A DNA stretch of 64,000 bases from NCBI RefSeq assembly GCF_018069865.1, contig NZ_JAGQDG010000003.1, positions 248,001 to 312,000 of the forward strand. The letters run 5' to 3'. Positions 1-64,000 of the stretch are shown here, piece after piece. A program made the position numbers and the translations under genes. Origin of the DNA: Ideonella paludis (GTDB lineage Bacteria > Pseudomonadota > Gammaproteobacteria > Burkholderiales > Burkholderiaceae_C). Below the pieces are notes generated by a model that saw only the letters and a list, made by a program, of their open reading frames with translations, did not search any database and had not been told where the DNA came from. Every line of letters begins with the position of its first letter. Position 1 is the first letter of the stretch.

Positions 1-546
1 GTCGGGCAGCAGCGTGGTGTCCAGGTCAATGAAGGCGGCTGCCACCATCACGGCGGTGGCGGTGCAATACACCAGGGTGGCCGCGCTGGCACCAAAGCGC
101 CAAGCCACGGCGGCAAACAACAGGCCGGTGAGCAGCTCAATGAGCGGGTAGCGCACCGAAATGGGGGCTTTGCATTCCGAGCAGCGGCCCTTCAACAGCA
201 GCCAACTGATGAGCGGAATGTTCTCGTGCCACGCGATCTGGTGCCCACAATGCGGGCAGCGCGAACGCGGCTTGGACAGGCCCAGGGGCGGTAGCTGAGC
301 CAGCTCTGCGGCCAAGCGCTGGCCTTGTCCCGCAGCGTCCCCCAGACGCTTCATAGATGCATCGCCCAGCACGCGGCCCAGCGTCTTGCGGTCTTGCAGG
401 AACTCGCCAATGTCGCCCAGCCAGCCACGCTCCAGCATCAGGGGCATGCGGTGGATGACGACATTCAAGAAGCTGCCAATCAACAGGCCCAGCACCAGCA
501 GTGGCACGGGGGCGATCAGCCACTGCAGGGCGGTCAAGTCGAACAT
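1..546 (-). CDS. pilD: Prepilin peptidase PilD (type IV pilus leader peptidase/N-methyltransferase), 3' truncated by window
   Basis: Integral membrane aspartic protease that cleaves type IV prepilins and N-methylates the new N-terminus. Reading from the ATG at 544-546 gives a first membrane segment, the family signature GSFLNVVIHRMP (residues about 23-34), then two CxxC pairs (CPHCGH and CSECKAP) forming the cytoplasmic zinc-binding loop seen in the bifunctional enzymes. The last visible residues (AAFIDLDTTLLPD) contain the first catalytic aspartate region. The remainder, including the second catalytic Asp, lies beyond position 1. Follows pilC by 6 bases, so it is the third gene of pilB-pilC-pilD. 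Confident by motif and context. Confidence 0.95.
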   Translation of the reverse strand, partial: MFDLTALQWLIAPVPLLVLGLLIGSFLNVVIHRMPLMLERGWLGDIGEFLQDRKTLGRVLGDASMKRLGDAAGQGQRLAAELAQLPPLGLSKPRSRCPHCGHQIAWHENIPLISWLLLKGRCSECKAPISVRYPLIELLTGLLFAAVAWRFGASAATLVYCTATAVMVAAAFIDLDTTLLPD

Positions 547-552
547 CGCTGC

Positions 553-1773
553 TTAAACCACTTGGCCGAGCTTGAAGATGGGCAGGTACATCGCGACCAC
601 GATGCCACCAATGATGGTGCCCAGGAACACGATGATGATGGGCTCCATCAAGCTGGACAGGCCCTTGACGATCTCGTCGACCTCTTCCTCGTAGAACTCG
701 GCAGCGCGGCCCAGCATATCGTCCAAGGCGCCGGATTCTTCGCCAATGCCGGCCATCTGCAGCACCATGCTCGGGAACACGCCCGCTGCGTTCATGGACA
801 GCGTCAGACCGCCACCGGCTGCCACATCACGTTGGATTTGCTCGGTGGCTTTGGCATACACCACATTGCCGGATGTGCCGCCCACTGAATCCAGGGCTTC
901 GACCAAGGGAACGCCGGCCGCAAACATGGTGGACAGGGTGCGGGTCCAGCGGGCGATCACCGACTTGCGCACCAAGTCGCCAAAGATGGGCATGTTCAGC
1001 ATGAAGCGGTCCATCACCAACTGCATGTGCTCTGAGCGGCGCCAGGTTTGGACGAACATATAACCGCCGCCGCCCAGCACCAGCAGCATGGCCCACCAGT
1101 AGTTGACGAAGAACTTGCTCATGGCGATGACCATGAGGGTGGGCGTGGGCAATTGCGCGCCGAAGCTGCTGAATACGCTCTCGAACGCCGGCACCACAAA
1201 CAGCATGATCACGACCACGACGATGAAAGCCACCACCAACACGGCCGTGGGGTACATCAGCGCGGACTTGACCTTTTGCTTGATGGCCAAAGTCTTTTCT
1301 TGATAGATGGCCAGGCGGCTCAACAACTCTTCCAAGATGCCGCCTGCCTCACCGGCCTCGACCAAGTTGCAGTAGAGCGTGTCGAAGTACTTGGGATGGC
1401 GCCTGAAGGCCGCAGACAAACTGGTGCCGGTTTCGACTTCCGAGCGAATCTCCGTCAGCAAGCGCGTCATCCGGGGGTTGGCGCTGCCGCGGGCCACGAT
1501 GTCAAAAGCCTGCAGCAGGGGCACGCCGGCCTTCATCATGGTGGCCAACTGGCGGGTAAAGATGGCGATGTCTTTGGCGCTGATGGAGCGCCCACCCGAG
1601 GTGCGGCGCTTGCGAATCTTAGTGACCAGCACGCCTTGCCGGCGCAAGCTGGCCGTGACGGCCGCTTCACCGCCGGCACGCTGCTCGCCCCGCACAATCT
1701 TGCCGTTGCGGTCCTTACCTTCCCACTCAAAGATGTAGTCTTTGATGCCTTTAACCGCTGTTGCTGTTGCCAT
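553..1773 (-). CDS. pilC: Type IV pilus inner-membrane platform protein PilC (GspF family)
   Basis: Polytopic inner-membrane platform of the type IV pilus machine, working with the PilB extension ATPase. The 406-residue length is normal for PilC. Two GspF repeats are visible, each with LxxMxxAGVPLxxALD-type helices (around residues 85 and 290), and hydrophobic segments near 175-200, 220-240 and the C-terminus. A longer reading frame starts at 1794, but the ATG at 1771-1773 is preferred because GGAGG lies five bases upstream. Lies between pilB and pilD on the same strand. Confidence 0.95.
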   Translation of the reverse strand: MATATAVKGIKDYIFEWEGKDRNGKIVRGEQRAGGEAAVTASLRRQGVLVTKIRKRRTSGGRSISAKDIAIFTRQLATMMKAGVPLLQAFDIVARGSANPRMTRLLTEIRSEVETGTSLSAAFRRHPKYFDTLYCNLVEAGEAGGILEELLSRLAIYQEKTLAIKQKVKSALMYPTAVLVVAFIVVVVIMLFVVPAFESVFSSFGAQLPTPTLMVIAMSKFFVNYWWAMLLVLGGGGYMFVQTWRRSEHMQLVMDRFMLNMPIFGDLVRKSVIARWTRTLSTMFAAGVPLVEALDSVGGTSGNVVYAKATEQIQRDVAAGGGLTLSMNAAGVFPSMVLQMAGIGEESGALDDMLGRAAEFYEEEVDEIVKGLSSLMEPIIIVFLGTIIGGIVVAMYLPIFKLGQVV

Positions 1774-1829
1774 TGAGCCTCCAAGCGCTCCCACGGTGAT
1801 TTAACTGACTCGCAGCTGTGCTGCGGATC

Positions 1830-3548
1830 TCATTCATTGGTGGCAGAGATCACTTCTTCCAGGGTGGTTGCCCCGAGCGCGACCTTCACCAAACCAGATT
1901 GCCGCAGATCGCGAACGCCTTCCCGCTGAGCTTGGGCTGCGATTTCAGCCACGGTGCCCTGCGTGATGATCAGGCGTTCTATCTCATCCGATATCGGCAT
2001 GGCTTGGTAAATCCCAAGCCGACCTCTGTAACCATTGTTGCAAGACGAGCAACCCACGGCCTTGTACGGCTTCCAGGTGCCATCCAACTCATCTTCCCGA
2101 AACCCCGCCTTGAGCAAAGCCTCACGAGGGTATTCAGTGGGCGTCTTGCAGTTTTCGCAGAGCTTGCGCACCAAGCGCTGAGCCGTGATCAACAGCACAC
2201 TGGCGGCGATATTGAAGGGGGCTACGCCCATGTTCAACAAGCGATTCAGCGTCGACGGGGCATCGTTGGTGTGCAGGGTGGACAGCACCAAATGCCCGGT
2301 TTGCGCCGCCTTGATGGCAATGTCAGCGGTTTCCAGGTCACGAATTTCGCCCACCATGATGACGTCTGGATCCTGCCGCAGGAAAGCCTTCAGGGCCGAT
2401 GCGAAATTCAAGCCCGCCTTGTCGTTGACGTTGACCTGATTGATGCCGGGCAAGTTGATTTCAGCCGGGTCTTCGACGGTGGAGATATTGACGCCGGGCT
2501 GGTTCAGGATGTTCAAGCAGGTATAGAGCGACACGGTCTTGCCGCTACCCGTGGGGCCGGTCACCAGCACCATGCCATAGGGCCTGCGGATGGCGTGAAG
2601 CAGGCGCTCTTTCTCGGCGGGTTCATAGCCCAGGGCTTCAATGCCCAGACGAGCGCTGGAGGAATCCAAGATACGGATCACGATCTTCTCGCCGAACAGT
2701 GTCGGCAAGGTGCTGACCCGGAAGTCGATCGACTTGGTGCCGAAGCGCAGCTTCATCCGGCCGTCTTGAGGCACACGCTTCTCAGAAATGTCCAGCCGCG
2801 AAATGACCTTGATGCGCGAGGCCAGCTTGTCCTTGATGGCGATGGGCGGCTGGGTGATTTCCCGAAGTTCGCCGTCAACGCGGAACCGGACCCGGTAATT
2901 GAACTCGTAGGGCTCAAAGTGCAAGTCCGAGGCCCGCATATTGATGGCGTCGACCAGCATTTTTTGCAGGAAGCGCACCACCGGCGCGTCTTCGACCTCG
3001 GCCACCGCCTCCGTATTGGTGGGAGCGGCCTCTTCTTCGGCAGAGACTTCGAAGTCGAAATCAGCAGCTGAGATGGCTTCAAGCGCTTGTGCCGCACTGG
3101 CATTCTGTTCTTGAAGCCGCATGCTCAGCTTGTCATGCTCGACCAGGATCCACTCGGGTGAGAGCTGGGTGGCGAATTTGATGCGCTCACTGGCCTCTTG
3201 ATCGGTGGGGTCGGCGCAGGCCAAGAACAGACGGCTGCCGCGTTTGCCCAAGGGCAGCACTTTGTACTGCGCGATCAGTTTGGCATCTAAAAAGCCGCGA
3301 GGGATTTTTTGGGCATCAATCGCGTCCAGGTCCAGCAAGGGCACGGACAAGGCGTGAGCCAAAGAGTGCGCCAGGACGCCGGGCGTCATGGTGTTGGAGC
3401 TGATGAGCGCCTCGACAAAGCTGACCTTGCGATCTTTGGCTTGCAGCGTGAGCTCTTCTGCGGCTTTGGCCGTGAGGCGTCCGCCATGAACCAAGACTCG
3501 GGCAACGCCAGAGAGGGCAGCGGAGGGGAGTTCGTTCAGCGTATCCAC
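1830..3548 (-). CDS. pilB: Type IV pilus assembly ATPase PilB (GspE family)
   Basis: Hexameric cytoplasmic ATPase powering pilus extension. N-terminal MshEN-type domain (about residues 1-150), then the GspE core with Walker A GPTGSGKT (about residue 330), the Asp-box/Walker B stretch DPDVIMVGEIRD, the His-box AAQTGHLVLSTLHTND, and a C-terminal tetracysteine zinc site (CENCKTP ... GCSSCNNGYRGR). Length 572 is typical. First gene of pilB-pilC-pilD, 56 bases upstream of pilC. PilT-type retraction ATPases lack the zinc site, which supports PilB. Confidence 0.96.
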   Translation of the reverse strand: MDTLNELPSAALSGVARVLVHGGRLTAKAAEELTLQAKDRKVSFVEALISSNTMTPGVLAHSLAHALSVPLLDLDAIDAQKIPRGFLDAKLIAQYKVLPLGKRGSRLFLACADPTDQEASERIKFATQLSPEWILVEHDKLSMRLQEQNASAAQALEAISAADFDFEVSAEEEAAPTNTEAVAEVEDAPVVRFLQKMLVDAINMRASDLHFEPYEFNYRVRFRVDGELREITQPPIAIKDKLASRIKVISRLDISEKRVPQDGRMKLRFGTKSIDFRVSTLPTLFGEKIVIRILDSSSARLGIEALGYEPAEKERLLHAIRRPYGMVLVTGPTGSGKTVSLYTCLNILNQPGVNISTVEDPAEINLPGINQVNVNDKAGLNFASALKAFLRQDPDVIMVGEIRDLETADIAIKAAQTGHLVLSTLHTNDAPSTLNRLLNMGVAPFNIAASVLLITAQRLVRKLCENCKTPTEYPREALLKAGFREDELDGTWKPYKAVGCSSCNNGYRGRLGIYQAMPISDEIERLIITQGTVAEIAAQAQREGVRDLRQSGLVKVALGATTLEEVISATNE

Positions 3549-3629
3549 GTCAGGGCAGCTCGTTCAGCACGCAAAAATTCCACAATGGAGCATCATCGCC
3601 GATGCGCTCGGGCCTGTAAACACGAGTGC

Positions 3630-3660
3630 CCCTGTGCAGTGACAGACTGCGCACACAGGG
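3630..3660. terminator. Stem-loop between pilB and tRNA-Pro
   Basis: Inverted repeat CCCTGTG (3630-3636) with CACAGGG (3654-3660) and an inner GCAGT/ACTGC pair. It lies downstream of tRNA-Pro and upstream of pilB on the minus strand, where it could end the tRNA transcript. No T-run follows on either strand, so an intrinsic-terminator role is uncertain. The rest of 3549-3744 shows no gene. Confidence 0.35.
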
Positions 3661-3744
3661 CGTTTAACTCAAGACTTGAGCGTGGAGAAAACCAGAGGAG
3701 CGGGGCGCAGCGCCACTGACCATTGCAGTCATCAAACTCCAGAC

Positions 3745-3821
3745 TGGTCGGGGTGAGAGGATTCGAACCTCCGGCCTCTACGTCCCGAACGTAGCGCTCT
3801 ACCAGGCTAAGCTACACCCCG
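3745..3821 (-). tRNA. tRNA-Pro (anticodon CGG)
   Basis: 77-nt cloverleaf with the 3' CCA encoded (3745-3747). Acceptor stem CGGGGTG/CACCCCG, anticodon stem CTACG/CGTAG around the loop TTCGGGA (anticodon CGG), and T-loop GGTTCGAAT on the minus strand. Decodes CCG, a common proline codon in this GC-rich DNA. Sits between ispB and the pil genes. Confidence 0.97.
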
Positions 3822-3842
3822 TGCGATCGATGTTTGTGCCGC

Positions 3843-4835
3843 TCAAGACGAGCGATCAATCGATCGAGCCGATAATTCTAGCAGAGCCTTCAGGGCTGCT
3901 GAGGGCGGCAGGGCGGAAATGAATTCACTGGCGGCTTGAGCCTCCAAGCGGGCCGCGTCTCGTGTGGCTTCGAGGGCACCGGTGCGTCGAACGATCTCCA
4001 CGATCTCCGCCAAGCGCTCCACCTCACCATGCTCGATAGCGTGCCGAATGAGTTGACGCTCTTGCGGTGCGCCACGCTCCATGGCCACCAGCAGCGGCAG
4101 TGTGGGCTTGCCTTCACGCAGGTCGTCCCCCACGTTCTTGCCAAGGGCTTCGGTGTGGCCTTCGTAGTCCAGCAAGTCATCGACCAACTGAAAAGCAGTG
4201 CCCAGTGAGCGGCCATAGGCCGCGCAGGCATCCTCGACCTCCTGGGGTGCATCGGCGATCACGGCGCCCAAGCGTGCGCTGGCTTCAAACAGCTTGGCGG
4301 TCTTGAAGCGAATCACCCGCAAATACTGCTCTACCGCAACATCGGGGTCGTGCATGTTCAGCAGTTGCAGCACTTCGCCTTCAGCAATCACATTCGTGGC
4401 ATCGGCCAAGACTTCCAGCACACGCATGCGGTTGACCGACACCATCATCTGGAAAGCGCGTGAATAAAGGAAGTCGCCCACCAAAACGGAGGCCGCATTG
4501 CCGAACAGTGCATTGGCGGTTTCGCGCCCACGACGCAGCGAGGATTCGTCTACGACATCATCATGCAGCAAGGTGGCGGTATGGATGAACTCCACGATGG
4601 CCGCCAACTCGTACTGATGCTCGCCCTCATAGCCCAGCGCCTGTGCAAACAGCAAGACCAAGCGGGGGCGAATGCGCTTGCCGCCAGCGCCGATGATGTA
4701 GTGTGAAATCTGCTCAATCAACGCCACGTCGGAGGACAAGCGAGCGCGGATGACATCGTCCACCTTCGCCATCTCGGCGGCCATGGCGTCTGGCTGGCGG
4801 GGAGTGGCTGTAGCGGTAGGGGTAGCGGACGACAT
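3843..4835 (-). CDS. ispB: Polyprenyl (octaprenyl) diphosphate synthase IspB
   Basis: Trans-prenyltransferase condensing isopentenyl diphosphate into the long ubiquinone side chain. Both Asp-rich metal sites are present: LHDDVVDESSLRRG (first, DDxxD) and FQLVDDLLDYEG (second). GGKRIRPRLVLL and GDFLYSRAFQMM are family blocks. The frame is open to an ATG at 4865, but the ATG at 4833-4835 is chosen because a TATAAT box at 4874-4879 puts the transcript start near 4867, leaving 4865 almost no leader. Divergent from rplU, the usual beta-proteobacterial arrangement. Confidence 0.93.
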   Translation of the reverse strand: MSSATPTATATPRQPDAMAAEMAKVDDVIRARLSSDVALIEQISHYIIGAGGKRIRPRLVLLFAQALGYEGEHQYELAAIVEFIHTATLLHDDVVDESSLRRGRETANALFGNAASVLVGDFLYSRAFQMMVSVNRMRVLEVLADATNVIAEGEVLQLLNMHDPDVAVEQYLRVIRFKTAKLFEASARLGAVIADAPQEVEDACAAYGRSLGTAFQLVDDLLDYEGHTEALGKNVGDDLREGKPTLPLLVAMERGAPQERQLIRHAIEHGEVERLAEIVEIVRRTGALEATRDAARLEAQAASEFISALPPSAALKALLELSARSIDRSS

Positions 4836-4873
4836 GATGGAGGGTGTGGGGCGGGGAGGCGGCAAGGAGCGCG

Positions 4874-4879
4874 ATTATA
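4874..4879 (-). promoter_or_regulatory. -10 element of the ispB promoter
   Basis: Perfect TATAAT on the minus strand, 38 bases upstream of the preferred ispB ATG. No convincing -35 hexamer was found at the right distance, so this is a partial promoter call. Back-to-back with the rplU promoter. Confidence 0.5.
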
Positions 4880-4922
4880 GGAAGCCTGTCACAAGGCGCT
4901 CACGCCCCGCTTTTTCAGGAGT

Positions 4923-4951
4923 TTGCGGACCATTTTGGGTCGTGCTAGAAT
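4923..4951 (+). promoter_or_regulatory. Sigma-70 promoter of rplU-rpmA
   Basis: TTGCGG (4923-4928), 17-base spacer, TAGAAT (4946-4951), pointing at rplU. The implied transcript start near 4958 gives a leader of about 100 bases before the rplU ATG at 5058. Confidence 0.7.
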
Positions 4952-5013
4952 CTTTGGCTCGCCCGTAATGGGCCTGCCGGGAGTGGTGGGCTTTGGAGGT
5001 GCGAGTTAAAGAG

Positions 5014-5036
5014 GCTCTGGAAACAGGTTTCAGAGC
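5014..5036 (+). promoter_or_regulatory. Hairpin in the rplU leader
   Basis: GCTCTG (5014-5019) pairs with CAGAGC (5031-5036), with further AAA/TTT pairing inside, 22 bases upstream of the rplU start. A leader hairpin before a ribosomal-protein operon could serve feedback control, but no known r-protein leader was recognised. Confidence 0.35.
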
Positions 5037-5057
5037 ATTGTTCTTGAGAGGTCATAT

Positions 5058-5369
5058 ATGTACGCGGTCATAAAAACCGGTGGCAAGCAATACAAAGTTG
5101 CAGCCGGCGAAAAGATCAAGGTAGAACAGATTGCTGCGGACGTTGGCCAGGAAATCGTGATTGATCAGGTGTTGGCTGTCGGTAACGGCGCTGAACTGAA
5201 GGTCGGGACTCCCCTGGTGAGCGGTGCAAGCGTGAAGGCCACCATCGTGGCGCATGGTCGTCATGACAAGGTTCGTATCTTCAAGATGCGTCGCCGTAAG
5301 CACTACCAGAAGCACGGCGGTCATCGCCAGAACTACACCGAGCTGGAAATCAGCGCGGTCAACGGCTGA
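5058..5369 (+). CDS. rplU: 50S ribosomal protein L21
   Basis: 103-residue large-subunit ribosomal protein. The N-terminus [14 protein letters not shown] and the C-terminal [16 protein letters not shown] block are L21 hallmarks. First gene of rplU-rpmA, with its own promoter at 4923-4951. Confidence 0.98.
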
Positions 5370-5387
5370 TCCAAGGAGTACTGATCC

Positions 5388-5645
5388 ATGGCACAGAAAA
5401 AGGGCGGCGGCTCAACGCGTAACGGCCGCGACTCCAAACCAAAGATGCTGGGTGTGAAGGCCTTCGGTGGCCAAGCCATCTCGGCTGGTTCCATCATCGT
5501 GCGTCAGCGCGGCACCAAGTTCCATGCAGGCACCAATGTCGGCATGGGCCGTGACCACACGCTGTTTGCATTGGTGGACGGCACCGTGTCCTTCAAGGTG
5601 CAAGGCGAGTTGAATCGCCACACCGTGATCGTGACCCCGCTGTAA
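5388..5645 (+). CDS. rpmA: 50S ribosomal protein L27
   Basis: 85-residue L27. The N-terminus [16 protein letters not shown] reaches toward the peptidyl-transferase centre in the ribosome and is intact. No N-terminal cleavage extension of the Firmicutes type. Follows rplU by 18 bases with GGAG upstream (aaggagtactgatcc). Confidence 0.98.
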
Positions 5646-6833
<1,188 letters not shown>

Positions 6834-6840
6834 GCACCGG

Positions 6841-7986
6841 ATGACTGACGCCCTGAAGCATGCCCGCCGCATCGTTGTGAAGGTGGGCTCCAGCCTGGTC
6901 ACCAATGAAGGCCGGGGCGTGGATGCCGAAGCCATTGGGACCTGGTGCCGTCAGTTGGCGGCGCTATCCCGCCAAGGCAAAGAAGTCATCATGGTCTCCA
7001 GCGGCGCCATTGCCGAAGGCATGAAGCGCCTGGGCTGGGCCAGCCGCCCCAAAGAGCTGCATGAGTTGCAAGCCGCAGCAGCCGTGGGCCAAATGGGCTT
7101 GGTGCAGATGTACGAAAGCAAGCTCTCCGAGCACGGCATTGGCAGCGCACAAGTCTTGCTCACGCACGCCGACCTGGCCGACCGCGAGCGCTATCTCAAT
7201 GCCCGCTCCACCTTGCTGACCCTGCTGGGGCTGCATGTCATTCCGGTGATCAACGAGAACGACACGGTCGTCAACGACGAAATCAAGTTCGGCGACAACG
7301 ACACCTTGGGCGCACTCGTGGCCAATTTGGTGGAAGCCGATGCGTTGGTCATTCTCACCGACCAGCGCGGCCTCTACAGCGCAGACCCCCGCAAGAACCC
7401 CGATGCGCGCTTCATCGATGTGGCGCAGGCTGGCGACCCGGTGCTGGAGCAAATGGCCGGTGGCGCTGGGTCCGGGGTGGGCACCGGCGGCATGATCACC
7501 AAGATCTTGGCGGCCAAGCGCGCGGCCGGCAGCGGCGCCAGCACCGTCATTGCTTGGGGCCGCGAGCCGGATGTGCTGCTGCGCCTGGCCCAGGGTGAAT
7601 CCATTGGCACCGCTCTTTTGGCGGGCACCGCCAAATTGGCGGCCCGCAAGCAGTGGATGGCCGACCACCTGCAACTGCGTGGCGCGGTCACCGTCGATGA
7701 CGGCGCGGCCATCAAGCTGAGGGATGAGGGAAAAAGCCTGCTGCCCATCGGTGTGGTGGGCGTGGAGGGAGACTTCCATCGCGGCGACGTGATCGCCGTG
7801 CGTACCGCCGCGGGTGTCGAGATTGCCCGGGGCCTGGCCAACTACGCCAGCACCGAGGCGCGGCTCATTGCCCGCAAGGCTTCATCACAGATTGAAGCCT
7901 TGCTGGGCTTCACCAATGAGCCCGAGCTGATTCATCGCGACAACCTGGTGCTCACGGGCTCGGCGGCCCCTGCACTTCAGGGCTGA
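6841..7986 (+). CDS. proB: Glutamate 5-kinase
   Basis: First step of proline synthesis: ATP-dependent phosphorylation of glutamate. Amino-acid-kinase domain from residue 10 (VVKVGSSLV), substrate region [13 protein letters not shown], nucleotide region [13 protein letters not shown] and [11 protein letters not shown]-terminal PUA domain (about 285-370) makes the full 381 residues, as in E. coli ProB. The ATG at 6841 is chosen because upstream in-frame codons would run into obgE. The 3' end overlaps convergent rppH by 35 bases. Confidence 0.96.
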
Positions 7987-8545
7987 GCTCAGCCACCGGC
8001 TTGGGGTCGTCGTGCGGCTCGCGCCGCTCACCGCTGCGCATGCCGCTGCGCAAATAGCGGTTGTGGTGGTGCGGGCGCGGCAGATAGCGGGCCAGCTCTG
8101 TGAGCGCCATTTCATAGACGCCGCGCTTGAACTCAATCACCACATCCAGCGGCACCCAATAGTCGTTCCAACGCCAAGCGTCGAACTCGGGATGGCTGGT
8201 GGCGCGCAGGTTCATGTCGCTGTCACGCCCCAGCAAGCGCAGCAAGAACCAGATTTGCTTTTGGCCTTTGTAATGGCCACGCGCATCCTTGCGGATGAAG
8301 TGGTCGGGCACGTTGTAGCGCAGCCAGTCGCGGGTGCGCGCCAAGATTTGCACGTGCTCTGGGTGCAAGCCCACTTCTTCATGCAATTCGCGGAACATCG
8401 CCTGCTCAGGCGACTCGCCATACTTGATGCCCCCTTGCGGGAACTGCCAGGAGTGGGTACGCAAGCGCTTACCCCAGAAAACCTGGTTGCGCGAGTTGAG
8501 CAGGATGATGCCGACGTTAGGCCGGTAGCCTTCGCGGTCGAGCAT
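7952..8545 (-). CDS. rppH: RNA pyrophosphohydrolase RppH (Nudix)
   Basis: Removes pyrophosphate from mRNA 5' ends, triggering RNase E decay. The N-terminus [17 protein letters not shown] is the RppH signature. The Nudix box G(x5)E(x7)REUxEEUG is visible at [22 protein letters not shown]. The ATG at 8543-8545 is preferred over one 13 codons upstream (8584). 197 residues; the C-terminal tail is variable. Convergent with proB, divergent from proS, a common Burkholderiales arrangement. Confidence 0.94.
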
Positions 8546-8661
8546 AATCAAACCCCAATTTTTGAACTGAAACCAATATAGCACCGTGGGCCCCAGGTGA
8601 GCAGTCTCTCGCTTACCCGAACAGGGCCTCTGCTGTTCAGTTGCCTTCCAAAGCCGCGCCC

Positions 8662-10407
8662 ATGAAAGCCTCCCAGTTCTTCATCTCCACCCTCAAGGAA
8701 GCCCCCGCCGACGCCGAAGTGGTCAGCCACAAGCTGATGATGCGGGCCGGCATGATCAAGCGCCTGGGCGCCGGCATCTACAACTACATGCCCATGGGTT
8801 TGCGGGTCATCCGCAAGGTCGAGGCCATCATCCGCGACGAGATGAACCGGGCCGGTGCGGTGGAGATGCTGATGCCGGTGGTGCAGCCGGCCGAGCTCTG
8901 GCAAGAAACCGGACGCTTTGACAAGATGGGGCCGGAGTTAATGCGCGTGAAAGACCGGCACGGCCGCGACTTCATCATCCAGCCCACTTCCGAAGAGGTG
9001 GTGACCGACGTGGCCCGCCAAGAGCTGCGCAGCTACAAGCAACTGCCCAAGAATTTCTATCACATCCAGACCAAGTTCCGGGACGAGCGCCGGCCCCGGT
9101 TTGGCGTGATGCGCGGTCGCGAATTCACCATGAAGGATGCCTATTCCTTCGACCGCGACCCTGCAAGTGCCGCCAAAAGCTACGAGGCCATGTTTGCGGC
9201 CTACAAGCGCATCTTCGACCGCTTTGGTTTGACCTATCGCGCCGTCGCTGCTGACACCGGCGCCATCGGCGGTGACCTCAGCCATGAGTTCCAAGTCATT
9301 GCCCAAACCGGCGAGGACGCGATCATTTATTGCCCCACGAGCGACTACGCCGCCAACATCGAATTGGCCGAAGCGGTGGCGCCTGCCGCGCCGCGCGCTG
9401 CGGCGACTCAGGCCTTGGCCAAGACACCAACGCCCGGCAAGAGCACTTGCGCCGACGTGGCCGCCTTCCTGGGCCTGGACCTCAAGCAGACGGTCAAGAG
9501 CCTGGTACTGGCGACGGATGAGCTCGACGACCAAGGGGTCATCGTCAAGTCCACCGTCTGGCTGTTGTTGGTGCGAGGTGACCACGACATGAACGAGGTC
9601 AAGGTCGGCAAGCTCGAAGGCTTGAAGGCGGGCTTCCGTTTTGCCACCGTGCCTGAGATCGAAGATCACTTCGGCTGCAAGCCGGGCTACCTCGGCCCCA
9701 TTGGCCTGCTCAAGCCGGTGAAGATCGTCGCTGACCGCACGGTTGCTCAGATGAGCGACTTCGTCTGCGGAGCCAACGCTTGGGACCACCACTTCACCGG
9801 TGCTAACTGGGGCCGCGACTTGCCCGAGCCCGACATGGTGGCTGACATTCGCAATGTGGTGGAGGGCGACCCTTCCCCGGATGGCCAAGGTGTGCTGGCC
9901 ATTGAGCGCGGCATTGAAGTCGGCCATGTGTTTTACCTGGGCACCAAGTACTCCAAGGCGATGAATGCCACGTTCTTGGACGAAACGGGAAAGCCTGCTT
10001 TGATGGAGATGGGCTGCTACGGCATCGGCGTGACCCGTATCTTGGGCGCCGCCATTGAGCAAAACCACGACGCGCGCGGCATCATCTGGCCGGCCAGCAT
10101 TGCACCGTTTGAGGTGGCTTTGTGCCCCATCGGCATGGATCGCTCTGAAGAGGTCAAGGCTGCGGCGCAGCGCTTGTACGCTGACCTGCAAGGCGCCGGC
10201 GTCGATGTCATCTTGGACGACCGCGGTGAGCGCCCCGGTGCCATGTTTGCCGACTGGGAATTGATTGGCGTGCCGCTGCGCGTGGTCATCTCCGATCGCG
10301 GACTCAAGGAAGGCCAGTTGGAAGTGCAAGGTCGTCGCGACGCCGAAGCCTCCAAAGTCGCCCTGACCGAGGTGGTGGCCCAAGTCCGCTCGCGCTTGAG
10401 CGCTTGA
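8662..10407 (+). CDS. proS: Prolyl-tRNA synthetase
   Basis: Class II aminoacyl-tRNA synthetase. Bacterial-type ProRS with motif 1 near [13 protein letters not shown], motif 2 ([12 protein letters not shown]), and the YbaK-like editing insertion (about residues 230-400) between motifs 2 and 3, followed by motif 3 ([16 protein letters not shown]) and an anticodon-binding domain with [18 protein letters not shown]. The start [18 protein letters not shown] at 8662 matches orthologues. An earlier in-frame TTG at 8641 is not favoured. 581 residues. Confidence 0.96.
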
Positions 10408-10412
10408 GCCTG

Positions 10413-11057
10413 ATGGCCATGGCCGGCAACGTCCTTCCGATCGGCCTGCCCCGGCGCAGCCTGTTGGGTGCGGCCGGAGGCGTGTTGGCCTTGGGCGCCG
10501 CCACACCGGTGCGGGCCGGGCGCCAGGCCGAAGAGCCGCTGGCCGACTCGGTGCGTGGGGCCTTGGCCGCGGCCGTGGCCGATGGCTCGCCGCCCAAAGT
10601 CCAGTTCGACCGGGTCGAAGATCGCTTGGTCTACCTGAAGTGGTTGGGCGCGATGAGCGACCGCCTCAAGCGCCGTAAATCAGAAACTCAAACCCGCTTG
10701 GAGTTTTTGGAGACGCTTTGGTATGAAAGCAAGCGCGCCGGGCTGGAGCCCGCGCTGGTGCTGGGCCTGGTGCAAGTGGAAAGCGGTTTTCGCAAATACG
10801 CCATCAGCGTGGCGGGCGCGCGCGGCTATATGCAAGTCATGCCTTTTTGGGCGCGGCTGATTGGTGACGGTGACCCGGCCAAGCTGTTTCACATGCAGAC
10901 CAACTTGCGCTTTGGCTGCGTGATCCTGCGTCACTATCTCGACCGCGAAAAAGGCGACCTCTTCATGACCCTGGGCCGCTACAACGGCAGCCGAGGCAAG
11001 GCCGAATACCCGAATGCCGTGATGGCCTCGCGGCGGCTGTGGCTGCCGCCGGCCTGA
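10413..11057 (+). CDS. Lytic transglycosylase, SLT domain, exported
   Basis: Soluble-lytic-transglycosylase-like murein hydrolase that cleaves MurNAc-GlcNAc bonds with anhydro product formation. The catalytic Glu is in GLVQVESGFRKYAISVAGA (about residue 125), with ARGYMQVMPFWA and a late LGRYNGS block as in goose-type lysozyme folds. The N-terminus has a signal region with twin arginines (LPRRSLLGAAG ... VRA), so Tat or Sec export is likely. Begins 6 bases after proS. ATG 10413 or 10419 are both possible. No lipobox cysteine seen. Confidence 0.88.
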   Translation: MAMAGNVLPIGLPRRSLLGAAGGVLALGAATPVRAGRQAEEPLADSVRGALAAAVADGSPPKVQFDRVEDRLVYLKWLGAMSDRLKRRKSETQTRLEFLETLWYESKRAGLEPALVLGLVQVESGFRKYAISVAGARGYMQVMPFWARLIGDGDPAKLFHMQTNLRFGCVILRHYLDREKGDLFMTLGRYNGSRGKAEYPNAVMASRRLWLPPA

Positions 11058-11067
11058 AGCGCGGGGC

Positions 11068-11634
11068 CTAGAGCCCGGTCCAGCGCTGCGGTGCAGCCTC
11101 GCCCACGCCCAGCATCTCGATCACTCGCTCGACCGTGTCGGCCACCAAGGCCTCAATCGTCTGCGGCCGGTGATAGAAGGCCGGCAGCGGCGGAAAGATC
11201 ACGCCGCCCATCTCGGTGACGGCCGTCATATTGCGCAAGTGCGCCAAGTTGAAGGGTGTTTCGCGGACCATCAAGACCAAGCGTCGGCGCTCTTTGAGCG
11301 TGACATCGGCGGCCCGGGTCAGCAGGTTGTCGCCAAAGCCATGCGCGATGGCGGCCAGCGACTTCATCGAGCAGGGTGCCACCACCATGGCTTGGGTGCG
11401 GTGGCTGCCGCTGGCAATGCAGGCGCCAATGTCACCGGGAGAGTGGCTCTCGCTGGCCAAGGCTTCGAGGCCCGCGCGATCCAGCCCCAACTCATGGTGC
11501 ACATTCAAGATGCCTGCAGGCGTGGCGACCAAATGCGTGTAGGCGCCCAGCTCGCGCAAGCGCTGCAGCAGTTGAACCCCATAGAGCGCGCCGGAGGCGC
11601 CCGTGATGCCGACGATGATGCGCGGCGCGCTCAT
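11068..11634 (-). CDS. ubiX: Flavin prenyltransferase UbiX
   Basis: Makes prenylated FMN, the cofactor for UbiD-type decarboxylases in ubiquinone synthesis. Flavin site IIVGITGASGALYGVQLL at the N-terminus, the SMKSLAAIAHGFGDNLLTRAADV block and RRLVLMVRETPFNLAHL are diagnostic. 188 residues. No ubiD is visible in the window. Downstream of grxD on the same strand, 10 bases apart. Confidence 0.94.
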   Translation of the reverse strand: MSAPRIIVGITGASGALYGVQLLQRLRELGAYTHLVATPAGILNVHHELGLDRAGLEALASESHSPGDIGACIASGSHRTQAMVVAPCSMKSLAAIAHGFGDNLLTRAADVTLKERRRLVLMVRETPFNLAHLRNMTAVTEMGGVIFPPLPAFYHRPQTIEALVADTVERVIEMLGVGEAAPQRWTGL

Positions 11635-11644
11635 GCCCTGGGCC

Positions 11645-11956
11645 TTAGGCGGCCAAGGTCTGCTGCAATTCGCCCGACTGGTACATCTCCATCATGATGT
11701 CCGAGCCGCCAATGAACTCGCCATTGACATAGAGCTGCGGGATGGTGGGCCAGTTGGCATAGTCCTTGATGCCTTGGCGGATGGCGTCATCCTCCAGCAC
11801 GTTGACGGTGACCAAGTTGCTCACCCCCGCCGCCTTCAGCACCTGGACCGCGCGGCCCGAAAAGCCGCACTGGGGAAATTGCGCCGTGCCCTTCATGAAG
11901 AGCACCACTTTGTTGCTCTTCACGAGTTGATCGATGCGTTGCTGTACGTCGTCCAT
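11645..11956 (-). CDS. grxD: Monothiol glutaredoxin (Grx4 family)
   Basis: CGFS-type glutaredoxin that carries [2Fe-2S] clusters with BolA partners rather than doing bulk thiol reduction. The active site is in FMKGTAQFPQCGFSGRAVQ, with the TVP-type block WPTIPQLYVNGEFIGGSDI. 103 residues. The start ATG at 11954-11956 (MDDVQQRIDQLV) is preferred over a frame extending to 12034. Upstream neighbour of ubiX. Confidence 0.94.
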   Translation of the reverse strand: MDDVQQRIDQLVKSNKVVLFMKGTAQFPQCGFSGRAVQVLKAAGVSNLVTVNVLEDDAIRQGIKDYANWPTIPQLYVNGEFIGGSDIMMEMYQSGELQQTLAA

Positions 11957-12002
11957 GGAATGCTCTACAAATTCAAGAAGTGAAGCCGGGTTTATACGGC
12001 AA

Positions 12003-12042
12003 AGCGGGGTTGGAACGCTCGTCAAGCGTTTCAAACCCCGCT
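12003..12042. terminator. Long nested stem-loop between grxD and 12087
   Basis: AGCGGGGTT (12003-12011) pairs with AACCCCGCT (12034-12042), with an inner AACGCT/AGCGTT stem. It follows the stop of the minus-strand gene at 12087, and on that strand is followed by TTTGCC only. Likely a terminator for that gene, or a structured 5' leader before grxD. Confidence 0.5.
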
Positions 12043-12086
12043 GGTTTGTAGTGCTGAGTATGCCGTGAACCGGCGCTGGCGCAGGC

Positions 12087-12668
12087 TTAGAAGGCGTAGG
12101 AGAGGTTCACCTGCAGCATGGGCGAGACCTGCAGGCTGCGCCACAGGCTCTCACTGCCGCGCCCGGCCTGCAGCAATTGGCCAGGGCGCTGGGACACCAA
12201 GCCCAGGTCAGCGCTCACGCCAATGCCCGTCTTAGCCCAGTAGGCGCTATAGCCCAGGCCCACATAAGCGGCCGGCTGCGCCGTGATATCGGGTTCGTGC
12301 GTGGACCAAGCGACATTGGCATGAGGGGCTTGGCGCCACAAGGGGCTGCTGAAGGGCTTGCTGTCGAGTTGCTGGGGCGTGGTGGCCCAGAGCAGCGCGC
12401 CGGTCGCCCGCAGGCCGCCGCTCTCGCCCAGGCGGCCCCAACTGAAGAAGTGATCACCGCTCCAACGGGTCGCGCCCAGCGGCAGATAAGAGCCCAAGCT
12501 CAGGCCGGCGTTCGCGGGTGTGGTATTCAGTGCGGCCACACGGCTTTGCCAAAGCGGCCAGGGGTCACGCTGTGCGTCCACTCGCAAGCCCTCGCCGGCG
12601 GCCAACGCAGTCGGTGCTTGCAGGCTCAAGGCACACAGCACGGCGGCGGTCAGAGTGAGGTGGCGCAT
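12087..12668 (-). CDS. Exported hypothetical protein, possible small outer-membrane barrel
   Basis: No family recognised. 193 residues with a clear Sec signal peptide (MRHLTLTAAVLCALSLQAPTALA). The mature part is Gly/Ser/Trp-rich with alternating short hydrophobic stretches (GLGYSAYWAKTGIGVSADLGLV) and ends in VNLSYAF, a terminal aromatic residue typical of BAM-assembled outer-membrane barrels. AGGAGA seven bases before the ATG supports the start. A stand-alone gene between prmC and grxD. The barrel idea is inference from pattern only. Confidence 0.75.
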   Translation of the reverse strand: MRHLTLTAAVLCALSLQAPTALAAGEGLRVDAQRDPWPLWQSRVAALNTTPANAGLSLGSYLPLGATRWSGDHFFSWGRLGESGGLRATGALLWATTPQQLDSKPFSSPLWRQAPHANVAWSTHEPDITAQPAAYVGLGYSAYWAKTGIGVSADLGLVSQRPGQLLQAGRGSESLWRSLQVSPMLQVNLSYAF

Positions 12669-12831
12669 GGTGACTCTCCTAGAAAGGTGACAGGGCGAGA
12701 AGCCCTGGGATGACGCTGCCTGGATATCGGCAGTTCACCGTCCATGGAGAACATCCTACTGCGATGCTCTCGAAACAGGGTGTTAATAACGCGGCAAAGT
12801 ACCCCACAACCCGCCGCTTCAGATCTCAAAA

Positions 12832-12847
12832 CAAGGGTTAACCCTTG
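12832..12847 (-). terminator. Palindromic hairpin at the prmC stop codon
   Basis: Sixteen-base perfect palindrome CAAGGGTTAACCCTTG spanning the prmC TAA. On the minus strand it is followed by TTTTGAG, so it may terminate the hemA/prfA/prmC transcript. The stem is short (6 bp around TTAA), so it may be weak. Confidence 0.5.
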
Positions 12848-13686
12848 GTTGTGCGTCCGCCCGTGCAACGCCACTGTCCACCCCAATCAGCCCGGCTTTG
12901 GATGTCCTCAAAGCCTGCCTGGCGCAACAGGCTTTGCACGGCCTCGGCTTGGTCCCAGCCGTGCTCCAGCAGCAGTGCACCGCCAGGGTTCAGGTGTGCG
13001 GGGGCCTGGGCAATGATGCGCCGCAGGTCGTCCAAGCCGTCGGGGCCGGAGGTCAAAGCCATCTGCGGCTCATGCTGCAGGGCCGCCAAGTGCGGGTCGC
13101 CTTCGGCGATATAGGGCGGGTTGGAGAGCACCAGGTCGAAGCGCTGCCCGGCCACGGCCTCCCACCAGGAGCCTTGGCGCCAAGTGACGGGCAGGCCCAG
13201 CCGCTCACCATTGGCTTGGGCTTGGGCCAGCGCGGCCGGGCTCAGGTCCACGGCCGTCATCTGGCAATGGGGGCAGGCTTGGCGCACGGCCAGCGCGATG
13301 GCGCCGCTGCCGGTGCCCAGGTCCAGCACCTGGGCGGGCCGCGCGGCTTCGGCCCGCGCCAGCACCTCCACCGCCCAGTCCACCAGGGTCTCGGTGTCCG
13401 GGCGGGGCACCAGCACGGCCGGGCTGACTGCCAGCCGCAGGCCATGGAACTCGCGCTCACCGACAAGGTAAGCCACCGGCTCACCGCGCTGACGGCGTGC
13501 GCAGAGCTGTTCAAACGCTGCGGCTGCTGCCGGCGCCAGGATCTGATCGTCATGGGTGATCAGCCAGGCGCGCTCGCGCTGCAGCACATGCCCCAGCAGC
13601 GCAAAGGCATCGACCCGGTCCAGCGCAGGCCCCGGTGCCGGGCTCATCGCGTGCTTCAGGGCTTGGGCGATGCTGATCCCGCTCAC
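12838..13686 (-). CDS. prmC: Peptide chain release factor N5-glutamine methyltransferase
   Basis: Methylates the GGQ glutamine of RF1/RF2, raising termination efficiency. SAM-binding [13 protein letters not shown] (about residue 120) and the substrate-binding NPPY in [15 protein letters not shown] are present. 282 residues, usual length. Overlaps the end of prfA, its own substrate gene, by four bases (ATGA), so the two are translationally coupled. Confidence 0.95.
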
Positions 13687-14765
13687 TGCCCGCTCTCCAG
13701 CGCCGCCAATTGCTGCTGGGCGCGAGCGGCTTGCAGGGCGGCCATCACGTCGCTCAGATCGCCGTTCATGATCTGGTCCAGCTTGTAGAGGGTCAGGTTG
13801 ATGCGGTGGTCGGTGAGCCGGCCCTGCGGGAAGTTGTAGGTGCGAATGCGGTCGCTGCGGTCGCCCGAGCCCACCAGTTCGCGGCGGGTGGCGGCTTCTT
13901 TAGCTTGGCGTTCACTGCGCTCTTTATCCTGTAGACGCGCTTGCAGCACGGCCAAAGCCTTGGCTTTGTTGCGGTGCTGCGAGCGGTCGTCCTGACACTC
14001 GGCCACCAAGCCGGTGGGCAGGTGGGTGACGCGGATGGCGCTGTCGGTCTTGTTGATGTGCTGCCCGCCCGCGCCGCTGGCGCGGAAGGTGTCGATGCGC
14101 AAGTCCGCAGGGTTCAGCGTGACTTCAGCGGCCTCGTCGGGCTCGGGCATAACCGCCACGGTGCAAGCGCTGGTGTGGATGCGGCCTTGGCTTTCGGTCT
14201 GCGGCACGCGCTGCACGCGATGCCCGCCCGACTCAAACTTCATGCGCTCATAGACCCGGCTGCCTTCAAAGCGCAGCACGATTTCTTTGTAGCCGCCCAG
14301 GTCCGACGCGTTCTCGCTCATCACCTCGACCCGCCAGCCTTGGCCTTCGGCATAGCGCAGGTACATGCGCGTCAAGTCGGCCGCAAACAAGGTGGACTCA
14401 TCGCCACCCGTGCCCGCACGGATTTCCACAAAGGCGTTGCGGTCGTCGTCGGGGTCGCGCGGCAGCAGCGCGGTTTGCAAGGCTTCCAGCAGGCTGCTCA
14501 TGTCCGCCTCAGCCTCTTTGATTTCCTCGCGGGCCATCTCGCCCATGTCCGCGTCGTCCAGCATCTCTTGGGCCGCTGCGCGGTCGCGCTCACGCTGCGC
14601 AAAGCGCCGGAACAGGCCCACCACCTCGGCCGCTTCGGCCTGCTCGCGCGCCAGGGCGCGAAAGCGCTGCATGTCGGCTGCCAAGTTCGGGTCGGAGAGG
14701 CTGGCATCCAGCTCGGAGAGGCGCATCTCCAGCCGCTGCAATTGCACGCGCATGGCGTCTTTCAT
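13683..14765 (-). CDS. prfA: Peptide chain release factor 1
   Basis: Recognises UAA and UAG and triggers peptide release. The GGQ motif is in [19 protein letters not shown]. The codon-reading tripeptide region is [14 protein letters not shown], i.e. PQT where E. coli has PAT, still fitting PxT and excluding RF2 (SPF). The ATG at 14763-14765 ([16 protein letters not shown]) gives the standard 360 residues; a frame opening at 14825 is not favoured. Between hemA and prmC. Confidence 0.96.
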
Positions 14766-14921
14766 GGGGGCTCCGTGGGGCGTGAGGGCGGCGGCGTTGT
14801 GGGCGGGGCCGCGGCCAGAAGGCAAGAGGTGGGCAAGAGGTGAGGGCGCACAAGACGCCCTGCCGATGGGTCTGTTGCGCTGCAGGCTCAGTGGCCCGAG
14901 CAGCTTGACGCTGCAGCGTCG

Positions 14922-16250
14922 CTAGCGCGAGCCAGGTTCGGGGCTGGGCGGCGTGGGGGCTTCGCCCGCCGGGTCCAGCGGCGCTTGGCGCAAGAACAGG
15001 CGCGAGACGGTCTCGGCCAAATGCTGGCGCTGCGGGCCTTCGCTGGCGTGCAGCTCGGCCATCGCGCCGTGCAGCATTTTTTGCGTCAGGCCGCGGGTCA
15101 GGGCGTCCATCACCTTGTCGAGGTCGGCCCCTTTGGCCAAGGCTTTGCGGGCTCGTGCCAGCTCGGCTTCGCGCCAGGTGTCTGCCTGCTTGTGCAGGGC
15201 TTGGATCAGGGGCACGCTGGCGCGCTGATCCAGCCAATGGCTGAAGCTCTGCACGCCGGCGTCGATGATGGCTTCAGCCTGCTCCACCGCGGCTTGGCGC
15301 TTTTCACCTGCGGTTTGCACCACCTCGGTGAGGTCGTCCACCGTGTAGAGGTACACATCACTGAGGCGTCCGACTTCGGGCTCAATGTCGCGCGGCACCG
15401 CCAGGTCCACCATGAACATGGGCTTGCGTCGGCGGGCCTTCAAGGCCCGCTCCACCGCGCCCAAGCCGATGATGGGCAAGGTGCTGGCGGTGCAGGAAAT
15501 CACCGCGTCAAACTCATGCAAGCGCGTGGGCAAGTCGGCCAGGCGGATGGCCTGGGCGCCAAAGCGGCTGGCCAGCTTTTCACCGCGCTCTAGGGTGCGG
15601 TTGGCCAGCGTCATGCTTTGGGGCTCGCGCGCCGCAAAGTGCGTGGCCACGAGCTCAATCATCTCGCCCGCGCCCACAAACAGCACTTTGATCTCCCGCA
15701 GGTCTTCAAACAACTGCGAGGCCAAGCGCACGGCGGCAGCGGCCATGCTGATGGAATGCGCGCCAATCTCGGTGCTGGTGCGCACCTCTTTGGCCACCGA
15801 GAACGAGCGCTGGAACAACTGGTGCAGCGTGGTGCCCAACGTGCCGGCTTCGTCGGCGCCACGGACGGCCTGCTTCATCTGGCCCAAGATTTGCGGCTCG
15901 CCCAAGACCATGGAGTCGAGCCCCGAGGCCACGCGGAAGGCATGGCGCGCGGCTTCGCGGTCTTCGCGCACATAGGTGTGGGCCAGCAGTTGCTCGCTGC
16001 TCACCCCACCATGGGCGGCCAGCCACTCCAGGGCGGGGCGCACAATTTCTTGTGGGCGCGGCACCTGGGCGGCCACATACAGCTCGGTGCGGTTGCAGGT
16101 GGAGAGAATGGCGGCCTCGGGCGCGGCGCGGCGCAGTTGCTCATGCAAGGCGCGCAAGGCCGGGGTGAGCTGCTCGGGGGCGAACGCAAACCGGCCCCGC
16201 AAATCCAGCGGTGCCGAGGTGTGGTTCAAACCCAGCGAGAAAACGCTCAT
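14922..16250 (-). CDS. hemA: Glutamyl-tRNA reductase
   Basis: First committed step of C5-pathway tetrapyrrole synthesis: reduces Glu-tRNA to glutamate semialdehyde. Catalytic Cys in [12 protein letters not shown] (about residue 50), [17 protein letters not shown], the NADPH fold [17 protein letters not shown], and a C-terminal dimerisation helix. 442 residues. Heads hemA-prfA-prmC, the common proteobacterial order, with 156 bases before prfA. A TATAAT box sits only eight bases upstream of the ATG. Confidence 0.96.
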
Positions 16251-16258
16251 GGGGCGGG

Positions 16259-16264
16259 ATTATA
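16259..16264 (-). promoter_or_regulatory. TATAAT box next to the hemA start
   Basis: Minus-strand TATAAT eight bases upstream of the hemA ATG. If used as a -10 element the mRNA would begin at or within a few bases of the start codon (leaderless). No good -35 hexamer is visible. Confidence 0.4.
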
Positions 16265-16390
16265 AAATTGCAGGGCTTTGCCTGGGCTGAACAAACAGCG
16301 CTGGCAAGGTCCATCTGATTGATCAATGTCAAGTTTCAGCGGCGTGTGGCAGTCGTCCTGCGCTCTGGTTCTTGTCACTACGGAGTCCTT

Positions 16391-16672
16391 GTGGGCCCTC
16401 TCGACGCCTTCTGGCACCTCGTCAACTTCGCGGCCCCTGCGCTGGGCGTCGCGGCTTTGGCCGCTGTGCTGACCAAACTCTTGTGGCGCAAAGCCCTGGC
16501 CGCCCGTCCGCTGCGTCAGCTCTGGGCAGTGAGTGCGGCCGCAGGCCTGGGAGCCTTGGTGCTGGGGTGGGTGCTGTTTGGGCGTGATGGCCGCATGGCC
16601 ACCTACGCCCTGCTGGTGTTCAGTTGCGCCGGGGCTTTGTGGTGGCGGGGCTTTGTGGCCAAGCCGCGCTGA
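16391..16672 (+). CDS. Small hypothetical inner-membrane protein
   Basis: 93 residues with three hydrophobic segments (about 10-30, 44-65, 68-86), ending GALWWRGFVAKPR. No enzyme motif seen. GTG at 16391 is chosen because GGAG lies five bases upstream; the frame is open to 16319. Convergent with miaB and divergent from hemA. Resembles small conserved Burkholderiales membrane proteins of unknown role. Confidence 0.7.
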   Translation: MGPLDAFWHLVNFAAPALGVAALAAVLTKLLWRKALAARPLRQLWAVSAAAGLGALVLGWVLFGRDGRMATYALLVFSCAGALWWRGFVAKPR

Positions 16673-16685
16673 GCACGAACCGGCA

Positions 16686-18041
16686 TTAAGCGTTCACCCG
16701 GTCCACCGTCTTGACCTCCGCCCGCAGCGAATGCGGGTAGGCCAAGGTGATGTCCACCTCAATCATCTGGCCGATCAGCCGCTCAGGGCCGGGGAAGTTG
16801 ACGATGCGGTTGCACTCGGTGCGGCCCATCAGCTCGCTGGCGTCCTTGCGGGCGCGGCCTTCCACCAAAATGCGCTGGGTGCTGCCCACCATGGCTTCAG
16901 AGAAGCGCTTGACGTTGTCTTCCAAGTGGGCCTGCAAAGTTTGCAGGCGCGCCAGCTTGACCTCATACGGCGTGTCATCGTGCAGCGCCGCCGCCGGCGT
17001 GCCGGGCCGGGGGCTGAAGATAAAGCTGAACGAGGCATCAAACTCCACGTCTTGCACCAGTTGCATCAGCTTGGCGAAGTCGTCGTCGGTCTCACCGGGG
17101 AAGCCGACGATGAAGTCCGACGACAGGCGGATATCGGGCCGCACTGCCCGCAGCTTGCGGATGATGCTCTTGAACTGCAGCCCCGTGTAGCCGCGCTTCA
17201 TGGCCGAGAGAATGCGGTCTGAGCCATGCTGCACGGGCAAGTGCAAATGGTTCACCAACTGCGGCACGCGGGCATAGACGTCGATCAGGCGCTGCGTGAA
17301 TTCATTCGGGTGGCTGGTGGTGTAGCGGATGCGTTCAATGCCGGGGATCTCGCCCACATATTCCAGCAGCAGCGCAAAGTCGGCGATCTCTGCCGTGTCG
17401 CCCATCTTGCCGCGATAGGCATTGACGTTCTGGCCCAGCAGCGTCACTTCCTTCACGCCTTGGTCGGCGAGGTTGGCCACTTCGGTCAGCACGTCTTCAA
17501 ACGGCCGTGAGACCTCTTCGCCTCGGGTGTAGGGCACCACGCAATAGGTGCAGTACTTGGAGCAGCCTTCCATGATGGACACAAACGCGCTGCCGCCCTC
17601 TACCCGCGCCGGTGGCAGGTGGTCGAACTTTTCGATCTCGGGGAAGCTGATGTCCACCTGCGGCTTGTTCAGCGCGCGGCGCTGCGCAATCATCTGCGGC
17701 AGGCGGTGCAGGGTTTGCGGCCCAAACACAATGTCCACGTAGGGCGCGCGGTCCACAATCGCCGCGCCTTCTTGGCTGGCCACGCAGCCGCCCACGCCAA
17801 TGATCACGCCCTTTTGCTTCAGGTGCTTGATGCGGCCGAGGTCAGAGAACACTTTCTCGGCGGCCTTCTCGCGCACCGAGCAGGTGTTGAACAGCACCAG
17901 ATCGGCCTGCTCCACATCGTCGGTGGGCTCATAGCCTTCGGCCGCGTTCAGCACGTCGGCCATCTTGTCCGAGTCGTACTCATTCATCTGGCAGCCGAAG
18001 GTGCGGATGAATACTTTCTTCGTCGTCGTAGGGGTCGTCAT
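16686..18041 (-). CDS. miaB: tRNA-2-methylthio-N6-dimethylallyladenosine synthase MiaB
   Basis: Radical-SAM methylthiotransferase modifying A37 of tRNAs that read U-starting codons. N-terminal UPF0004 domain with cysteines in [22 protein letters not shown] and [11 protein letters not shown] (second Fe-S cluster), then the radical SAM CxxxCxxC in [15 protein letters not shown] and a C-terminal TRAM domain. The ATG at 18039-18041 gives 451 residues; an open frame to 18170 is not supported. Confidence 0.96.
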
Positions 18042-18054
18042 CGCACGTGCTCGC

Positions 18055-18504
18055 TCAAGGCTTGGTCCAGGTCTGGGCCACCGGGTCAAACACCCAACTC
18101 TGCGCCTCTGCAGGGGTGCGCGGCCAGGGCAGCTTGCGAGCCTCTTCCTCGCGCAGGATCCAGATCTCATGCAACTGGCCCAGCGAGTCCAGCGTGTAGT
18201 TCACCACCACGCGTTGGCCCTTCAGGCTGCCCGAGACCACCATCATGTTGTTGGTGTCACGAATGCGCGCACCGGGCGCCAACTGGGTGGCTTGGCGGTT
18301 CAGCTGCGCCTGCGGCGGCTCACCAAACGTGACCTCGCCGCGCAAAGCCTTGGCGGAGAAATTGCGCTGGACTTGCGCTTGCGCCTCAAAGGGCAGCAAG
18401 GTGCTGACGAGCGGCAGGGCGAAAGTGAGGGCGAGGGTGCGGAGGGCCAGCGTGCGCAAGCCAGTGCGGCGGGCGGCTTGCGCCAACGATGCACAGCGGT
18501 TCAT
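18055..18504 (-). CDS. Exported hypothetical protein
   Basis: 149 residues with an N-terminal Sec signal ending near FEAQAQ. The mature protein ([29 protein letters not shown] ... [17 protein letters not shown]) is conserved-looking, but no named domain was recognised. Start ATG at 18502-18504 (MNRCASLAQ). 13 bases upstream of miaB on the same strand, so possibly cotranscribed with it. A terminator-like hairpin sits in its 5' leader. Confidence 0.75.
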
Positions 18505-18536
18505 GGTATGTCTCCAGGGGCTGTGGAAAAAGGAAA

Positions 18537-18557
18537 AGCCCAAGAGGCTCTTGGGCT
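18537..18557 (-). terminator. Terminator-like hairpin upstream of 18504, left flank of the hsd island
   Basis: AGCCCAAG/CTTGGGCT around loop AGGCT. On the minus strand it is followed by TTTTCCTTTTT, a classical intrinsic terminator. Nothing on that strand upstream needs it now, because hsdM runs the other way. It is either a relic of a displaced gene or a leader attenuator. Two further inverted repeats (18568-18590 and 18589-18613) lie beside it. Confidence 0.65.
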
Positions 18558-18705
18558 AGGCATTTAAAGGCGCTGTGGGGAATGGCGCCTCAAGCCTGTG
18601 AATTATGCTTGAGATCGCCTGCGGACAGCGCACAAGCAATCAACCAAGCGCCCGCGCCAACGATGACCGTCCCTTGGGCGCATTCCGTACCCGAGAATAG
18701 GCGTC

Positions 18706-20967
18706 ATGAACGTCCAACAACTCGAAAACCAACTCTGGGAAGCGGCCGACCAACTGCGTGCCAACTCCAAGCTGACGGCGGCGGAATACGCGATGCCGGT
18801 GCTGGGCTTGATCTTCCTGCGTCATGCGGACAACCGCTTCAAGGCCTATCTGCCTGACATCTTGGCGGGCATCCCGGCCAAGATGCCGCCCGCCCAGCGA
18901 GAGGCGCTGATCAAGACCGAGTTCCAGGGCAAAGCCGCCATCTACCTGCCCGAGGCAGCCCGGTTCGACGCCATCGCCAGCTTGCCGCAAGGGGCAAACG
19001 TGGGCGAGGCCATCGAGGCCGCCATGGACGCGATCGAGGCCGAGTACCCCGCGCTCGAAGGCGCCTTGCCGCGCGGCTACACCGCCTTCGAGCCCGACTT
19101 GCTGGCCGACCTGGTGAAGATCTTCGACCGGCCCGCGCTCAAGACCGCCACGGGCGACGTGTTCGGCCGCATCTACGAGTACTTCCTGAACAAGTTCGCC
19201 ATGACCGGCGCGCAAGAGGGCGGCGAGTTCTTTACGCCGCCTTCGCTGGTGCGGATGATCGTCAATGTCATTCAGCCAGACCGCGGCATCGTGTTCGACC
19301 CGGCCTGCGGCTCGGCCGGCATGTTTGTGCAGACCGGCCATTTCATTGAGGCCGTGCGTCACGCCAGCGTGTTGGAGTCGGTCACCTTCCACGGGCAGGA
19401 GAAGAGCGACACCAACACCAAGCTGGCGCGCATGAACTTGGTGGTGCATGGGCTGGACGCCAGCAACATCCGCCAGGGCAACACCTTCTACGACCAGGCC
19501 GAGCACCTGATCGGCCAGTGCGACTTTGTCATGGCCAACCCGCCGTTTAATGTGGACGGCGTGGACACCAAGAAGGTCAGTAAGCAGGTCGCCCCGCAAA
19601 CGCCAGAAGAGGCCGCCCAGGCTGAGGGTGGCCCCTACCGCTTGCCCTTTGGCCTGTCGGGCACGAATGCCAAAACCGGTGCCATCAGCAATGCGAACAG
19701 CCTGTGGATCCAGTATTTCTACAGCTACCTGAACGAGACCGGTCGAGCCGGTTTTGTCATGGCGTCCAGCGCCTCAGATGCTGGCAATAAAGACCGCGAC
19801 ATCCGCGAAAAACTGGTGCGCAGCGGCCATGTCGACGTGATGCTGGCCATCGGCACCAAGTTCTTCTACACCCGCAGCCTGCCCTGCACCCTGTGGTTCT
19901 TTGACAAGGGCAAGCCTGAAGACCTGCAAAACCAGGTGCTGATGATCGACGCCCGCAACGTCTACCACGTGGTGTCGGCCCGCTCGCATGTGTTCACCGA
20001 AGAGCAGTTGCAGAACCTGACCGCGATCACCTGGCTCTACCGGGGTGAGCATGAGAAGTTTGTCGACTTGGTGGCCGGCTACCAGCGCCAAGCAGATGAC
20101 TGGCTGGCGGCGCTGCCCAGCCGACTGCGCGCCGAGACCCGCACGTTGCGCCGGCTGGCCCTCAAGCTGATGCGCTTCGCGCGCGACGCCAAGGTGGACG
20201 AGGACTTGCTGCCGCCCCTGCCAACGGACCCCGCTCCCAAGCCCGAGCAGCAAGCCGAGCTGACCCAGCAGCGCGCAGAGCTGCAAGCCGCGCTCGACGC
20301 GTGGCGGGCCGATCTGGCCCAGGCCCTGACCGACACCAGCACCGCCGATGCGCTGGCCGCGCTGCAGGCCCAGGCGGCCCAGGCCCGCACGGCCATCGCC
20401 CAGGCCGACTTGGCCAGCCATGCCGGCCAAAAGGCGCTGCAGACCACCCTGGATGCACTGACGCCAACCCTGAAAGCCGCTGGCAAGACGCTGGAAACCC
20501 GGCACAAACGTGCGCTGGCCTTGGTGGATGCGGCCGAGAAGACCTTGCGCGCCCGTGCCAGCAAAGCCTGGCATGGCAAAGCCATCCGCGAGGCCCGCCG
20601 CGCTCTGCAGCCGGCGGATGCCAAGAAGAACGAAGACCCCACCGTGCGCGATCTGGCGCTGGAGGCCCCCAAGCAAGCCGCCTACTTCATCCACCAAGTG
20701 CACTGGCTGCACAGCCGCTTTGCCGATGGCCTGTACGAGGACGTGCCCGGCCTGTGCAAGGCCGTGACACGTGCGGACATCGCCGCCAACGACTGGTCCC
20801 TCACACCAGGGCGCTATGTGGGCGTGGCGGTGGCGCAAGACGATGGCGATGAAGACACCTTTGCCGAGCAACTGCGCGAGATTCACGAAGAACTGGCGGA
20901 GTTGAACGAGAAGGCGGTGGCGCTGGCGGGGCGGATTGCGGGCAATCTGGAGGGGTTGTTGGGATGA
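18706..20967 (+). CDS. hsdM: Type I restriction-modification N6-adenine methyltransferase subunit HsdM
   Basis: DNA adenine methyltransferase of a type I RM complex (M2S or R2M2S). HsdM N-terminal helical domain, then SAM motif I DPACGSAGMF (about residue 198) and catalytic NPPF (about 278). At 753 residues it is much longer than the usual roughly 500. Residues about 480-680 form an Ala/Gln-rich, probably coiled-coil extension (repeated QAALDAWRADLAQAL-type segments). Its stop overlaps hsdS by ATGA. No good ribosome site was seen, but the start MNVQQLENQLWEAADQLR fits the family. Confidence 0.95.
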   Translation: MNVQQLENQLWEAADQLRANSKLTAAEYAMPVLGLIFLRHADNRFKAYLPDILAGIPAKMPPAQREALIKTEFQGKAAIYLPEAARFDAIASLPQGANVGEAIEAAMDAIEAEYPALEGALPRGYTAFEPDLLADLVKIFDRPALKTATGDVFGRIYEYFLNKFAMTGAQEGGEFFTPPSLVRMIVNVIQPDRGIVFDPACGSAGMFVQTGHFIEAVRHASVLESVTFHGQEKSDTNTKLARMNLVVHGLDASNIRQGNTFYDQAEHLIGQCDFVMANPPFNVDGVDTKKVSKQVAPQTPEEAAQAEGGPYRLPFGLSGTNAKTGAISNANSLWIQYFYSYLNETGRAGFVMASSASDAGNKDRDIREKLVRSGHVDVMLAIGTKFFYTRSLPCTLWFFDKGKPEDLQNQVLMIDARNVYHVVSARSHVFTEEQLQNLTAITWLYRGEHEKFVDLVAGYQRQADDWLAALPSRLRAETRTLRRLALKLMRFARDAKVDEDLLPPLPTDPAPKPEQQAELTQQRAELQAALDAWRADLAQALTDTSTADALAALQAQAAQARTAIAQADLASHAGQKALQTTLDALTPTLKAAGKTLETRHKRALALVDAAEKTLRARASKAWHGKAIREARRALQPADAKKNEDPTVRDLALEAPKQAAYFIHQVHWLHSRFADGLYEDVPGLCKAVTRADIAANDWSLTPGRYVGVAVAQDDGDEDTFAEQLREIHEELAELNEKAVALAGRIAGNLEGLLG

Positions 20968-22211
20968 CGATGCTCAATGACGTGGCCGACATGCTCGTCG
21001 GCTTCGCTTTCAAGAGCGCGGGCTTCTTGGATGAAGATGCTGATGGCCCTCGGCTTGTGCGGGGGGATAACGTTCAGCAGGGCTATCTGCGCTGGGGTGA
21101 TAAAACAAAGCGTTGGTCTTCCGCCGATCTCGACGGTTTGGAGCGATATCAGCTGGCTGAGGGAGATGTGCTGCTGGCGATGGACCGGCCCATTGTTGGC
21201 GACGGCCTGAAGATGGCATGGGTTACCCAGGATGACTTACCGGCCATGCTGGTCCAGCGAGTGTGCCGCTTGCGTGGCAAACCCGGGATAGCTCGGACCG
21301 AATTCCTGCGATACGTGCTGTCGGCCCCTGACTTTTCGGCGCACATCCATCGGGTCACGACCGGCGCAAACATTCCGCATATCAGTGGACGAGACATTGG
21401 ATCGTATGAGTTTGAACTCCCACCTCTTTCTGACCAAGATTCAGTCGCGCATTGCTTGAAGGCCTACGACGACCTGATCGCCACCAACCAGCGCCGCATC
21501 GCCCTGCTGGAACAGGCCGCCCGGCTGCTGTACCGCGAGTGGTTTGTGCAGTTGCGGTTTCCGGGGCATGAGTCGGTGCGGGTGAAACTTGGGGTGCCGG
21601 AGGGGTGGCGAATGGCGAGCATCGCTGAACAGGCCTCGTTTCTGAACCGCGGAATTGCCCCGAAGTACGACGACACAGCGAAGGGCTGGGTCATCAATCA
21701 AAAGTGCATTCGTGACGGACGCATCTCTATGGCACCTGCGCGCCGGCAGTCGAAGGATGTGAAGCCTGATCGCTTGGTGCGCTTGGGTGATGTACTGATC
21801 AATTCAACCGGCGCGGGCACCTTGGGTCGCGTTGCCCAAGTGCGGTCACACATCGATGATTGCACGGTTGATACCCATGTCACGATAGTTCGGCCAAGCG
21901 ACAGTGACGCGTCGGCATATCTTGGCCAGGCACTGTTGAACTTGGAGCCGGTCTTTTCGGACATGGGCAAAGGCGCTACGAACCAGTTGGAGCTGAACCG
22001 GGCTGATATCGGCGACTTCAAGATTTGGCTTCCGCCGGAACATGTCCGCGTCGAGTTTCACCGATTGATCTGGCCAATGCTTGATCAAGCGGAGCAACTG
22101 AACGTTGCGATCCTGTCGTTGCAGAAGGCCCGCGACCTGCTCCTGCCCAAGCTGATGTCCGGCCAACTGGACGTGAGCCGCGTTCCCTTGCCCGAGGAGG
22201 CCGCTGCGTGA
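20964..22211 (+). CDS. hsdS: Type I restriction-modification specificity subunit HsdS
   Basis: Gives the complex its DNA target through two target-recognition domains. TRD1 spans about residues 1-150. The central conserved helix is DDLIATNQRRIALLEQAARL, TRD2 spans about 200-370, and the C-terminal helix ends in RDLLLPKLMSGQLDVSRV, the family hallmark. 415 residues, no frameshift. Base composition in the TRDs is visibly less GC-rich than in hsdM and hsdR, as expected for exchangeable TRDs. Coupled to hsdM and to the DUF3800 gene by overlapping stop/start codons. Confidence 0.93.
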   Translation: MTMLNDVADMLVGFAFKSAGFLDEDADGPRLVRGDNVQQGYLRWGDKTKRWSSADLDGLERYQLAEGDVLLAMDRPIVGDGLKMAWVTQDDLPAMLVQRVCRLRGKPGIARTEFLRYVLSAPDFSAHIHRVTTGANIPHISGRDIGSYEFELPPLSDQDSVAHCLKAYDDLIATNQRRIALLEQAARLLYREWFVQLRFPGHESVRVKLGVPEGWRMASIAEQASFLNRGIAPKYDDTAKGWVINQKCIRDGRISMAPARRQSKDVKPDRLVRLGDVLINSTGAGTLGRVAQVRSHIDDCTVDTHVTIVRPSDSDASAYLGQALLNLEPVFSDMGKGATNQLELNRADIGDFKIWLPPEHVRVEFHRLIWPMLDQAEQLNVAILSLQKARDLLLPKLMSGQLDVSRVPLPEEAAA

Positions 22212-22978
22212 CCCTGCCGATCGCGCCTGCGGCTGACCCCGTGGTTCAGCACAGCGAGTTCATCATCTACGTGGACGAAAGTGGGGACCACAGCCTGGAG
22301 GCGATCGACCCCGACTTTCCGGTGTTTGTGCTGTCCTTTTGCATCTTTCGCAAGGCCGACTATGTGCAGCGGGTGACGCCCGCCATCCGCGCGCTCAAGT
22401 TCGGCACTTTTGGGCATGACATGGTGGTGCTGCACGAGGCGGACATCCGGCGCAAGAAGGGCGCGTTCTCGCGTTTGTCCAAGGCGCCGCGCGAGGCGTT
22501 CATGACGGCGCTGACCGACATCATTGAGGCCGCAGACTTTCAGTTGGTGGCGGTAGTGATTGACAAGCGCAAGCTCAAGGATCGCTACCGTCACCCGGCG
22601 CACCCTTACCATCTGGCGCTGGAGTTCGGGCTGGAGCGCATCTACCGCCTGTTGCAGGCCGCAGGGCAGAACAGCGCGCTGACCTATGTGGTGTGCGAGG
22701 CGCGTGGGGCGAAGGAAGATGCTGAGCTGGAGCTGGAATTCCGCCGCATCCGAGATGGTGCCAACTACTTCAATAAGGCACTGCCGTTCGACCTGATCGT
22801 GGCGGACAAGAAGACCAATTCAGAGGGACTACAGTTGGCCGACCTAACGGCGCGCCCGATTGGGCTGTCTGTGCTGCGGCCCGATCAGGCCAATCGGGCT
22901 TGCGAAGTGTTGGAGGCGAAGTTCTATCGCGACCATCGGGGACACAAGCTGGGCGCAGGCCTGAAGGTGTTTCCGTGA
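22208..22978 (+). CDS. DUF3800 domain protein inside the type I RM operon
   Basis: 256-residue DUF3800 family protein. It shows the N-terminal IIYVDESGDHS motif (Asp at about 23) and a C-terminal GLQLADLTA motif (Asp at about 212), with a conserved Glu in VVCEARGAKEDAE between them. This layout of acidic residues is that of an RNase-H-like nuclease fold, although the family has no firmly assigned function. The GTG start overlaps the hsdS stop (GTGA), so it is made with the RM system. Between it and hsdR lies a structured segment (23015-23097). A role as accessory nuclease of the defence locus is inference. Confidence 0.85.
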   Translation: MTLPIAPAADPVVQHSEFIIYVDESGDHSLEAIDPDFPVFVLSFCIFRKADYVQRVTPAIRALKFGTFGHDMVVLHEADIRRKKGAFSRLSKAPREAFMTALTDIIEAADFQLVAVVIDKRKLKDRYRHPAHPYHLALEFGLERIYRLLQAAGQNSALTYVVCEARGAKEDAELELEFRRIRDGANYFNKALPFDLIVADKKTNSEGLQLADLTARPIGLSVLRPDQANRACEVLEAKFYRDHRGHKLGAGLKVFP

Positions 22979-23014
22979 GCGCCAAGCGCTGCCGCGCCCA
23001 CCCAGAAAGCAGAA

Positions 23015-23097
23015 GGGCCCCTGTAGTACCAGGAGCCCAGCGCCGGCCGCGTAGTCGCAACCCATTTGCGGGCGAGTTTAGCGTTTCGCTAAGGCCG
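23015..23097 (+). ncRNA. Candidate structured RNA between the DUF3800 gene and hsdR
   Basis: Four helices can be drawn in 83 bases. A hairpin GGGC.CCTG/CAGG.GCCC (23015-23038). A closing stem CGGCC/GGCCG (23044-23048 with 23093-23097) enclosing CGCAA/TTGCG (23056-23070) and TTAGCG/CGCTAA (23078-23092), i.e. a three-way junction. DUF3800 genes are known to be neighbours of several candidate structured RNA motifs found by comparative genomics (the DUF3800-named motifs), which makes this more than a chance fold. The first hairpin could also be a terminator. Strand is uncertain. Confidence 0.5.
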
Positions 23098-23123
23098 TGA
23101 CAAGATGAAAGCGGGGAGAGCCA

Positions 23124-26100
23124 GTGGGCAAGAGTGAGTATTCCGAGGATGCTTTGATTCAAGCGCCGACGGCCGAGTTTCTGCACCAGGAGCTGGGTTG
23201 GGACAGTGTGCTGGCGCAGGACGAAGGCCCGCTGGTAGCCGAGGGCTTGCTAGGGCGCACCGCCGACACCCAGGTGGTGCTGACGCGCGACGTGCTGGCC
23301 GCGCTGCGGCGCCTGAACCCGGGCTTGCCTGAGGCGGCCTACACCCAGGCGCTGGAGGCGGTGGTGCAAAACGACAGCACCAAGACCCTGGTGCAGATGA
23401 ACCAAGAAAAGTACAGGCTGCTGCGCGACGGTGTGCTGGTGAAGTTCCGCGACGCACCCGGCACGGGCACGGGTCAAATGGTCGAGAAGCGCTTGCGGCT
23501 GATCGACTTTGACCAGCCTGGGCGCAACCGTTTTTTGGCGGTGCGCGAGCTGTGGGTGCGCGGCCCGCTGCACCTGCGCCGGCCCGACTTGATTGGCTAT
23601 GTCAACGGCCTGCCGCTGGTGTTCATCGAGCTCAAGCGCTTCGAGGTGCACGTGGACAGCGCCTACAAGCAGAACTACCGGGATTACCTCGACACCATCC
23701 CGCACCTGTTCCATTGGAACGCACTGGTGGTGATCAGCAATGGGCACGACGCCCAGTACGGCTCGATCACGGCGACCAAGGAGCACTTCTACCGCTGGAA
23801 GCGCCTGGACGAGGACGACCCAGAGCCCGGCCCAGCGCAGCCGCTGCTGCCTCTGTTGCTGCAAGGCATGCTGGACCAGCGTCGGCTGCTGGACATTGTG
23901 GAGAACTTCGTGCTGTTTGATGCCACCGAAGACGGTGTGCAAAAGATCGTGGCGCGGAACCACCAATACCTGGGCGTGAACCGGGTGATGGCCCGCCTGA
24001 CCTCCGAGGACCCAACGGTGAAGGCCGAGGTGGCCGCCGGCCAATTGGGCGTGTTTTGGCATACGCAGGGCTCGGGCAAGTCGTATTCGATGGTGTTCTT
24101 GACCGAGAAGGTGCGCCGCAAGCTGTCGGCCAGCTACACCTTTGTGGTGGTGACCGACCGCACTGAGTTGGATAACCAGATTGCTGGCACTTACACCACC
24201 ACCGGCCGTGCCAGCGCCAAGGCCGACCAGGCCAAGAGCGGTGATGCGCTGCGTCGCATGCTGCGCGACCAAAACCGCAGCTATGTGTTCGGCCTGGTGC
24301 AGAAATACCGAGAGCGGGTGACCGAGCCGTACTCCGAACGCGAGGACATCATCGTGCTGTCGGATGAGGCGCACCGCAGCCAATACGGACGGCTGGCGCT
24401 GAACATGCGCAAGGGTTTGCCACGCGCCAAGTTCTTGGGCTTCACCGGTACGCCGCTGATCGACGACGGCGAGAAGCAACTGACCCGCCAAGTGTTTGGT
24501 GACTATGTGTCGATCTACGACTTCAAGCGCGCGGTGGCCGACGGCGCCACCCTGCCGCTGTTCTATGAGAACCGGGGCGAGAAGCTGAGGATCATCGACC
24601 CTACCATCAGCGAGCGCATCGTGCAGCACATCGAGGCGGCCAAGCTCTCTGCCACTGCTGAAGACCCGTGGACCGATGAAAAGGAAGACAAGCTCTACCG
24701 TGCATTGGCCAAGGACTACCCCATTCTGACGGCACCGACCCGGCTGGACACGGTGGCCGCAGATTTTGTGGACCACTTCCATCAGCGTTGGCAGGTGGTG
24801 GCCAAGGGCGGCAGCAAGTCTCTGGTGGTGTGCCTGGACAAAATCACCTGCGTGAAGCTGTATGACCTGATCGCGGAGAAATGGGCTGCCAAGGCTGATG
24901 CGCTGGACGCTCTGGTGACCCACGAAGAAGCACTGTTCGCCGCCAAGGGCAAGGCACCGACCGAAATACTGAAGACACGCCGCGCCCATGTGGACTGGAT
25001 GCGGGCCACGGAAATTTGCGTGGTGGTGTCGCAGGAGCAGGGGGAGGTGGCGGAATTCAAGAAATGGAAGAACCACCGCGATGAGCCACTGAACATCACG
25101 CCGCACCGCGAGAAGATGGTCAAGCGCAACCTGGAAGAGGAGTTCAAAAAGGCCGAGAACCCGTTCCGCGTGGCCATCGTCTGCGCCATGTGGTTGACCG
25201 GCTTCGACGTGAAGTGCCTGGCCACGATGTACCTGGACAAGCCCATGCAGGGCCACACGCTGATGCAGGCGATTGCCCGTGTGAACCGTGTGGGCGGCGG
25301 CAAGAAGCACGGCTTGGTCATCGACTACAACGGCATGCTCAAGAGCCTGCGCAAGGCGCTGGCCACCTTCGCCCAGGGTGACCGCAAAGGAACAGGAAAG
25401 GGCGAAGGTGAAGAGGACACGGTGCGTGACGACAGCGTGGCCCTGGCCGAGTACGCCGACAGCCTGCTGCAGGCGCGCCGCTTCCTGGAAGGGCTGGGTG
25501 TGGCTTTGGAAGCAGTGATCGAGGCCAAGGGTTTCGCCAAGCAGGGTTTGCTGCTGGATGCGGTCAACACTCTGGCCATCAATGTGGAGCGCCGCAAGAC
25601 CTATGAGGTTTATGTGGACGACATCCAGTCGCGCTACCGGGCTTTGTTCCCGAACCCCGGCTTGTTCGAGCATGACGCAGTGGAAGGTGCCTTGGCCGCT
25701 ATCTACAACAAGCTTCAGGATGCCCGCACCACCCCCGATATCAGCGCCTTGTTGCAATCGCTGTACGAAGTGGTGGACACGGCGCTGACGACGGATGGGC
25801 AGCCGCCAGCAACGGGTATCAGGCAAGCCATTGCGCGCTATGACTTGTCCAAGATCGACTTCACCCGCTTACGTGCGGAGTTTGAGAAGACGCCCCACAA
25901 AGCGGTGGCCATCCTGAATTTGCAAGAGCAACTGGAACAACGCTTGGCGGCAATGTTGAAGGCCAACCCGACCCGTGTGGACCTGTATGAGCGCTATCGG
26001 GAGATCGTGGCCGAGTACAACCGTGACAAGGACGCCGCCGAAGTCCAAAAAGTCATGGACGACCTGTTTGCGTTGAACGACAAGCTCAACGAAGAAGAGA

Positions 26101-26432
26101 AGCGTTACCTGCGCGAGGGGCTGGACAACGACGCCCAGTTGGCTGTGTTCGACCTACTCCAGAAGGACAGTCTGACCAAAGGGGATCGCGAGAAGATCAA
26201 GAAGGTGGCCAAAGACCTGCTGGACACGCTGGCCAACGGCAAGCTGCAAATCGACCATTGGCGCGAGAAGGCGGCAGCCCAGGCTCAGGTGAAGGCCGAG
26301 ATCGTCAAGCACCTATGGGCGAACCTGCCAGATGGCGCCTACGGGGACGACGAGATCGACCTCAAGGCTGCTGCGGTGTACGCGCACATCTTCATGACGG
26401 CTGGCACTGGCGGGGCGCAGGTTTATCACTAA
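23124..26432 (+). CDS. hsdR: Type I restriction endonuclease/translocase subunit HsdR
   Basis: Motor and nuclease of the type I system: translocates DNA and cuts away from the recognition site. PD-(D/E)xK nuclease RRPDLIGY ... FIELKRFEV (residues about 153-173), SF2 helicase Walker A QGSGKSYSM (about 314), DEAH in LSDEAHRSQYG (about 413), and motif VI in MQAIARVNRVG. 1102 residues, full length. GTG at 23124 is chosen with GGGAGAG seven bases upstream. 145 bases separate it from the DUF3800 gene, so it may have its own expression control. Confidence 0.95.
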   Translation: MGKSEYSEDALIQAPTAEFLHQELGWDSVLAQDEGPLVAEGLLGRTADTQVVLTRDVLAALRRLNPGLPEAAYTQALEAVVQNDSTKTLVQMNQEKYRLLRDGVLVKFRDAPGTGTGQMVEKRLRLIDFDQPGRNRFLAVRELWVRGPLHLRRPDLIGYVNGLPLVFIELKRFEVHVDSAYKQNYRDYLDTIPHLFHWNALVVISNGHDAQYGSITATKEHFYRWKRLDEDDPEPGPAQPLLPLLLQGMLDQRRLLDIVENFVLFDATEDGVQKIVARNHQYLGVNRVMARLTSEDPTVKAEVAAGQLGVFWHTQGSGKSYSMVFLTEKVRRKLSASYTFVVVTDRTELDNQIAGTYTTTGRASAKADQAKSGDALRRMLRDQNRSYVFGLVQKYRERVTEPYSEREDIIVLSDEAHRSQYGRLALNMRKGLPRAKFLGFTGTPLIDDGEKQLTRQVFGDYVSIYDFKRAVADGATLPLFYENRGEKLRIIDPTISERIVQHIEAAKLSATAEDPWTDEKEDKLYRALAKDYPILTAPTRLDTVAADFVDHFHQRWQVVAKGGSKSLVVCLDKITCVKLYDLIAEKWAAKADALDALVTHEEALFAAKGKAPTEILKTRRAHVDWMRATEICVVVSQEQGEVAEFKKWKNHRDEPLNITPHREKMVKRNLEEEFKKAENPFRVAIVCAMWLTGFDVKCLATMYLDKPMQGHTLMQAIARVNRVGGGKKHGLVIDYNGMLKSLRKALATFAQGDRKGTGKGEGEEDTVRDDSVALAEYADSLLQARRFLEGLGVALEAVIEAKGFAKQGLLLDAVNTLAINVERRKTYEVYVDDIQSRYRALFPNPGLFEHDAVEGALAAIYNKLQDARTTPDISALLQSLYEVVDTALTTDGQPPATGIRQAIARYDLSKIDFTRLRAEFEKTPHKAVAILNLQEQLEQRLAAMLKANPTRVDLYERYREIVAEYNRDKDAAEVQKVMDDLFALNDKLNEEEKRYLREGLDNDAQLAVFDLLQKDSLTKGDREKIKKVAKDLLDTLANGKLQIDHWREKAAAQAQVKAEIVKHLWANLPDGAYGDDEIDLKAAAVYAHIFMTAGTGGAQVYH

Positions 26433-26618
26433 CAACCGATGCGAGGTTGCTGGCTTTGACTTGGTCGGTGCAGGCACCGGACTGCACAGAGCCTCCACCG
26501 ACCTGAGGTAGCCATTGAGCCATCCCTTGCTCACGGCAGCCAGCCAGTCTTTGCGGTCGCATCTATGACCAGAACAGGACCACCGACCACGCGGCCATCG
26601 TTGACCGGCCAATGAAAA

Positions 26619-26646
26619 AGCCCGCAACCTTTCGGATGCGGGCTTT
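26619..26646 (-). terminator. Terminator between hsdR and tRNA-Met
   Basis: GCCCGCA (26621-26627) pairs with TGCGGGC (26638-26644). On the minus strand the stem is followed by TTTTTC, directly downstream of tRNA-Met; on the plus strand by TTTCATTT, downstream of hsdR. Probably works both ways. The remaining bases 26433-26618 show no gene. Confidence 0.8.
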
Positions 26647-26654
26647 CATTTGTT

Positions 26655-26730
<76 letters not shown>

Positions 26731-26762
26731 TTGAGCCCGCTACTATAATCGAAATTTAGCGC

Positions 26763-27401
26763 TCAACGCAACGGTGTCTGAATCAATTGTTCGACAAATC
26801 GGTTGCGCTCCTCGCGGGGCAGGGCGGCTTCGGCGCCGGTCATTTGTGAGGCGGCCACCACGTGGCTGTAGAGCAGAAAGGCGCGGCTGCGGGCCTCCAG
26901 CACGCCAAAGCCCAGCGAAGAAAAGATCTGCGAGATGTAGGCCAAGCGGCTGGCGTCGGACTCATCCATCACCTGCCGCGCCACGGGGTCGCGGCGGGCC
27001 CAGTCGCGCAGGGCCAGCTCGATCTGCGCGGCCCGCACAGCCGAGCGGCCTCTGAAGGGCAGTGAGAGCACATCACGCACCTGCTCGGCCGGGTCGGTGT
27101 GGGCGGTTTCTAGGCGTCGCGTTAGCTCTTCCGTCGACTTGCGGCGCCAGGTTTGCAGGACTTGGGCGAGCAGGTCGTTGCGGTCTTTGAAGTGCCAGTA
27201 AAAGCTGCCGCGTGTCACTTGCAGCCGCTTGGCCAGCACGTCCACGCGCACGCTGTCGATGCCGTGGCTCACCAGCACGTCGGTGGCGGCGTCGATCCAG
27301 GTCTCGGGGGTCAGGGGGGTGCGTGCCGTGGCCTCCACCGGGGCGGCTTTGGCCTTGGTGGGTCGGCGGCGCGGGGTGGGGAGGGCCACATCAGCAGTCA
27401 T
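26763..27401 (-). CDS. TetR/AcrR family transcriptional regulator
   Basis: 212 residues. N-terminal HTH: the region ATDVLVSHGIDSVRVDVLAK is followed by LQVTRGSFYWHFKDRNDLL, the classic TetR recognition helix; the C-terminal domain binds an unknown ligand. A basic Ala/Pro tail precedes the HTH. Divergent from the acyl-CoA synthetase cluster at 27552, so a CoA-thioester-responsive repressor of that cluster is the natural guess. A CATACA/TGTATG inverted repeat lies in the shared intergenic region. Confidence 0.9.
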   Translation of the reverse strand: MTADVALPTPRRRPTKAKAAPVEATARTPLTPETWIDAATDVLVSHGIDSVRVDVLAKRLQVTRGSFYWHFKDRNDLLAQVLQTWRRKSTEELTRRLETAHTDPAEQVRDVLSLPFRGRSAVRAAQIELALRDWARRDPVARQVMDESDASRLAYISQIFSSLGFGVLEARSRAFLLYSHVVAASQMTGAEAALPREERNRFVEQLIQTPLR

Positions 27402-27526
27402 GGTGCAACTGTATCAAGCCAGGGCGGGCTCTCCTCATGATGCGGCCAAACAGACAGTTGTGTACGGTTCATGGTGTAAGTACTGATGTCTCTGTGCTGC
27501 TGGGCTCTTAGCATCAGCACAAACAA

Positions 27527-27542
27527 CATACACATATGTATG
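27527..27542. promoter_or_regulatory. Candidate TetR operator before the feruloyl-CoA-synthetase-like gene
   Basis: CATACA-N4-TGTATG, perfect six-base arms, ending ten bases before the preferred GTG start of the synthetase. AT-rich against GC-rich surroundings and placed where a repressor could block transcription or ribosome access. Confidence 0.5.
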
Positions 27543-27551
27543 GAGACAACG

Positions 27552-29363
27552 GTGACGACGAATTTCTTCGACGACCCGCGCATGCTGGCCCCGCGCGCCA
27601 CCACCAAGCTGGACTTGGCCGGCGGTGGTTTTGTGCTGCGCTCGCCCGAGCCTCTGGCGCCCTTTGCCCGCTGCACGGGCGAGTGGCTGGAGCGCTGGGC
27701 CCAAGAGACGCCCGACGCCCCGGCCTTTGCCGAGCGGGATGCGGCCGCCCCCGGTGGCTGGCAGCGCCTGACCTGGCGCCAAACCCGCGAGCGCGTGGGT
27801 GCGGTGGCTCAAGGCCTGCTGGACCTGAACCTGCCGCCCGGCCAGCCGGTGGTGATCCTGTCCGATAACTCGCTGGACCACTTGATCTTGGTGCTGGCGG
27901 CGCAGCACATCGGCCGGCCGGCCTGCACCGTCTCCAGCGGCTATTGCCGCTTGGCGCAGGGCGACTTCAGCCGCATCCACGGCATCTTGCATGCGCTCGG
28001 CCCGGCGCTGGTCTATGCGTCGGATGCAGCGGTCTATGCGCCCGCAATGGAGCGCTTGGGCCTGCATCCGGCCGTGGTGTTTTCCAAGGGCGCTGAAGGC
28101 GTGCCCGGCGCGCTCAGCTTTGCGCAACTCAGCAGTGCGGTGGAGACGCCGGCCGTGATGCAAGCCTTTGCGGCCATCACGCCCGACACCCACGCCAAGT
28201 ACTTGCTGACCAGCGGCTCCACCGGAACGCCCAAGGTCGTCATCAACACCCAGCGCATGCTGTGCGCCAACCAGCAGCAGTTGGCCCAGGTCTGCCGCTT
28301 TTTTGAAGCCGAGCCGCCGGTGCTGGTGGACTGGCTGCCATGGAGCCACACCTTTGGGGGCAACCACAACATCGGCATCGTGATGCGCAATGGCGGCCAG
28401 ATGGTGATCGACACCGGCAAGCCCTTGCCCGGCGCTATCGAGGCCACCGTGGCCAATCTGCGCGAGGTGCAGCCCACGGCCTACTTCAATGTGCCCAAGG
28501 GCTACGACATGCTCTTACCTTACCTAGAGGGCGACGAAGCCCTGGCGCGCAACTTCTTTGGCCGCCTGAAGATGCTGTTCTACGCGGGTGCGGGCATGCC
28601 CCAAACCACCTGGGCCCGGCTGGAAAAGGTGGCCGCCCAAGTGCGCACCGAGCGGCTGTGGATGACCACCTCCTGGGGCGCCACCGAGACCGCCCCGGCC
28701 ATCACCCTGCCGAACTGGGCGTTGGACCGTGCCGGCGTGATCGGCGTGCCGCTGCCGGGCATTGACCTCAAGTTTGTGCCCAATGCGGGCAAGCTGGAGA
28801 TGCGGGTGCGCGGCCCGAATGTCTTCCCTGGCTATCGCGGCAACGAGCAAGCCACACGCGACGCCTTTGATGAGGAGGGCTTCTACAAAATTGGCGACGC
28901 CGGGTTTCTGCAAGACGAGGCCGACCCCACCCAAGGCGTGGTCTTCAACGGCCGAGTGGCCGAGGACTTCAAGCTCACCACCGGCACCTGGGTGTCGGTG
29001 GGCACGCTACGCGTCAAGGTGGTGGCGGCGATGGCGCCTTATGCGCAAGACGTGGTCATCACTGGCCATGACCGCGCCGAGGTGGGGGCGCTGGTGTTCT
29101 TGAGCGAAGACGGCCGCAAGGCCACGGCCGAGGCCTTGCACACCCGCTTGCGCGAGGCGCTGGCCGACCTCAAAGCCCATGCCGGAGCCTCCAGCTCACA
29201 GTCGCCCCTTCGGGCCTGGGTCTTGCCCGACATGCCCAATATGGCCCAAGGCGAGATCACCGACAAGGGCTACATCAACCAGCGCGCGGTGCTGAGCCTG
29301 CGCGCCGACGTGGTGGCTGCGCTCTATGGCAGCGAGCCCGCGCTGCAACGCATCACGCTATAA
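27552..29363 (+). CDS. Feruloyl-CoA synthetase-like acyl-CoA ligase
   Basis: ATP-dependent ligase of the AMP-binding superfamily that activates an aromatic or phenylpropenoid acid to its CoA thioester. P-loop YLLTSGSTGTPKVVI (about residue 220), a late WGATETAP block, and the C-terminal catalytic lysine in EITDKGYINQ. 603 residues with a C-terminal region typical of feruloyl-CoA synthetases. The GTG at 27552 has GGAGA five bases upstream; an ATG at 27540 lies inside the candidate operator. First gene of the cluster to 36226. The exact substrate cannot be read from sequence. Confidence 0.85.
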   Translation: MTTNFFDDPRMLAPRATTKLDLAGGGFVLRSPEPLAPFARCTGEWLERWAQETPDAPAFAERDAAAPGGWQRLTWRQTRERVGAVAQGLLDLNLPPGQPVVILSDNSLDHLILVLAAQHIGRPACTVSSGYCRLAQGDFSRIHGILHALGPALVYASDAAVYAPAMERLGLHPAVVFSKGAEGVPGALSFAQLSSAVETPAVMQAFAAITPDTHAKYLLTSGSTGTPKVVINTQRMLCANQQQLAQVCRFFEAEPPVLVDWLPWSHTFGGNHNIGIVMRNGGQMVIDTGKPLPGAIEATVANLREVQPTAYFNVPKGYDMLLPYLEGDEALARNFFGRLKMLFYAGAGMPQTTWARLEKVAAQVRTERLWMTTSWGATETAPAITLPNWALDRAGVIGVPLPGIDLKFVPNAGKLEMRVRGPNVFPGYRGNEQATRDAFDEEGFYKIGDAGFLQDEADPTQGVVFNGRVAEDFKLTTGTWVSVGTLRVKVVAAMAPYAQDVVITGHDRAEVGALVFLSEDGRKATAEALHTRLREALADLKAHAGASSSQSPLRAWVLPDMPNMAQGEITDKGYINQRAVLSLRADVVAALYGSEPALQRITL

Positions 29364-29403
29364 GTCCTCACAACTTAACGCATTCATTCAGGGAATAGTC
29401 CGC

Positions 29404-30213
29404 ATGAATCTTCAAGCCGCCACCGGCCTGCTGGGCCAGTTGCCACTGCTGCGCGTCGAGACCGACGGCCCAGTGCTGCACATCCACTTGAACCGCCCAG
29501 CCAAGCGCAACTCCATCAGCGACGAGCTGCTGGCCCAGTTGCACACCGTCTTCGTCAACCTACCCAAAGACATCCGCGTCGCGGTGCTCAGTGGCGCAGG
29601 GGATCACTTCTGCGCCGGGCTCGACTTGACCGAGGTCACCGAGCGCAATGTCACCGAAGGCATGAGCCACTCGCGCGCCTGGCATGCGGCCTTTGATGCC
29701 ATTCAGTTCGGCCCGGTGCCGGTGATTGCCGTGCTGCATGGCGCGGTGGTGGGTGGCGGGCTGGAGCTGGCCTCGGCGGCCCACCTGCGGGTGGCTGAGC
29801 GCAGCAGCTTTTATGCGCTGCCCGAGGGCACGCGCGGCATCTTTGTGGGCGGTGGTGGCTCGGTGCGCATCTCGCGTTTGGTGGGCACCTCGCGCATGAC
29901 GGACATGATGTTGACGGGCCGCGTGTTCGACGCCAACGAGGGCTACACCCTGGGCTTCTCCAACTACCTGGTGGAGCCGCAGCAGGGCTTGGCCAAGGCG
30001 TATGAGCTGGCCGTCAAGATCGCCGCCAATGCGCCGCTGTCCAACTACGCCATCACCCAGGCGCTGCCCCGCATTGCCGACCTCTCGCACAGCGACGGCT
30101 TGTTCATGGAGTCGTTGATCTCGTCCATTGCCCAAGGCGACGAGGCGGCCAAGGAGCGCGTGCGCGCCTTCCTGGAAAAGCGGGCCGACAAGGTCAGCAA
30201 GGGGGCTGCATGA
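29404..30213 (+). CDS. Crotonase-family enoyl-CoA hydratase
   Basis: Crotonase fold, 269 residues. Oxyanion-hole segments GDHFCAGLDLTE and HGAVVGGGLELAS. The first catalytic Glu position is kept (ALPEGTRGIF). The second, usually Glu in hydratases, reads MTDMM (Asp), and the usual GAGGTQRL block is GGGGSVRISRL. Likely hydrates the arylacryloyl-CoA made by the upstream ligase; hydratase/lyase chemistry giving an aldehyde is an alternative, but the thiolase next door favours beta-oxidation. Its end overlaps the thiolase start (ATGATGA). Confidence 0.85.
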   Translation: MNLQAATGLLGQLPLLRVETDGPVLHIHLNRPAKRNSISDELLAQLHTVFVNLPKDIRVAVLSGAGDHFCAGLDLTEVTERNVTEGMSHSRAWHAAFDAIQFGPVPVIAVLHGAVVGGGLELASAAHLRVAERSSFYALPEGTRGIFVGGGGSVRISRLVGTSRMTDMMLTGRVFDANEGYTLGFSNYLVEPQQGLAKAYELAVKIAANAPLSNYAITQALPRIADLSHSDGLFMESLISSIAQGDEAAKERVRAFLEKRADKVSKGAA

Positions 30214-31478
30214 TGACCAAAGGTTTATTCAACCGCTTTGACGACGTTTGGATGCTGGACGGCGTGCGCACGCCCCAGGTGGACTACATGGGCGCCTTGG
30301 CTGACGCCAACCCCATCGACATGGGCATCAAGGTTGCGCGTGCGGTGCTGGCCCGCACGGGCATTGCGCCCGGGGATGTGGACACCGTGATCGCCGGCAA
30401 TATGGCGCCGGGCGGGTTTGATCAGTTCTATGTGCCGCGCCATATTGGCCTCTATGCCGGCGTGCCCACCGAGGTGCCCGCCCAAATGGCCCAGCGCATC
30501 TGCGGCACGGGCTTTGAGCTCTTTCGCCAAGCGGGCGAGCAAATCAGCAGCGGCGCGGCAGAGCTGGCGCTGGTGGTGGGCACCGAGTCCATGACCCGCA
30601 ACCCCATCGCCGCCTTCGACCACCGCCAGGGCTTCCGTCTGGGCGCGCCGCTGGGTTTTAAAGACTATATGTGGGAGGCGCTGACCGATTGCGCGGCCGG
30701 GATCAACATGATCCAAACCGCCGAGAACCTGGCCCAGCGCTACGACATCCGCCGTGAGGATGTCGACGCCTTTGCGGCACTCTCGTTTGCGCGCGCGGTG
30801 GCGGCGCAAGAGAGCGGCTGGCTGGCCGGTGAGATCGTGCCTGTCAGCACCGAGACCTTTGAATTGAGCGGCTACAAGCCCCGCCATCTGCGCCTGGCGG
30901 GCAAGGCCACTGTGGCCGACAAAGACACTCACCCGCGCCCTACACCGGCGGAGGTGCTGGCCAAGCTGCGCACCGTGTTTGCGCAGGGCGTGCAAACCGG
31001 CGGCAACAGCTCGGCCCTGACGGACGGCGCCGGCGCCGCCTTGGTCGCCAGCGGCGCCTATGCCCAGCGCTGGGGCCAAGCGCCCTTGGGCCGCGTGGCC
31101 GCGGCCGCCGTGGTGGGCGTGCCGCCCGAGATCATGGGCATTGGCCCCGCACCGGCCATTCGCTTGCTGCTGGAGCGCGCGGGCCTGAGCTTGGCGGACA
31201 TCGCCCGCTTCGAGATCAACGAAGCTCAAGGCGCGCAGACCCTGGCCGTGCAACGCGAGCTGGGCTTGGAGGTGAACCGCTTGAATGTGCACGGCGGCGC
31301 GATTGCCCTGGGGCACCCGCTGGCGGCCACAGGCGTGCGGCTGACCTTGACGGTGGCGCGTCAGCTCCAAGCCATTGGTGCACGCTGGGGCGTGGCGTCG
31401 GCCTGCATTGGGGGGGGGCAGGGCATCGCCTTGCTCATTGAAAACCCACAAGGCCAAGGCCTGGGGAGTGCAGCATGA
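30210..31478 (+). CDS. Thiolase (acetyl-CoA acyltransferase)
   Basis: Cleaves a 3-oxoacyl-CoA with CoA. Nucleophile Cys in QRICGTGFE (about residue 98), NEAQGAQ in place of NEAFA, catalytic His in [15 protein letters not shown], and the second Cys in SACIGGGQG. 422 residues. In this setting it would release acetyl-CoA and an aroyl-CoA from 3-oxo-3-arylpropionyl-CoA (inference). Overlaps both neighbours by four bases. Confidence 0.93.
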
Positions 31479-31894
31479 GCCCCACCCATATCTGGGAGAT
31501 CGACATCCAGTTCGGTGACTGCGACCCGGCGGGCATCGTTTTCTTTCCCAACTTCTTGAAGTGGATGGACTGCTCCTCGCTGGCCTTCTTCATGGCCTGC
31601 GGTGTGCCGCCCTGGCGCGAGCTGGTGCAGACACGCGGCATCGTGGGCACGCCACTGCTGGAGATCCACACCCAGTTCAAAAAATCGGCCACCTATGGCG
31701 AGCGCATTCAGGTGCACACCACGGTCGAGAGCTGGGCCGCCAAAACCTTTACCCATCGCCACCGCGTCATGCGCGGTGACACCTTGTTGTGCGAGGGCAC
31801 CGAGGTGCGCGCCTTTGTGCAAAAGCACCCAGACGACCCGAACCGCTTGCAAGCTATCCCGGTGCCCGAGGACATCAAGGCACTGTGCAGCTGA
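31475..31894 (+). CDS. 4-hydroxybenzoyl-CoA thioesterase family protein
   Basis: Hot-dog fold acyl-CoA thioesterase of the YbgC/4HBT type, 139 residues. The active-site Asp is in IQFGDCDPAGIVFFPNF (about residue 17). The position right after the thiolase suggests it frees an aromatic acid from its CoA ester, or recycles CoA. Substrate not assignable. Start overlaps the thiolase stop (ATGA). Confidence 0.9.
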   Translation: MSPTHIWEIDIQFGDCDPAGIVFFPNFLKWMDCSSLAFFMACGVPPWRELVQTRGIVGTPLLEIHTQFKKSATYGERIQVHTTVESWAAKTFTHRHRVMRGDTLLCEGTEVRAFVQKHPDDPNRLQAIPVPEDIKALCS

Positions 31895-31908
31895 TCGTTT
31901 TCAATAGA

Positions 31909-31924
31909 GCCCGACGCATCGGGC
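31909..31924 (+). terminator. Hairpin between thioesterase and solute-binding protein
   Basis: GCCCGA-cgca-TCGGGC followed by a pyrimidine-rich CGCTTCTTTCCTTCTCT run. A possible partial terminator or a 3' stabilising stem that would set different mRNA levels for the enzymes and the binding protein. Confidence 0.4.
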
Positions 31925-31985
31925 CGCTTCTTTCCTTCTCTCCCACCTTCTTCCACCTGACCCCCGCTTTTTCAGGAGACAAACC

Positions 31986-33125
31986 GTGAAGACTGCTTTC
32001 ATCAAGACCGTGCTGGCTTCGGCCGCTGTGCTCGTCACCACCCAGGCTTTGGCCGAGATCACGGTGGGCGTCAGCATTCCCATGACGGGCCCGGCCTCGG
32101 GCCTGGGCATCCCGATGAACAACGGCCTGAAGATGTGGCCGGCCACGGTGGCGGGCGAGAAGATCAAGCTGGTGATCCTGGACGACGCGACCGACCCCTC
32201 CAAGGGCGTGCAAAACGTGCGCCGCTTGACCACGGAAGACAAGGTCGACCTGATCATGGGCTCGGGTGCCACCCCTGTGGCCATTGCGATGGCCGCCGTG
32301 GCCGCAGAAACCAGCACGCCGCAGTTGGCACTCTCGCCCATTCAACTGCCGCCCGGCAAAGACACCTGGTCCTTCCGCCTGCCGCAGTCCAATGGCGTGA
32401 TGGCTAACGCCATGGTGAGCCACATGCTCAAGGGTGGCGTCAAGACCGTGGCCTTCATCGGCTATGCCGACGCCTATGGCGAAGGTTGGCTGCAAGAGCT
32501 GAGCCCGCGCCTGGAGAAAGCTGGCATCAAGCTGCTGGTGACTGAGCGCTTCAACCGCGCCGACACCAGCGTGACCGCCCAAGCCCTGAAGGTCGCGGGT
32601 GCCAATCCGGACGCGGTGGTGGTGGTGGCCTCGGGCAGCGGTGCGGCCATGCCGCAACTGGCCGTGTTGGAGCGTGGCTTCAAGGGCCGCATCTACCAAA
32701 CCCATGCCGCAGCCTCCAAAGACCTGATGCGCGTGGGCGGCAAGGCCGTGGAAGGCACCTTTGTGACCGCTGGCCCGGTGGTGGTGGCCGAGCAATTGCC
32801 CGCCACACACCCCTCGCGCGAGTTGGGCATCAAGTTCAACGCGGCTTATGAGCAGATCCATGGCCCGGGCAGCCGCAACCAATTTGCCGCCCACTCCTAC
32901 GACGGCTACCTGATGCTGGAGCAAGTGGTGCCGGTGGCTTTGAAGAAGGCCAAGCCCGGCACGCCGGAGTTCCGCGCCGCGCTGAAGGAAGCGCTGGAGA
33001 GCGCCAAGGGCTTGGCCGTGACCCACGGCGTGCTGGACTACACCCCCACTGACCACTGGGGCTTCCGCCCCGACACCGGCGTGGTGATGAAGGTCGTCAA
33101 CGGTGAGTGGAAGCTGGAGAACTGA
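31986..33125 (+). CDS. ABC transporter periplasmic substrate-binding protein (LivK-like)
   Basis: Type I periplasmic binding protein of the branched-chain amino acid/aromatic acid class, 379 residues, with a Sec signal ending TTQALA. The mature start ITVGVSIPMTGPASGLG and LGSGATPVAIAMA-type sequences are typical. GTG start with AGGAGA seven bases upstream. No permease or ATPase adjoins it; it could use the importer at 52950-56278. Expected ligand is the aromatic or phenylpropanoid acid degraded by the neighbours (inference). Confidence 0.9.
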   Translation: MKTAFIKTVLASAAVLVTTQALAEITVGVSIPMTGPASGLGIPMNNGLKMWPATVAGEKIKLVILDDATDPSKGVQNVRRLTTEDKVDLIMGSGATPVAIAMAAVAAETSTPQLALSPIQLPPGKDTWSFRLPQSNGVMANAMVSHMLKGGVKTVAFIGYADAYGEGWLQELSPRLEKAGIKLLVTERFNRADTSVTAQALKVAGANPDAVVVVASGSGAAMPQLAVLERGFKGRIYQTHAAASKDLMRVGGKAVEGTFVTAGPVVVAEQLPATHPSRELGIKFNAAYEQIHGPGSRNQFAAHSYDGYLMLEQVVPVALKKAKPGTPEFRAALKEALESAKGLAVTHGVLDYTPTDHWGFRPDTGVVMKVVNGEWKLEN

Positions 33126-33890
33126 ATGCAAATCGCCGGACAACATGCCCTGGTCACCGGCGGTGGCTCGGGCCTGGGTGAAGCCGTGGCGCGGGCCTTG
33201 GCCGCCGCCGGTGCGCGCGTCAGCGTGCTGGACGTGAATGCGGCCGGCGCCCAGCGCGTGGCGGCCGACATGGGCGGCTTTGCGGCCACGGCCGATATTG
33301 CCGACACCGCCAGCCTGACCGCCGCGCTGGACGCTGCAGAAGCTGCGCACGGCCCGGCCCGCATCGTGATGAACATTGCGGGCATCGGCACGGCCAAGCG
33401 CGTGATCGGCCGCGACGGCGAGCCCGCACCGCTGGAGGACTTTGAGCGTGTCATCCGCATCAACCTCATCGGCACCTACAACGTCATCCGCCTCACCGCC
33501 GCCCGCATCGCCAAGCTGGAGCCGCTGCAAGACGGCGAGCGCGGCGTGATGCTGATGACGGCCTCAGTGGCCGCCTTTGATGGCCAGGTGGGCCAAGAGG
33601 CCTACAGCGCGTCGAAGGGTGGCATCACCGCCATGACCTTGCCCTTGGCGCGCGACTTGGCCCAGCACGGCATCCGCGTGATGACCGTGGCGCCCGGCCT
33701 CTTCAGCACCCCGCTGATGAAGAGCCTGCCGCAGGACATTCAAGACGCTTTGGGCGCGTCCATTCCTTTCCCCAAGCGCTTGGGCCACCCCGAAGAATTT
33801 GCGGCCTTGGCCACGCACATCGTCAGCAATGTGCACCTGAACGGCGAGACCATTCGCTTAGATGGTGCGGTAAGACTGGCGCCTCGCTGA
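33126..33890 (+). CDS. SDR 3-hydroxyacyl-CoA dehydrogenase
   Basis: Short-chain dehydrogenase, 254 residues, most like type II 3-hydroxyacyl-CoA dehydrogenases (HSD10 class). Nucleotide site TGGGSGLGEAVARALAAAG, NIAGIG, catalytic Ser in TASVAAF and YxxxK in YSASKGG. The step between the crotonase and thiolase of the cluster needs exactly this activity. Starts at the base after the binding-protein stop. Confidence 0.9.
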   Translation: MQIAGQHALVTGGGSGLGEAVARALAAAGARVSVLDVNAAGAQRVAADMGGFAATADIADTASLTAALDAAEAAHGPARIVMNIAGIGTAKRVIGRDGEPAPLEDFERVIRINLIGTYNVIRLTAARIAKLEPLQDGERGVMLMTASVAAFDGQVGQEAYSASKGGITAMTLPLARDLAQHGIRVMTVAPGLFSTPLMKSLPQDIQDALGASIPFPKRLGHPEEFAALATHIVSNVHLNGETIRLDGAVRLAPR

Positions 33891-33909
33891 ACGACCGACC
33901 ACACACACC

Positions 33910-35730
33910 ATGAGCTGGGACTACCGTGCACCGCTGCGCGACATGCGCTTTGTGATCGAGCAGGTGCTGCAAGCCCCCCGGGGCTGGCAGGCCTGCCCCG
34001 AGTGGCAAGAGCTGGACGCCGAGACGGCCGGGGCCATCCTGCAAGAAGGCGCGCGGTTTGCGCGCGAGGTCTTGCTGCCGCTCAATGCCAGCGGCGACGC
34101 TCAAGGCTGCACCCGTGGCCCAAGCGGCGCCGTGCGCACGCCCGAGGGCTTCCCAGCGGCCTACCGCGCCTTTGTGGAAGGCGGCTGGCCCGCCTTGCCC
34201 TGTGCGCCCGAGTGGGGCGGCCAGGGCCTGCCCCTGCTGCTGGATGCGGCCGTGCGAGAGATGCTCATCGCCTGCAACCAAGCCTGGGAGATGTACCCCG
34301 ACTTGCTGCATGGCGCGTATGAAACCATCAAGGGCCATGCCCGCCCGGCACAGCAAGACTGGTGCTTGGCCAAGCTGGTCAGCGGTGAGTGGCTGGCCGC
34401 CATGGCCCTGACCGAGCCCCAGGCCGGCAGCGACCTCGGGCTGCTCAGCACCCGCGCCGTGCCCGACGCCAGCTTCGAGGCCGATGGTGCGCTGCGCGTG
34501 ACGGGCGACAAGATCTTCATCTCGGGTGGCGACCATGACCTGAGCGACAACATCATCCACCTGGTGCTGTGCCGCCTGCCTGATGCGCCCCCCGGCACCC
34601 GGGGCATTTCCTTGGCCCTGGTGCCCAAGGTCTTGCCCGATGGCCAGCTCAACACGATGAGCTGCACCGGCCTGGAACACAAAATGGGCATCCACGGCAG
34701 CGCCACCTGCGCCATGCGTTACGAAGGCGCGCACGGCTGGCTGGTGGGTGCGCCGCACAAGGGCCTGGGTGCGATGTTCTTGATGATGAACTCCGCCCGC
34801 CTGCATGTGGGCCTGCAAGGCTTGGCGCATTTGGAGATGGCCGGCCAGAACGCGCTGCGCTATGCCTTTGAGCGCTTGCAAATGCGCGCGGCCGTGCGGC
34901 CTGAAATTCGTGCGGCCATGCGGCCCGAGGGGGCCAAGTCGGCCGCTGACCCCATCGCCCTGCACCCCGCCATGCGCCACGCCTTGCTCAAGGTACAGGC
35001 GCTGACCGAGGCCCAGCGCGTCATCGCCTATCGCGCGGCCCAATGCATTGACGAAGGCCACCACCATCCTGACGCCGCGTTGCGCGAGCGCGCCCTCAAG
35101 CTGGCCGCTTTGCTGACCCCGGTGGTCAAAGCTGCGCTCACGCACAACGGCTTTCACGGCACCAGCGACGCACTGCAAGTCTTTGGCGGCTATGGCTTTG
35201 TGGTCGAGACGGGCGTGGAGCAATCCTTGCGCGATGCCCGCATCGCGATGATTTACGAAGGCACCAACGAGATCCAGGCCATCGACCTGCTGCAGCGCAA
35301 AGTGCTGGTCGACGGCGGCTTGGCGCTCGGCCTCTTGCTAGACGACCTGGAGGCCGAAGCCCAGTGCTGCGAGGCAGCCCCCGCACTCGCCCCCTTTGCC
35401 CAGGCCTTGCGCGCGCACTGCCAGCACACGCGCGCGGCCACGGCTGCGCTGATGGAGCGCACCAGTACCAGCACCAGCACCGCTGCTGACCCAGAAGCCG
35501 CGCTGCGCGTGGCCGACGACTACCTCTGGGGCCTGACCCACACCCTCTATGCCTGGGCCTTTGCCGCCAGCGCCCGCGCCGCCACCCAAGAGCCCGACAC
35601 CCCCTGGGCCCAGGCCAAGACCGAGCGCATGCGCTATGGTGTGGACTGGCTGCTGCCCATGGCCCAGGTCCACTGGCACCGGGTGCATGCGGTCGCATTA
35701 CCCTTGCCTGCGTTGGCCCTGCCGGAGTGA
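33910..35730 (+). CDS. Acyl-CoA dehydrogenase, long DmdC/FadE-like type
   Basis: 606-residue FAD-dependent acyl-CoA dehydrogenase with the N-terminal segment YRAPLRDMRFVIEQVL and a C-terminal extension found in the DmdC-like subgroup. FAD/substrate region MALTEPQAGSDLG and catalytic Glu in IYEGTNEIQAIDLLQRKVL (about residue 457). Would convert an arylpropionyl-CoA to the arylacryloyl-CoA fed to the crotonase, so that saturated side chains also enter the pathway (inference). Confidence 0.92.
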   Translation: MSWDYRAPLRDMRFVIEQVLQAPRGWQACPEWQELDAETAGAILQEGARFAREVLLPLNASGDAQGCTRGPSGAVRTPEGFPAAYRAFVEGGWPALPCAPEWGGQGLPLLLDAAVREMLIACNQAWEMYPDLLHGAYETIKGHARPAQQDWCLAKLVSGEWLAAMALTEPQAGSDLGLLSTRAVPDASFEADGALRVTGDKIFISGGDHDLSDNIIHLVLCRLPDAPPGTRGISLALVPKVLPDGQLNTMSCTGLEHKMGIHGSATCAMRYEGAHGWLVGAPHKGLGAMFLMMNSARLHVGLQGLAHLEMAGQNALRYAFERLQMRAAVRPEIRAAMRPEGAKSAADPIALHPAMRHALLKVQALTEAQRVIAYRAAQCIDEGHHHPDAALRERALKLAALLTPVVKAALTHNGFHGTSDALQVFGGYGFVVETGVEQSLRDARIAMIYEGTNEIQAIDLLQRKVLVDGGLALGLLLDDLEAEAQCCEAAPALAPFAQALRAHCQHTRAATAALMERTSTSTSTAADPEAALRVADDYLWGLTHTLYAWAFAASARAATQEPDTPWAQAKTERMRYGVDWLLPMAQVHWHRVHAVALPLPALALPE

Positions 35731-35788
35731 TCTCTGCGCTGCTCGGCGCGGGGCGTCTCCACGTGCCACCTTTAACGCTTTCGCGCTC

Positions 35789-36226
35789 ATGAAATTCGCT
35801 GACTTCCACGAAGGCCAGGTCATCACCGCTGGCCCCTACCACCTCAGCCAAGACGAGGTGCTGCAGTTCGCCAACACTTACGACCCCCAGTGGTTCCACA
35901 CCGACCCAGAGGCCGCCGCCCAAGGCATCCACGGCGGCCTGATCGCCAGCGGCTGGCAGACCTGCGGCATCGCCATGCGCTTGGTCGCACTTGCTGCGCT
36001 GCAAGGGTCAGAGTCCTTTGCCTCGCCGGGTCTCGCCTACGTCAAATGGCTGCACCCCGTGCGCCCCGGCGACGCGCTGAGCGTCAAAGCCACCGTGCTG
36101 CAAACCCGCAGCTCCGCCAGCAAGCCGGACCTCGGCATCTTGCGCTGGCGCTGGCAGCTCTACAACCAGAATGAGGTAGAGGTGCTGGACTTGGAGGCGA
36201 CGAGTTTGTTCAAGTTGGTTGTCTAG
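35789..36226 (+). CDS. MaoC-family dehydratase
   Basis: Hot-dog fold (R)-specific enoyl-CoA hydratase-like protein, 145 residues. The catalytic Asp/His pair is in DPQWFHTDPEAAAQ, followed by GGLIASGWQT, the typical MaoC block. ATG at 35789 (MKFADFHEGQVI) chosen; the frame is open further upstream inside the acyl-CoA dehydrogenase gene. Last gene of the side-chain cluster. It may supply an alternative hydration stereochemistry. Confidence 0.88.
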   Translation: MKFADFHEGQVITAGPYHLSQDEVLQFANTYDPQWFHTDPEAAAQGIHGGLIASGWQTCGIAMRLVALAALQGSESFASPGLAYVKWLHPVRPGDALSVKATVLQTRSSASKPDLGILRWRWQLYNQNEVEVLDLEATSLFKLVV

Positions 36227-36306
36227 ACCACCCTGCGCTTCGCAGGTGCTTCTGGAGAACCGCGCGGTGAAGGCTTTGCCCGTAGCGCATGCATGGCGGT
36301 AGCCAA

Positions 36307-36373
36307 TGAGCCGCACTGCGTCAAATTCGGCTCAAAAAATGAGCCGAATGTGTGAGAATGCGGCTCATGAGCC
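36307..36373. promoter_or_regulatory. Regular TGAGCCG/CGGCTCA repeat array at the Fic gene start
   Basis: Two exact copies of TGAGCCG-N14-CGGCTCA (36307-36334 and 36340-36367), separated by AAAAA (36335-36339). A fifth half-site TGAGCC (36368-36373) abuts the second copy to form the palindrome GGCTCATGAGCC. The unit repeats every 33 bases. The N14 sequences differ between copies, so only the half-sites are conserved, as expected for protein-binding sites. The array runs into the possible start codons of the Fic gene, pointing to autoregulation. Confidence 0.75.
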
Positions 36374-37530
36374 CCAAGATGCCATGGATTTGGCAGCAGC
36401 CTGATTGGCCCCGCCTGAGTGTCGATGCACAGCGCATCGCGCCTGATTTGGCGCTGGCGCATCGCTGGTGGGGTGTGCTCGAAGGCAAGGTGGCGGCCAT
36501 TGGCTTGCCAAGCGGCCAGCAGATCGTGCTGGAGGCCTGGGCCGATGAGGTGCTGGCCACGGCGGAGATTGAAGGTCAGCGGCTGCCCTTGGAGGCTGTT
36601 CGCTCTTCGGTGATGCGCCGCTTGGGCCTTTCACAATCCCCTGGCCCGCAAGATAGGCATGTGGACGGCTTGGTCGAGGTGCTGGGCGATGCCAGCACGG
36701 CCTTTCAGCAGCCTCTCACAGAAGACCGGCTCTGCCGCTGGCAGTCGGCGCTGTTTCCTGGGGGAGTTTCGGGCATCCAGCGCATCGCCGTGGGGCGCTT
36801 GCGTGATCATGACGATCCCATGCAGATCGTCAGTGGTACGCTGGGCCGCGAAGTGGTGCACTACGAAGCGCCACCTTCCAAGCAGGTGGGGCGAGAGTTG
36901 CAACAGTTTCTGGATTGGTTTGCGGCCACCACACCTCCTCCCTCGGCACCGAGCGCCTCAGGCATGGACGCTCTGGTTCGGGCTGCCTTGGCGCACCTAT
37001 GGTTTGAAAGCATTCACCCCTTTGAGGACGGCAACGGCCGCATTGGTCGGGCGATTGTGGACATGACTCTGGCACAACACATGGGCCAACCGCTGAGGCT
37101 CTGCAGTCTGTCGCGTCAACTGATGAGGTTTCGCAAGGATTACTACGACGCGCTCAATCAAGCCCAACGCGGCCCTTGCGATGTGAGTCTTTGGGTGCAG
37201 TGGTTCGCGCAGCAATGGGCGCAAGCTTGCCAATCGGCCAGTCAGGTCATTGACCAAGTGATCTTGAAGCGCCGCTTCTGGGAGACACATGCCGACATCA
37301 ACCTGCATGAGCGGCAGCGCAAAGTGTTGCAGCGCTTGCTGGACGACGGTGACGGGGGCTTTCTGGGCGGGCTCAATGCCGACAAGTACATGAGGATGAC
37401 CGGCGTATCCAAAGCCACCGCCACGCGAGACCTCAGCCAAATGGCGAGGGCCGGCCAACTTCGCAGCCATGGCGTGGGAAAGGCTGTGCGCTATGTGGTC
37501 AATGTGCCTGAATGGACGCACGGACTTTGA
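36367..37530 (+). CDS. Fic-family protein (probable AMPylase) with N-terminal inhibitory helix and C-terminal winged helix
   Basis: Transfers AMP (or a similar moiety) to a target hydroxyl. Fic core HPFEDGNGRIGR (about residues 217-228). An inhibitory (S/T)xxxE(G/N) motif, TAEIEG at about 65-70, precedes the Fic core, so this is a class II, self-inhibited Fic. The N-terminus WIWQQPDWP matches the DUF4172 domain, and the C-terminus (VSKATATRDLSQMARAGQL) is a winged HTH that could bind the repeat array upstream. Starts at 36358, 36367 or 36379 are all possible. No antitoxin gene is adjacent. Target unknown. Confidence 0.9.
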   Translation: MSPKMPWIWQQPDWPRLSVDAQRIAPDLALAHRWWGVLEGKVAAIGLPSGQQIVLEAWADEVLATAEIEGQRLPLEAVRSSVMRRLGLSQSPGPQDRHVDGLVEVLGDASTAFQQPLTEDRLCRWQSALFPGGVSGIQRIAVGRLRDHDDPMQIVSGTLGREVVHYEAPPSKQVGRELQQFLDWFAATTPPPSAPSASGMDALVRAALAHLWFESIHPFEDGNGRIGRAIVDMTLAQHMGQPLRLCSLSRQLMRFRKDYYDALNQAQRGPCDVSLWVQWFAQQWAQACQSASQVIDQVILKRRFWETHADINLHERQRKVLQRLLDDGDGGFLGGLNADKYMRMTGVSKATATRDLSQMARAGQLRSHGVGKAVRYVVNVPEWTHGL

Positions 37531-37636
37531 GCAGCCCAAGCGATTGAAGCGCTGCAGTGATTCTCACTGAGGCGAGTCTGCCCTATCCATCAGTGGCCGT
37601 GCTCGATCGAGCCCTTCGTGGCGCCTCTCTGAAAGG

Positions 37637-37870
37637 CTAGGTCGTACCCGCTGCACACGCCGCACACAGACACGCCTTGCCCCGGCTCTCCACTGGAATC
37701 CGCTCTAACGCCCCCGGCGCGATCTTGACAGTGGTGCACCAGCACACCACCTCAAAGCTGCCGGCAGCAGCAGGTGCGCAGCGGTTAGGCTCGCCGCATA
37801 AGGGGCAGGTGGGGGCGCAGGTGGGCTGTGTCGTGCAGGCGCCGGCGTTGGGCATGGGGTGCGGTGTCAT
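37637..37870 (-). CDS. Cysteine-rich CWC family protein
   Basis: 77-residue cysteine-rich protein (CPLCGEPNRC, VVCWCTTV, CLCAAC), matching the CWC family found in beta- and gamma-proteobacteria. Likely metal-binding; no biochemical role known. The ATG overlaps the stop of the upstream GNAT gene (ATGA at 37867-37870), so it is translated with it. The palindrome GCTCGATCGAGC (37601-37612) lies downstream. Confidence 0.85.
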   Translation of the reverse strand: MTPHPMPNAGACTTQPTCAPTCPLCGEPNRCAPAAAGSFEVVCWCTTVKIAPGALERIPVESRGKACLCAACAAGTT

Positions 37871-38466
37871 GGCTTGCTGCGTTGGGTCTGTGAAGCCGCC
37901 AGCCACTCGTCGCGCAGCAGCCCCCAGATGTGGGTGTCATAGGTCTTCCCTTTGGCCGTCCAGCGCTGCCGCAGCGTGCCTTCTCGCGTAAAGCCCAGTC
38001 GTTGCAGCAGCGCGTTCGAGGCCGTGTTGAGCGGGTTGGCTTCGGCCTCCATGCGGCGCAGGCCTTCGGTGGCCCCAGCACCCGCGTGGCGGGCCAAGGC
38101 GTGGTCGAGCAGGGCGCTCAGGGCCTCACGCATCAGGCCTTGGCCCCAGTGGGCTTGGCTCATCAAATAGCCCAGTTCGGCCCGGGCGCTGGCTTCGTCA
38201 TACTTGAAGATCACGGCCGCACCGATCACCTCACCCGACTCGCGCCGGGTGACCACCCACTGCTGGGTGCCGCCGGTGGCTTGCAGGCCTTCAATGCGTG
38301 TGAGCCAAGCCTCGGCATCCGACATGCTTTGCCAGCTTGCATACGGCAGGTGGTGGGTGACGCGGTCGTCCGCGTTGATGGGAAGCAGCTGCGTCAAGTC
38401 GGCGGCGGTGACGCCACGCACGGTCAGGCGCGAGGTGTGCAGCGGGGTGATGGGGATGAGGGGCAT
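37867..38466 (-). CDS. GNAT N-acetyltransferase (RimJ/RimL type)
   Basis: 199 residues. The N-terminus LHTSRLTVRGVTAADLTQLL and the C-terminal LNTASNALLQRLGFTREGTLRQ are those of ribosomal-protein-alanine acetyltransferase-like GNATs that modify N-termini or small amines. The acetyl-CoA loop is in HWGQGLMREALSALL. Substrate not assignable. Upstream partner of the CWC gene. Confidence 0.9.
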   Translation of the reverse strand: MPLIPITPLHTSRLTVRGVTAADLTQLLPINADDRVTHHLPYASWQSMSDAEAWLTRIEGLQATGGTQQWVVTRRESGEVIGAAVIFKYDEASARAELGYLMSQAHWGQGLMREALSALLDHALARHAGAGATEGLRRMEAEANPLNTASNALLQRLGFTREGTLRQRWTAKGKTYDTHIWGLLRDEWLAASQTQRSKP

Positions 38467-38483
38467 GGGTGCATCAACGCTGT

Positions 38484-38747
38484 TTAAGTGCCAATGCTAG
38501 TGTTGCCATGGACGTCAAATGAGTCATCCAGCAGTGGAGTCGCTGCCTCCCATGCGGCAATCAGCACCTTGGCCTGCTGCAACTGCTCATCGGGGACTTG
38601 GATGCGCACCATGGGCTCCGCGGGGAGCAGGCCTGCAGCCCCTTGCAGATAGCCTCCCAGAATGTGGCACTCCACACCTTCTTCGCGCAGCAAGTCGCAC
38701 AGGATTTGGGCATCCGCTGCGTTCGCAGCATGGTAGGCGGTTTGCAT
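38484..38747 (-). CDS. DUF2007 domain protein
   Basis: 87 residues, whole-length match in pattern to DUF2007 (N-terminal AANAADAQILCDLLREEGVE, central VRIQVPDEQLQQAKVLI). Small ferredoxin-like fold proteins of unknown function, sometimes called putative signal-transducing proteins. In a run of four minus-strand genes with two GNATs and CWC. Confidence 0.8.
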   Translation of the reverse strand: MQTAYHAANAADAQILCDLLREEGVECHILGGYLQGAAGLLPAEPMVRIQVPDEQLQQAKVLIAAWEAATPLLDDSFDVHGNTSIGT

Positions 38748-38764
38748 GGTTTGTGATCCCGTAG

Positions 38765-39328
38765 TCAGCCGACGGCAGTGGGGGCGACGAGGTGACTATG
38801 CATCCAAAAGTCGCGGGCCACACCTCGGACTTGTCGGTAGCTGCGCAGCAAGCCTTCGCGCTCGAACCCACAGCGGGCCAGCACTTGCAGCGAGCGCGTG
38901 TTGCTCGCCATCACCGTGGCTTGCACGCGGACCAGCCCCACATGCGTGTGCGCCCAGTCCGTCAAGCTCCGTGCGGCGGCGCTGGCCAAGCCCTGGCCCC
39001 AAGCGTCGGGGCAGAGGTCATAGGCCAGCTCAGCACTGCGGTTGTCGGGCTGCACGGTGTGAAAGCCTGCCGTGCCCAAGAAGCGGTCAGTCTCGCGGTC
39101 GGCAATGGCTAAGCGCAGCAGGCTGGACGGCGTGAACTGTGCTTCGTCCCACACATACACCGCTAAGCGCTGCAGTGCGTCGGCGTCGTGGGTGGGCAGG
39201 TTCCAACTGGTGTGCTCCCACACGGCGGGCGCGCGCAGGGCAGCCAGCCAATGGGGCAGGTCGGCCTCACGCAAGGCCCTCAGCACCGCCTGAGGGTGCT
39301 GCAGCACAGGGCCTTGCGTGAACAGCAT
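38765..39328 (-). CDS. GNAT N-acetyltransferase
   Basis: 187 residues, second GNAT in this run. Acyl-CoA loop DAWGQGLASAAARSLTDWA and VRVQATVMASNTRSLQVLARCGFEREG-type ending mark a RimJ/RimL-like enzyme. Similar to, but clearly different from, the GNAT at 37867. Only 9 bases after the hydroxyacyl-CoA dehydrogenase upstream of it on this strand begins its 3' end at 39338. Substrate unknown. Confidence 0.88.
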   Translation of the reverse strand: MLFTQGPVLQHPQAVLRALREADLPHWLAALRAPAVWEHTSWNLPTHDADALQRLAVYVWDEAQFTPSSLLRLAIADRETDRFLGTAGFHTVQPDNRSAELAYDLCPDAWGQGLASAAARSLTDWAHTHVGLVRVQATVMASNTRSLQVLARCGFEREGLLRSYRQVRGVARDFWMHSHLVAPTAVG

Positions 39329-39337
39329 GGGTGGCCC

Positions 39338-40858
39338 TCAGCCCACCGCCCGTATACGCAGCCACGGGCTCACGCGGTAGCGCTCGCCGCGGTAGTGAGC
39401 GTCCAGGGCGTCCAGCAGGGTCACCACGGCGCCCACGCCCACGCGCTGCAGCCACTCGAAGGGGCCAGCGGGGTAGTTGACGCCCAGCTTCATCGCGGCG
39501 TCGGCGCCTTCGGTGCTGCACACGCCTTGCTGTACGGCGTCAGCGCCTTCATTGATCAGCATGGCGATGCTGCGGGCCACCACCAGGCCGGGCGCGTCGG
39601 CCATGCGCAGGGGGTGGAGGCCGGCGGCGGCCAGCACACCGGCGGCCGCCTGGGCAAAGGCCTCCGAGGCGCCTTCGGCGACGGCAAAGGCCAGGGGTGA
39701 GCCGGGGGCCACCGTGGGGGTCACGCTCCAGTCGAACACCGCCGTCTGGGCTTGGCCGTCTTGCAGCGCGCGCTGCAGCGCGGTGCGGCCGTCGGTCAGC
39801 AGCAATCGGCCTCCAGCCTCGCCGGCCCACAGCAGGCTGAGGGTGGGGGTGCTGGTGTCCCGGGTCACACCCACGCCCTGGGCTGTCAGCGCGTCAGCCA
39901 AGCGCTGTGCCTGGGCACCTTGGCCGGTGAGCGTCAACGCGGGTACCGGGCTTTGCGGGGCGGCGGCGGGCACCGCCTTGTCGGCCTCGCTTTGCGGGTA
40001 ACGGTAGAAACCTCGGCCACTCTTGCGGCCCAGCAGGCCGCCATCCACCAGGTCGCGCTGCACGCCGCTGGGCACATAGCGCTTGTCATAGAAGTTGGCT
40101 TCATAGACCGAGCGGGTCACGGCAAAGTTGGTGTCGTGGCCGATCAGGTCCATCAGCTCGCAGGGCCCCATGCGAAAGCCCACGCTGCGCAGGCAAGCGT
40201 CGGCCACTTGGGGGCTGACGGCCTGTTCGGCCAGCAGGGCCAGGGTCTCGGCATAGTAGGGCCGGGCAATGCGGTTGACGATGAAGCCCGGTGTGGATTT
40301 GGCATGCACGGCCGTCTTGCCCCAGGACTGGGCCAGGGTGAAGATGGCCTCGGCCACCTCGGGCGCGGTGTGCAGGCCGGAGACGACCTCCACCAGCTTC
40401 ATCAGCGGCACCGGGTTGAAGAAGTGCATGCCCACCAGGCGCTCGGGCCGCTTCAGGCCATTGGCCAGCGCGGTGACGGAGATAGACGAGGTGTTGGTGG
40501 CCAGCACCGCGTCTTCAGGCAACAGGGCCTCCAGCTCCGCAAACAGCTTGCGCTTGACGTCCAGGTTCTCGACGATGGCCTCCACCACCAGCGTGGCCGT
40601 CTTGCCGTAGCGCAGCGCGCTTATGGGGGTGATGCGGGTCAGCGCGGCCTCGACATCGTCATGCTGAAGCTTGCCTTTGCTGACCAGCACATGCAAGGCC
40701 ACCGAGAGTTGGTCCTTGGCCTCTTGGGCCGCGCCTTCGCGGGCGTCGTGTAAGAACACATGGTGGCCCGCCAGCGCGGCGACCTGCGCAATGCCCGCAC
40801 CCATGATGCCGGCGCCCACCACCAAGACATTGGCGGCCTGAAGATTCAAAGTGCTCAT
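39338..40858 (-). CDS. 3-hydroxyacyl-CoA dehydrogenase (PaaH-like)
   Basis: NAD-dependent dehydrogenase, 506 residues. Rossmann motif VLVVGAGIMGAGIAQVAALA, VGMHFFNPVPLMKLVEVV, and two C-terminal 3HCDH domains, the size and layout of PaaH (3-hydroxyadipyl-CoA dehydrogenase). The ATG at 40856-40858 is preferred to a TTG two codons earlier. Paired with the crotonase at 40882. Products of the box pathway are 3-hydroxyadipyl-CoA-level intermediates, which fits such an enzyme here (inference). Confidence 0.92.
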   Translation of the reverse strand: MSTLNLQAANVLVVGAGIMGAGIAQVAALAGHHVFLHDAREGAAQEAKDQLSVALHVLVSKGKLQHDDVEAALTRITPISALRYGKTATLVVEAIVENLDVKRKLFAELEALLPEDAVLATNTSSISVTALANGLKRPERLVGMHFFNPVPLMKLVEVVSGLHTAPEVAEAIFTLAQSWGKTAVHAKSTPGFIVNRIARPYYAETLALLAEQAVSPQVADACLRSVGFRMGPCELMDLIGHDTNFAVTRSVYEANFYDKRYVPSGVQRDLVDGGLLGRKSGRGFYRYPQSEADKAVPAAAPQSPVPALTLTGQGAQAQRLADALTAQGVGVTRDTSTPTLSLLWAGEAGGRLLLTDGRTALQRALQDGQAQTAVFDWSVTPTVAPGSPLAFAVAEGASEAFAQAAAGVLAAAGLHPLRMADAPGLVVARSIAMLINEGADAVQQGVCSTEGADAAMKLGVNYPAGPFEWLQRVGVGAVVTLLDALDAHYRGERYRVSPWLRIRAVG

Positions 40859-40881
40859 CGTCAAGTCTCTTAATTAATTGG

Positions 40882-41676
40882 TTATTCGGGTGCGATCCAA
40901 GCGGCGGGGCGCTTGGCCAGGAAGGCTGCAAAGCCTTCGCGGGCCTCGTCGGTGCCCCGCACGCGGGCAATGGTGGTGGCCGTCAATTCACGCACGTCGG
41001 GCGTGACGGGGCCGACCGTCAATTGGGCAAACAGGGCTTTGATCTCCCGCAGGGCCTGCGGCCCGCCCACCAGCAGCTCGTCGACCCAGCCTTGCACGGC
41101 CGCGTCCAACTGGTCTGCCGCCACGACCTCCTGCACCATGCCCATCTCCAGCGCTTGGGCAGCGGAGATGCGCTCGGTGGTCAGGGCCAGGCGCAGGGCT
41201 TGGCGCTTGCCCACGGCATTGGTCAGGTAAGGCCCAATCACCGAAGGCAAGATGCCGAACTTGGCCTCGCTGACGGCAAAGCTGGCGTTCTCGGCGGCCA
41301 CGGCGATGTCGCACGCGCAGGTCAGGCCCACGCCACCGCCCAGGGCCACGCCCTGCACACGGGCAATGGTGGGCTTGGGGCAGTGGGCAATGCGGTGCAG
41401 CATGCCGGCAAAGCGGCGCGCGTCGGCCTGGTTCCATTCCAGGCTGGCAAGGCTTGCTCGTTGCATCCATTGCAGGTCCGCCCCGGCGCTGAAGGCCTTG
41501 CCCGCGCCTTCCAGCACGATGACGCGCACTTGCGCGTCGTCGGCGAGTTGGGCAACGGCGGCATCCAGCTCGCCAATCATGGCTTCATCAAAAGCGTTGA
41601 ACACCTGCGGGCGGTTCATGCGCACGCGGGCCACGGGGCCGCCGGAAATCTCCAAGGTGCTAAAGGTCATCGTCAT
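40882..41676 (-). CDS. Enoyl-CoA hydratase/isomerase, LiuC/PaaG-like
   Basis: 264-residue crotonase. GKAFSAGADLQWMQRAS and VQGVALGGGVGLTCACD form the oxyanion hole. The SEAKFGILPSVIGPYL block, lacking GGTQRL, resembles the LiuC/AtuE (methylglutaconyl-CoA hydratase-like) branch. Together with the dehydrogenase at 39338 it can do hydration and oxidation of an aliphatic CoA ester from ring cleavage; leucine or terpenoid breakdown is an alternative. Confidence 0.85.
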   Translation of the reverse strand: MTMTFSTLEISGGPVARVRMNRPQVFNAFDEAMIGELDAAVAQLADDAQVRVIVLEGAGKAFSAGADLQWMQRASLASLEWNQADARRFAGMLHRIAHCPKPTIARVQGVALGGGVGLTCACDIAVAAENASFAVSEAKFGILPSVIGPYLTNAVGKRQALRLALTTERISAAQALEMGMVQEVVAADQLDAAVQGWVDELLVGGPQALREIKALFAQLTVGPVTPDVRELTATTIARVRGTDEAREGFAAFLAKRPAAWIAPE

Positions 41677-41725
41677 GGTGGTGTGCTTGTGATCGTGGAT
41701 CGTGTTGCAGTCAATGGGCTGCAGT

Positions 41726-42583
41726 CTAAGCGCCTTGCTGGCTCAACCAGTCGCGGGGTGAGGCTCCGACCTTTTGGGCAAACGCCCGTGAAAAGGCCGA
41801 GGGGTTGGCATAGCCCAGCTCGTCTGAAATGCGTTTGATGGCCTCGCCTTGCCGCAAACGCTGGCGGGCAATGGCCAGGCGCCACTGCGTCAGATACTCC
41901 GCGGGCGACTCTCCCAACACCGCCTTGAAACGGGTCATGAAAGCGCTGCGGGACAAGTGGGCCAGCTCGGCCATGGTCTCGACCCGCCAAGCCTCTCCGG
42001 GCCTCTCGTGCAGGGCCACCAGCGCTGCAGCGAGCTTGGGGTCGGCCAGGCCACACAGCAGGCCCACTTCCAGGCCCAATCGCTGAGGATGCTGGATCAT
42101 CCAGCGCAGCAGCTGCATCAGCACCACCTCGAACAAGCGATTGGCCACCAGGCGTTGGCCGCAGCGCACCTGTTCAGCCTCTCGAAACAGCAGGTTCAAG
42201 GCATCGCCCAAGCCATCTACCTCGTGCAGGGGCAGCACCACCAACGGTGGCAATGCGCGCACCAAAGGGTGATCTCCCCCGCCTTCAAACTCGACGGTGG
42301 CACACAGAAAGTCAGATCCGTCCTCGGGGGCGTTGTGAAAGTCATGCACCCAGGGCTGGGGGTAAAAGATGAGAGTGGGCTCGGTCAGCCGCTGGCGGCG
42401 CGGCAAGCCGCTGCGTGCGGGATGCCGCAGCTCCATCTGACCCTGTCGCAGCACATGCAAAAAGGCCCGCCCAGGCCGGGCGTCAAAGTGGGTGATGCCG
42501 CACAGCGGCCCCTCGTGGAACAGCTGCGCCTGCACCCGGAAGCGCTCCAGCAAGGGGGACAGGCGGTCCATGGAGGGCGTCAT
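41726..42583 (-). CDS. AraC-family transcriptional regulator
   Basis: Cupin-type N-terminal ligand domain (MDRLSPLLERFRV ... PGRAFLHVLRQGQMEL) and a C-terminal pair of HTH motifs (MAELAHLSRSAFMTRFKAVLG and ISDELGYANPSAFSRAFAQKV). About 285 residues from the ATG at 42581-42583; the frame is open to 42685. Divergent from the carboxymuconolactone-decarboxylase-family gene, with a perfect inverted repeat between them, so it probably controls that gene. Confidence 0.9.
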   Translation of the reverse strand: MTPSMDRLSPLLERFRVQAQLFHEGPLCGITHFDARPGRAFLHVLRQGQMELRHPARSGLPRRQRLTEPTLIFYPQPWVHDFHNAPEDGSDFLCATVEFEGGGDHPLVRALPPLVVLPLHEVDGLGDALNLLFREAEQVRCGQRLVANRLFEVVLMQLLRWMIQHPQRLGLEVGLLCGLADPKLAAALVALHERPGEAWRVETMAELAHLSRSAFMTRFKAVLGESPAEYLTQWRLAIARQRLRQGEAIKRISDELGYANPSAFSRAFAQKVGASPRDWLSQQGA

Positions 42584-42654
42584 CACTTGTACGAATGGAT
42601 ATGTTTGGTGGCAATTATGGTGCCAAAAACTCTGTGTATCGACGCACAGTGAGG

Positions 42655-42676
42655 GTGTTGGCGGTGCTGCCAACAC
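42655..42676. promoter_or_regulatory. Inverted repeat between the AraC regulator and 42717
   Basis: GTGTTGGC-N6-GCCAACAC, eight-base perfect arms, centred about 50 bases before the ATG at 42717. A candidate operator; as a hairpin in RNA it has no T-run. Confidence 0.5.
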
Positions 42677-42716
42677 ATTCATCACTGCGCCTTTGTGCGC
42701 TCAGCCGGAGTTCACC

Positions 42717-43262
42717 ATGTCTCATCTGCCCCTTCTTACTGCCGACCAAGCCCGTGGCCCAGCCGCCCCTCTCTTGGCGGAGATTCAAACGGCTTTTGGC
42801 GCCACGCCGAATATGTTCAAGGCCGCGGCCAACTCGCCCGCCGCCTTGCAAGCCCTGTGGGGCAGCTTCAAAGCGCTGGGCCAGGGCACCCTGCCGGCCA
42901 AGCTGACCGAGCAGCTTGCCGTGGCCGTCGCCAATCGCAACAGCTGCCACTACTGCTTGGCGGCGCACACAGCCCTGGGCAGAAAGGCGGGGGCGACTGC
43001 GCAGGAGATGTCGGCTGCGCAGCTGGGGCAGTCGGAAGACCTGAAAACCGCCACAGCCTTGGGCTTTGCAGTGGCGGTGGTGGAGGGCCGAGGTCAGGTC
43101 AATCCGCCTCAGCTCGATGCACTGCGCGCCGTGGGCTTCACGAATGAAGAAATGATGGAGCTGCTGGCGCATGTCGCGCTGAACCTCTTCACCAATTATG
43201 TGAATGTGGTGTTTGACGTCGAGCTCGACTTCCCCAAGGTCGAGTTGCGCCTGGCCCAATGA
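42717..43262 (+). CDS. Carboxymuconolactone decarboxylase/AhpD-family protein
   Basis: 181 residues with the peroxidatic-type motif NRNSCHYCLAAHT (CxxC plus His), so more like AhpD-type alkylhydroperoxidases than true carboxymuconolactone decarboxylase. N-terminus AAPLLAEIQTAFGATPNMFKAAANSP is typical. GGAG six bases before the ATG. Likely thiol-based peroxide defence under the AraC regulator. Confidence 0.88.
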   Translation: MSHLPLLTADQARGPAAPLLAEIQTAFGATPNMFKAAANSPAALQALWGSFKALGQGTLPAKLTEQLAVAVANRNSCHYCLAAHTALGRKAGATAQEMSAAQLGQSEDLKTATALGFAVAVVEGRGQVNPPQLDALRAVGFTNEEMMELLAHVALNLFTNYVNVVFDVELDFPKVELRLAQ

Positions 43263-43368
43263 TCGATGCATCATGAGCAAAAGCCATCGCATCCTTACAC
43301 CGCTGCAGGAGCGGGGCTCGCCTGCACCGCAGGCTGAGCATCAACACCGAAGATGGATGGTCCCTGCC

Positions 43369-44655
43369 TCAATAAGTCTCCAGGTGCAGCCGCCCCTCTG
43401 ACTTGAGTTGGGCCCCGAGCTGGGCCCAGCTCCCTCCCGACTGCTCGATCAAGTCACGCAAGGCCATCACCACGCCTTCTTCCATGGCCTTCAGGCCGCA
43501 GACGTAGACAAAAGTGTTGGCGTCCTTGAGCAGGGGCACCAGGTCTGCGGCCCGCTCTTTGATCGCGTCTTGCACATACTTCTTGGGCTGACCTGCCACG
43601 CGTGAGAAGGCAAAGTTGATGTCGATGAAGTCCTTGGGCAGGTTCATCAGCGGCCCGAAGTAAGGCAACTCCTCCGGCGTGCGCGCCCCGAAGAACAGCA
43701 TCAGCTTGCCGCCTTCGAATTTGCCGGAGGCGCGTAAGCGGCGGCGCCACTCCGTCATCGCCCGCATCGGCGCACTGCCGGTGCCGGTGCAGATCATGAT
43801 GATGTTGGAGCGCGGGTGGTTGGGCATCAGGAAGCTGTGGCCGAAAGGCCCGATCACCTGCACGGTGTCGCCCACCTGCAGGTCGCACATATAGTTGCTG
43901 GCCACGCCGCGCACTGCTCGGCCTTGGTGGTCTTCCAGCACCCGCTTGATGGTCAGGGACAGGTTGTTGTAGCCGGGGCGCTCGCCATTGCGCGGGCTGG
44001 CAATGCTGTACTGGCGGGCATGGTGAGGCCGACCCTTCTCGTCAACGCCGGGCGGGATGATGCCAATGCTCTGCCCCTCCAGCACCGGAAAGGGCATGGC
44101 GCCAAAGTCCAGCATCACATGGTGGGTGTCGTACTCCTTGCCCACTTCCGTCACCCGCACATTGCCGACCACGGTGGCCGTGATGCTGCTCTGCGCGCTG
44201 GTGGGGCCATAGAGCTTGGTGTAGGCATGAGCGGCCGACCACGGCGGCAGCGTGGCGCCCCAATCGGCGCTTCGGAAGGGCTGCTCGCCGGTAGTGTCGG
44301 CGGGGGCTGCGGGCGCTGCAGGCGCTGCTGAGGGCTCGGCCGACGCTTCACCGCTGGGGGCCAATGCGGCCAATTGGTCTCGGCTCAACTCAGCCGGCAA
44401 CTCGTCCCAACTGAGCTGCTCCTCAACGCTGTAGGCATGGCCTGGTGCGACGGTGCGGTAGTTGTCGATGGAGCCCGTGGGGCAGGGCGAGATGCAGGCA
44501 TTGCACCAGTTGCACAGGTTCACATCCACCACATAGTTGCGCGAGTCGTGAGTGATGGCGTTCTGCGGGCACGTGGCCTCGCAGGTGTTGCAGCGGATGC
44601 AGATCTCGGGGTCGATGAGATGTTGCTTGAGCAACTTGGGCAGCGCAGCGTTCAT
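43369..44655 (-). CDS. boxA: Benzoyl-CoA 2,3-epoxidase reductase component BoxA
   Basis: FAD- and Fe-S-containing reductase that passes electrons from NADPH to BoxB. Two ferredoxin-type [4Fe-4S] motifs at the N-terminus ([12 protein letters not shown] and [12 protein letters not shown]), an Ala/Pro linker, then a ferredoxin-NADP reductase module with RQYSIAS (FAD) and [13 protein letters not shown] (NADPH). 428 residues from the ATG at 44653-44655. Downstream of boxC and boxB on the same strand, so boxC-boxB-boxA is one operon. Confidence 0.95.
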
Positions 44656-44778
44656 GGAAAGAGCCTCGAAGAGAGATGCGAAGTATCGAAGCATGGCGGC
44701 GGCTTGTGTCGCGGGTGAAACCCGTCGACTCGAACCCGCCGGCGCCAAGGTGGCGCCCTGCGGGCGTCCGCCTTGGCG

Positions 44779-46206
44779 TCAGTTGAAGCGGACGTACTCG
44801 AAGTCCACCGGCTGGCGGTTGATGCCCATCACCGGCGGCGCAATCCAGTTTGCAAACTTGCCCGCATCGGTCACGCGGCCCATCAGCGAGGCCACAAAGG
44901 CGCGGTCTTCAGCGCTGGGCAGCCACTCGTTTTCACGGGCGGCAAACTCGGCGGCGCTGATGGCCCGGCCATCGGGCGTGATGTTGGCGCCGGCCAAGGT
45001 GCCGATCTTGCGGTTGAAGGCCTTGTGCGGGGTGCTCAGGCGGAACGGGATGCCGGCCTTCTCGATGACTTTGTTCCAGCGCTGCACGCCGCCGATGCTG
45101 TCCTTGATGTAGTCGTCGCGCAGCACTTCATTCAGGGCATTGAGCATGGGCACTTGGCGCTCGATCAACTGGCCGTCTTTCAGGCCCAGCACCGTGTAAT
45201 GCTGGCCTTGCAGGCGGTGGTCGTCGCCGCGCTTGGTTTCTTCATAGCGGCCCTTCAAGCCGCTGTTGTAGAAGATGGCCGCATTGCTGGACTCATCGGC
45301 GCCGAAGAGGTCGATGGTCACCGAGAAGTGGAAGTTCAAGTAGCGCTGGATGGTGGGCAGGTCGATCACGCCGGCGGCGCGGATCTTGGCCGGGTCGTCC
45401 GTCTTCAGCTCATTCATCACCTGGCAGGTGCGCTGGATCACGCGGCTCACGCCCGACTCGCCCACAAACATATGGTGGGCTTCTTCGGTCAGCATGAACT
45501 TGGTGGTGCGGGCCAGCGGGTCAAAGCCGCTTTCAGCCAGCGCGCAGAGCTGGAACTTGCCGTCCCGGTCGGTGAAGTAGGTGAACATGTAGAAGGACAG
45601 CCAGTCGGGCGTCTTCTCATTGAAGGCCTGCAGGATGCGCGGGTTGTCCTGGTCGCCCGAGCGGCGGTCCAGCAGGGCTTCGGCTTCTTCACGGCCATCG
45701 CGGCCGAAGTGCTTGTGCAGCAGGTAGACCATGGCCCAGAGATGGCGGCCTTCTTCCACATTCACCTGAAAGAGATTGCGCAGGTCGTACTGGCTGGGGC
45801 AGGTCAGCCCCAGGTGGCGCTGCTGCTCCACGCTGGCGGGCTCGGTGTCACCTTGGGTGACGATGATGCGGCGCAAGTTGGCGCGGTGCTCGCCAGGCAC
45901 GTCTTGCCAAGCAGCCTCGCCCTTGTGCTCGCCGAAGTTGACCTGACGGCCTTCTTCCTTGGGGTTCATGAAGATGCCCCAGCGGTAGTCGGGCATCTTC
46001 ACATGGCCAAACTGCGCCCAGCCATCGGCCTCCACACTGACGGCGGTGCGCAGATACACATCAAAGCCATGCGAGCCATCCGGCCCCATGTCTTGCCACC
46101 AGTTCAGGTAGTTAGGCTGCCAGTGCTCCAGCGCGCGTTGCAGCGTGCGGTCTTCGCTCAGGTTGACGTTATTGGGAATCTTTTCGCTGTAGTTGATGCT
46201 GGACAT
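44779..46206 (-). CDS. boxB: Benzoyl-CoA 2,3-epoxidase oxygenase component BoxB
   Basis: Di-iron monooxygenase that converts benzoyl-CoA to its 2,3-epoxide, the key aerobic-hybrid ring-activation step. 475 residues, family length. The metal-ligand motif EEAHHMFVGESG is visible (about residue 240). The ATG at 46204-46206 (MSSINYSEKIPNNVN) has GGAG six bases upstream; an ATG four codons earlier forms part of that site. Between boxC and boxA. Confidence 0.97.
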   Translation of the reverse strand: MSSINYSEKIPNNVNLSEDRTLQRALEHWQPNYLNWWQDMGPDGSHGFDVYLRTAVSVEADGWAQFGHVKMPDYRWGIFMNPKEEGRQVNFGEHKGEAAWQDVPGEHRANLRRIIVTQGDTEPASVEQQRHLGLTCPSQYDLRNLFQVNVEEGRHLWAMVYLLHKHFGRDGREEAEALLDRRSGDQDNPRILQAFNEKTPDWLSFYMFTYFTDRDGKFQLCALAESGFDPLARTTKFMLTEEAHHMFVGESGVSRVIQRTCQVMNELKTDDPAKIRAAGVIDLPTIQRYLNFHFSVTIDLFGADESSNAAIFYNSGLKGRYEETKRGDDHRLQGQHYTVLGLKDGQLIERQVPMLNALNEVLRDDYIKDSIGGVQRWNKVIEKAGIPFRLSTPHKAFNRKIGTLAGANITPDGRAISAAEFAARENEWLPSAEDRAFVASLMGRVTDAGKFANWIAPPVMGINRQPVDFEYVRFN

Positions 46207-46269
46207 GAGGTTCTCCATTCACGGTGACATGTGTTTGTCTGGCGAGCGCCGCAGGCGCCTCGGTGGGGC

Positions 46270-47952
46270 TCAAACTCTGTTGAAGTCGAAGGCAGCTTTT
46301 TCGCCCTTGCCATAGAGCTTCAGCGCACCCTTGTCGCCCACTGCATTGGGGCGCTGGAAGATCCAGTTTTGCCAAGCGGTCAGGCGGCCGAAGACGCGGG
46401 TGAACATGTTCTCGGGGCCGTTGAAGCGCAAGTTGGCTTCCATGCCGGTCAGGGCGTCGGGCGACATGGCGGCGCGCTCTTCCAGGGCCATGCGCACCTC
46501 ATCCGCCCAGTCGATGTCGTCGGGGTTGGAGGTCACCAGCCCTAAGGCGAAGGCAGCGTCAGCATCCAGCGGCTGGCCCAAGCGCTCGCGCACGGCGGCC
46601 AGCGGGGCAGCCTCGTCATAGAAGCGGCGGCCCAAGCGGGACTGACCGGTGGCCATGGGGTAGAGGCCAAAGTTCGCCTCAGTCAAGGTCAGCTTGGGCG
46701 CTGCGGCTTCGTCGTCCGGCAGAGCCAGGTGGTAGCTGCGGTCGCAGGCCAAGGCCAGCTCGGCCAGGGTGCCAGCAAAGCAAGTGCCTTGGTCCAGCAG
46801 CGCAAACAAGGAGCGCGAAGAGACATCCAAGCGCGAGAAGGTGCGGCGCAAGAGGCCAATGGTCTCGCGCACCAGCCAGTGGTTTTGGTGGGCCAGCAAG
46901 GTGGCATCCAGGGCCAACACGCCTGCCGCGTCACCGGCGGTGCGCAGCACCCAGGTGCCGATGTCCAACTCGTTGGTGCGCAGGTGCAGGATGGCGTCTT
47001 CCAACTGGCGCGCCATCGCCAGTGGGTACCAGGCCGCACCGGCGGCTTCAATGTCGGCCACGGTGTTGGGCTGGCTGCCCTGTGGCGCATGCACTGTGAT
47101 CTGCGCTTGGCGGCGTGCGCGGTCGATCTGCACCCGCACATGGTCCCAGCGCAGCAGGTCGCCGTCGAACTGGCGCTCTAGGCGCGTCAGGCTCACGCCT
47201 TGGGCCTGATCGGGCCGCTGGCTGGTGGCGGCCAGGGCCTGGGCACGCTCTTGCACCTTCTGTGCAAACACCGCAGGTTTGGCGACATGGTCCACCAGGC
47301 GCCAGTCCTTGGCCTTCTGGCCGCGCACGCCCTCGGTGGTGGTGCAGAAGATGTCGGCCAGGTCATGGCGCACCTTGCGCTTGTCGGTCACACGGGTCAG
47401 GCCGCCGGTGCCGGGCAGCACGCCCAGCAGGGGCACTTCGGGCAGGCTCACCGCCGAGCTGCGGTCGTCGATCAGCACGATCTCATCGCAAGCCAAGGCC
47501 AGCTCATAGCCACCGCCTGCGCACGCGCCGTTGACGGCCGCCACAAACTTCAGCCCGCTGTGGGTGGAGGAGTCTTCAAAACCATTGCGCGTCTCATTGG
47601 TGAACTTGCAGAAGTTCACTTTCCAGGCATGGCTGGAGACACCCAGCATGAAGATGTTGGCGCCCGAGCAGAAGATGCGGTCGCGGCTGGAGGTCAGCAC
47701 CACGGTCTTCACGGTGGGGTGCTCAAAGCGGATGCGGTTGATCGCGTCATGCAGCTCCACATCCACGCCCAGGTCATAGCTGTTGAGCTTGAGCTTGTAG
47801 CCGGGGCGCAGGCCCGCGTCCTCGTTGACATTCATGGTCAGCGTGGCGATGGCGCCGTCCACACTCAAGGTCCAGTGCCGATAGGCGTCTGGCGAGGTGC
47901 GGTAGTCCACCAGGGCGGGGGCCAAGTTGGCTTGGGCTTGCGGTGCGTTCAT
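46270..47952 (-). CDS. boxC: 2,3-epoxybenzoyl-CoA dihydrolase BoxC
   Basis: Crotonase-superfamily enzyme that hydrolytically opens epoxybenzoyl-CoA to formate and a dehydroadipyl-CoA semialdehyde. 560 residues, twice a normal crotonase, as known for BoxC. Features include FCSGANIFMLG, NGACAGGGYELALACDE and PEVPLLGVLPGTGGLTRV. First gene of the boxCBA operon, with a promoter and a TGCA-N6-TGCA operator upstream. The semialdehyde dehydrogenase BoxD is not in the window. Confidence 0.97.
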   Translation of the reverse strand: MNAPQAQANLAPALVDYRTSPDAYRHWTLSVDGAIATLTMNVNEDAGLRPGYKLKLNSYDLGVDVELHDAINRIRFEHPTVKTVVLTSSRDRIFCSGANIFMLGVSSHAWKVNFCKFTNETRNGFEDSSTHSGLKFVAAVNGACAGGGYELALACDEIVLIDDRSSAVSLPEVPLLGVLPGTGGLTRVTDKRKVRHDLADIFCTTTEGVRGQKAKDWRLVDHVAKPAVFAQKVQERAQALAATSQRPDQAQGVSLTRLERQFDGDLLRWDHVRVQIDRARRQAQITVHAPQGSQPNTVADIEAAGAAWYPLAMARQLEDAILHLRTNELDIGTWVLRTAGDAAGVLALDATLLAHQNHWLVRETIGLLRRTFSRLDVSSRSLFALLDQGTCFAGTLAELALACDRSYHLALPDDEAAAPKLTLTEANFGLYPMATGQSRLGRRFYDEAAPLAAVRERLGQPLDADAAFALGLVTSNPDDIDWADEVRMALEERAAMSPDALTGMEANLRFNGPENMFTRVFGRLTAWQNWIFQRPNAVGDKGALKLYGKGEKAAFDFNRV

Positions 47953-48008
47953 GAGGGTCTCCGTCGATCAGATGCAACATGGTGCCCATACCTTCGGGCG
48001 GGATGGGT

Positions 48009-48039
48009 TGCATTATCGTGCATCAAGATTCATCGTCAA
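48009..48039 (-). promoter_or_regulatory. boxC promoter with BoxR-type operator on the -10
   Basis: Minus strand: TTGACG (48034-48039), 16-base spacer, GATAAT (48012-48017). The operator TGCA-N6-TGCA (48009-48022) covers the -10, so a bound regulator would exclude polymerase. Further single TGCA words at 48048-48051 and 47973-47976. TGCA repeats are the reported recognition element of Azoarcus BzdR and its relative BoxR. Confidence 0.75.
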
Positions 48040-48072
48040 CCGAAATGTGCAATTTAATGCCTGTTTGCGGGT

Positions 48073-49080
48073 TTATCCCAGGAATCGTGTCTGCGGGCAG
48101 GCCTGTTGCAGTTGCCGCCAGGCCTCTTCCAGGCTCAGGCCGCCGGTGTGGACCTGGGCGTCGGCCTTGCCGTAGAAGGCGGCGCGCTCGGCCAAGATGC
48201 GCTTCAAATCGTCCATGGCTTCGCGGTTGCCAGCCATGGGCCGCAGGTCGCCCTGAGCCATGACGCGGGCCATGTGTTCTTCGGGGCTGGCCTGCAGCCA
48301 GACGGTGTAGCAGTGTGTCAGCAAGAGGTTGAAATTGGCGGGGTCGGCCACCACACCGCCGGGGGTGGCGATGACGGCGTCCGGGTAGAGCTGAATGGTT
48401 TCTTCCAGGGCGCGGCGCTCATAGCGGCGATAGGCCGCTGAGCCCAGCAGGTTGTGGATCTCGCTGAGCGAACAACCCGCCACCCGTTCGATCTCTTGGT
48501 TGAGCTCGACAAAAGGCACATTCAAGTGCTCGGCCAGGCGGCGGCCCAGCGTGGATTTGCCCGCGCCGCGCAGGCCGATCAAGGCGATGCGCTGCAGCCG
48601 GGCATCAGCGGCGGGGGCGCCGAACAACTGGGCCAGTGCCTCGCGCCCTTTGCGCAACTCTGGCTCACTGCGGCCCTGCAGCAGGTTGCGGATCAGCATC
48701 CACTCGGGGGATTGGCTGCTCTCATCGCCCAGCAGTTCGGTCACCGGGCAATCCAGCGCGCGGCTGACCTGGCGCAGCACCAATACCGAGGCATTGCCCA
48801 CGCCCAACTCTAGGTTGGCCAGGTGGCGCTCAGAGACCTCGGAGGCGCGCGCCAGCACGCGGCGGGTCATGCCGCGGCGCGCCCGCAGCGAGCGCACGCG
48901 CTCGCCCAGGGCGGTGAGAAAGGGGTCGCGCGGGTCGGTGGCGGGGGCGTCTGCGTCCGCGTCGTCCGGGCTGGTGGTCGGCTCTGCCGAGGCGGCTGCA
49001 GCCGTTGCTGAACGTGGGTGTGCCGCATCCGCTGAATGTGGTCGCGCCGCATCTGCGGCGGGGTCGTCAAGGGCGCTCAT
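48073..49080 (-). CDS. boxR: BoxR: HTH-XRE regulator fused to a shikimate-kinase-like domain
   Basis: Repressor of benzoyl-CoA-pathway genes that uses benzoyl-CoA as inducer. N-terminal disordered Ala/Asp-rich tail (1-45), XRE HTH (VRSLRARRGMTRRVLARASEV and RHLANLELGVGNAS), then a shikimate-kinase-like domain with P-loop IALIGLRGAGKST (about 165-178) and a TPGGVVADPAN block. 335 residues from the ATG at 49078-49080. BzdR and BoxR are the characterised examples of this fusion. Located between boxC and the divergent ligase, both of which have TGCA sites. Confidence 0.95.
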   Translation of the reverse strand: MSALDDPAADAARPHSADAAHPRSATAAAASAEPTTSPDDADADAPATDPRDPFLTALGERVRSLRARRGMTRRVLARASEVSERHLANLELGVGNASVLVLRQVSRALDCPVTELLGDESSQSPEWMLIRNLLQGRSEPELRKGREALAQLFGAPAADARLQRIALIGLRGAGKSTLGRRLAEHLNVPFVELNQEIERVAGCSLSEIHNLLGSAAYRRYERRALEETIQLYPDAVIATPGGVVADPANFNLLLTHCYTVWLQASPEEHMARVMAQGDLRPMAGNREAMDDLKRILAERAAFYGKADAQVHTGGLSLEEAWRQLQQACPQTRFLG

Positions 49081-49104
49081 GAAGTCCGTGGTTTCCCGTA
49101 GATA

Positions 49105-49208
49105 TGCACTATATTGCTTGACGCTGCGAGCGCCGAGGGCTAAGTTTCGGCCATGCACTAAATTTCCACAAGCACCCTGGCTTGTGGCGGATCAAGAAGT
49201 CCAGTGCA
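49105..49208 (+). promoter_or_regulatory. Benzoate-CoA ligase promoter with TGCA sites and an inverted repeat
   Basis: TTGACG (49118-49123), 17-base spacer, TAAGTT (49141-49146). TGCA words flank it: TGCA-N6-TGCT at 49105-49118 just upstream of the -35, TGCA at 49154-49157 near the start point, and TGCA at 49205-49208. A perfect repeat CCACAAGC-N6-GCTTGTGG (49166-49187) lies in the leader. The upstream site overlaps a minus-strand TATAGT that may serve boxR, allowing autoregulation. Confidence 0.6.
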
Positions 49209-49221
49209 TTTGGAGACTGCC

Positions 49222-50796
49222 GTGAGCACCTTGCCGCCCCCTGAGTCCTTTAATTTCGCCCAGCACCTGTTGAGCCTCAACAGCGGCCGTGCCGACAAGC
49301 CTGCGTTTGTCGACGAGCAAGGCGTGCTGAGCTACGGCCAGCTTGATGAGCAAGTGCGTCGCATGGCGGCGGCGCTGAAGGCGGCCGGCGTGAAGCGCGA
49401 AGAGCGGGTGCTGCTGCTGATGCTCGACAGCCTGGACTGGCCCGTGGCCTTCTTGGGGGCGATGTACGCGGGCGTCGTGCCCGTGGCCGTCAACACCTTG
49501 CTGACGGCCGATGACTATGCCTACATGCTGGAGCATTCGCGGGCGCAGGCCGTGCTGTGCTCGGGGGCGCTGCTGCCGGTGGTCAACGCGGCCCTGGTCA
49601 AGTCGGATCATGAGGTGCAGAAGGTGGTGGTGTCTCGTCCCGTCGCACCACTGCATCCGGCCGAGGTCGAGTTCCAAGCGTTCTGTGCGGCCCAAGCGCC
49701 TCTGGACAAGCCCGCGCCGACGCGTAGTGACGATGTCGGCTTTTGGCTCTATTCCTCGGGCTCCACGGGCCGCCCCAAAGGCACGGTGCACTCCCACGCC
49801 AACCCCTACTGGACGGCCGAGCTCTATGGCCGCGGGGTGCTGCAACTGCGCGAGGACGATGTCTGCTTCTCAGCAGCCAAGCTTTTCTTTGCCTATGGCT
49901 TGGGCAATGCGCTGAGCTTCCCGCTCAGTGTGGGCGCCACCGTGCTGTTGATGGGGGAGCGGCCCACGCCGGAGGCCACCTTCAAACGCTGGCGGGGCGA
50001 CATTCAAGGGGCGAAACCGACGGTGTTTTACGGTGCACCTACCGGCTTTGCCGGCATGTTGGCCCACCCCAGCTTGCCAGCGCGGCAAGAGGTCTCTTTG
50101 CGCCTCGTGTCCTCCGCCGGCGAGGCCTTGCCAGCCGAGTTGGGCGAGCGCTTCAAGGCGCACTTTGGCGTGGACATCGTCGACGGCATCGGCTCCACCG
50201 AGATGCTGCACATCTTCTTGAGCAACCGGCCCGAGCGCGTGCGCTACGGCAGCACCGGCTGGCCGGTACCCGGCTATGTGGTGGAGTTGCGCGGTGACGA
50301 TGGCCTGCCTGTGCCCGACGGTGAGCCGGGTGATCTCTACATCCAAGGCCCTTCGGCGGCGATGATGTACTGGGCCAACCAAGCCAAGACGCGTGAGACC
50401 TTCCAAGGCGGCTGGACCAAGAGTGGCGACAAATACATCCGCAATGCCGACGACGGCAGCTACACCTATGGCGGGCGCAGCGACGACATGCTCAAGGTCA
50501 GCGGCATCTATGTCAGCCCCTTTGAGGTGGAGGCCACGCTGGTGCAGCACCCGGCCGTGTTGGAGGCCGCCGTCATCGGCGTGCCCGACGCCGAGGGCCT
50601 GACCAAGACCAAGGCCTTTGTGGTCTTGAAGGCCGGTGGTCAGGCCAGCGAAGACGAATTGAAGGCCTTCGTCAAAGACCGCTTGGCGCCCTATAAATAC
50701 CCCCGCCAGATCAGCTTTGTGGCTGACCTGCCCAAAACGGCCACCGGCAAGATCCAGCGCTTCAAGCTGCGCGACCAAGAAAAGGCTGCGGCCTGA
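49222..50796 (+). CDS. bclA: Benzoate-CoA ligase
   Basis: Activates benzoate (and probably fluoro- or amino-analogues) to the CoA ester, feeding BoxAB. AMP-binding fold with YSSGSTGRPKGTVHSH (P-loop), FFAYGLGNALSFPL and IGSTEMLHIFLSN characteristic of the benzoate-CoA ligase branch, and the C-terminal catalytic Lys in KTATGKIQRFKLR. 524 residues. The GTG at 49222 has GGAG six bases upstream. Divergent from boxR; coupled to the hydrolase downstream, whose start overlaps its stop. Confidence 0.93.
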   Translation: MSTLPPPESFNFAQHLLSLNSGRADKPAFVDEQGVLSYGQLDEQVRRMAAALKAAGVKREERVLLLMLDSLDWPVAFLGAMYAGVVPVAVNTLLTADDYAYMLEHSRAQAVLCSGALLPVVNAALVKSDHEVQKVVVSRPVAPLHPAEVEFQAFCAAQAPLDKPAPTRSDDVGFWLYSSGSTGRPKGTVHSHANPYWTAELYGRGVLQLREDDVCFSAAKLFFAYGLGNALSFPLSVGATVLLMGERPTPEATFKRWRGDIQGAKPTVFYGAPTGFAGMLAHPSLPARQEVSLRLVSSAGEALPAELGERFKAHFGVDIVDGIGSTEMLHIFLSNRPERVRYGSTGWPVPGYVVELRGDDGLPVPDGEPGDLYIQGPSAAMMYWANQAKTRETFQGGWTKSGDKYIRNADDGSYTYGGRSDDMLKVSGIYVSPFEVEATLVQHPAVLEAAVIGVPDAEGLTKTKAFVVLKAGGQASEDELKAFVKDRLAPYKYPRQISFVADLPKTATGKIQRFKLRDQEKAAA

Positions 50797-51623
50797 TGCA
50801 GCCTGAGTTCTGCACGCTGCCCTGGCAGGGCGGCTCGGTGCACATCGAGCTGGCCTGGGTGGGGGTGGACGATGCCGCCGCGCCCCTGATGGTGTTCTTG
50901 CACGAAGGCCTGGGTTCGTTGGCGGCTTGGCGCGACACGCCTGAGAAGCTCTGCGCGGCCTGTGGCTGGCGCGGTCTGGTCTATTCGCGCCCCGGCTATG
51001 GCGGCTCCACGCCGCGCCCGCACGCGCAAGCCTGGCCACTCGACTACTTGCAGCGCCAAGCCTGGGAGCTGCTGCCCGCTTTGCTGCAGGCTTTGGGTGT
51101 GCAAGGCCGCTATGGCCTCTTCGGCCACAGCGACGGCGGCACCATTGCCTTGCTGCATGCGGCACGCCATCCCTTGACGCACAGCGTCATCGTGCTGGCG
51201 CCGCACATCATGGTCGAGGAGTTTGGCCTGGCCAGCATCCGCGAGGCGCGTCGACAGTACCTGGAGGGAGATCTGCGCAGCCGCCTGGCCCGCTACCACG
51301 CCGATGTGGATTCCGCCTTCTGGGGCTGGAACGAGGCATGGCTGCATCCAGACTTCGGCTCAGCGCTTTCCCTAGGCGCAATTAGTTTAGAACTAAAGCA
51401 TATTAGAGCCCCGATCCTGGCCATCCAGGGTCAGGAAGACCCTTACGGCACGATGGCCCAGATTGACGGCATAGCCGCCATACTGCCCGCCACCGAGCTG
51501 TTGAAGCTCCCGCGATGTGGCCATGCGCCGCACCGTGACCAGCCCCAGCGCCTGACGGAGGCTTGCCAAGCCTTCAGCCGGCGCTGCTTACCGCCCTTGC
51601 CACCCCAGAGAGACCTGCCATGA
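50796..51623 (+). CDS. Alpha/beta hydrolase of the box locus
   Basis: 275-residue alpha/beta hydrolase. Nucleophile elbow LFGHSDGGT (Ser at about 111), acid in QGQEDPYGT and His in CGHAPHRDQP. A hydrolase of this kind recurs beside benzoate-CoA ligase in beta-proteobacterial box clusters; a thioesterase or lactonase role is unproven. Its 3' half contains a run of rare AT-rich codons (51381-51408). It overlaps the downstream binding-protein start by ATGA. Confidence 0.85.
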   Translation: MQPEFCTLPWQGGSVHIELAWVGVDDAAAPLMVFLHEGLGSLAAWRDTPEKLCAACGWRGLVYSRPGYGGSTPRPHAQAWPLDYLQRQAWELLPALLQALGVQGRYGLFGHSDGGTIALLHAARHPLTHSVIVLAPHIMVEEFGLASIREARRQYLEGDLRSRLARYHADVDSAFWGWNEAWLHPDFGSALSLGAISLELKHIRAPILAIQGQEDPYGTMAQIDGIAAILPATELLKLPRCGHAPHRDQPQRLTEACQAFSRRCLPPLPPQRDLP

Positions 51624-52795
51624 TCCAACGCACACTCGGCACCACCCTGACGGCCTTGGCCGCTGCCACCTTGCTGCTTGCTGCACCCGCAGCCCATGCA
51701 CAAGGCCAAAAGCTCAAGGTCGGTTTGATGCTGCCCTACACCGGCACTTTTGCCGCTCTCGGCACCGCCATCGAAAACGGCTTTCGCCTGCAGTTGGCGG
51801 AGCAAGGCGGCAAGATCGGTGGCCGAGAGGTCGAGTTCTTCAAGGTCGATGACGAGTCTGATCCCTCCAAGGCCACCGAGAACGTCAACAAGCTGATCAA
51901 GCGCGACGGTGTTGATGTGATCATTGGCTCGGTGCACTCCGGTGTGGCCATGGCCATGGCCAAGGCCGCCAAAGACAACAATGTGCTGCTCATCGTGCCC
52001 AATGCCGGTGCTGATGCCGTGACCGGCCCGATGTGCGCGCCCAACATCTTCCGTTCATCGTTCAGCAATTGGCAGCCGGGCTTTGCCATGGGCGAGGTGA
52101 TGGCTAAGAAGGGCCACAAAAGAGTGGTGACCATCACCTGGAAGTACGCTGCCGGTGATGAGTCGGTCAAGGGTTTCAAAGAAGCCTTCACCAAAGGTGG
52201 CGGTGAGGTCATCAAGGACCTGACCTTGCCCTTCCCGAATGTGGAGTTCCAGGCCCTGCTGACCGAGATCGCTGCGGCCAAGCCGGATGCGGTCTTCACC
52301 TTCTTTGCTGGCGGCGGCGCGGTGAAGTTTGTCAAAGACTATGACGCAGCGGGCCTGAAGAAAACCATCCCGCTCTACGGCTCCGGCTTCTTGACGGACG
52401 GCACCCTGGAAGCCCAAGGCGCATCGGCCGAAGGGCTGTTCACCGCGCTGCACTACGGTGACAGCCTGAACACCCCGCGCGACAACGCCTTCCGCCTGGC
52501 CTATGCCAAGACCTACAAGCTGCAGCCCGATGTCTATGCCGTGCAAGGCTATGACGCGGCGCAAATCTTGGGCGTGGGCCTGAATGCCGTGAAGGGCGAT
52601 GTGAGCAAGAAGGCAGAGTTTGCGGCCGCTGTTCAAAAGGCCAAGATCGACAGCCCGCGCGGCCCCTTCATGTTGAGCAAGGCGCATAACCCGGTGCAGG
52701 ATTTCTATCTGCGGCAGGTGGTGGGCAAAGAGAACAAGGTGGTGGGGGTGGCGTCGAAGGCTCTGACCGATCCCGCCCGCGGCTGCAAGATGTAA
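51620..52795 (+). CDS. ABC transporter substrate-binding protein of the benzoate locus
   Basis: LivK-like periplasmic binding protein, 391 residues. Signal peptide to about APAAHAQ, then KLKVGLMLPYTGTFAALG and IIGSVHSGVAMAMA. The position between the ligase/hydrolase and LivH/M/G/F genes marks it as the receptor of this importer, with benzoate or a related aromatic acid the likely ligand (inference). ATGA overlap with the hydrolase gene. Confidence 0.92.
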   Translation: MIQRTLGTTLTALAAATLLLAAPAAHAQGQKLKVGLMLPYTGTFAALGTAIENGFRLQLAEQGGKIGGREVEFFKVDDESDPSKATENVNKLIKRDGVDVIIGSVHSGVAMAMAKAAKDNNVLLIVPNAGADAVTGPMCAPNIFRSSFSNWQPGFAMGEVMAKKGHKRVVTITWKYAAGDESVKGFKEAFTKGGGEVIKDLTLPFPNVEFQALLTEIAAAKPDAVFTFFAGGGAVKFVKDYDAAGLKKTIPLYGSGFLTDGTLEAQGASAEGLFTALHYGDSLNTPRDNAFRLAYAKTYKLQPDVYAVQGYDAAQILGVGLNAVKGDVSKKAEFAAAVQKAKIDSPRGPFMLSKAHNPVQDFYLRQVVGKENKVVGVASKALTDPARGCKM

Positions 52796-52816
52796 GGTCA
52801 CTGGCCCCCAGGCTCG

Positions 52817-52869
52817 CTGGCGCTCGCCACCCCCCAAGGGGGCTGCGCCAGCGGACTGGCAAAGCCAGT
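52817..52869. repeat. Nested intergenic inverted repeats
   Basis: CTGGCGC (52817-52823) pairs with GCGCCAG (52845-52851) around CCCCC-AA-GGGGG (52831-52842); the adjacent ACTGGC-aaa-GCCAGT (52855-52869) forms a second hairpin. CCCCCAAGGGGG-type elements recur widely in Comamonadaceae intergenic regions. It may damp transcription between receptor and permease genes. Confidence 0.6.
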
Positions 52870-52949
52870 TCCGCGGCGCGGGCTTGAGTTTTCGGCGGCC
52901 TGCCAGCCGCCTCGTTTTCGCGGCAGCGATGTCGCCGTGATGGACTGTC

Positions 52950-53834
52950 GTGGACTTAGCCACCTTTCTTGTTCAGTGCCTGAATGCCATCCAGTACGGC
53001 TTGTTGCTGTTTCTGGTGGCGTCGGGCTTAACGCTGATCTTCGGCATCATGGGCGTGATCAATCTCGCGCATGGCAGCTTCTACATGATTGGCGCCTACA
53101 TGGCTTATGCCTTGGCGCCGGGGGTGCAGCAGGTGCTGGGGGGCGGCTTCTTCATCACGCTGCTGGTGGGTGTGGTGCTGTCGGTGCTGCTGGGTTATGT
53201 GCTGGAGTGGGTGTTCTTCAGCTACCTCTATGAGCGCGAGCACTTGCAGCAGGTGCTGATGACCTATGGCCTCATTTTGGTGTTTGAAGAGTTGCGCAGC
53301 ATTGCGGTGGGCGACGATGTGCATGGCGTGACGCCGCCCGAGTGGCTCTCCGGCAGCATCGCCTTGGGCGACTTGATGAGCTACCCGGTCTATCGGCTCT
53401 TCATCTCGGCCGTGTGCCTGGGTGTGGCGCTGGCCATGTGGTGGGTGTTGGCCAAGACGCGGCTGGGCATGCGCATTCGCGCCGGGGCCAGCAACCGCGA
53501 GATGGTGCAGGCCATGGGCATCAACATCCGCTTGCTTTATCGCATCGTGTTTGCGGTGGGCGTGGCCCTGGCGGCCCTGGCCGGCATGATTGCGGCGCCG
53601 GTCTCCAGCGTCTATCCCGGCATGGGCTCCAGCGTCTTGATCATCTGCTTTGTGGTGGTGGTCATTGGTGGCATCGGCTCCATCAAGGGGGCGCTGGTCG
53701 CCGCGCTGCTGGTGGGTGTGGTTGACACCTTCGGCAAGGTGCTGGTGCCCAGCGTGGCGGGCTTGTCCGTCTACCTGCTGATGGCGGCCATGTTGTTGTG
53801 GAAGCCAGAAGGCCTCTTCAAGGCGAACGGATGA
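52950..53834 (+). CDS. Branched-chain-type ABC permease LivH-like
   Basis: 294-residue inner-membrane permease with about eight hydrophobic helices. The N-terminus LNAIQYGLLLFLVASGLTLI and FGIMGVINLAHGSFYMIGAY are the LivH signature; the conserved EAA-like loop is ASNREMVQAMGIN. GTG start. First of four tightly packed importer genes; its stop overlaps the next start (ATGA). Confidence 0.94.
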   Translation: MDLATFLVQCLNAIQYGLLLFLVASGLTLIFGIMGVINLAHGSFYMIGAYMAYALAPGVQQVLGGGFFITLLVGVVLSVLLGYVLEWVFFSYLYEREHLQQVLMTYGLILVFEELRSIAVGDDVHGVTPPEWLSGSIALGDLMSYPVYRLFISAVCLGVALAMWWVLAKTRLGMRIRAGASNREMVQAMGINIRLLYRIVFAVGVALAALAGMIAAPVSSVYPGMGSSVLIICFVVVVIGGIGSIKGALVAALLVGVVDTFGKVLVPSVAGLSVYLLMAAMLLWKPEGLFKANG

Positions 53835-54802
53835 TGAGCAAGTTACCGTGGGCGAGGGTCATGCCGGTGCTGTTGGCCTTTGGGGTCTTGGCCGCCTTGC
53901 CCGCCTTGATCTCGGGCTTTTATGTCGAGCTGGCCATGAAGGTGATGATCCTGGCCATCTTTGCGCTCAGCCTGGAGCTGCTGGTGGGCCAGACAGGCCT
54001 AGTGTGTTTTGGCCATGCCGCCTTTTTCGGCATTGGCGCTTATGCCGTCACGCTGCTCTCGCCGGAGGGCGAAGCGGGCTCGCTGTGGTGGACGCTGCCA
54101 GCCGCCTGTGGCGCGGCCGGCGTGTATGCCTTGGCGGTGGGCGCGCTGTCGCTGCGCACCAAGGGCGTGTACTTCATCATGATCACGCTGGCCTTTGCGC
54201 AGATGGCCTATTTCGTCGTGCACGACACCCCCTTGGGCGGTGGCAGCGACGGCATCTACCTCTACTTCAAGCCGGTGGCCGCAGTGGCGGGCCACACCCT
54301 GCTGGACCTGGACAAGCCCACCCAGCTCTACGGTTTTGTGTGGGCCTGTTTGGGCGCTTGCTTTGTGGCCAGCGCCGTGCTGTTGAAGAGCCGCTTTGGC
54401 CGGGCCTTGGCGGGCATCAAGGCCAATGAGCAGCGCATGCGCGCCGCAGGCTTTGCCACTTTTGGCTACAAGCTGGCCATCTTTGTGGTCTCGGCCATGA
54501 TGGCCGGCTTGGCGGGCTACCTTTTTGCGCTCAAAGATGGCTTTGTGAACCCCGAGATGCTGAGCTGGCACCAAAGCGGCGCCGTGCTCATCATGATCAT
54601 TCTGGGCGGCCTGGGCCACTTGCGCGGCGCGGTCTTGGGCGCGTTTGCCTTTGCCTTGCTGCAAGAGCTGTTTCAGTCACAAGCCGTGTTCGGCGCCTTT
54701 GCCAAGCATTGGCAGTTGATGCTGGGCCTGACCATCATCGCCTTTGTGGCCTTGATGCCGCGCGGCTTGGTGGGCCTGCTGCACAAGGAGGGCGCGAAAT
54801 GA
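53831..54802 (+). CDS. Branched-chain-type ABC permease LivM-like
   Basis: Second permease subunit, 323 residues. ALSLELLVGQTGLVCFGHAAFFGIGAY is the LivM signature, followed by IKANEQRMRAAGFATFGYK (ATPase contact loop). ATG at 53831 overlaps the LivH stop; ATG at 53834 is also possible. Its stop overlaps the LivG-like start (ATGA). Confidence 0.94.
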   Translation: MMSKLPWARVMPVLLAFGVLAALPALISGFYVELAMKVMILAIFALSLELLVGQTGLVCFGHAAFFGIGAYAVTLLSPEGEAGSLWWTLPAACGAAGVYALAVGALSLRTKGVYFIMITLAFAQMAYFVVHDTPLGGGSDGIYLYFKPVAAVAGHTLLDLDKPTQLYGFVWACLGACFVASAVLLKSRFGRALAGIKANEQRMRAAGFATFGYKLAIFVVSAMMAGLAGYLFALKDGFVNPEMLSWHQSGAVLIMIILGGLGHLRGAVLGAFAFALLQELFQSQAVFGAFAKHWQLMLGLTIIAFVALMPRGLVGLLHKEGAK

Positions 54803-55555
54803 GCACCTTGATGCTGCAAGCCCAAAGCGTGTCGCGGTTTTTCGGCGGCCTGAAGGCGGTGGAAGACGTGTCGGTGGACCTGCACCGGGATGAGCTGCAT
54901 GCGGTCATCGGCACCAATGGCGCGGGCAAGTCCACCTTGATCAATCTGCTGTCGGGTGAGCTGCCTTTGAGTGCCGGGCGTGTGAGCTTGATGGGCGAAG
55001 ACATCACCCACTGGCGCCAGCCCAAGCGGGCCCGGGCCGGCCTGGGCCGCAGCTACCAGCGCAACACCATCTTCACGCCCTTCACGGTGCGCGAGAACTG
55101 CCGCCTCAGTGCCCAGGCCCGCTGGCCGCGCGCCTGGAACTGGTGGCAGCCGGCCTCACGCTGTGCGCTCTCCAACACCGCCGCTGAAGAAGCGCTGCAG
55201 CGTGCCGGCTTGGGCGATGTGGCCGAGCGCGTGGCGGGCACGCTGTCGCATGGCCAAAAGCGCCAGTTGGAGATTGCCATGTGCTTGGCTGGTGCGCCCA
55301 AGGTGCTGCTGCTGGACGAGCCGCTGGCGGGCATGGGTGCTGAAGAAACCGAGCGCATGCTGGCGCTGCTGGGGGAGCTCAAGCGCGACCATGCCATCTT
55401 GCTGGTCGAGCACGATATGGATGCAGTGTTCCGCGTCGCGGACCGCATCACGGTGATGGTCAATGGCCGCGTCATTGCCAGCGACGCGCCCGAGGCCATC
55501 CGCCAGCACCCAGAGGTGCGCGCAGCCTATTTGGGTGATTCGGTAGGAGCAGGCC

Positions 55556-55566
<11 letters not shown>
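54799..55566 (+). CDS. Branched-chain-type ABC ATPase LivG-like
   Basis: 255-residue nucleotide-binding subunit. Walker A GTNGAGKST (about residue 40), signature LSHGQKRQLEIA, Walker B VLLLDEPLAG and H-loop LVEHDMD. N-terminal SRFFGGLKAVEDV is typical of LivG. Overlaps LivM (ATGA) and by 11 bases the LivF-like gene. Confidence 0.94.
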
Positions 55567-56278
<712 letters not shown>

Positions 56279-56301
56279 GCCACCACTCCGCCGGCACAGG
56301 C

Positions 56302-57015
56302 TCAAGAGCTGGGCTTGGCCAACTGGGCCCGCAAGGCTTCTAGGCTCAAGACCTCCAGGCCTTGGCTGTGGCGTCGCACCACGCCCAGGCGTTGCAGTTG
56401 CCCCAGCACTTCGCTGGCGGTTTGCCGAGAGGTGCCGGCCAGCCCTGCCCAGTGCTCCAGCGTGATGGGCAGGCAGCGGGGCAGGGCGGTGCTGTCTGCC
56501 ATGCCGTAGCCCTCTGCCAGGCGCAGCAGTTCTTGCAGCAAGCGGGCTTGGGCCGACTGTGCCGCTCGGTCGTTCAGGCGCATGAACAGCAGCCGCGTTT
56601 TGCCCGTCACCAAGCGCGCCAAATGGCGCCAGAGCACGGGGTGGCGCTCCAGCAAGTCATCCAGCAGGCTGCGAGACACCCACCACAGCCGCGTCGGCCC
56701 TTGGGCATGGGCGTCATGGGTGCGGGGGCCGTCATCAATGATGGAGATCTCGCCAAACCACGTCGGAGCCTGTAAGACCGCCAACACCATTTGTCGGCCA
56801 TCGGCGCGACTGCTGCGGATCAAGACCGCACCGCTCAGCACGGCATACAGGCCATCGCAGGCATCGCCCTGCAAAAACAGGCGCTGCCCTGGCTCCAAGG
56901 CCTGAACTTGGCCGTGGGCGAGCAGGGCTTGCTGCAAGCCTCGGGGCAGTTGGGCAAACCACGCACCTTGGCTCAAGCAGGCCTGCAGATCATCGAGCGA
57001 GGGTGGGTTCGTCAT
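56302..57015 (-). CDS. Crp/Fnr family transcriptional regulator
   Basis: 237 residues: cyclic-nucleotide-binding-like N-terminal domain (LEPGQRLFLQGDACDGLYAVLSG) and C-terminal HTH_Crp (LAGTSRQTASEVLGQLQRLGVV). No cluster of cysteines for an Fnr-type Fe-S centre. The ligand-binding Arg/Ser pair of CRP is not clearly kept (FGEISIIDDGPRTHDAHA). Faces the importer operon convergently; target unknown. Confidence 0.9.
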   Translation of the reverse strand: MTNPPSLDDLQACLSQGAWFAQLPRGLQQALLAHGQVQALEPGQRLFLQGDACDGLYAVLSGAVLIRSSRADGRQMVLAVLQAPTWFGEISIIDDGPRTHDAHAQGPTRLWWVSRSLLDDLLERHPVLWRHLARLVTGKTRLLFMRLNDRAAQSAQARLLQELLRLAEGYGMADSTALPRCLPITLEHWAGLAGTSRQTASEVLGQLQRLGVVRRHSQGLEVLSLEALRAQLAKPSS

Positions 57016-57111
57016 GCGGTAAACCCTTAGGTGGACTGTCAGCCAGTTGATAGCGCGGCAGAGGCCAAGCTCCGATGATTGTCACCTTGTTCTCACTGCC
57101 AGGAGCGGCCC

Positions 57112-57666
57112 TTGAAAACCCTGAGCCAACACATGATCAGCTACGCGCGCTATCACCGCGACCCGCGCAATATCGCGACCCACTTTGTCGGCATTCCGAT
57201 GATTGTGTTGGCGGTCACCATCCTGCTGTCGCGCCCGCAGTTCGCAGTCGGCGGCTTGCTGCTGAGTCCCGCCTGGGGCGTGGTGGCCCTGGTCTCGGTG
57301 TTCTATATGCGCCTGCATCTGGGCCTGGGTGCGGTGCTCACAGGCGTGTTGCTGGCGTGTGCGCTGTTCGCGCAAGGTGTGGCTGCAGGGCCTACCTCAT
57401 CTTGGCTGGCTTGGGGCTTGGGCTTGTTTGCAGTGGGCTGGGTGTTCCAGTTTGTGGGCCACTTTTACGAAGGACGAAAGCCCGCTTTTGTCGATGATGT
57501 GATGGGCTTGCTGCAAGGCCCCTTGTTCGTGCTGGTGGAGGCGCTGTTCGCCGCCGGCTTGCTGGGTGAGCTGCGCCAAGCCATTGAGGCTGATGCGGGG
57601 CCTGTGCGCCGTGATCCGCACCGCGCCTCGGTAGGCGAGGGCCAGGCCCAGCCTTCGCGTTCTTGA
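57112..57666 (+). CDS. DUF962/Mpo1-like membrane protein
   Basis: 184 residues, four hydrophobic segments. SYARYHRDPRNIATHFVGIP and WVFQFVGHFYEGRKPAFVDD match the Mpo1/YGL010w family, whose yeast member is an Fe(II)-dependent dioxygenase in 2-hydroxy fatty acid alpha-oxidation; the His residues would be the iron ligands. The TTG start at 57112 is chosen because AGGAG lies six bases upstream; the frame is open to 57079. A second, smaller family member lies at 58461. Confidence 0.82.
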   Translation: MKTLSQHMISYARYHRDPRNIATHFVGIPMIVLAVTILLSRPQFAVGGLLLSPAWGVVALVSVFYMRLHLGLGAVLTGVLLACALFAQGVAAGPTSSWLAWGLGLFAVGWVFQFVGHFYEGRKPAFVDDVMGLLQGPLFVLVEALFAAGLLGELRQAIEADAGPVRRDPHRASVGEGQAQPSRS

Positions 57667-57688
57667 TGCCGACCCGAAAGGCGCAACG

Positions 57689-58456
57689 ATGTCCACGATC
57701 AGCTCGACGGATGTTCGCTCCCAAGTCTCACCCGAAGAATGGGCCTTGCGCGTGGACTTGGCCGCCTGTTATCGCTTGGTGGCCTTGTACGGCTGGAGTG
57801 ACTTGGTCTTCACCCACATCTCGGCCCGCATTCCCGGGCCTGAGCACCACTTCCTCATCAACCCGTATGGGCTGATGTTTGATGAGATCACGGCCTCCAG
57901 CCTGGTCAAGGTGGACCAGCACTGCAACAAGCTGCTGGACAGCCCCCACCCCGTCAACCCGGCCGGCTTCACCATCCACAGTTGCATCCACGCGGTGCGC
58001 GAGGACGCAGGCTGCGTGCTGCACACCCACACCCGCGCCGGCGTGGCCGTCAGCGCACAGCAGCACGGCATCTTGCCCATCAGCCAGCAAAGCACGTTTG
58101 TGCTGGCGTCCTTGGCCTACCATGACTATGAAGGCGTGGCCCTGCGGGACGACGAACAGCCCCGTCTGCAGCGCGACCTGGGCCAAGCCAACTATCTGGT
58201 GCTACGCAACCACGGCCTGCTCACCGTGGGCCGGGGCGTGGCCGAGGCCTTCTTGGCGATGTATACCTTTGAGAACACCTGCCGCATTCAGATCGACGCC
58301 TTGAGCGGAGGCAGTGCACTGACCACGGTCAACCCGGCCATCTTGAGCGGCATGGCCCAGGTCTACACCCAGGTCACCAAGGGCATGGGCGCGCAAATCG
58401 CCTGGCCCGCACTGCTGCGCAAGCTCGACCGCACCGACCCCAGCTACAAGGAGTGA
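57689..58456 (+). CDS. Class II aldolase/adducin family protein
   Basis: 255 residues. Metal-site His residues in LHTHTRAGVAVSA and the C-terminal LRNHGLLTVGRG. N-terminal LVALYGWSDLVFTHISARIPG is typical of the adducin-like branch, which is mostly uncharacterised and often not a sugar-phosphate aldolase. Sits between two DUF962 genes with short gaps (22 and 4 bases), so cotranscribed. Confidence 0.9.
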   Translation: MSTISSTDVRSQVSPEEWALRVDLAACYRLVALYGWSDLVFTHISARIPGPEHHFLINPYGLMFDEITASSLVKVDQHCNKLLDSPHPVNPAGFTIHSCIHAVREDAGCVLHTHTRAGVAVSAQQHGILPISQQSTFVLASLAYHDYEGVALRDDEQPRLQRDLGQANYLVLRNHGLLTVGRGVAEAFLAMYTFENTCRIQIDALSGGSALTTVNPAILSGMAQVYTQVTKGMGAQIAWPALLRKLDRTDPSYKE

Positions 58457-58460
58457 CGTC

Positions 58461-58799
58461 ATGTCCAGCACCGACGCCCAAGCCACGGCCGCCCCCAAGT
58501 TCAACAGCTTTGCGGAGTTCTACCCCTTCTACCTGGGCGAGCACCGAAACCGCACCTGCCGCACCCTGCACTTCATCGGCACCAGCATCGGTGCGGGGCT
58601 CTTGCTCACGGCCCTGTTCACCGCCCAGCCTTGGCTGGTGGCGGTGGGCTTGGTGCAGGGCTATGCCTGGGCCTGGGTGGGCCACTTTGGCTTTGAGAAG
58701 AACAAGCCCGCCAGCTTCAAGCAGCCGCTCTACTCCTTCATGGGCGACTGGGTGATGTGGTGGCAGATGTTGACGGGGCGGATTGGCTGGCAGGGCTGA
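58461..58799 (+). CDS. Small DUF962/Mpo1-like protein
   Basis: 112 residues with the compact DUF962 signature: FAEFYPFYLGEHRNRTCRTLHFIGT then WVGHFGFEKNKPASFKQPLYS. Two hydrophobic segments. Four bases after the class II aldolase. It is a diverged paralogue, shorter and with different ends, of the protein at 57112. Confidence 0.88.
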   Translation: MSSTDAQATAAPKFNSFAEFYPFYLGEHRNRTCRTLHFIGTSIGAGLLLTALFTAQPWLVAVGLVQGYAWAWVGHFGFEKNKPASFKQPLYSFMGDWVMWWQMLTGRIGWQG

Positions 58800-58837
58800 G
58801 CGCTGGGCGGCAAGGAGGCGGCAGCTGTCTGCAGAGT

Positions 58838-59902
58838 TCAGCCCAAGACGATCCCGACCTTGCCGAATTGCGTGCCGCTGCTGAGCTTGTCCAGGGCGGC
58901 ATGCACCTCGTCCAGCGCGTAGCTGCTGTCGACCACCGGCACGAGCTGGTGGCGCTGCACCCAGTCCAGCAAGGTGCGGAACTCGCCCAGCGTGCCCAGG
59001 GTCGAGCCCATGACCTGCAATTGGCGGATGAAGAGCCGCCGCAGGTCGGCGCCGGGTTGATCGCCAGTGGTAGCCCCGCAGGTCACCAGGCGGCCGCCAC
59101 GAGCCAGGGCCTTCATCGCGATGGGCCAGACGGCGGCTCCGACATTCTCAAACACCACCTCGACGCCTTGGCCTTGGGTCAGGGCCAACACCTCTTTAGC
59201 TTCCTGGCCGCTGCCCAAGAGCACGGTGGCGTCGGCCCCCATCGCGCGCGCTTGCTCTAGCTTGATGGCACTGCGCGAGCACGCAATCACACGGGCGCCC
59301 ACGCTTTTGGCCAGTTGCAGCCCCGCTAATGACACGCCACCGCCCACGCCAAAAATCAGCACGGTCTCCCAGGGCTTGAGCTGGGCCTTGGTGAAGAGCA
59401 TGCGCCAGGCGGTGAGGTGGTTCACGCCCAACGCAGCGGACTGAACAGGGTTCAAGTGGCTTGGGCGGGCAAAGACATTGCGTGCGGGCACAGAGACGTA
59501 GTCGGCCAGCGTGCCGTCGCGGTGCTCGCCCAGGTAACGGATCTGCGCGCACAGCACATCCTCGCCAGCCAGGCAGTGAGCGCATTGGCCGCAGCTCACA
59601 GCGGGGTGCAGCACCACCGCATCACCTTCAGCCCAAGGGCCTGCGCCGGGGGCCACCGCGTCGACCACCCCTGCGCCATCCAAGCCCATGATCTGCGGCA
59701 GGCTGTGGGTGATGCCCGCGCCGCTGTTGCGCATGTAGAGGTCCACTTGATTGAGCGTGGCGGCCTGCAGGCGCACCCGCACCAAGGGCTGACCTTGGGC
59801 GTCGTGGAGGGCGGGCAGGGGGCGCTCACCCACGGTGACCACCTCGTTGCCACCATGGCCAGTCAGATAGGCTGCTTTCAAGCGCTGCTCCTTCGCATTC
59901 AA
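58838..59902 (-). CDS. Zinc-type MDR alcohol dehydrogenase/quinone reductase-like
   Basis: 354 residues. GroES-like N-terminal domain, structural-zinc cysteines in SCGQCAHCLAGEDVLC, and an NAD(P) Rossmann domain with LIFGVGGGVSLAGLQLA. The catalytic zinc-site cysteine of true alcohol dehydrogenases is not obvious (TLNQVDLYMRN), suggesting a crotonyl-CoA-reductase- or quinone-oxidoreductase-like activity. Convergent with the DUF962 gene, divergent from ftsY. Confidence 0.87.
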   Translation of the reverse strand: MNAKEQRLKAAYLTGHGGNEVVTVGERPLPALHDAQGQPLVRVRLQAATLNQVDLYMRNSGAGITHSLPQIMGLDGAGVVDAVAPGAGPWAEGDAVVLHPAVSCGQCAHCLAGEDVLCAQIRYLGEHRDGTLADYVSVPARNVFARPSHLNPVQSAALGVNHLTAWRMLFTKAQLKPWETVLIFGVGGGVSLAGLQLAKSVGARVIACSRSAIKLEQARAMGADATVLLGSGQEAKEVLALTQGQGVEVVFENVGAAVWPIAMKALARGGRLVTCGATTGDQPGADLRRLFIRQLQVMGSTLGTLGEFRTLLDWVQRHQLVPVVDSSYALDEVHAALDKLSSGTQFGKVGIVLG

Positions 59903-59981
59903 TCGGGTTCACACAGCATGCCAGAACCCACTGAACGAGGGCTGTCAGCCAGCCTGCACAAAGACCCGCGACAATAGCGCC

Positions 59982-61187
59982 ATGTTCAGTTTCTTCCGCA
60001 AAAAGTTTGGCTCGGCACCGCCGCCGCCCGCACCCGCGCCCGCGCCAGCGACCGTGCCTGCAGCCGTTCCCGCACCAGCGGCGGTGGAGGTGCCCCCCGC
60101 GCCCCTGGCACCGCCATCGGCAGGTGGCGCACCCACGGAAGCTGTGGTCGCCTCAGTGCCGCAAGCGCTGGCCACCCAGCCCCAGGTGGCGGCGCCTGCG
60201 CCCGCGCCCATCGCTGCGGCACCTGCCGCGTCGGACCCACACGCCTTCACCCACGCGCCTGAGCCCACGGCCAAGCCGGAGCCCGCCGCGCGCGAAGGCT
60301 GGCTCAGCCGCCTGCGCAAAGGCTTGGCGCGCACCGGCTCCAGCATTGCCCAGGTCTTCACCGGCACCAAGATCACCGACGAGCTCTACGAAGAGCTGGA
60401 AGCTGCGCTGCTGATGGCCGACACCGGCGTCAAAGCCACCGAGCATCTCTTGGAAGATTTGAAGCGCCGGGTCAAAGAGGCCAAGGCGACAGACCCTGCG
60501 GCTGTCAAAGCCCTGCTGGCCGATGCCATCACTGAGCTTTTGGCACCGCTGGAAAAATCCCTGGTGGTAGGCGAGCACCACCCCACGGTGATGATGGTGG
60601 TGGGCGTCAACGGTGCGGGGAAGACCACCAGCATCGGCAAGCTCACCAAGCACTTGGCTGAGAGCGACTGCAAGGTGCTGCTGGCTGCGGCCGACACCTT
60701 CCGCGCTGCAGCCCGCGAGCAGTTGGGCGTGTGGGCCGACCGCAACCGTGTAGAGATCATCAGCCAAGAAGGCGGCGACCCGGCCGCCGTGACCTTCGAT
60801 GCGGTGACCGCCGGCAAGGCGCGCGGCGCGGACGTGGTCATCGCTGACACCGCCGGCCGCTTGCCGACGCAACTGCACCTGATGGAAGAGCTGAAGAAGA
60901 TCAAGCGCGTGATCACCAAGGCCGAGGCCACCGCGCCGCACCAAGTGCTCTTGGTGGTGGACGGCAATACCGGCCAAAACGCACTGACGCAGGTGAAGGC
61001 TTTTGACGATGCGCTGGGCCTGACCGGCCTGATCGTCACCAAGCTCGACGGCACCGCCAAAGGCGGCGTGCTGGCCGCCATCGCCCGCGAGCGGCCGCTG
61101 CCGGTCTACTTCATCGGCGTGGGCGAAAAGCTCGAAGACTTGCAGACCTTCAAGGCGCGGGAGTTTGCTAAGGCCTTGCTGGATTGA
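59982..61187 (+). CDS. ftsY: Signal recognition particle receptor FtsY
   Basis: GTPase that docks SRP-ribosome complexes at the membrane. An Ala/Pro-rich low-complexity A domain (about residues 10-100), then the NG domain with G1 GVNGAGKTTS (about 205), DTAGRLPTQ (G3), TKLDGTAKGG (G4) and a GVGEKLEDLQTF closing region. 401 residues. Convergent with ffh, its partner GTPase, across a 251-base gap. Confidence 0.96.
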   Translation: MFSFFRKKFGSAPPPPAPAPAPATVPAAVPAPAAVEVPPAPLAPPSAGGAPTEAVVASVPQALATQPQVAAPAPAPIAAAPAASDPHAFTHAPEPTAKPEPAAREGWLSRLRKGLARTGSSIAQVFTGTKITDELYEELEAALLMADTGVKATEHLLEDLKRRVKEAKATDPAAVKALLADAITELLAPLEKSLVVGEHHPTVMMVVGVNGAGKTTSIGKLTKHLAESDCKVLLAAADTFRAAAREQLGVWADRNRVEIISQEGGDPAAVTFDAVTAGKARGADVVIADTAGRLPTQLHLMEELKKIKRVITKAEATAPHQVLLVVDGNTGQNALTQVKAFDDALGLTGLIVTKLDGTAKGGVLAAIARERPLPVYFIGVGEKLEDLQTFKAREFAKALLD

Positions 61188-61438
61188 AGTGGCTTGCGCG
61201 ATTGAGTTAACAACAGAGCGGGCCACTGACGGACGCCCCCCTCGATAGGCCCCCCGCGTGAAGGACGGACTGTGAGGGTGGCACTGCAGAACGAAGTCAA
61301 GGAGGAGGACGCGTCAGCGGCCGGGGGACATGAGTGGCGCAGTGCCGCCCTCGCGGTCCGGATGCTCTCCAGCGCAAAGGTTCTCAGCCTGTCGATCAGC
61401 TGTAGAGCCTGACAATCCTCCAAGCTTCTAGGGGAGCA
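61188..61438. other. Gap between convergent ftsY and ffh, no gene supported
   Basis: 251 bases. Checked for 4.5S (SRP) RNA because both SRP GTPases flank it; the conserved tetraloop and asymmetric-bulge sequences are absent. A minus-strand open frame covers it, but it runs into ftsY and has no ribosome site or family likeness. Composition is locally unusual, with mixed purine runs near 61308-61320. Confidence 0.5.
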
Positions 61439-62836
61439 TCAGCCCCCCCCAAACCCCGGCGGCATCATCCCCTTCATGCCCTTCATGCCGCCCATTTTCT
61501 TCATCATCTTCATCAGGCCGCCGCCCTGCATCTTCTTCATCATGTCGCGCATCTGCTCAAACTGGGTGAGCATGCGGTTCACATCTTGAATTTGCACGCC
61601 AGCACCGGCGGCGATGCGGCGCTTGCGGCTGGCTTTGCTCTTGCCCTCTAGCAGCAACGCGGGTTGGCGGCGCTCTTTGGCGGTCATGGCGCTCAGGATG
61701 CCTTCCATGCGGCGCATGTCTTTTTCGGCCTTGTCCATGTCACCCTGACCGGCCTTGGCCGCCATCTGCGCGGGCAGCTTGTCCATCAGGCTGGAGAGGC
61801 CGCCCATCTTCTTCATCTGGCTGATTTGCGAGAGAAAGTCGTTCAGGTCAAAGCCACCGCCAGACTTGAGCTTTTCCGCCATCTTGGTGGCGGCGGCCAT
61901 GTCCACGCCTTTGGTGACCTCTTCGACCAGGGCCACGATGTCGCCCATGCCCAGCACGCGCCCGGCGTGGCGCTCGGCATCGAACACCTCCAGTCCGTCG
62001 ATCTTCTCAGAGACACCGGCAAACTTGATCGGCGCGCCGGTGATCTGGCGCACGGAGAGTGCCGCACCGCCGCGTGAGTCGCCGTCGAGCTTGGTCAGCA
62101 CAATACCGGTCAGCGGCAGAGCTTCTTTGAAGGCCTTGGCGGTGTTGATCGCGTCTTGGCCCTGCATGGCGTCGACCACGAACAGGGTCTCCACCGGGTT
62201 CAGCGTGGCATGCAGCTCGCGGATTTCAGCCATCAAGGCTTCGTCAATCGCCAAGCGGCCGGCCGTGTCCACCAGCAGCACGTCAAAGTAATGGCGGCGG
62301 GCCCAGTCCAGGGCGGCCAGGGCAATGTCCTTGGGCTTCTGGTTGGGCTCGGAGGGGAACCATTCGGCGCCAGCTTGCTTGGTGACGGTCTTGAGCTGCT
62401 CGATGGCGGCGGGGCGGTAGACGTCGGCCGAGACCGTCAGCACCTTTTTCTTGCGCTTTTCGATCAGGTGCTTGGCCAGCTTGGCGGTGGTGGTGGTTTT
62501 GCCTGCGCCTTGCAGACCGGCCATCAAGATGATGGCGGGGGGCTGGGCCGCCAGGTTGATGTCGGAGATGCCCTCGCCCATTGTGGCGGCCAACTCTTTG
62601 TGCACCACCGAGACCAGCACCTGGCCGGGGTTGAGCGAGCCCACCACCTCTTGGCCCAGGGCCTTTTCTTTCACCCGGGCGATGAAATCGCGCACCACGG
62701 GCAGGGCCACATCGGCCTCCAGCAAGGCCATGCGCACTTCGCGCAGCATGTCTTGCACATTGGTTTCGGTGATGCGGGCCTGGCCACGCATGGTCTTAAC
62801 CAGGTGTGACAGGCGATCGGTGAGGGTGGTGGCCAT
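61439..62836 (-). CDS. ffh: Signal recognition particle protein Ffh
   Basis: SRP54 homologue: binds 4.5S RNA and signal peptides. N domain, G domain with GLQGAGKTTTTAKLA (about residue 105), DTAGRLAIDE and TKLDGDSRGGAAL, and a Met-rich M domain ending MKKMGGMKGMKGMM-type. 465 residues from the ATG at 62834-62836 (MATTLTDRLSHLV). Divergent from the CcsA-like gene. Confidence 0.97.
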   Translation of the reverse strand: MATTLTDRLSHLVKTMRGQARITETNVQDMLREVRMALLEADVALPVVRDFIARVKEKALGQEVVGSLNPGQVLVSVVHKELAATMGEGISDINLAAQPPAIILMAGLQGAGKTTTTAKLAKHLIEKRKKKVLTVSADVYRPAAIEQLKTVTKQAGAEWFPSEPNQKPKDIALAALDWARRHYFDVLLVDTAGRLAIDEALMAEIRELHATLNPVETLFVVDAMQGQDAINTAKAFKEALPLTGIVLTKLDGDSRGGAALSVRQITGAPIKFAGVSEKIDGLEVFDAERHAGRVLGMGDIVALVEEVTKGVDMAAATKMAEKLKSGGGFDLNDFLSQISQMKKMGGLSSLMDKLPAQMAAKAGQGDMDKAEKDMRRMEGILSAMTAKERRQPALLLEGKSKASRKRRIAAGAGVQIQDVNRMLTQFEQMRDMMKKMQGGGLMKMMKKMGGMKGMKGMMPPGFGGG

Positions 62837-62904
62837 ATGAGAAATGCGCTCCTTGGTGTGCCGGGCAGCAGCTCTGACGGCAAGGGCGCCGGTAAACTGT
62901 GGCC

Positions 62905-63711
62905 ATGATTTTATCCGTTGACCCACTTCAAGCACCCGGCTTCGGGCTCACGGTGGTGGGCGCTTTGGCCTATTTGGTGGCGGCCATGCCGGCTTCTATC
63001 GAGCGCCGCTGGCCCGCACAGGCCTTGGTCGCCGCCTGGGGTTTGCATGGTTTGGCGCTGCTGGCAGGGCTGGGCCTGGGGCGCCAAGAAGGGCTGGTGA
63101 TCGGCTTTGCGCCGGCCTTGTCCTTCACCATTTGGCTGGTCGTGGCGGTGTATGGCGTGGAGAGCCGCTTGGTGCCGGTCCCCGGTGTGCGCCGGGTCTT
63201 GGCGGTGTGTGCCATGGCCTTGATGGTGTTAGCACTCTTGTTCCCTGGCGAGGCACGGGCCGTGGCCCATTCGCGTTGGGCACCACTGCATTGGGTGTTG
63301 GGCCTGACGTCTTACGGCTTGTTCGGTGCCGCGGTCCTGCATGCCTTGATGCTGGATGCGGCCGACCAGCGCATGCGAGACAAGCGGGCCATCGTCTCTA
63401 CGGTGTATGGCATGCCTCTGCTCAAGCTGGAGCGCATGACCTTTCGCTTTGTGGAGGCGGGCTTTGTGGTGTTGACCTTGGCGCTGGCGGTGGGCATGGC
63501 CTCGCCGCACTGGCGCTGGCTGGAGCACAAAACCGTGCTGTCACTGCTGGGCTGGGCCACTTTTGCGGCACTGATCATTGGGCGCGTCTGGCGCGGCTGG
63601 CGTGGGCGCCAGGCCACGCGTTGGCTTTATGCGGGCACCTTGCTGATGCTGCTGGCCTATATGGGCTCGCGCTTTGTGCTGGAAGTGTTATTGCAAAGAA
63701 CATCGGGGTAA
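62905..63711 (+). CDS. CcsA/HemX-like cytochrome c biogenesis membrane protein
   Basis: 268 residues with eight hydrophobic helices. WAPLHWVLGLTSYGLFGAAVLHALML and the later His-containing loop (SPHWRWLEHKTVLSLLGW) resemble the heme-handling CcsA/YpjD family; the full WWD signature of CcsA is lacking, so YpjD/HemX-like is the safer label. The ATG at 62905 is preferred over GTG at 62899. Conserved between ffh and PP0621/pil regulatory genes in this order of bacteria. Confidence 0.85.
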   Translation: MILSVDPLQAPGFGLTVVGALAYLVAAMPASIERRWPAQALVAAWGLHGLALLAGLGLGRQEGLVIGFAPALSFTIWLVVAVYGVESRLVPVPGVRRVLAVCAMALMVLALLFPGEARAVAHSRWAPLHWVLGLTSYGLFGAAVLHALMLDAADQRMRDKRAIVSTVYGMPLLKLERMTFRFVEAGFVVLTLALAVGMASPHWRWLEHKTVLSLLGWATFAALIIGRVWRGWRGRQATRWLYAGTLLMLLAYMGSRFVLEVLLQRTSG

Positions 63712-63715
63712 AGGC

Positions 63716-63970
63716 ATGGCTCGCTTGATTTTGCTGCTGGCCGCGGTGGCCTTGGTGTGGTGGTGGCTTCGCAGTCGTCGCTCCCCTGTGCGCACCGATA
63801 GCGCGGCCCCAAAGCCCCCAGCGAACTCTCACGCTGCGCACGAGATGGTGTCATGTGCGCACTGCGGCGTGCATCTGCCGCAATCGGACTCGGTGTCTGA
63901 TGCGGCGGGGGCGTTCTACTGCAGCGATGAACATCGACGCTTGGGCCCCGGTCCGGGGGAGAAGCCTTGA
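63716..63970 (+). CDS. PP0621-family small protein
   Basis: 84 residues: an N-terminal membrane anchor (LILLLAAVALVWWWL), a basic linker (RSRRSPVR), and a zinc-finger-like cytoplasmic end MVSCAHCGVHLPQSDS ... FYCSDEHR with Cys/Cys plus Cys/His ligands. Family of unknown role, typically next to the pilS/pilR sensor genes. Four bases after the CcsA-like gene. Confidence 0.85.
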   Translation: MARLILLLAAVALVWWWLRSRRSPVRTDSAAPKPPANSHAAHEMVSCAHCGVHLPQSDSVSDAAGAFYCSDEHRRLGPGPGEKP

Positions 63971-63972
63971 GC

Positions 63973-64000
63973 ATGTCCAAGCCCGAGGCTGGCGCGTCAC
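63973..64000 (+). CDS. Start of the next gene, cut by the window end
   Basis: ATG at 63973, immediately after the PP0621 stop, opening MSKPEAGAS before the sequence ends. By gene order it may be a PilS-type sensor kinase, but nine residues cannot show that. Confidence 0.3.

What the first reader, a model, noticed from the sequence alone, without database searches (positions are those of the whole stretch)
36307..36373. Geometrically exact repeat array in front of a self-inhibited Fic protein
TGAGCCG-N14-CGGCTCA occurs twice, separated by AAAAA, with a fifth half-site fused on to make GGCTCATGAGCC. The N14 spacers are unrelated, so only the half-sites and their geometry are conserved. The unit repeats at 33 bases (half-sites about two turns apart), ideal for cooperative binding on one DNA face. 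The last sites overlap the candidate start codons. The downstream protein ends in a winged helix that could be the binder, giving a one-gene autoregulated Fic module without a separate antitoxin. I know of no description of this array.
Basis: partly seen in the sequence, partly recalled or inferred. Interest (0 to 1): 0.75.

Follow-up and report, generated by a model that had tools for sequence, protein, structure and literature searches.

The report
Self-repression switch, copied by phages
The repeat array in front of this Fic gene is very probably the DNA switch that the Fic protein itself reads, relatives show a protein-DNA reading code for it, and exact three-site copies of it sit in phage DNA that has no Fic gene, perhaps as bait.

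Summary
In detail: two TGAGCCG-N14-CGGCTCA palindromes, 5 bp apart, plus a fifth half-site (36307-36373); 0.01 expected by shuffling. It belongs to a family-wide system. Of 218 distinct upstream regions of DUF4172-Fic-winged-helix genes, 195 hold at least two exact half-sites of one of eight classes; geometry stays while sequence switches. The class follows two recognition-helix residues at the far end of the gene (K354/T358 with TGAGCCG in 31 of 31 rows, in none of 159 others), also where a class recurs in distant branches. So the protein's own winged helix very probably reads the array. The last half-site often spans the -10 element and start codon of an apparently leaderless promoter, implying self-repression. 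Self-repression by a Fic-HTH protein is published (CccR, one N26 palindrome); array, code and spread are the new part. Unexpectedly, viral contigs carry the three-half-site unit without Fic: 123 of 143 loci held, against 1, 0 and 1 hits for wrong-spacing patterns. In one phage group it lies inside DNA polymerase, behind, or inside ribonucleotide reductase. A decoy or antidote against a Fic defence is the boldest reading, untested.

The parts
36307..36313 (+). half-site 1, TGAGCCG
36328..36334 (-). half-site 2, CGGCTCA, 14 bp after half-site 1; part of the longer form is kept beside it (AATTCGGCTCA)
36335..36339 (.). 5-bp linker AAAAA between divergent half-sites; a 5-bp linker is the family rule (30 of 41 divergent gaps in class TGAGCCG, 174 of 202 in class TGCGGNGA, sites with up to one mismatch)
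36340..36346 (+). half-site 3; half-sites 1 to 3 form the triple that also occurs without Fic in viral contigs
36354..36359 (+). possible -10 element GAGAAT (4 of 6 to TATAAT), 7 nt before the ATG; in this class 20 of 22 loci whose last half-site is fused to an in-frame ATG have a hexamer with at least 4 of 6 at this place. The general promoter scan found no consensus promoter here
   Evidence: inference
36361..36367 (-). half-site 4, CGGCTCA, running into the start codon
36368..36373 (+). half-site 5, TGAGCC, inside the first codons; in-gene half-sites are also seen in relatives (L023, one mismatch; GCGGCGATTA in L009)
36367..37530 (+). Fic gene from the ATG at the conserved position (387 aa); other in-frame starts are GTG 36352, ATG 36358 and ATG 36379. 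Residues 1-6 of the longer frame are the only segment of 3 or more residues with pLDDT under 50
36559..36576 (+). inhibitory-helix motif TAEIEG (residues 70-75 in P0001 numbering), class II Fic
   Evidence: motif definition from PMC10628234
37015..37050 (+). catalytic Fic motif HPFEDGNGRIGR (residues 222-233), intact
37303..37506 (+). C-terminal winged-helix domain (about residues 318-385): helices 320-332, 343-350, 354-366, strands 370-373 and 380-383 in the model
37411..37425 (+). residues K354 to T358 at the start of the third helix; K354 and T358 go with the half-site class

Best explanation
The array is the operator of the Fic protein's own promoter. Dimers of the DUF4172-Fic protein bind it through the C-terminal winged helix, one helix per half-site, the two half-sites of a unit lying two helical turns apart. 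The last half-sites cover the -10 element, the transcription start and the start codon of an apparently leaderless mRNA, so bound protein shuts off its own synthesis and keeps a self-inhibited, potentially toxic AMP-transferase scarce. A recurrent unit is a triple of half-sites (forward, 13 to 15 bp, reverse, 5 bp, forward). Shown here: sequence, geometry, conservation in the family, covariation between half-site and recognition helix, place relative to ATG and a -10-like hexamer. Inferred: binding, dimer use, repression, leaderless transcription, toxicity.
For: Inverted repeats with arms of 8 or more in 163 of 218 distinct upstream regions, 37 of 218 control stretches, 24 of 218 shuffles. Best-of-8-classes exact half-site count of 2 or more: 147 of 169 upstream, 1 of 169 control; 3 or more: 96 against 0. 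Fixed gaps. Mutual information between half-site class (four main classes) and protein column is highest at residues 358 and 354 of the columns tested. On a FastTree tree built without the winged helix (190 rows), K354+T358 and TGAGCCG agree in 190 of 190 rows, R354+Y/F358 and TGAAGCG in 190, D355 and TGCGGNGA in 188, R354+S358 and TGAGTCGA in 189. TGAGCCG sits in two distant clades (19 and 10 rows, plus two single rows), TGAAGCG in two (11 and 8); the only columns where both large TGAGCCG clades share a residue rare elsewhere are 343, 354 and 358. AlphaFold2 model (mean pLDDT 91.1): winged-helix order helix 320-332, helix 343-350, helix 354-366, then two strands, so 354 and 358 lie in the third helix. 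Last half-site fused to an in-frame ATG in 22 of 37, 84 of 137, 2 of 14 and 10 of 20 loci of four classes; a -10-like hexamer at one distance in 20 of 22, 81 of 84 and 9 of 10; no Shine-Dalgarno-like 5-mer in these 116. Precedent: CccR represses its own promoter by binding a palindrome as a dimer; CbFic2 dimerises on DNA of 20 bp or more.
Against: No binding or expression data for this branch. The formal independent-pairs test has too few switches for significance: 3, 2, 2 and 2 pairs on supported branches, none discordant, but in two of the four tests one pair does not differ in the residue; p 0.25 to 1. For the two TGAAGCG clades the looser cut-off also picks one column outside the winged helix (235). 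23 of 218 upstream regions have fewer than two exact half-sites, among them L144 and L149 with none that I can see. The class list came from inspecting the same sequences. The -10 match overlaps the AAT/ATT end of the half-site, so that agreement is partly not independent. The window's own promoter is not recognised by the scan. In CbFic2, removing the HTH did not weaken binding to a 20-bp DNA, so other surfaces can bind DNA.
Confidence: 0.86

Rival explanations
1. The orphan units in viral contigs and on some chromosomes are bait or antidote: they draw the Fic protein onto DNA and keep it in a bound, harmless state. The array would then be both a self-repression switch and a DNA antidote, and phages would copy it as counter-defence. 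This adds to the best explanation and does not replace it.
For: 143 viral loci held (24 TGAGCCG-class, 119 TGCGGNGA-class): 17 with a Fic-type gene directly downstream, 3 with one elsewhere in the locus, 109 with no Fic hit, 14 with none but near a locus end; 80 distinct orphan units. Wrong-geometry patterns: 1, 0 and 1 hits. Whole records: no Fic in 49 of 50 examined; no stand-alone winged helix in 48 of 49, one weak hit. Two further Fic classes occur as orphans. Bases left free by the pattern follow the Fic half-site in the TGCGGNGA orphans at all three sites (e.g. 19 of 22 and 24 of 31 at site 1; 0.09 and 0.10 expected). 64 of 65 have exactly three exact half-sites within 34 bp. In one phage group place and class change. 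PADLOC's SoFic defence model matches at 4.3e-43.
Against: No infection data; nothing shows that these phages meet hosts with a matching Fic. In CbFic2, DNA raised AMPylation by the E66G mutant, and the CccR authors find regulation and toxicity independent: neither supports 'bound means off' directly. Bait could raise Fic synthesis. Orphans also occur on bacterial chromosomes. In the TGAGCCG class the longer half-site is not significant at every site (2 of 5 and 3 of 8). The orphans of the two minor classes come from one unit each: three contigs share one sequence, two differ slightly. Many viral records are fragments.
Confidence: 0.36
2. Orphan units put phage or host genes under control of the host's Fic repressor.
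For: Some lie before genes: in L317 the unit precedes a DUF4224 gene and a phage integrase gene.
Against: By a simple ORF rule 27 of 66 distinct units lie inside long ORFs, and several directly abut a stop codon; place and class change between close relatives.
Confidence: 0.13
3. Another host regulator, not the Fic protein, reads the array.
For: No binding test exists in this branch; wide palindromes are common operators (general knowledge).
Against: Half-site class goes with the Fic protein's own recognition helix.
Confidence: 0.06
4. The repeats act as RNA hairpins.
For: The units could fold as hairpins (not computed here).
Against: In many loci they lie upstream of the likely transcript start; third and tandem half-sites without a partner keep their sequence; no Rfam match around the array.
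Confidence: 0.03
5. Orphan units are remnants of lost Fic genes, or in part coding coincidences.
For: Plausible for some chromosomal cases. Two distant polymerases (36% identical) carry the TGAGCCG unit at nearly the same place, 113 and 122 nt from the ATG, which may reflect shared Glu-Pro codons; the TGAGCCG control did not keep the reading frame.
Against: Units inside phage polymerase and reductase genes are not remnants of a Fic gene; the frame-keeping control for TGCGGNGA gave 1 hit; two phages with a related methylase gene lack the unit there.
Confidence: 0.12

Closest known systems
CccR, Fic-HTH effector and autorepressor of Yersinia pseudotuberculosis (PMC9755527; passages read)
   Same: Class II Fic with C-terminal HTH, dimer, represses its own promoter by binding inverted repeats near -35 and -10
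   Different: One pair of 10-bp AGATAATCAT half-sites with N26; T6SS effector. Here usually 3 to 6 half-sites with N13 to N15 and N5, other sequences, running into the start codon
CbFic2 of Coxiella burnetii (PMC10628234; outline, section 13, section 15 part 1, and passages)
   Same: Closest solved relative (PDB 8CIL, E 1.7e-95); DUF4172, Fic, wHTH; DNA of 20 bp or more makes it dimerise
   Different: Studied with arbitrary DNA; in the parts read no operator is reported; described as acting on histone H3; DNA binding not solely by the HTH
SoFic anti-phage defence proteins (PMC12249575; passages read)
   Same: Class II single-gene Fic; PADLOC SoFic model hits at 4.3e-43
   Different: NCBIfam SoFic equivalog scores 57 against a cut-off of 550; E. 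coli SoFic has the small antitoxin AS1; no operator of its own described in the passages read
Pseudo-ToxI of phage PhiTE (PMC3475682; abstract and outline)
   Same: A phage carries copies of a repetitive antitoxin element and so escapes a suicide system
   Different: RNA mimic there; here the mimicked thing would be an operator in DNA, and function is unproven

Membership tests
Class II Fic AMP-transferase | Fic motif HxFx(D/E)GN(G/K)R | tested here: met
   HPFEDGNGR at 222-230; most of these positions invariant in 36 aligned relatives; Pfam Fic 2e-14
Class II Fic AMP-transferase | N-terminal inhibitory motif (S/T)xxxE(G/N) | tested here: met
   TAEIEG at 70-75; I73, E74, G75 invariant in 36
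Class II Fic AMP-transferase | AMP-transferase activity | not testable with these tools
   needs an assay
DUF4172-Fic-wHTH subfamily (CbFic2-like) | DUF4172, Fic and wHTH in one chain | tested here: met
   PF13776 3.7e-22, PF02661 2e-14; wHTH by weak Pfam hits, alignment to 8CIL and the predicted structure
SoFic (NCBIfam equivalog NF046030) | score above curated cut-off | tested here: not met
   57 of 550 bits; PADLOC's SoFic model hits
Fic-HTH autorepressor (CccR type) | inverted repeats at own promoter read by own HTH | tested here: inconclusive
   repeats and covariation shown; binding not testable here
Fic-HTH autorepressor (CccR type) | AGATAATCAT-N26 operator | tested here: not met
   other sequence and spacing
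Two-gene toxin-antitoxin module | separate antitoxin gene | tested here: inconclusive
   nearest non-overlapping downstream ORF of 70 aa or more begins at 37637 and is on the other strand; smaller ORFs were not examined

The most novel reading that the evidence does not exclude
The array is a DNA antidote. Fic bound to its array is off; free Fic is toxic. Losing the array (plasmid loss) or diverting Fic would then decide cell fate, and phages, plus some chromosomes, carry the exact three-half-site unit as an operator mimic that neutralises a Fic-based defence or addiction element. This would be counter-defence by a piece of DNA rather than by a protein or RNA.
Probability: 0.34. Interest if true: 0.92.

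Novelty: new variant of a known kind. Interest (0 to 1): 0.77.

Why it matters
It extends a footprint known from one species to a family-wide operator grammar with a reading code, in a gene family found in 15 of 60, 106 of 399 and 80 of 398 genomes searched (the sets overlap). It offers a testable answer to how a self-contained Fic protein stays silent. The orphan units in phage DNA give a direct way to ask whether viruses counter a Fic defence with decoy DNA.

Tried and rejected
Chance: rejected. Known structured RNA: no Rfam match at E<=1 in 35500-38500. A second array in the window's genome: none. Viral relatives by a single-protein scan: one stretch, not confirmed; P0001 by tblastn in 50,697 phage records at 1e-20: none. 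In-frame coding coincidence for the TGCGGNGA orphans: a control that keeps the frame (N14-15) gave 1 hit; no such control was run for TGAGCCG. A phage-encoded binder: no match in 48 of 49 records, one weak hit. A blast with one TGCGGNGA-class phage region found no isolate; one methylase-type region gave 11 partial matches, another matched Citrobacter phage phiNP in full and nothing in E. coli genomes. Literature (PMC open library only; listings of titles and abstract starts, four papers opened in part): searches showed me no description of this array or of phage copies; one search returned no paper. The listed PMC11065993 (regulatory sequences shared by anti-defence genes) was not opened.

Rows dropped before counts: one search dropped L199 (short upstream), L128 and L020 (N-terminal part missing), then 11 duplicate upstreams (229 to 218). 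Each of the 218 was assigned to its best class even if weak. The tree used 190 of 218: two or more exact half-sites, over 200 residues before the winged helix, residues 354 and 358 present. One search used the 169 rows with a full control stretch. Searches used viral loci up to L400 and removed near-identical units; the 66 include L350 and L355, which have a Fic-type gene in the locus. In L350 and L377, counted as 'elsewhere', the ORF with the Fic match begins 58 bp after the unit. One search was given 50 and 49 of the 143 records.

The remnant-or-coincidence rival rose from 0.10 to 0.12 and the gene-control rival from 0.12 to 0.13 with the polymerase and integrase facts.

Full report
WHAT IS THERE. 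The window holds TGAGCCG-N14-CGGCTCA twice, separated by AAAAA, with a fifth partial half-site fused on, at 36307-36373. Two such palindromes in 64 kb are far beyond chance (0.01 expected), and no second array was found in the 4.8-Mb genome. The gene behind it encodes DUF4172 (PF13776, 3.7e-22), Fic (PF02661, 2e-14) and a C-terminal winged helix, seen by weak Pfam hits, by alignment to PDB 8CIL and in an AlphaFold2 model (mean pLDDT 91.1). The catalytic and inhibitory motifs are intact.

THE ARRAY IS A FAMILY TRAIT. From 232 loci with a hit I dropped three and collapsed duplicates to 218 distinct upstream regions. Inverted repeats with arms of at least 8 occur in 163 of 218, in 37 of 218 control stretches further upstream and in 24 of 218 shuffled sequences. 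Assigned to eight half-site classes, the loci fall into TGCGGNGA 137, TGAGCCG 37, TGAAGCG 20, TGAGTCGA 14, TGATATGA 5, TGCGGATA 3 and two single ones; 23 of the 218 have fewer than two exact half-sites, 195 have two or more. A fair comparison of best-of-eight counts gives two or more in 147 of 169 upstream and 1 of 169 control stretches.

GEOMETRY (sites with up to one mismatch). Convergent half-sites are 13 bp apart in 174 of 214 cases (TGCGGNGA) and in 15 of 20 (TGAGTCGA), 15 in 28 of 31 (TGAAGCG), 14 in 37 and 15 in 27 of 64 (TGAGCCG). Divergent ones are 5 bp apart in 174 of 202 (TGCGGNGA), 4 or 5 in 17 of 18 (TGAAGCG), and 5 in 30 of 41 (TGAGCCG). Allowing for half-site length these are mostly one 29-bp palindrome, and a 28-bp form in the window's branch. 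The TGCGGNGA class often has a further tandem step of 20 bp (same-strand distances 34, 54, 33, 20 and 88 are the commonest), which reads as two triples. Centre to centre the half-sites of a unit are 21 bp apart in the window, two helical turns; the 33-bp period is 3.14 turns.

WHO READS IT. Among the protein columns tested the two with the highest mutual information with half-site class are 358 and 354. In the model they lie in the third helix (354-366) of a helix-helix-helix-strand-strand winged helix. On a FastTree tree built without the winged helix (190 rows) K354+T358 and TGAGCCG agree in 190 of 190 rows, R354+Y/F358 and TGAAGCG in 190, D355 and TGCGGNGA in 188, R354+S358 and TGAGTCGA in 189. 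TGAGCCG occurs in two distant clades (19 and 10 rows, plus two single rows) and TGAAGCG in two (11 and 8). The only columns in which both large TGAGCCG clades share a residue that is rare elsewhere are 343, 354 and 358, all in the winged helix; for TGAAGCG it is 354 alone, and with looser cut-offs also 235, outside it, and 360. Array and winged helix lie at opposite ends of the gene, so a swapped block is an unlikely cause. The formal test of independent pairs is underpowered (3, 2, 2 and 2 pairs, none discordant, p 0.25 to 1).

PROMOTER. The last half-site is fused to an in-frame ATG in 22 of 37, 84 of 137, 2 of 14 and 10 of 20 loci of four classes. In three of them a -10-like hexamer lies at one distance in 20 of 22 (7 nt), 81 of 84 (6 nt) and 9 of 10 (7 nt), and none of these 116 has a Shine-Dalgarno-like 5-mer. 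That places the transcript start at or near the ATG: a leaderless mRNA under an operator that covers -10, start site and start codon. Part of the -10 agreement comes from the AAT/ATT end of the half-site itself. Three relatives instead carry a Shine-Dalgarno-like linker. The window's own hexamer is GAGAAT, and a consensus scan finds no promoter.

PRIOR ART. CccR of Yersinia pseudotuberculosis is a Fic-HTH dimer that represses its own promoter at AGATAATCAT-N26-ATGATAATCT; its authors call regulation and toxicity independent (PMC9755527, passages). CbFic2 dimerises on DNA of 20 bp or more, and its authors propose a switch from AMPylation to de-AMPylation; but DNA raised AMPylation by its E66G mutant, and removing the HTH did not weaken binding to 20-bp DNA (PMC10628234, parts read). 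SoFic proteins of this class defend against phages, and one has a small antitoxin gene (PMC12249575, passages). So self-repression by a Fic-HTH protein is known; the half-site array, the reading code and its spread were not met in the open-access searches named in Tried and rejected.

ORPHAN UNITS. I then searched for the array first. In 399 family genomes the TGAGCCG triple occurs in 19 and the TGCGGNGA triple in 31, with none for the reversed pattern. Of the 30 loci held of each, some showing one array from both strands, 25 and 20 have this Fic gene directly downstream; two of the others precede Fic genes without a DUF4172 match (L285, L289). In viral contigs the triples occur in 24 and at least 120 contigs. 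Of 143 held loci 17 have a Fic-type gene directly downstream, 3 elsewhere in the locus, and 123 have no Fic hit, 14 of these near a locus end; 80 orphan units are distinct. Wrong-geometry patterns gave 1, 0 and 1 contigs; only the last keeps the reading frame, and only for TGCGGNGA. TGAAGCG and TGAGTCG triples occur in 5 contigs (2 with Fic next to them) and 2 (none); their orphans represent one unit each. Of 50 whole records examined 49 lack Fic, and 48 of 49 lack a stand-alone winged helix, the other being a weak hit; many are fragments. Bases that the patterns leave free follow the Fic half-site at all three sites of the TGCGGNGA orphans; in the few TGAGCCG orphans at most sites but not all (2 of 5, p 0.17; 3 of 8, p 0.06). 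64 of 65 distinct orphans have exactly three exact half-sites within 34 bp; allowing one mismatch, 50 of 65. An isolate, Citrobacter phage phiNP (OR565852.1), carries one directly behind its DNA methylase gene; related methylase genes in an Escherichia and a Klebsiella phage have none there.

TURNOVER. In one phage group (polymerases 76 to 83% identical to that of L299, reductases about 87 to 90% identical to that of L312 over long stretches) the TGAGCCG triple lies inside the family A DNA polymerase gene in L299, L302, L310 and L314, directly behind the ribonucleotide reductase gene in L312, and a TGCGGNGA triple lies inside the reductase gene in L333, L396, L400, L421 and L432. In L312 the matching stretches of both proteins have different residues. 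Having a unit seems to matter more than where it is or which class. Against this, a distant polymerase (L309, 36% identical) carries its unit at nearly the same place as L299, so coding constraint may help in that gene. Turnover fits bait or antidote better than control of a neighbouring gene. It is still an inference: no infection, binding or toxicity test was possible here.

VERDICT. The array is, with high confidence, the self-operator of a class II Fic-winged-helix protein, a new variant of a known kind. The orphan units in phage DNA are the most surprising result and deserve a direct test.

Noticed in passing
L297-L440 (viral contigs): Exact three-half-site Fic operator units without a Fic gene; see full report.
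   Followed up: partly
L248:1500-1540: In the genome of a 78%-identical relative a second TGAGCCG triple lies some 770 bp upstream of the Fic gene, beside an ORF on the other strand that looks like a HigA-type antitoxin (my reading of the sequence, no family search).
   Followed up: no
L285:1500-3041; L289:1500-2938: TGCGGNGA triples stand 150 to 200 bp before Fic genes without a DUF4172 match; in viral L350 and L377 an ORF with a Fic match begins 58 bp after the unit. Other Fic families may use the same operator.
   Followed up: no
L283:1500-1542; L250:1500-1540: Chromosomal orphan triples: between convergent ORFs in L283 (one a pyridine nucleotide oxidoreductase), 29 bp behind a FAD oxidoreductase ORF in L250, in genomes without a match to this Fic at 1e-40.
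   Followed up: no
L304, L305, L311, L316: The phage triple sits between what looks like a GC-rich hairpin (read by eye) and the stop codon of a DNA methylase gene.
   Followed up: no
L205, L206, L224: In three relatives the linker between half-sites resembles a Shine-Dalgarno sequence.
   Followed up: no
plasmids collection: 353 plasmid records encode a relative at E<=1e-40, which would suit an addiction role.
   Followed up: no
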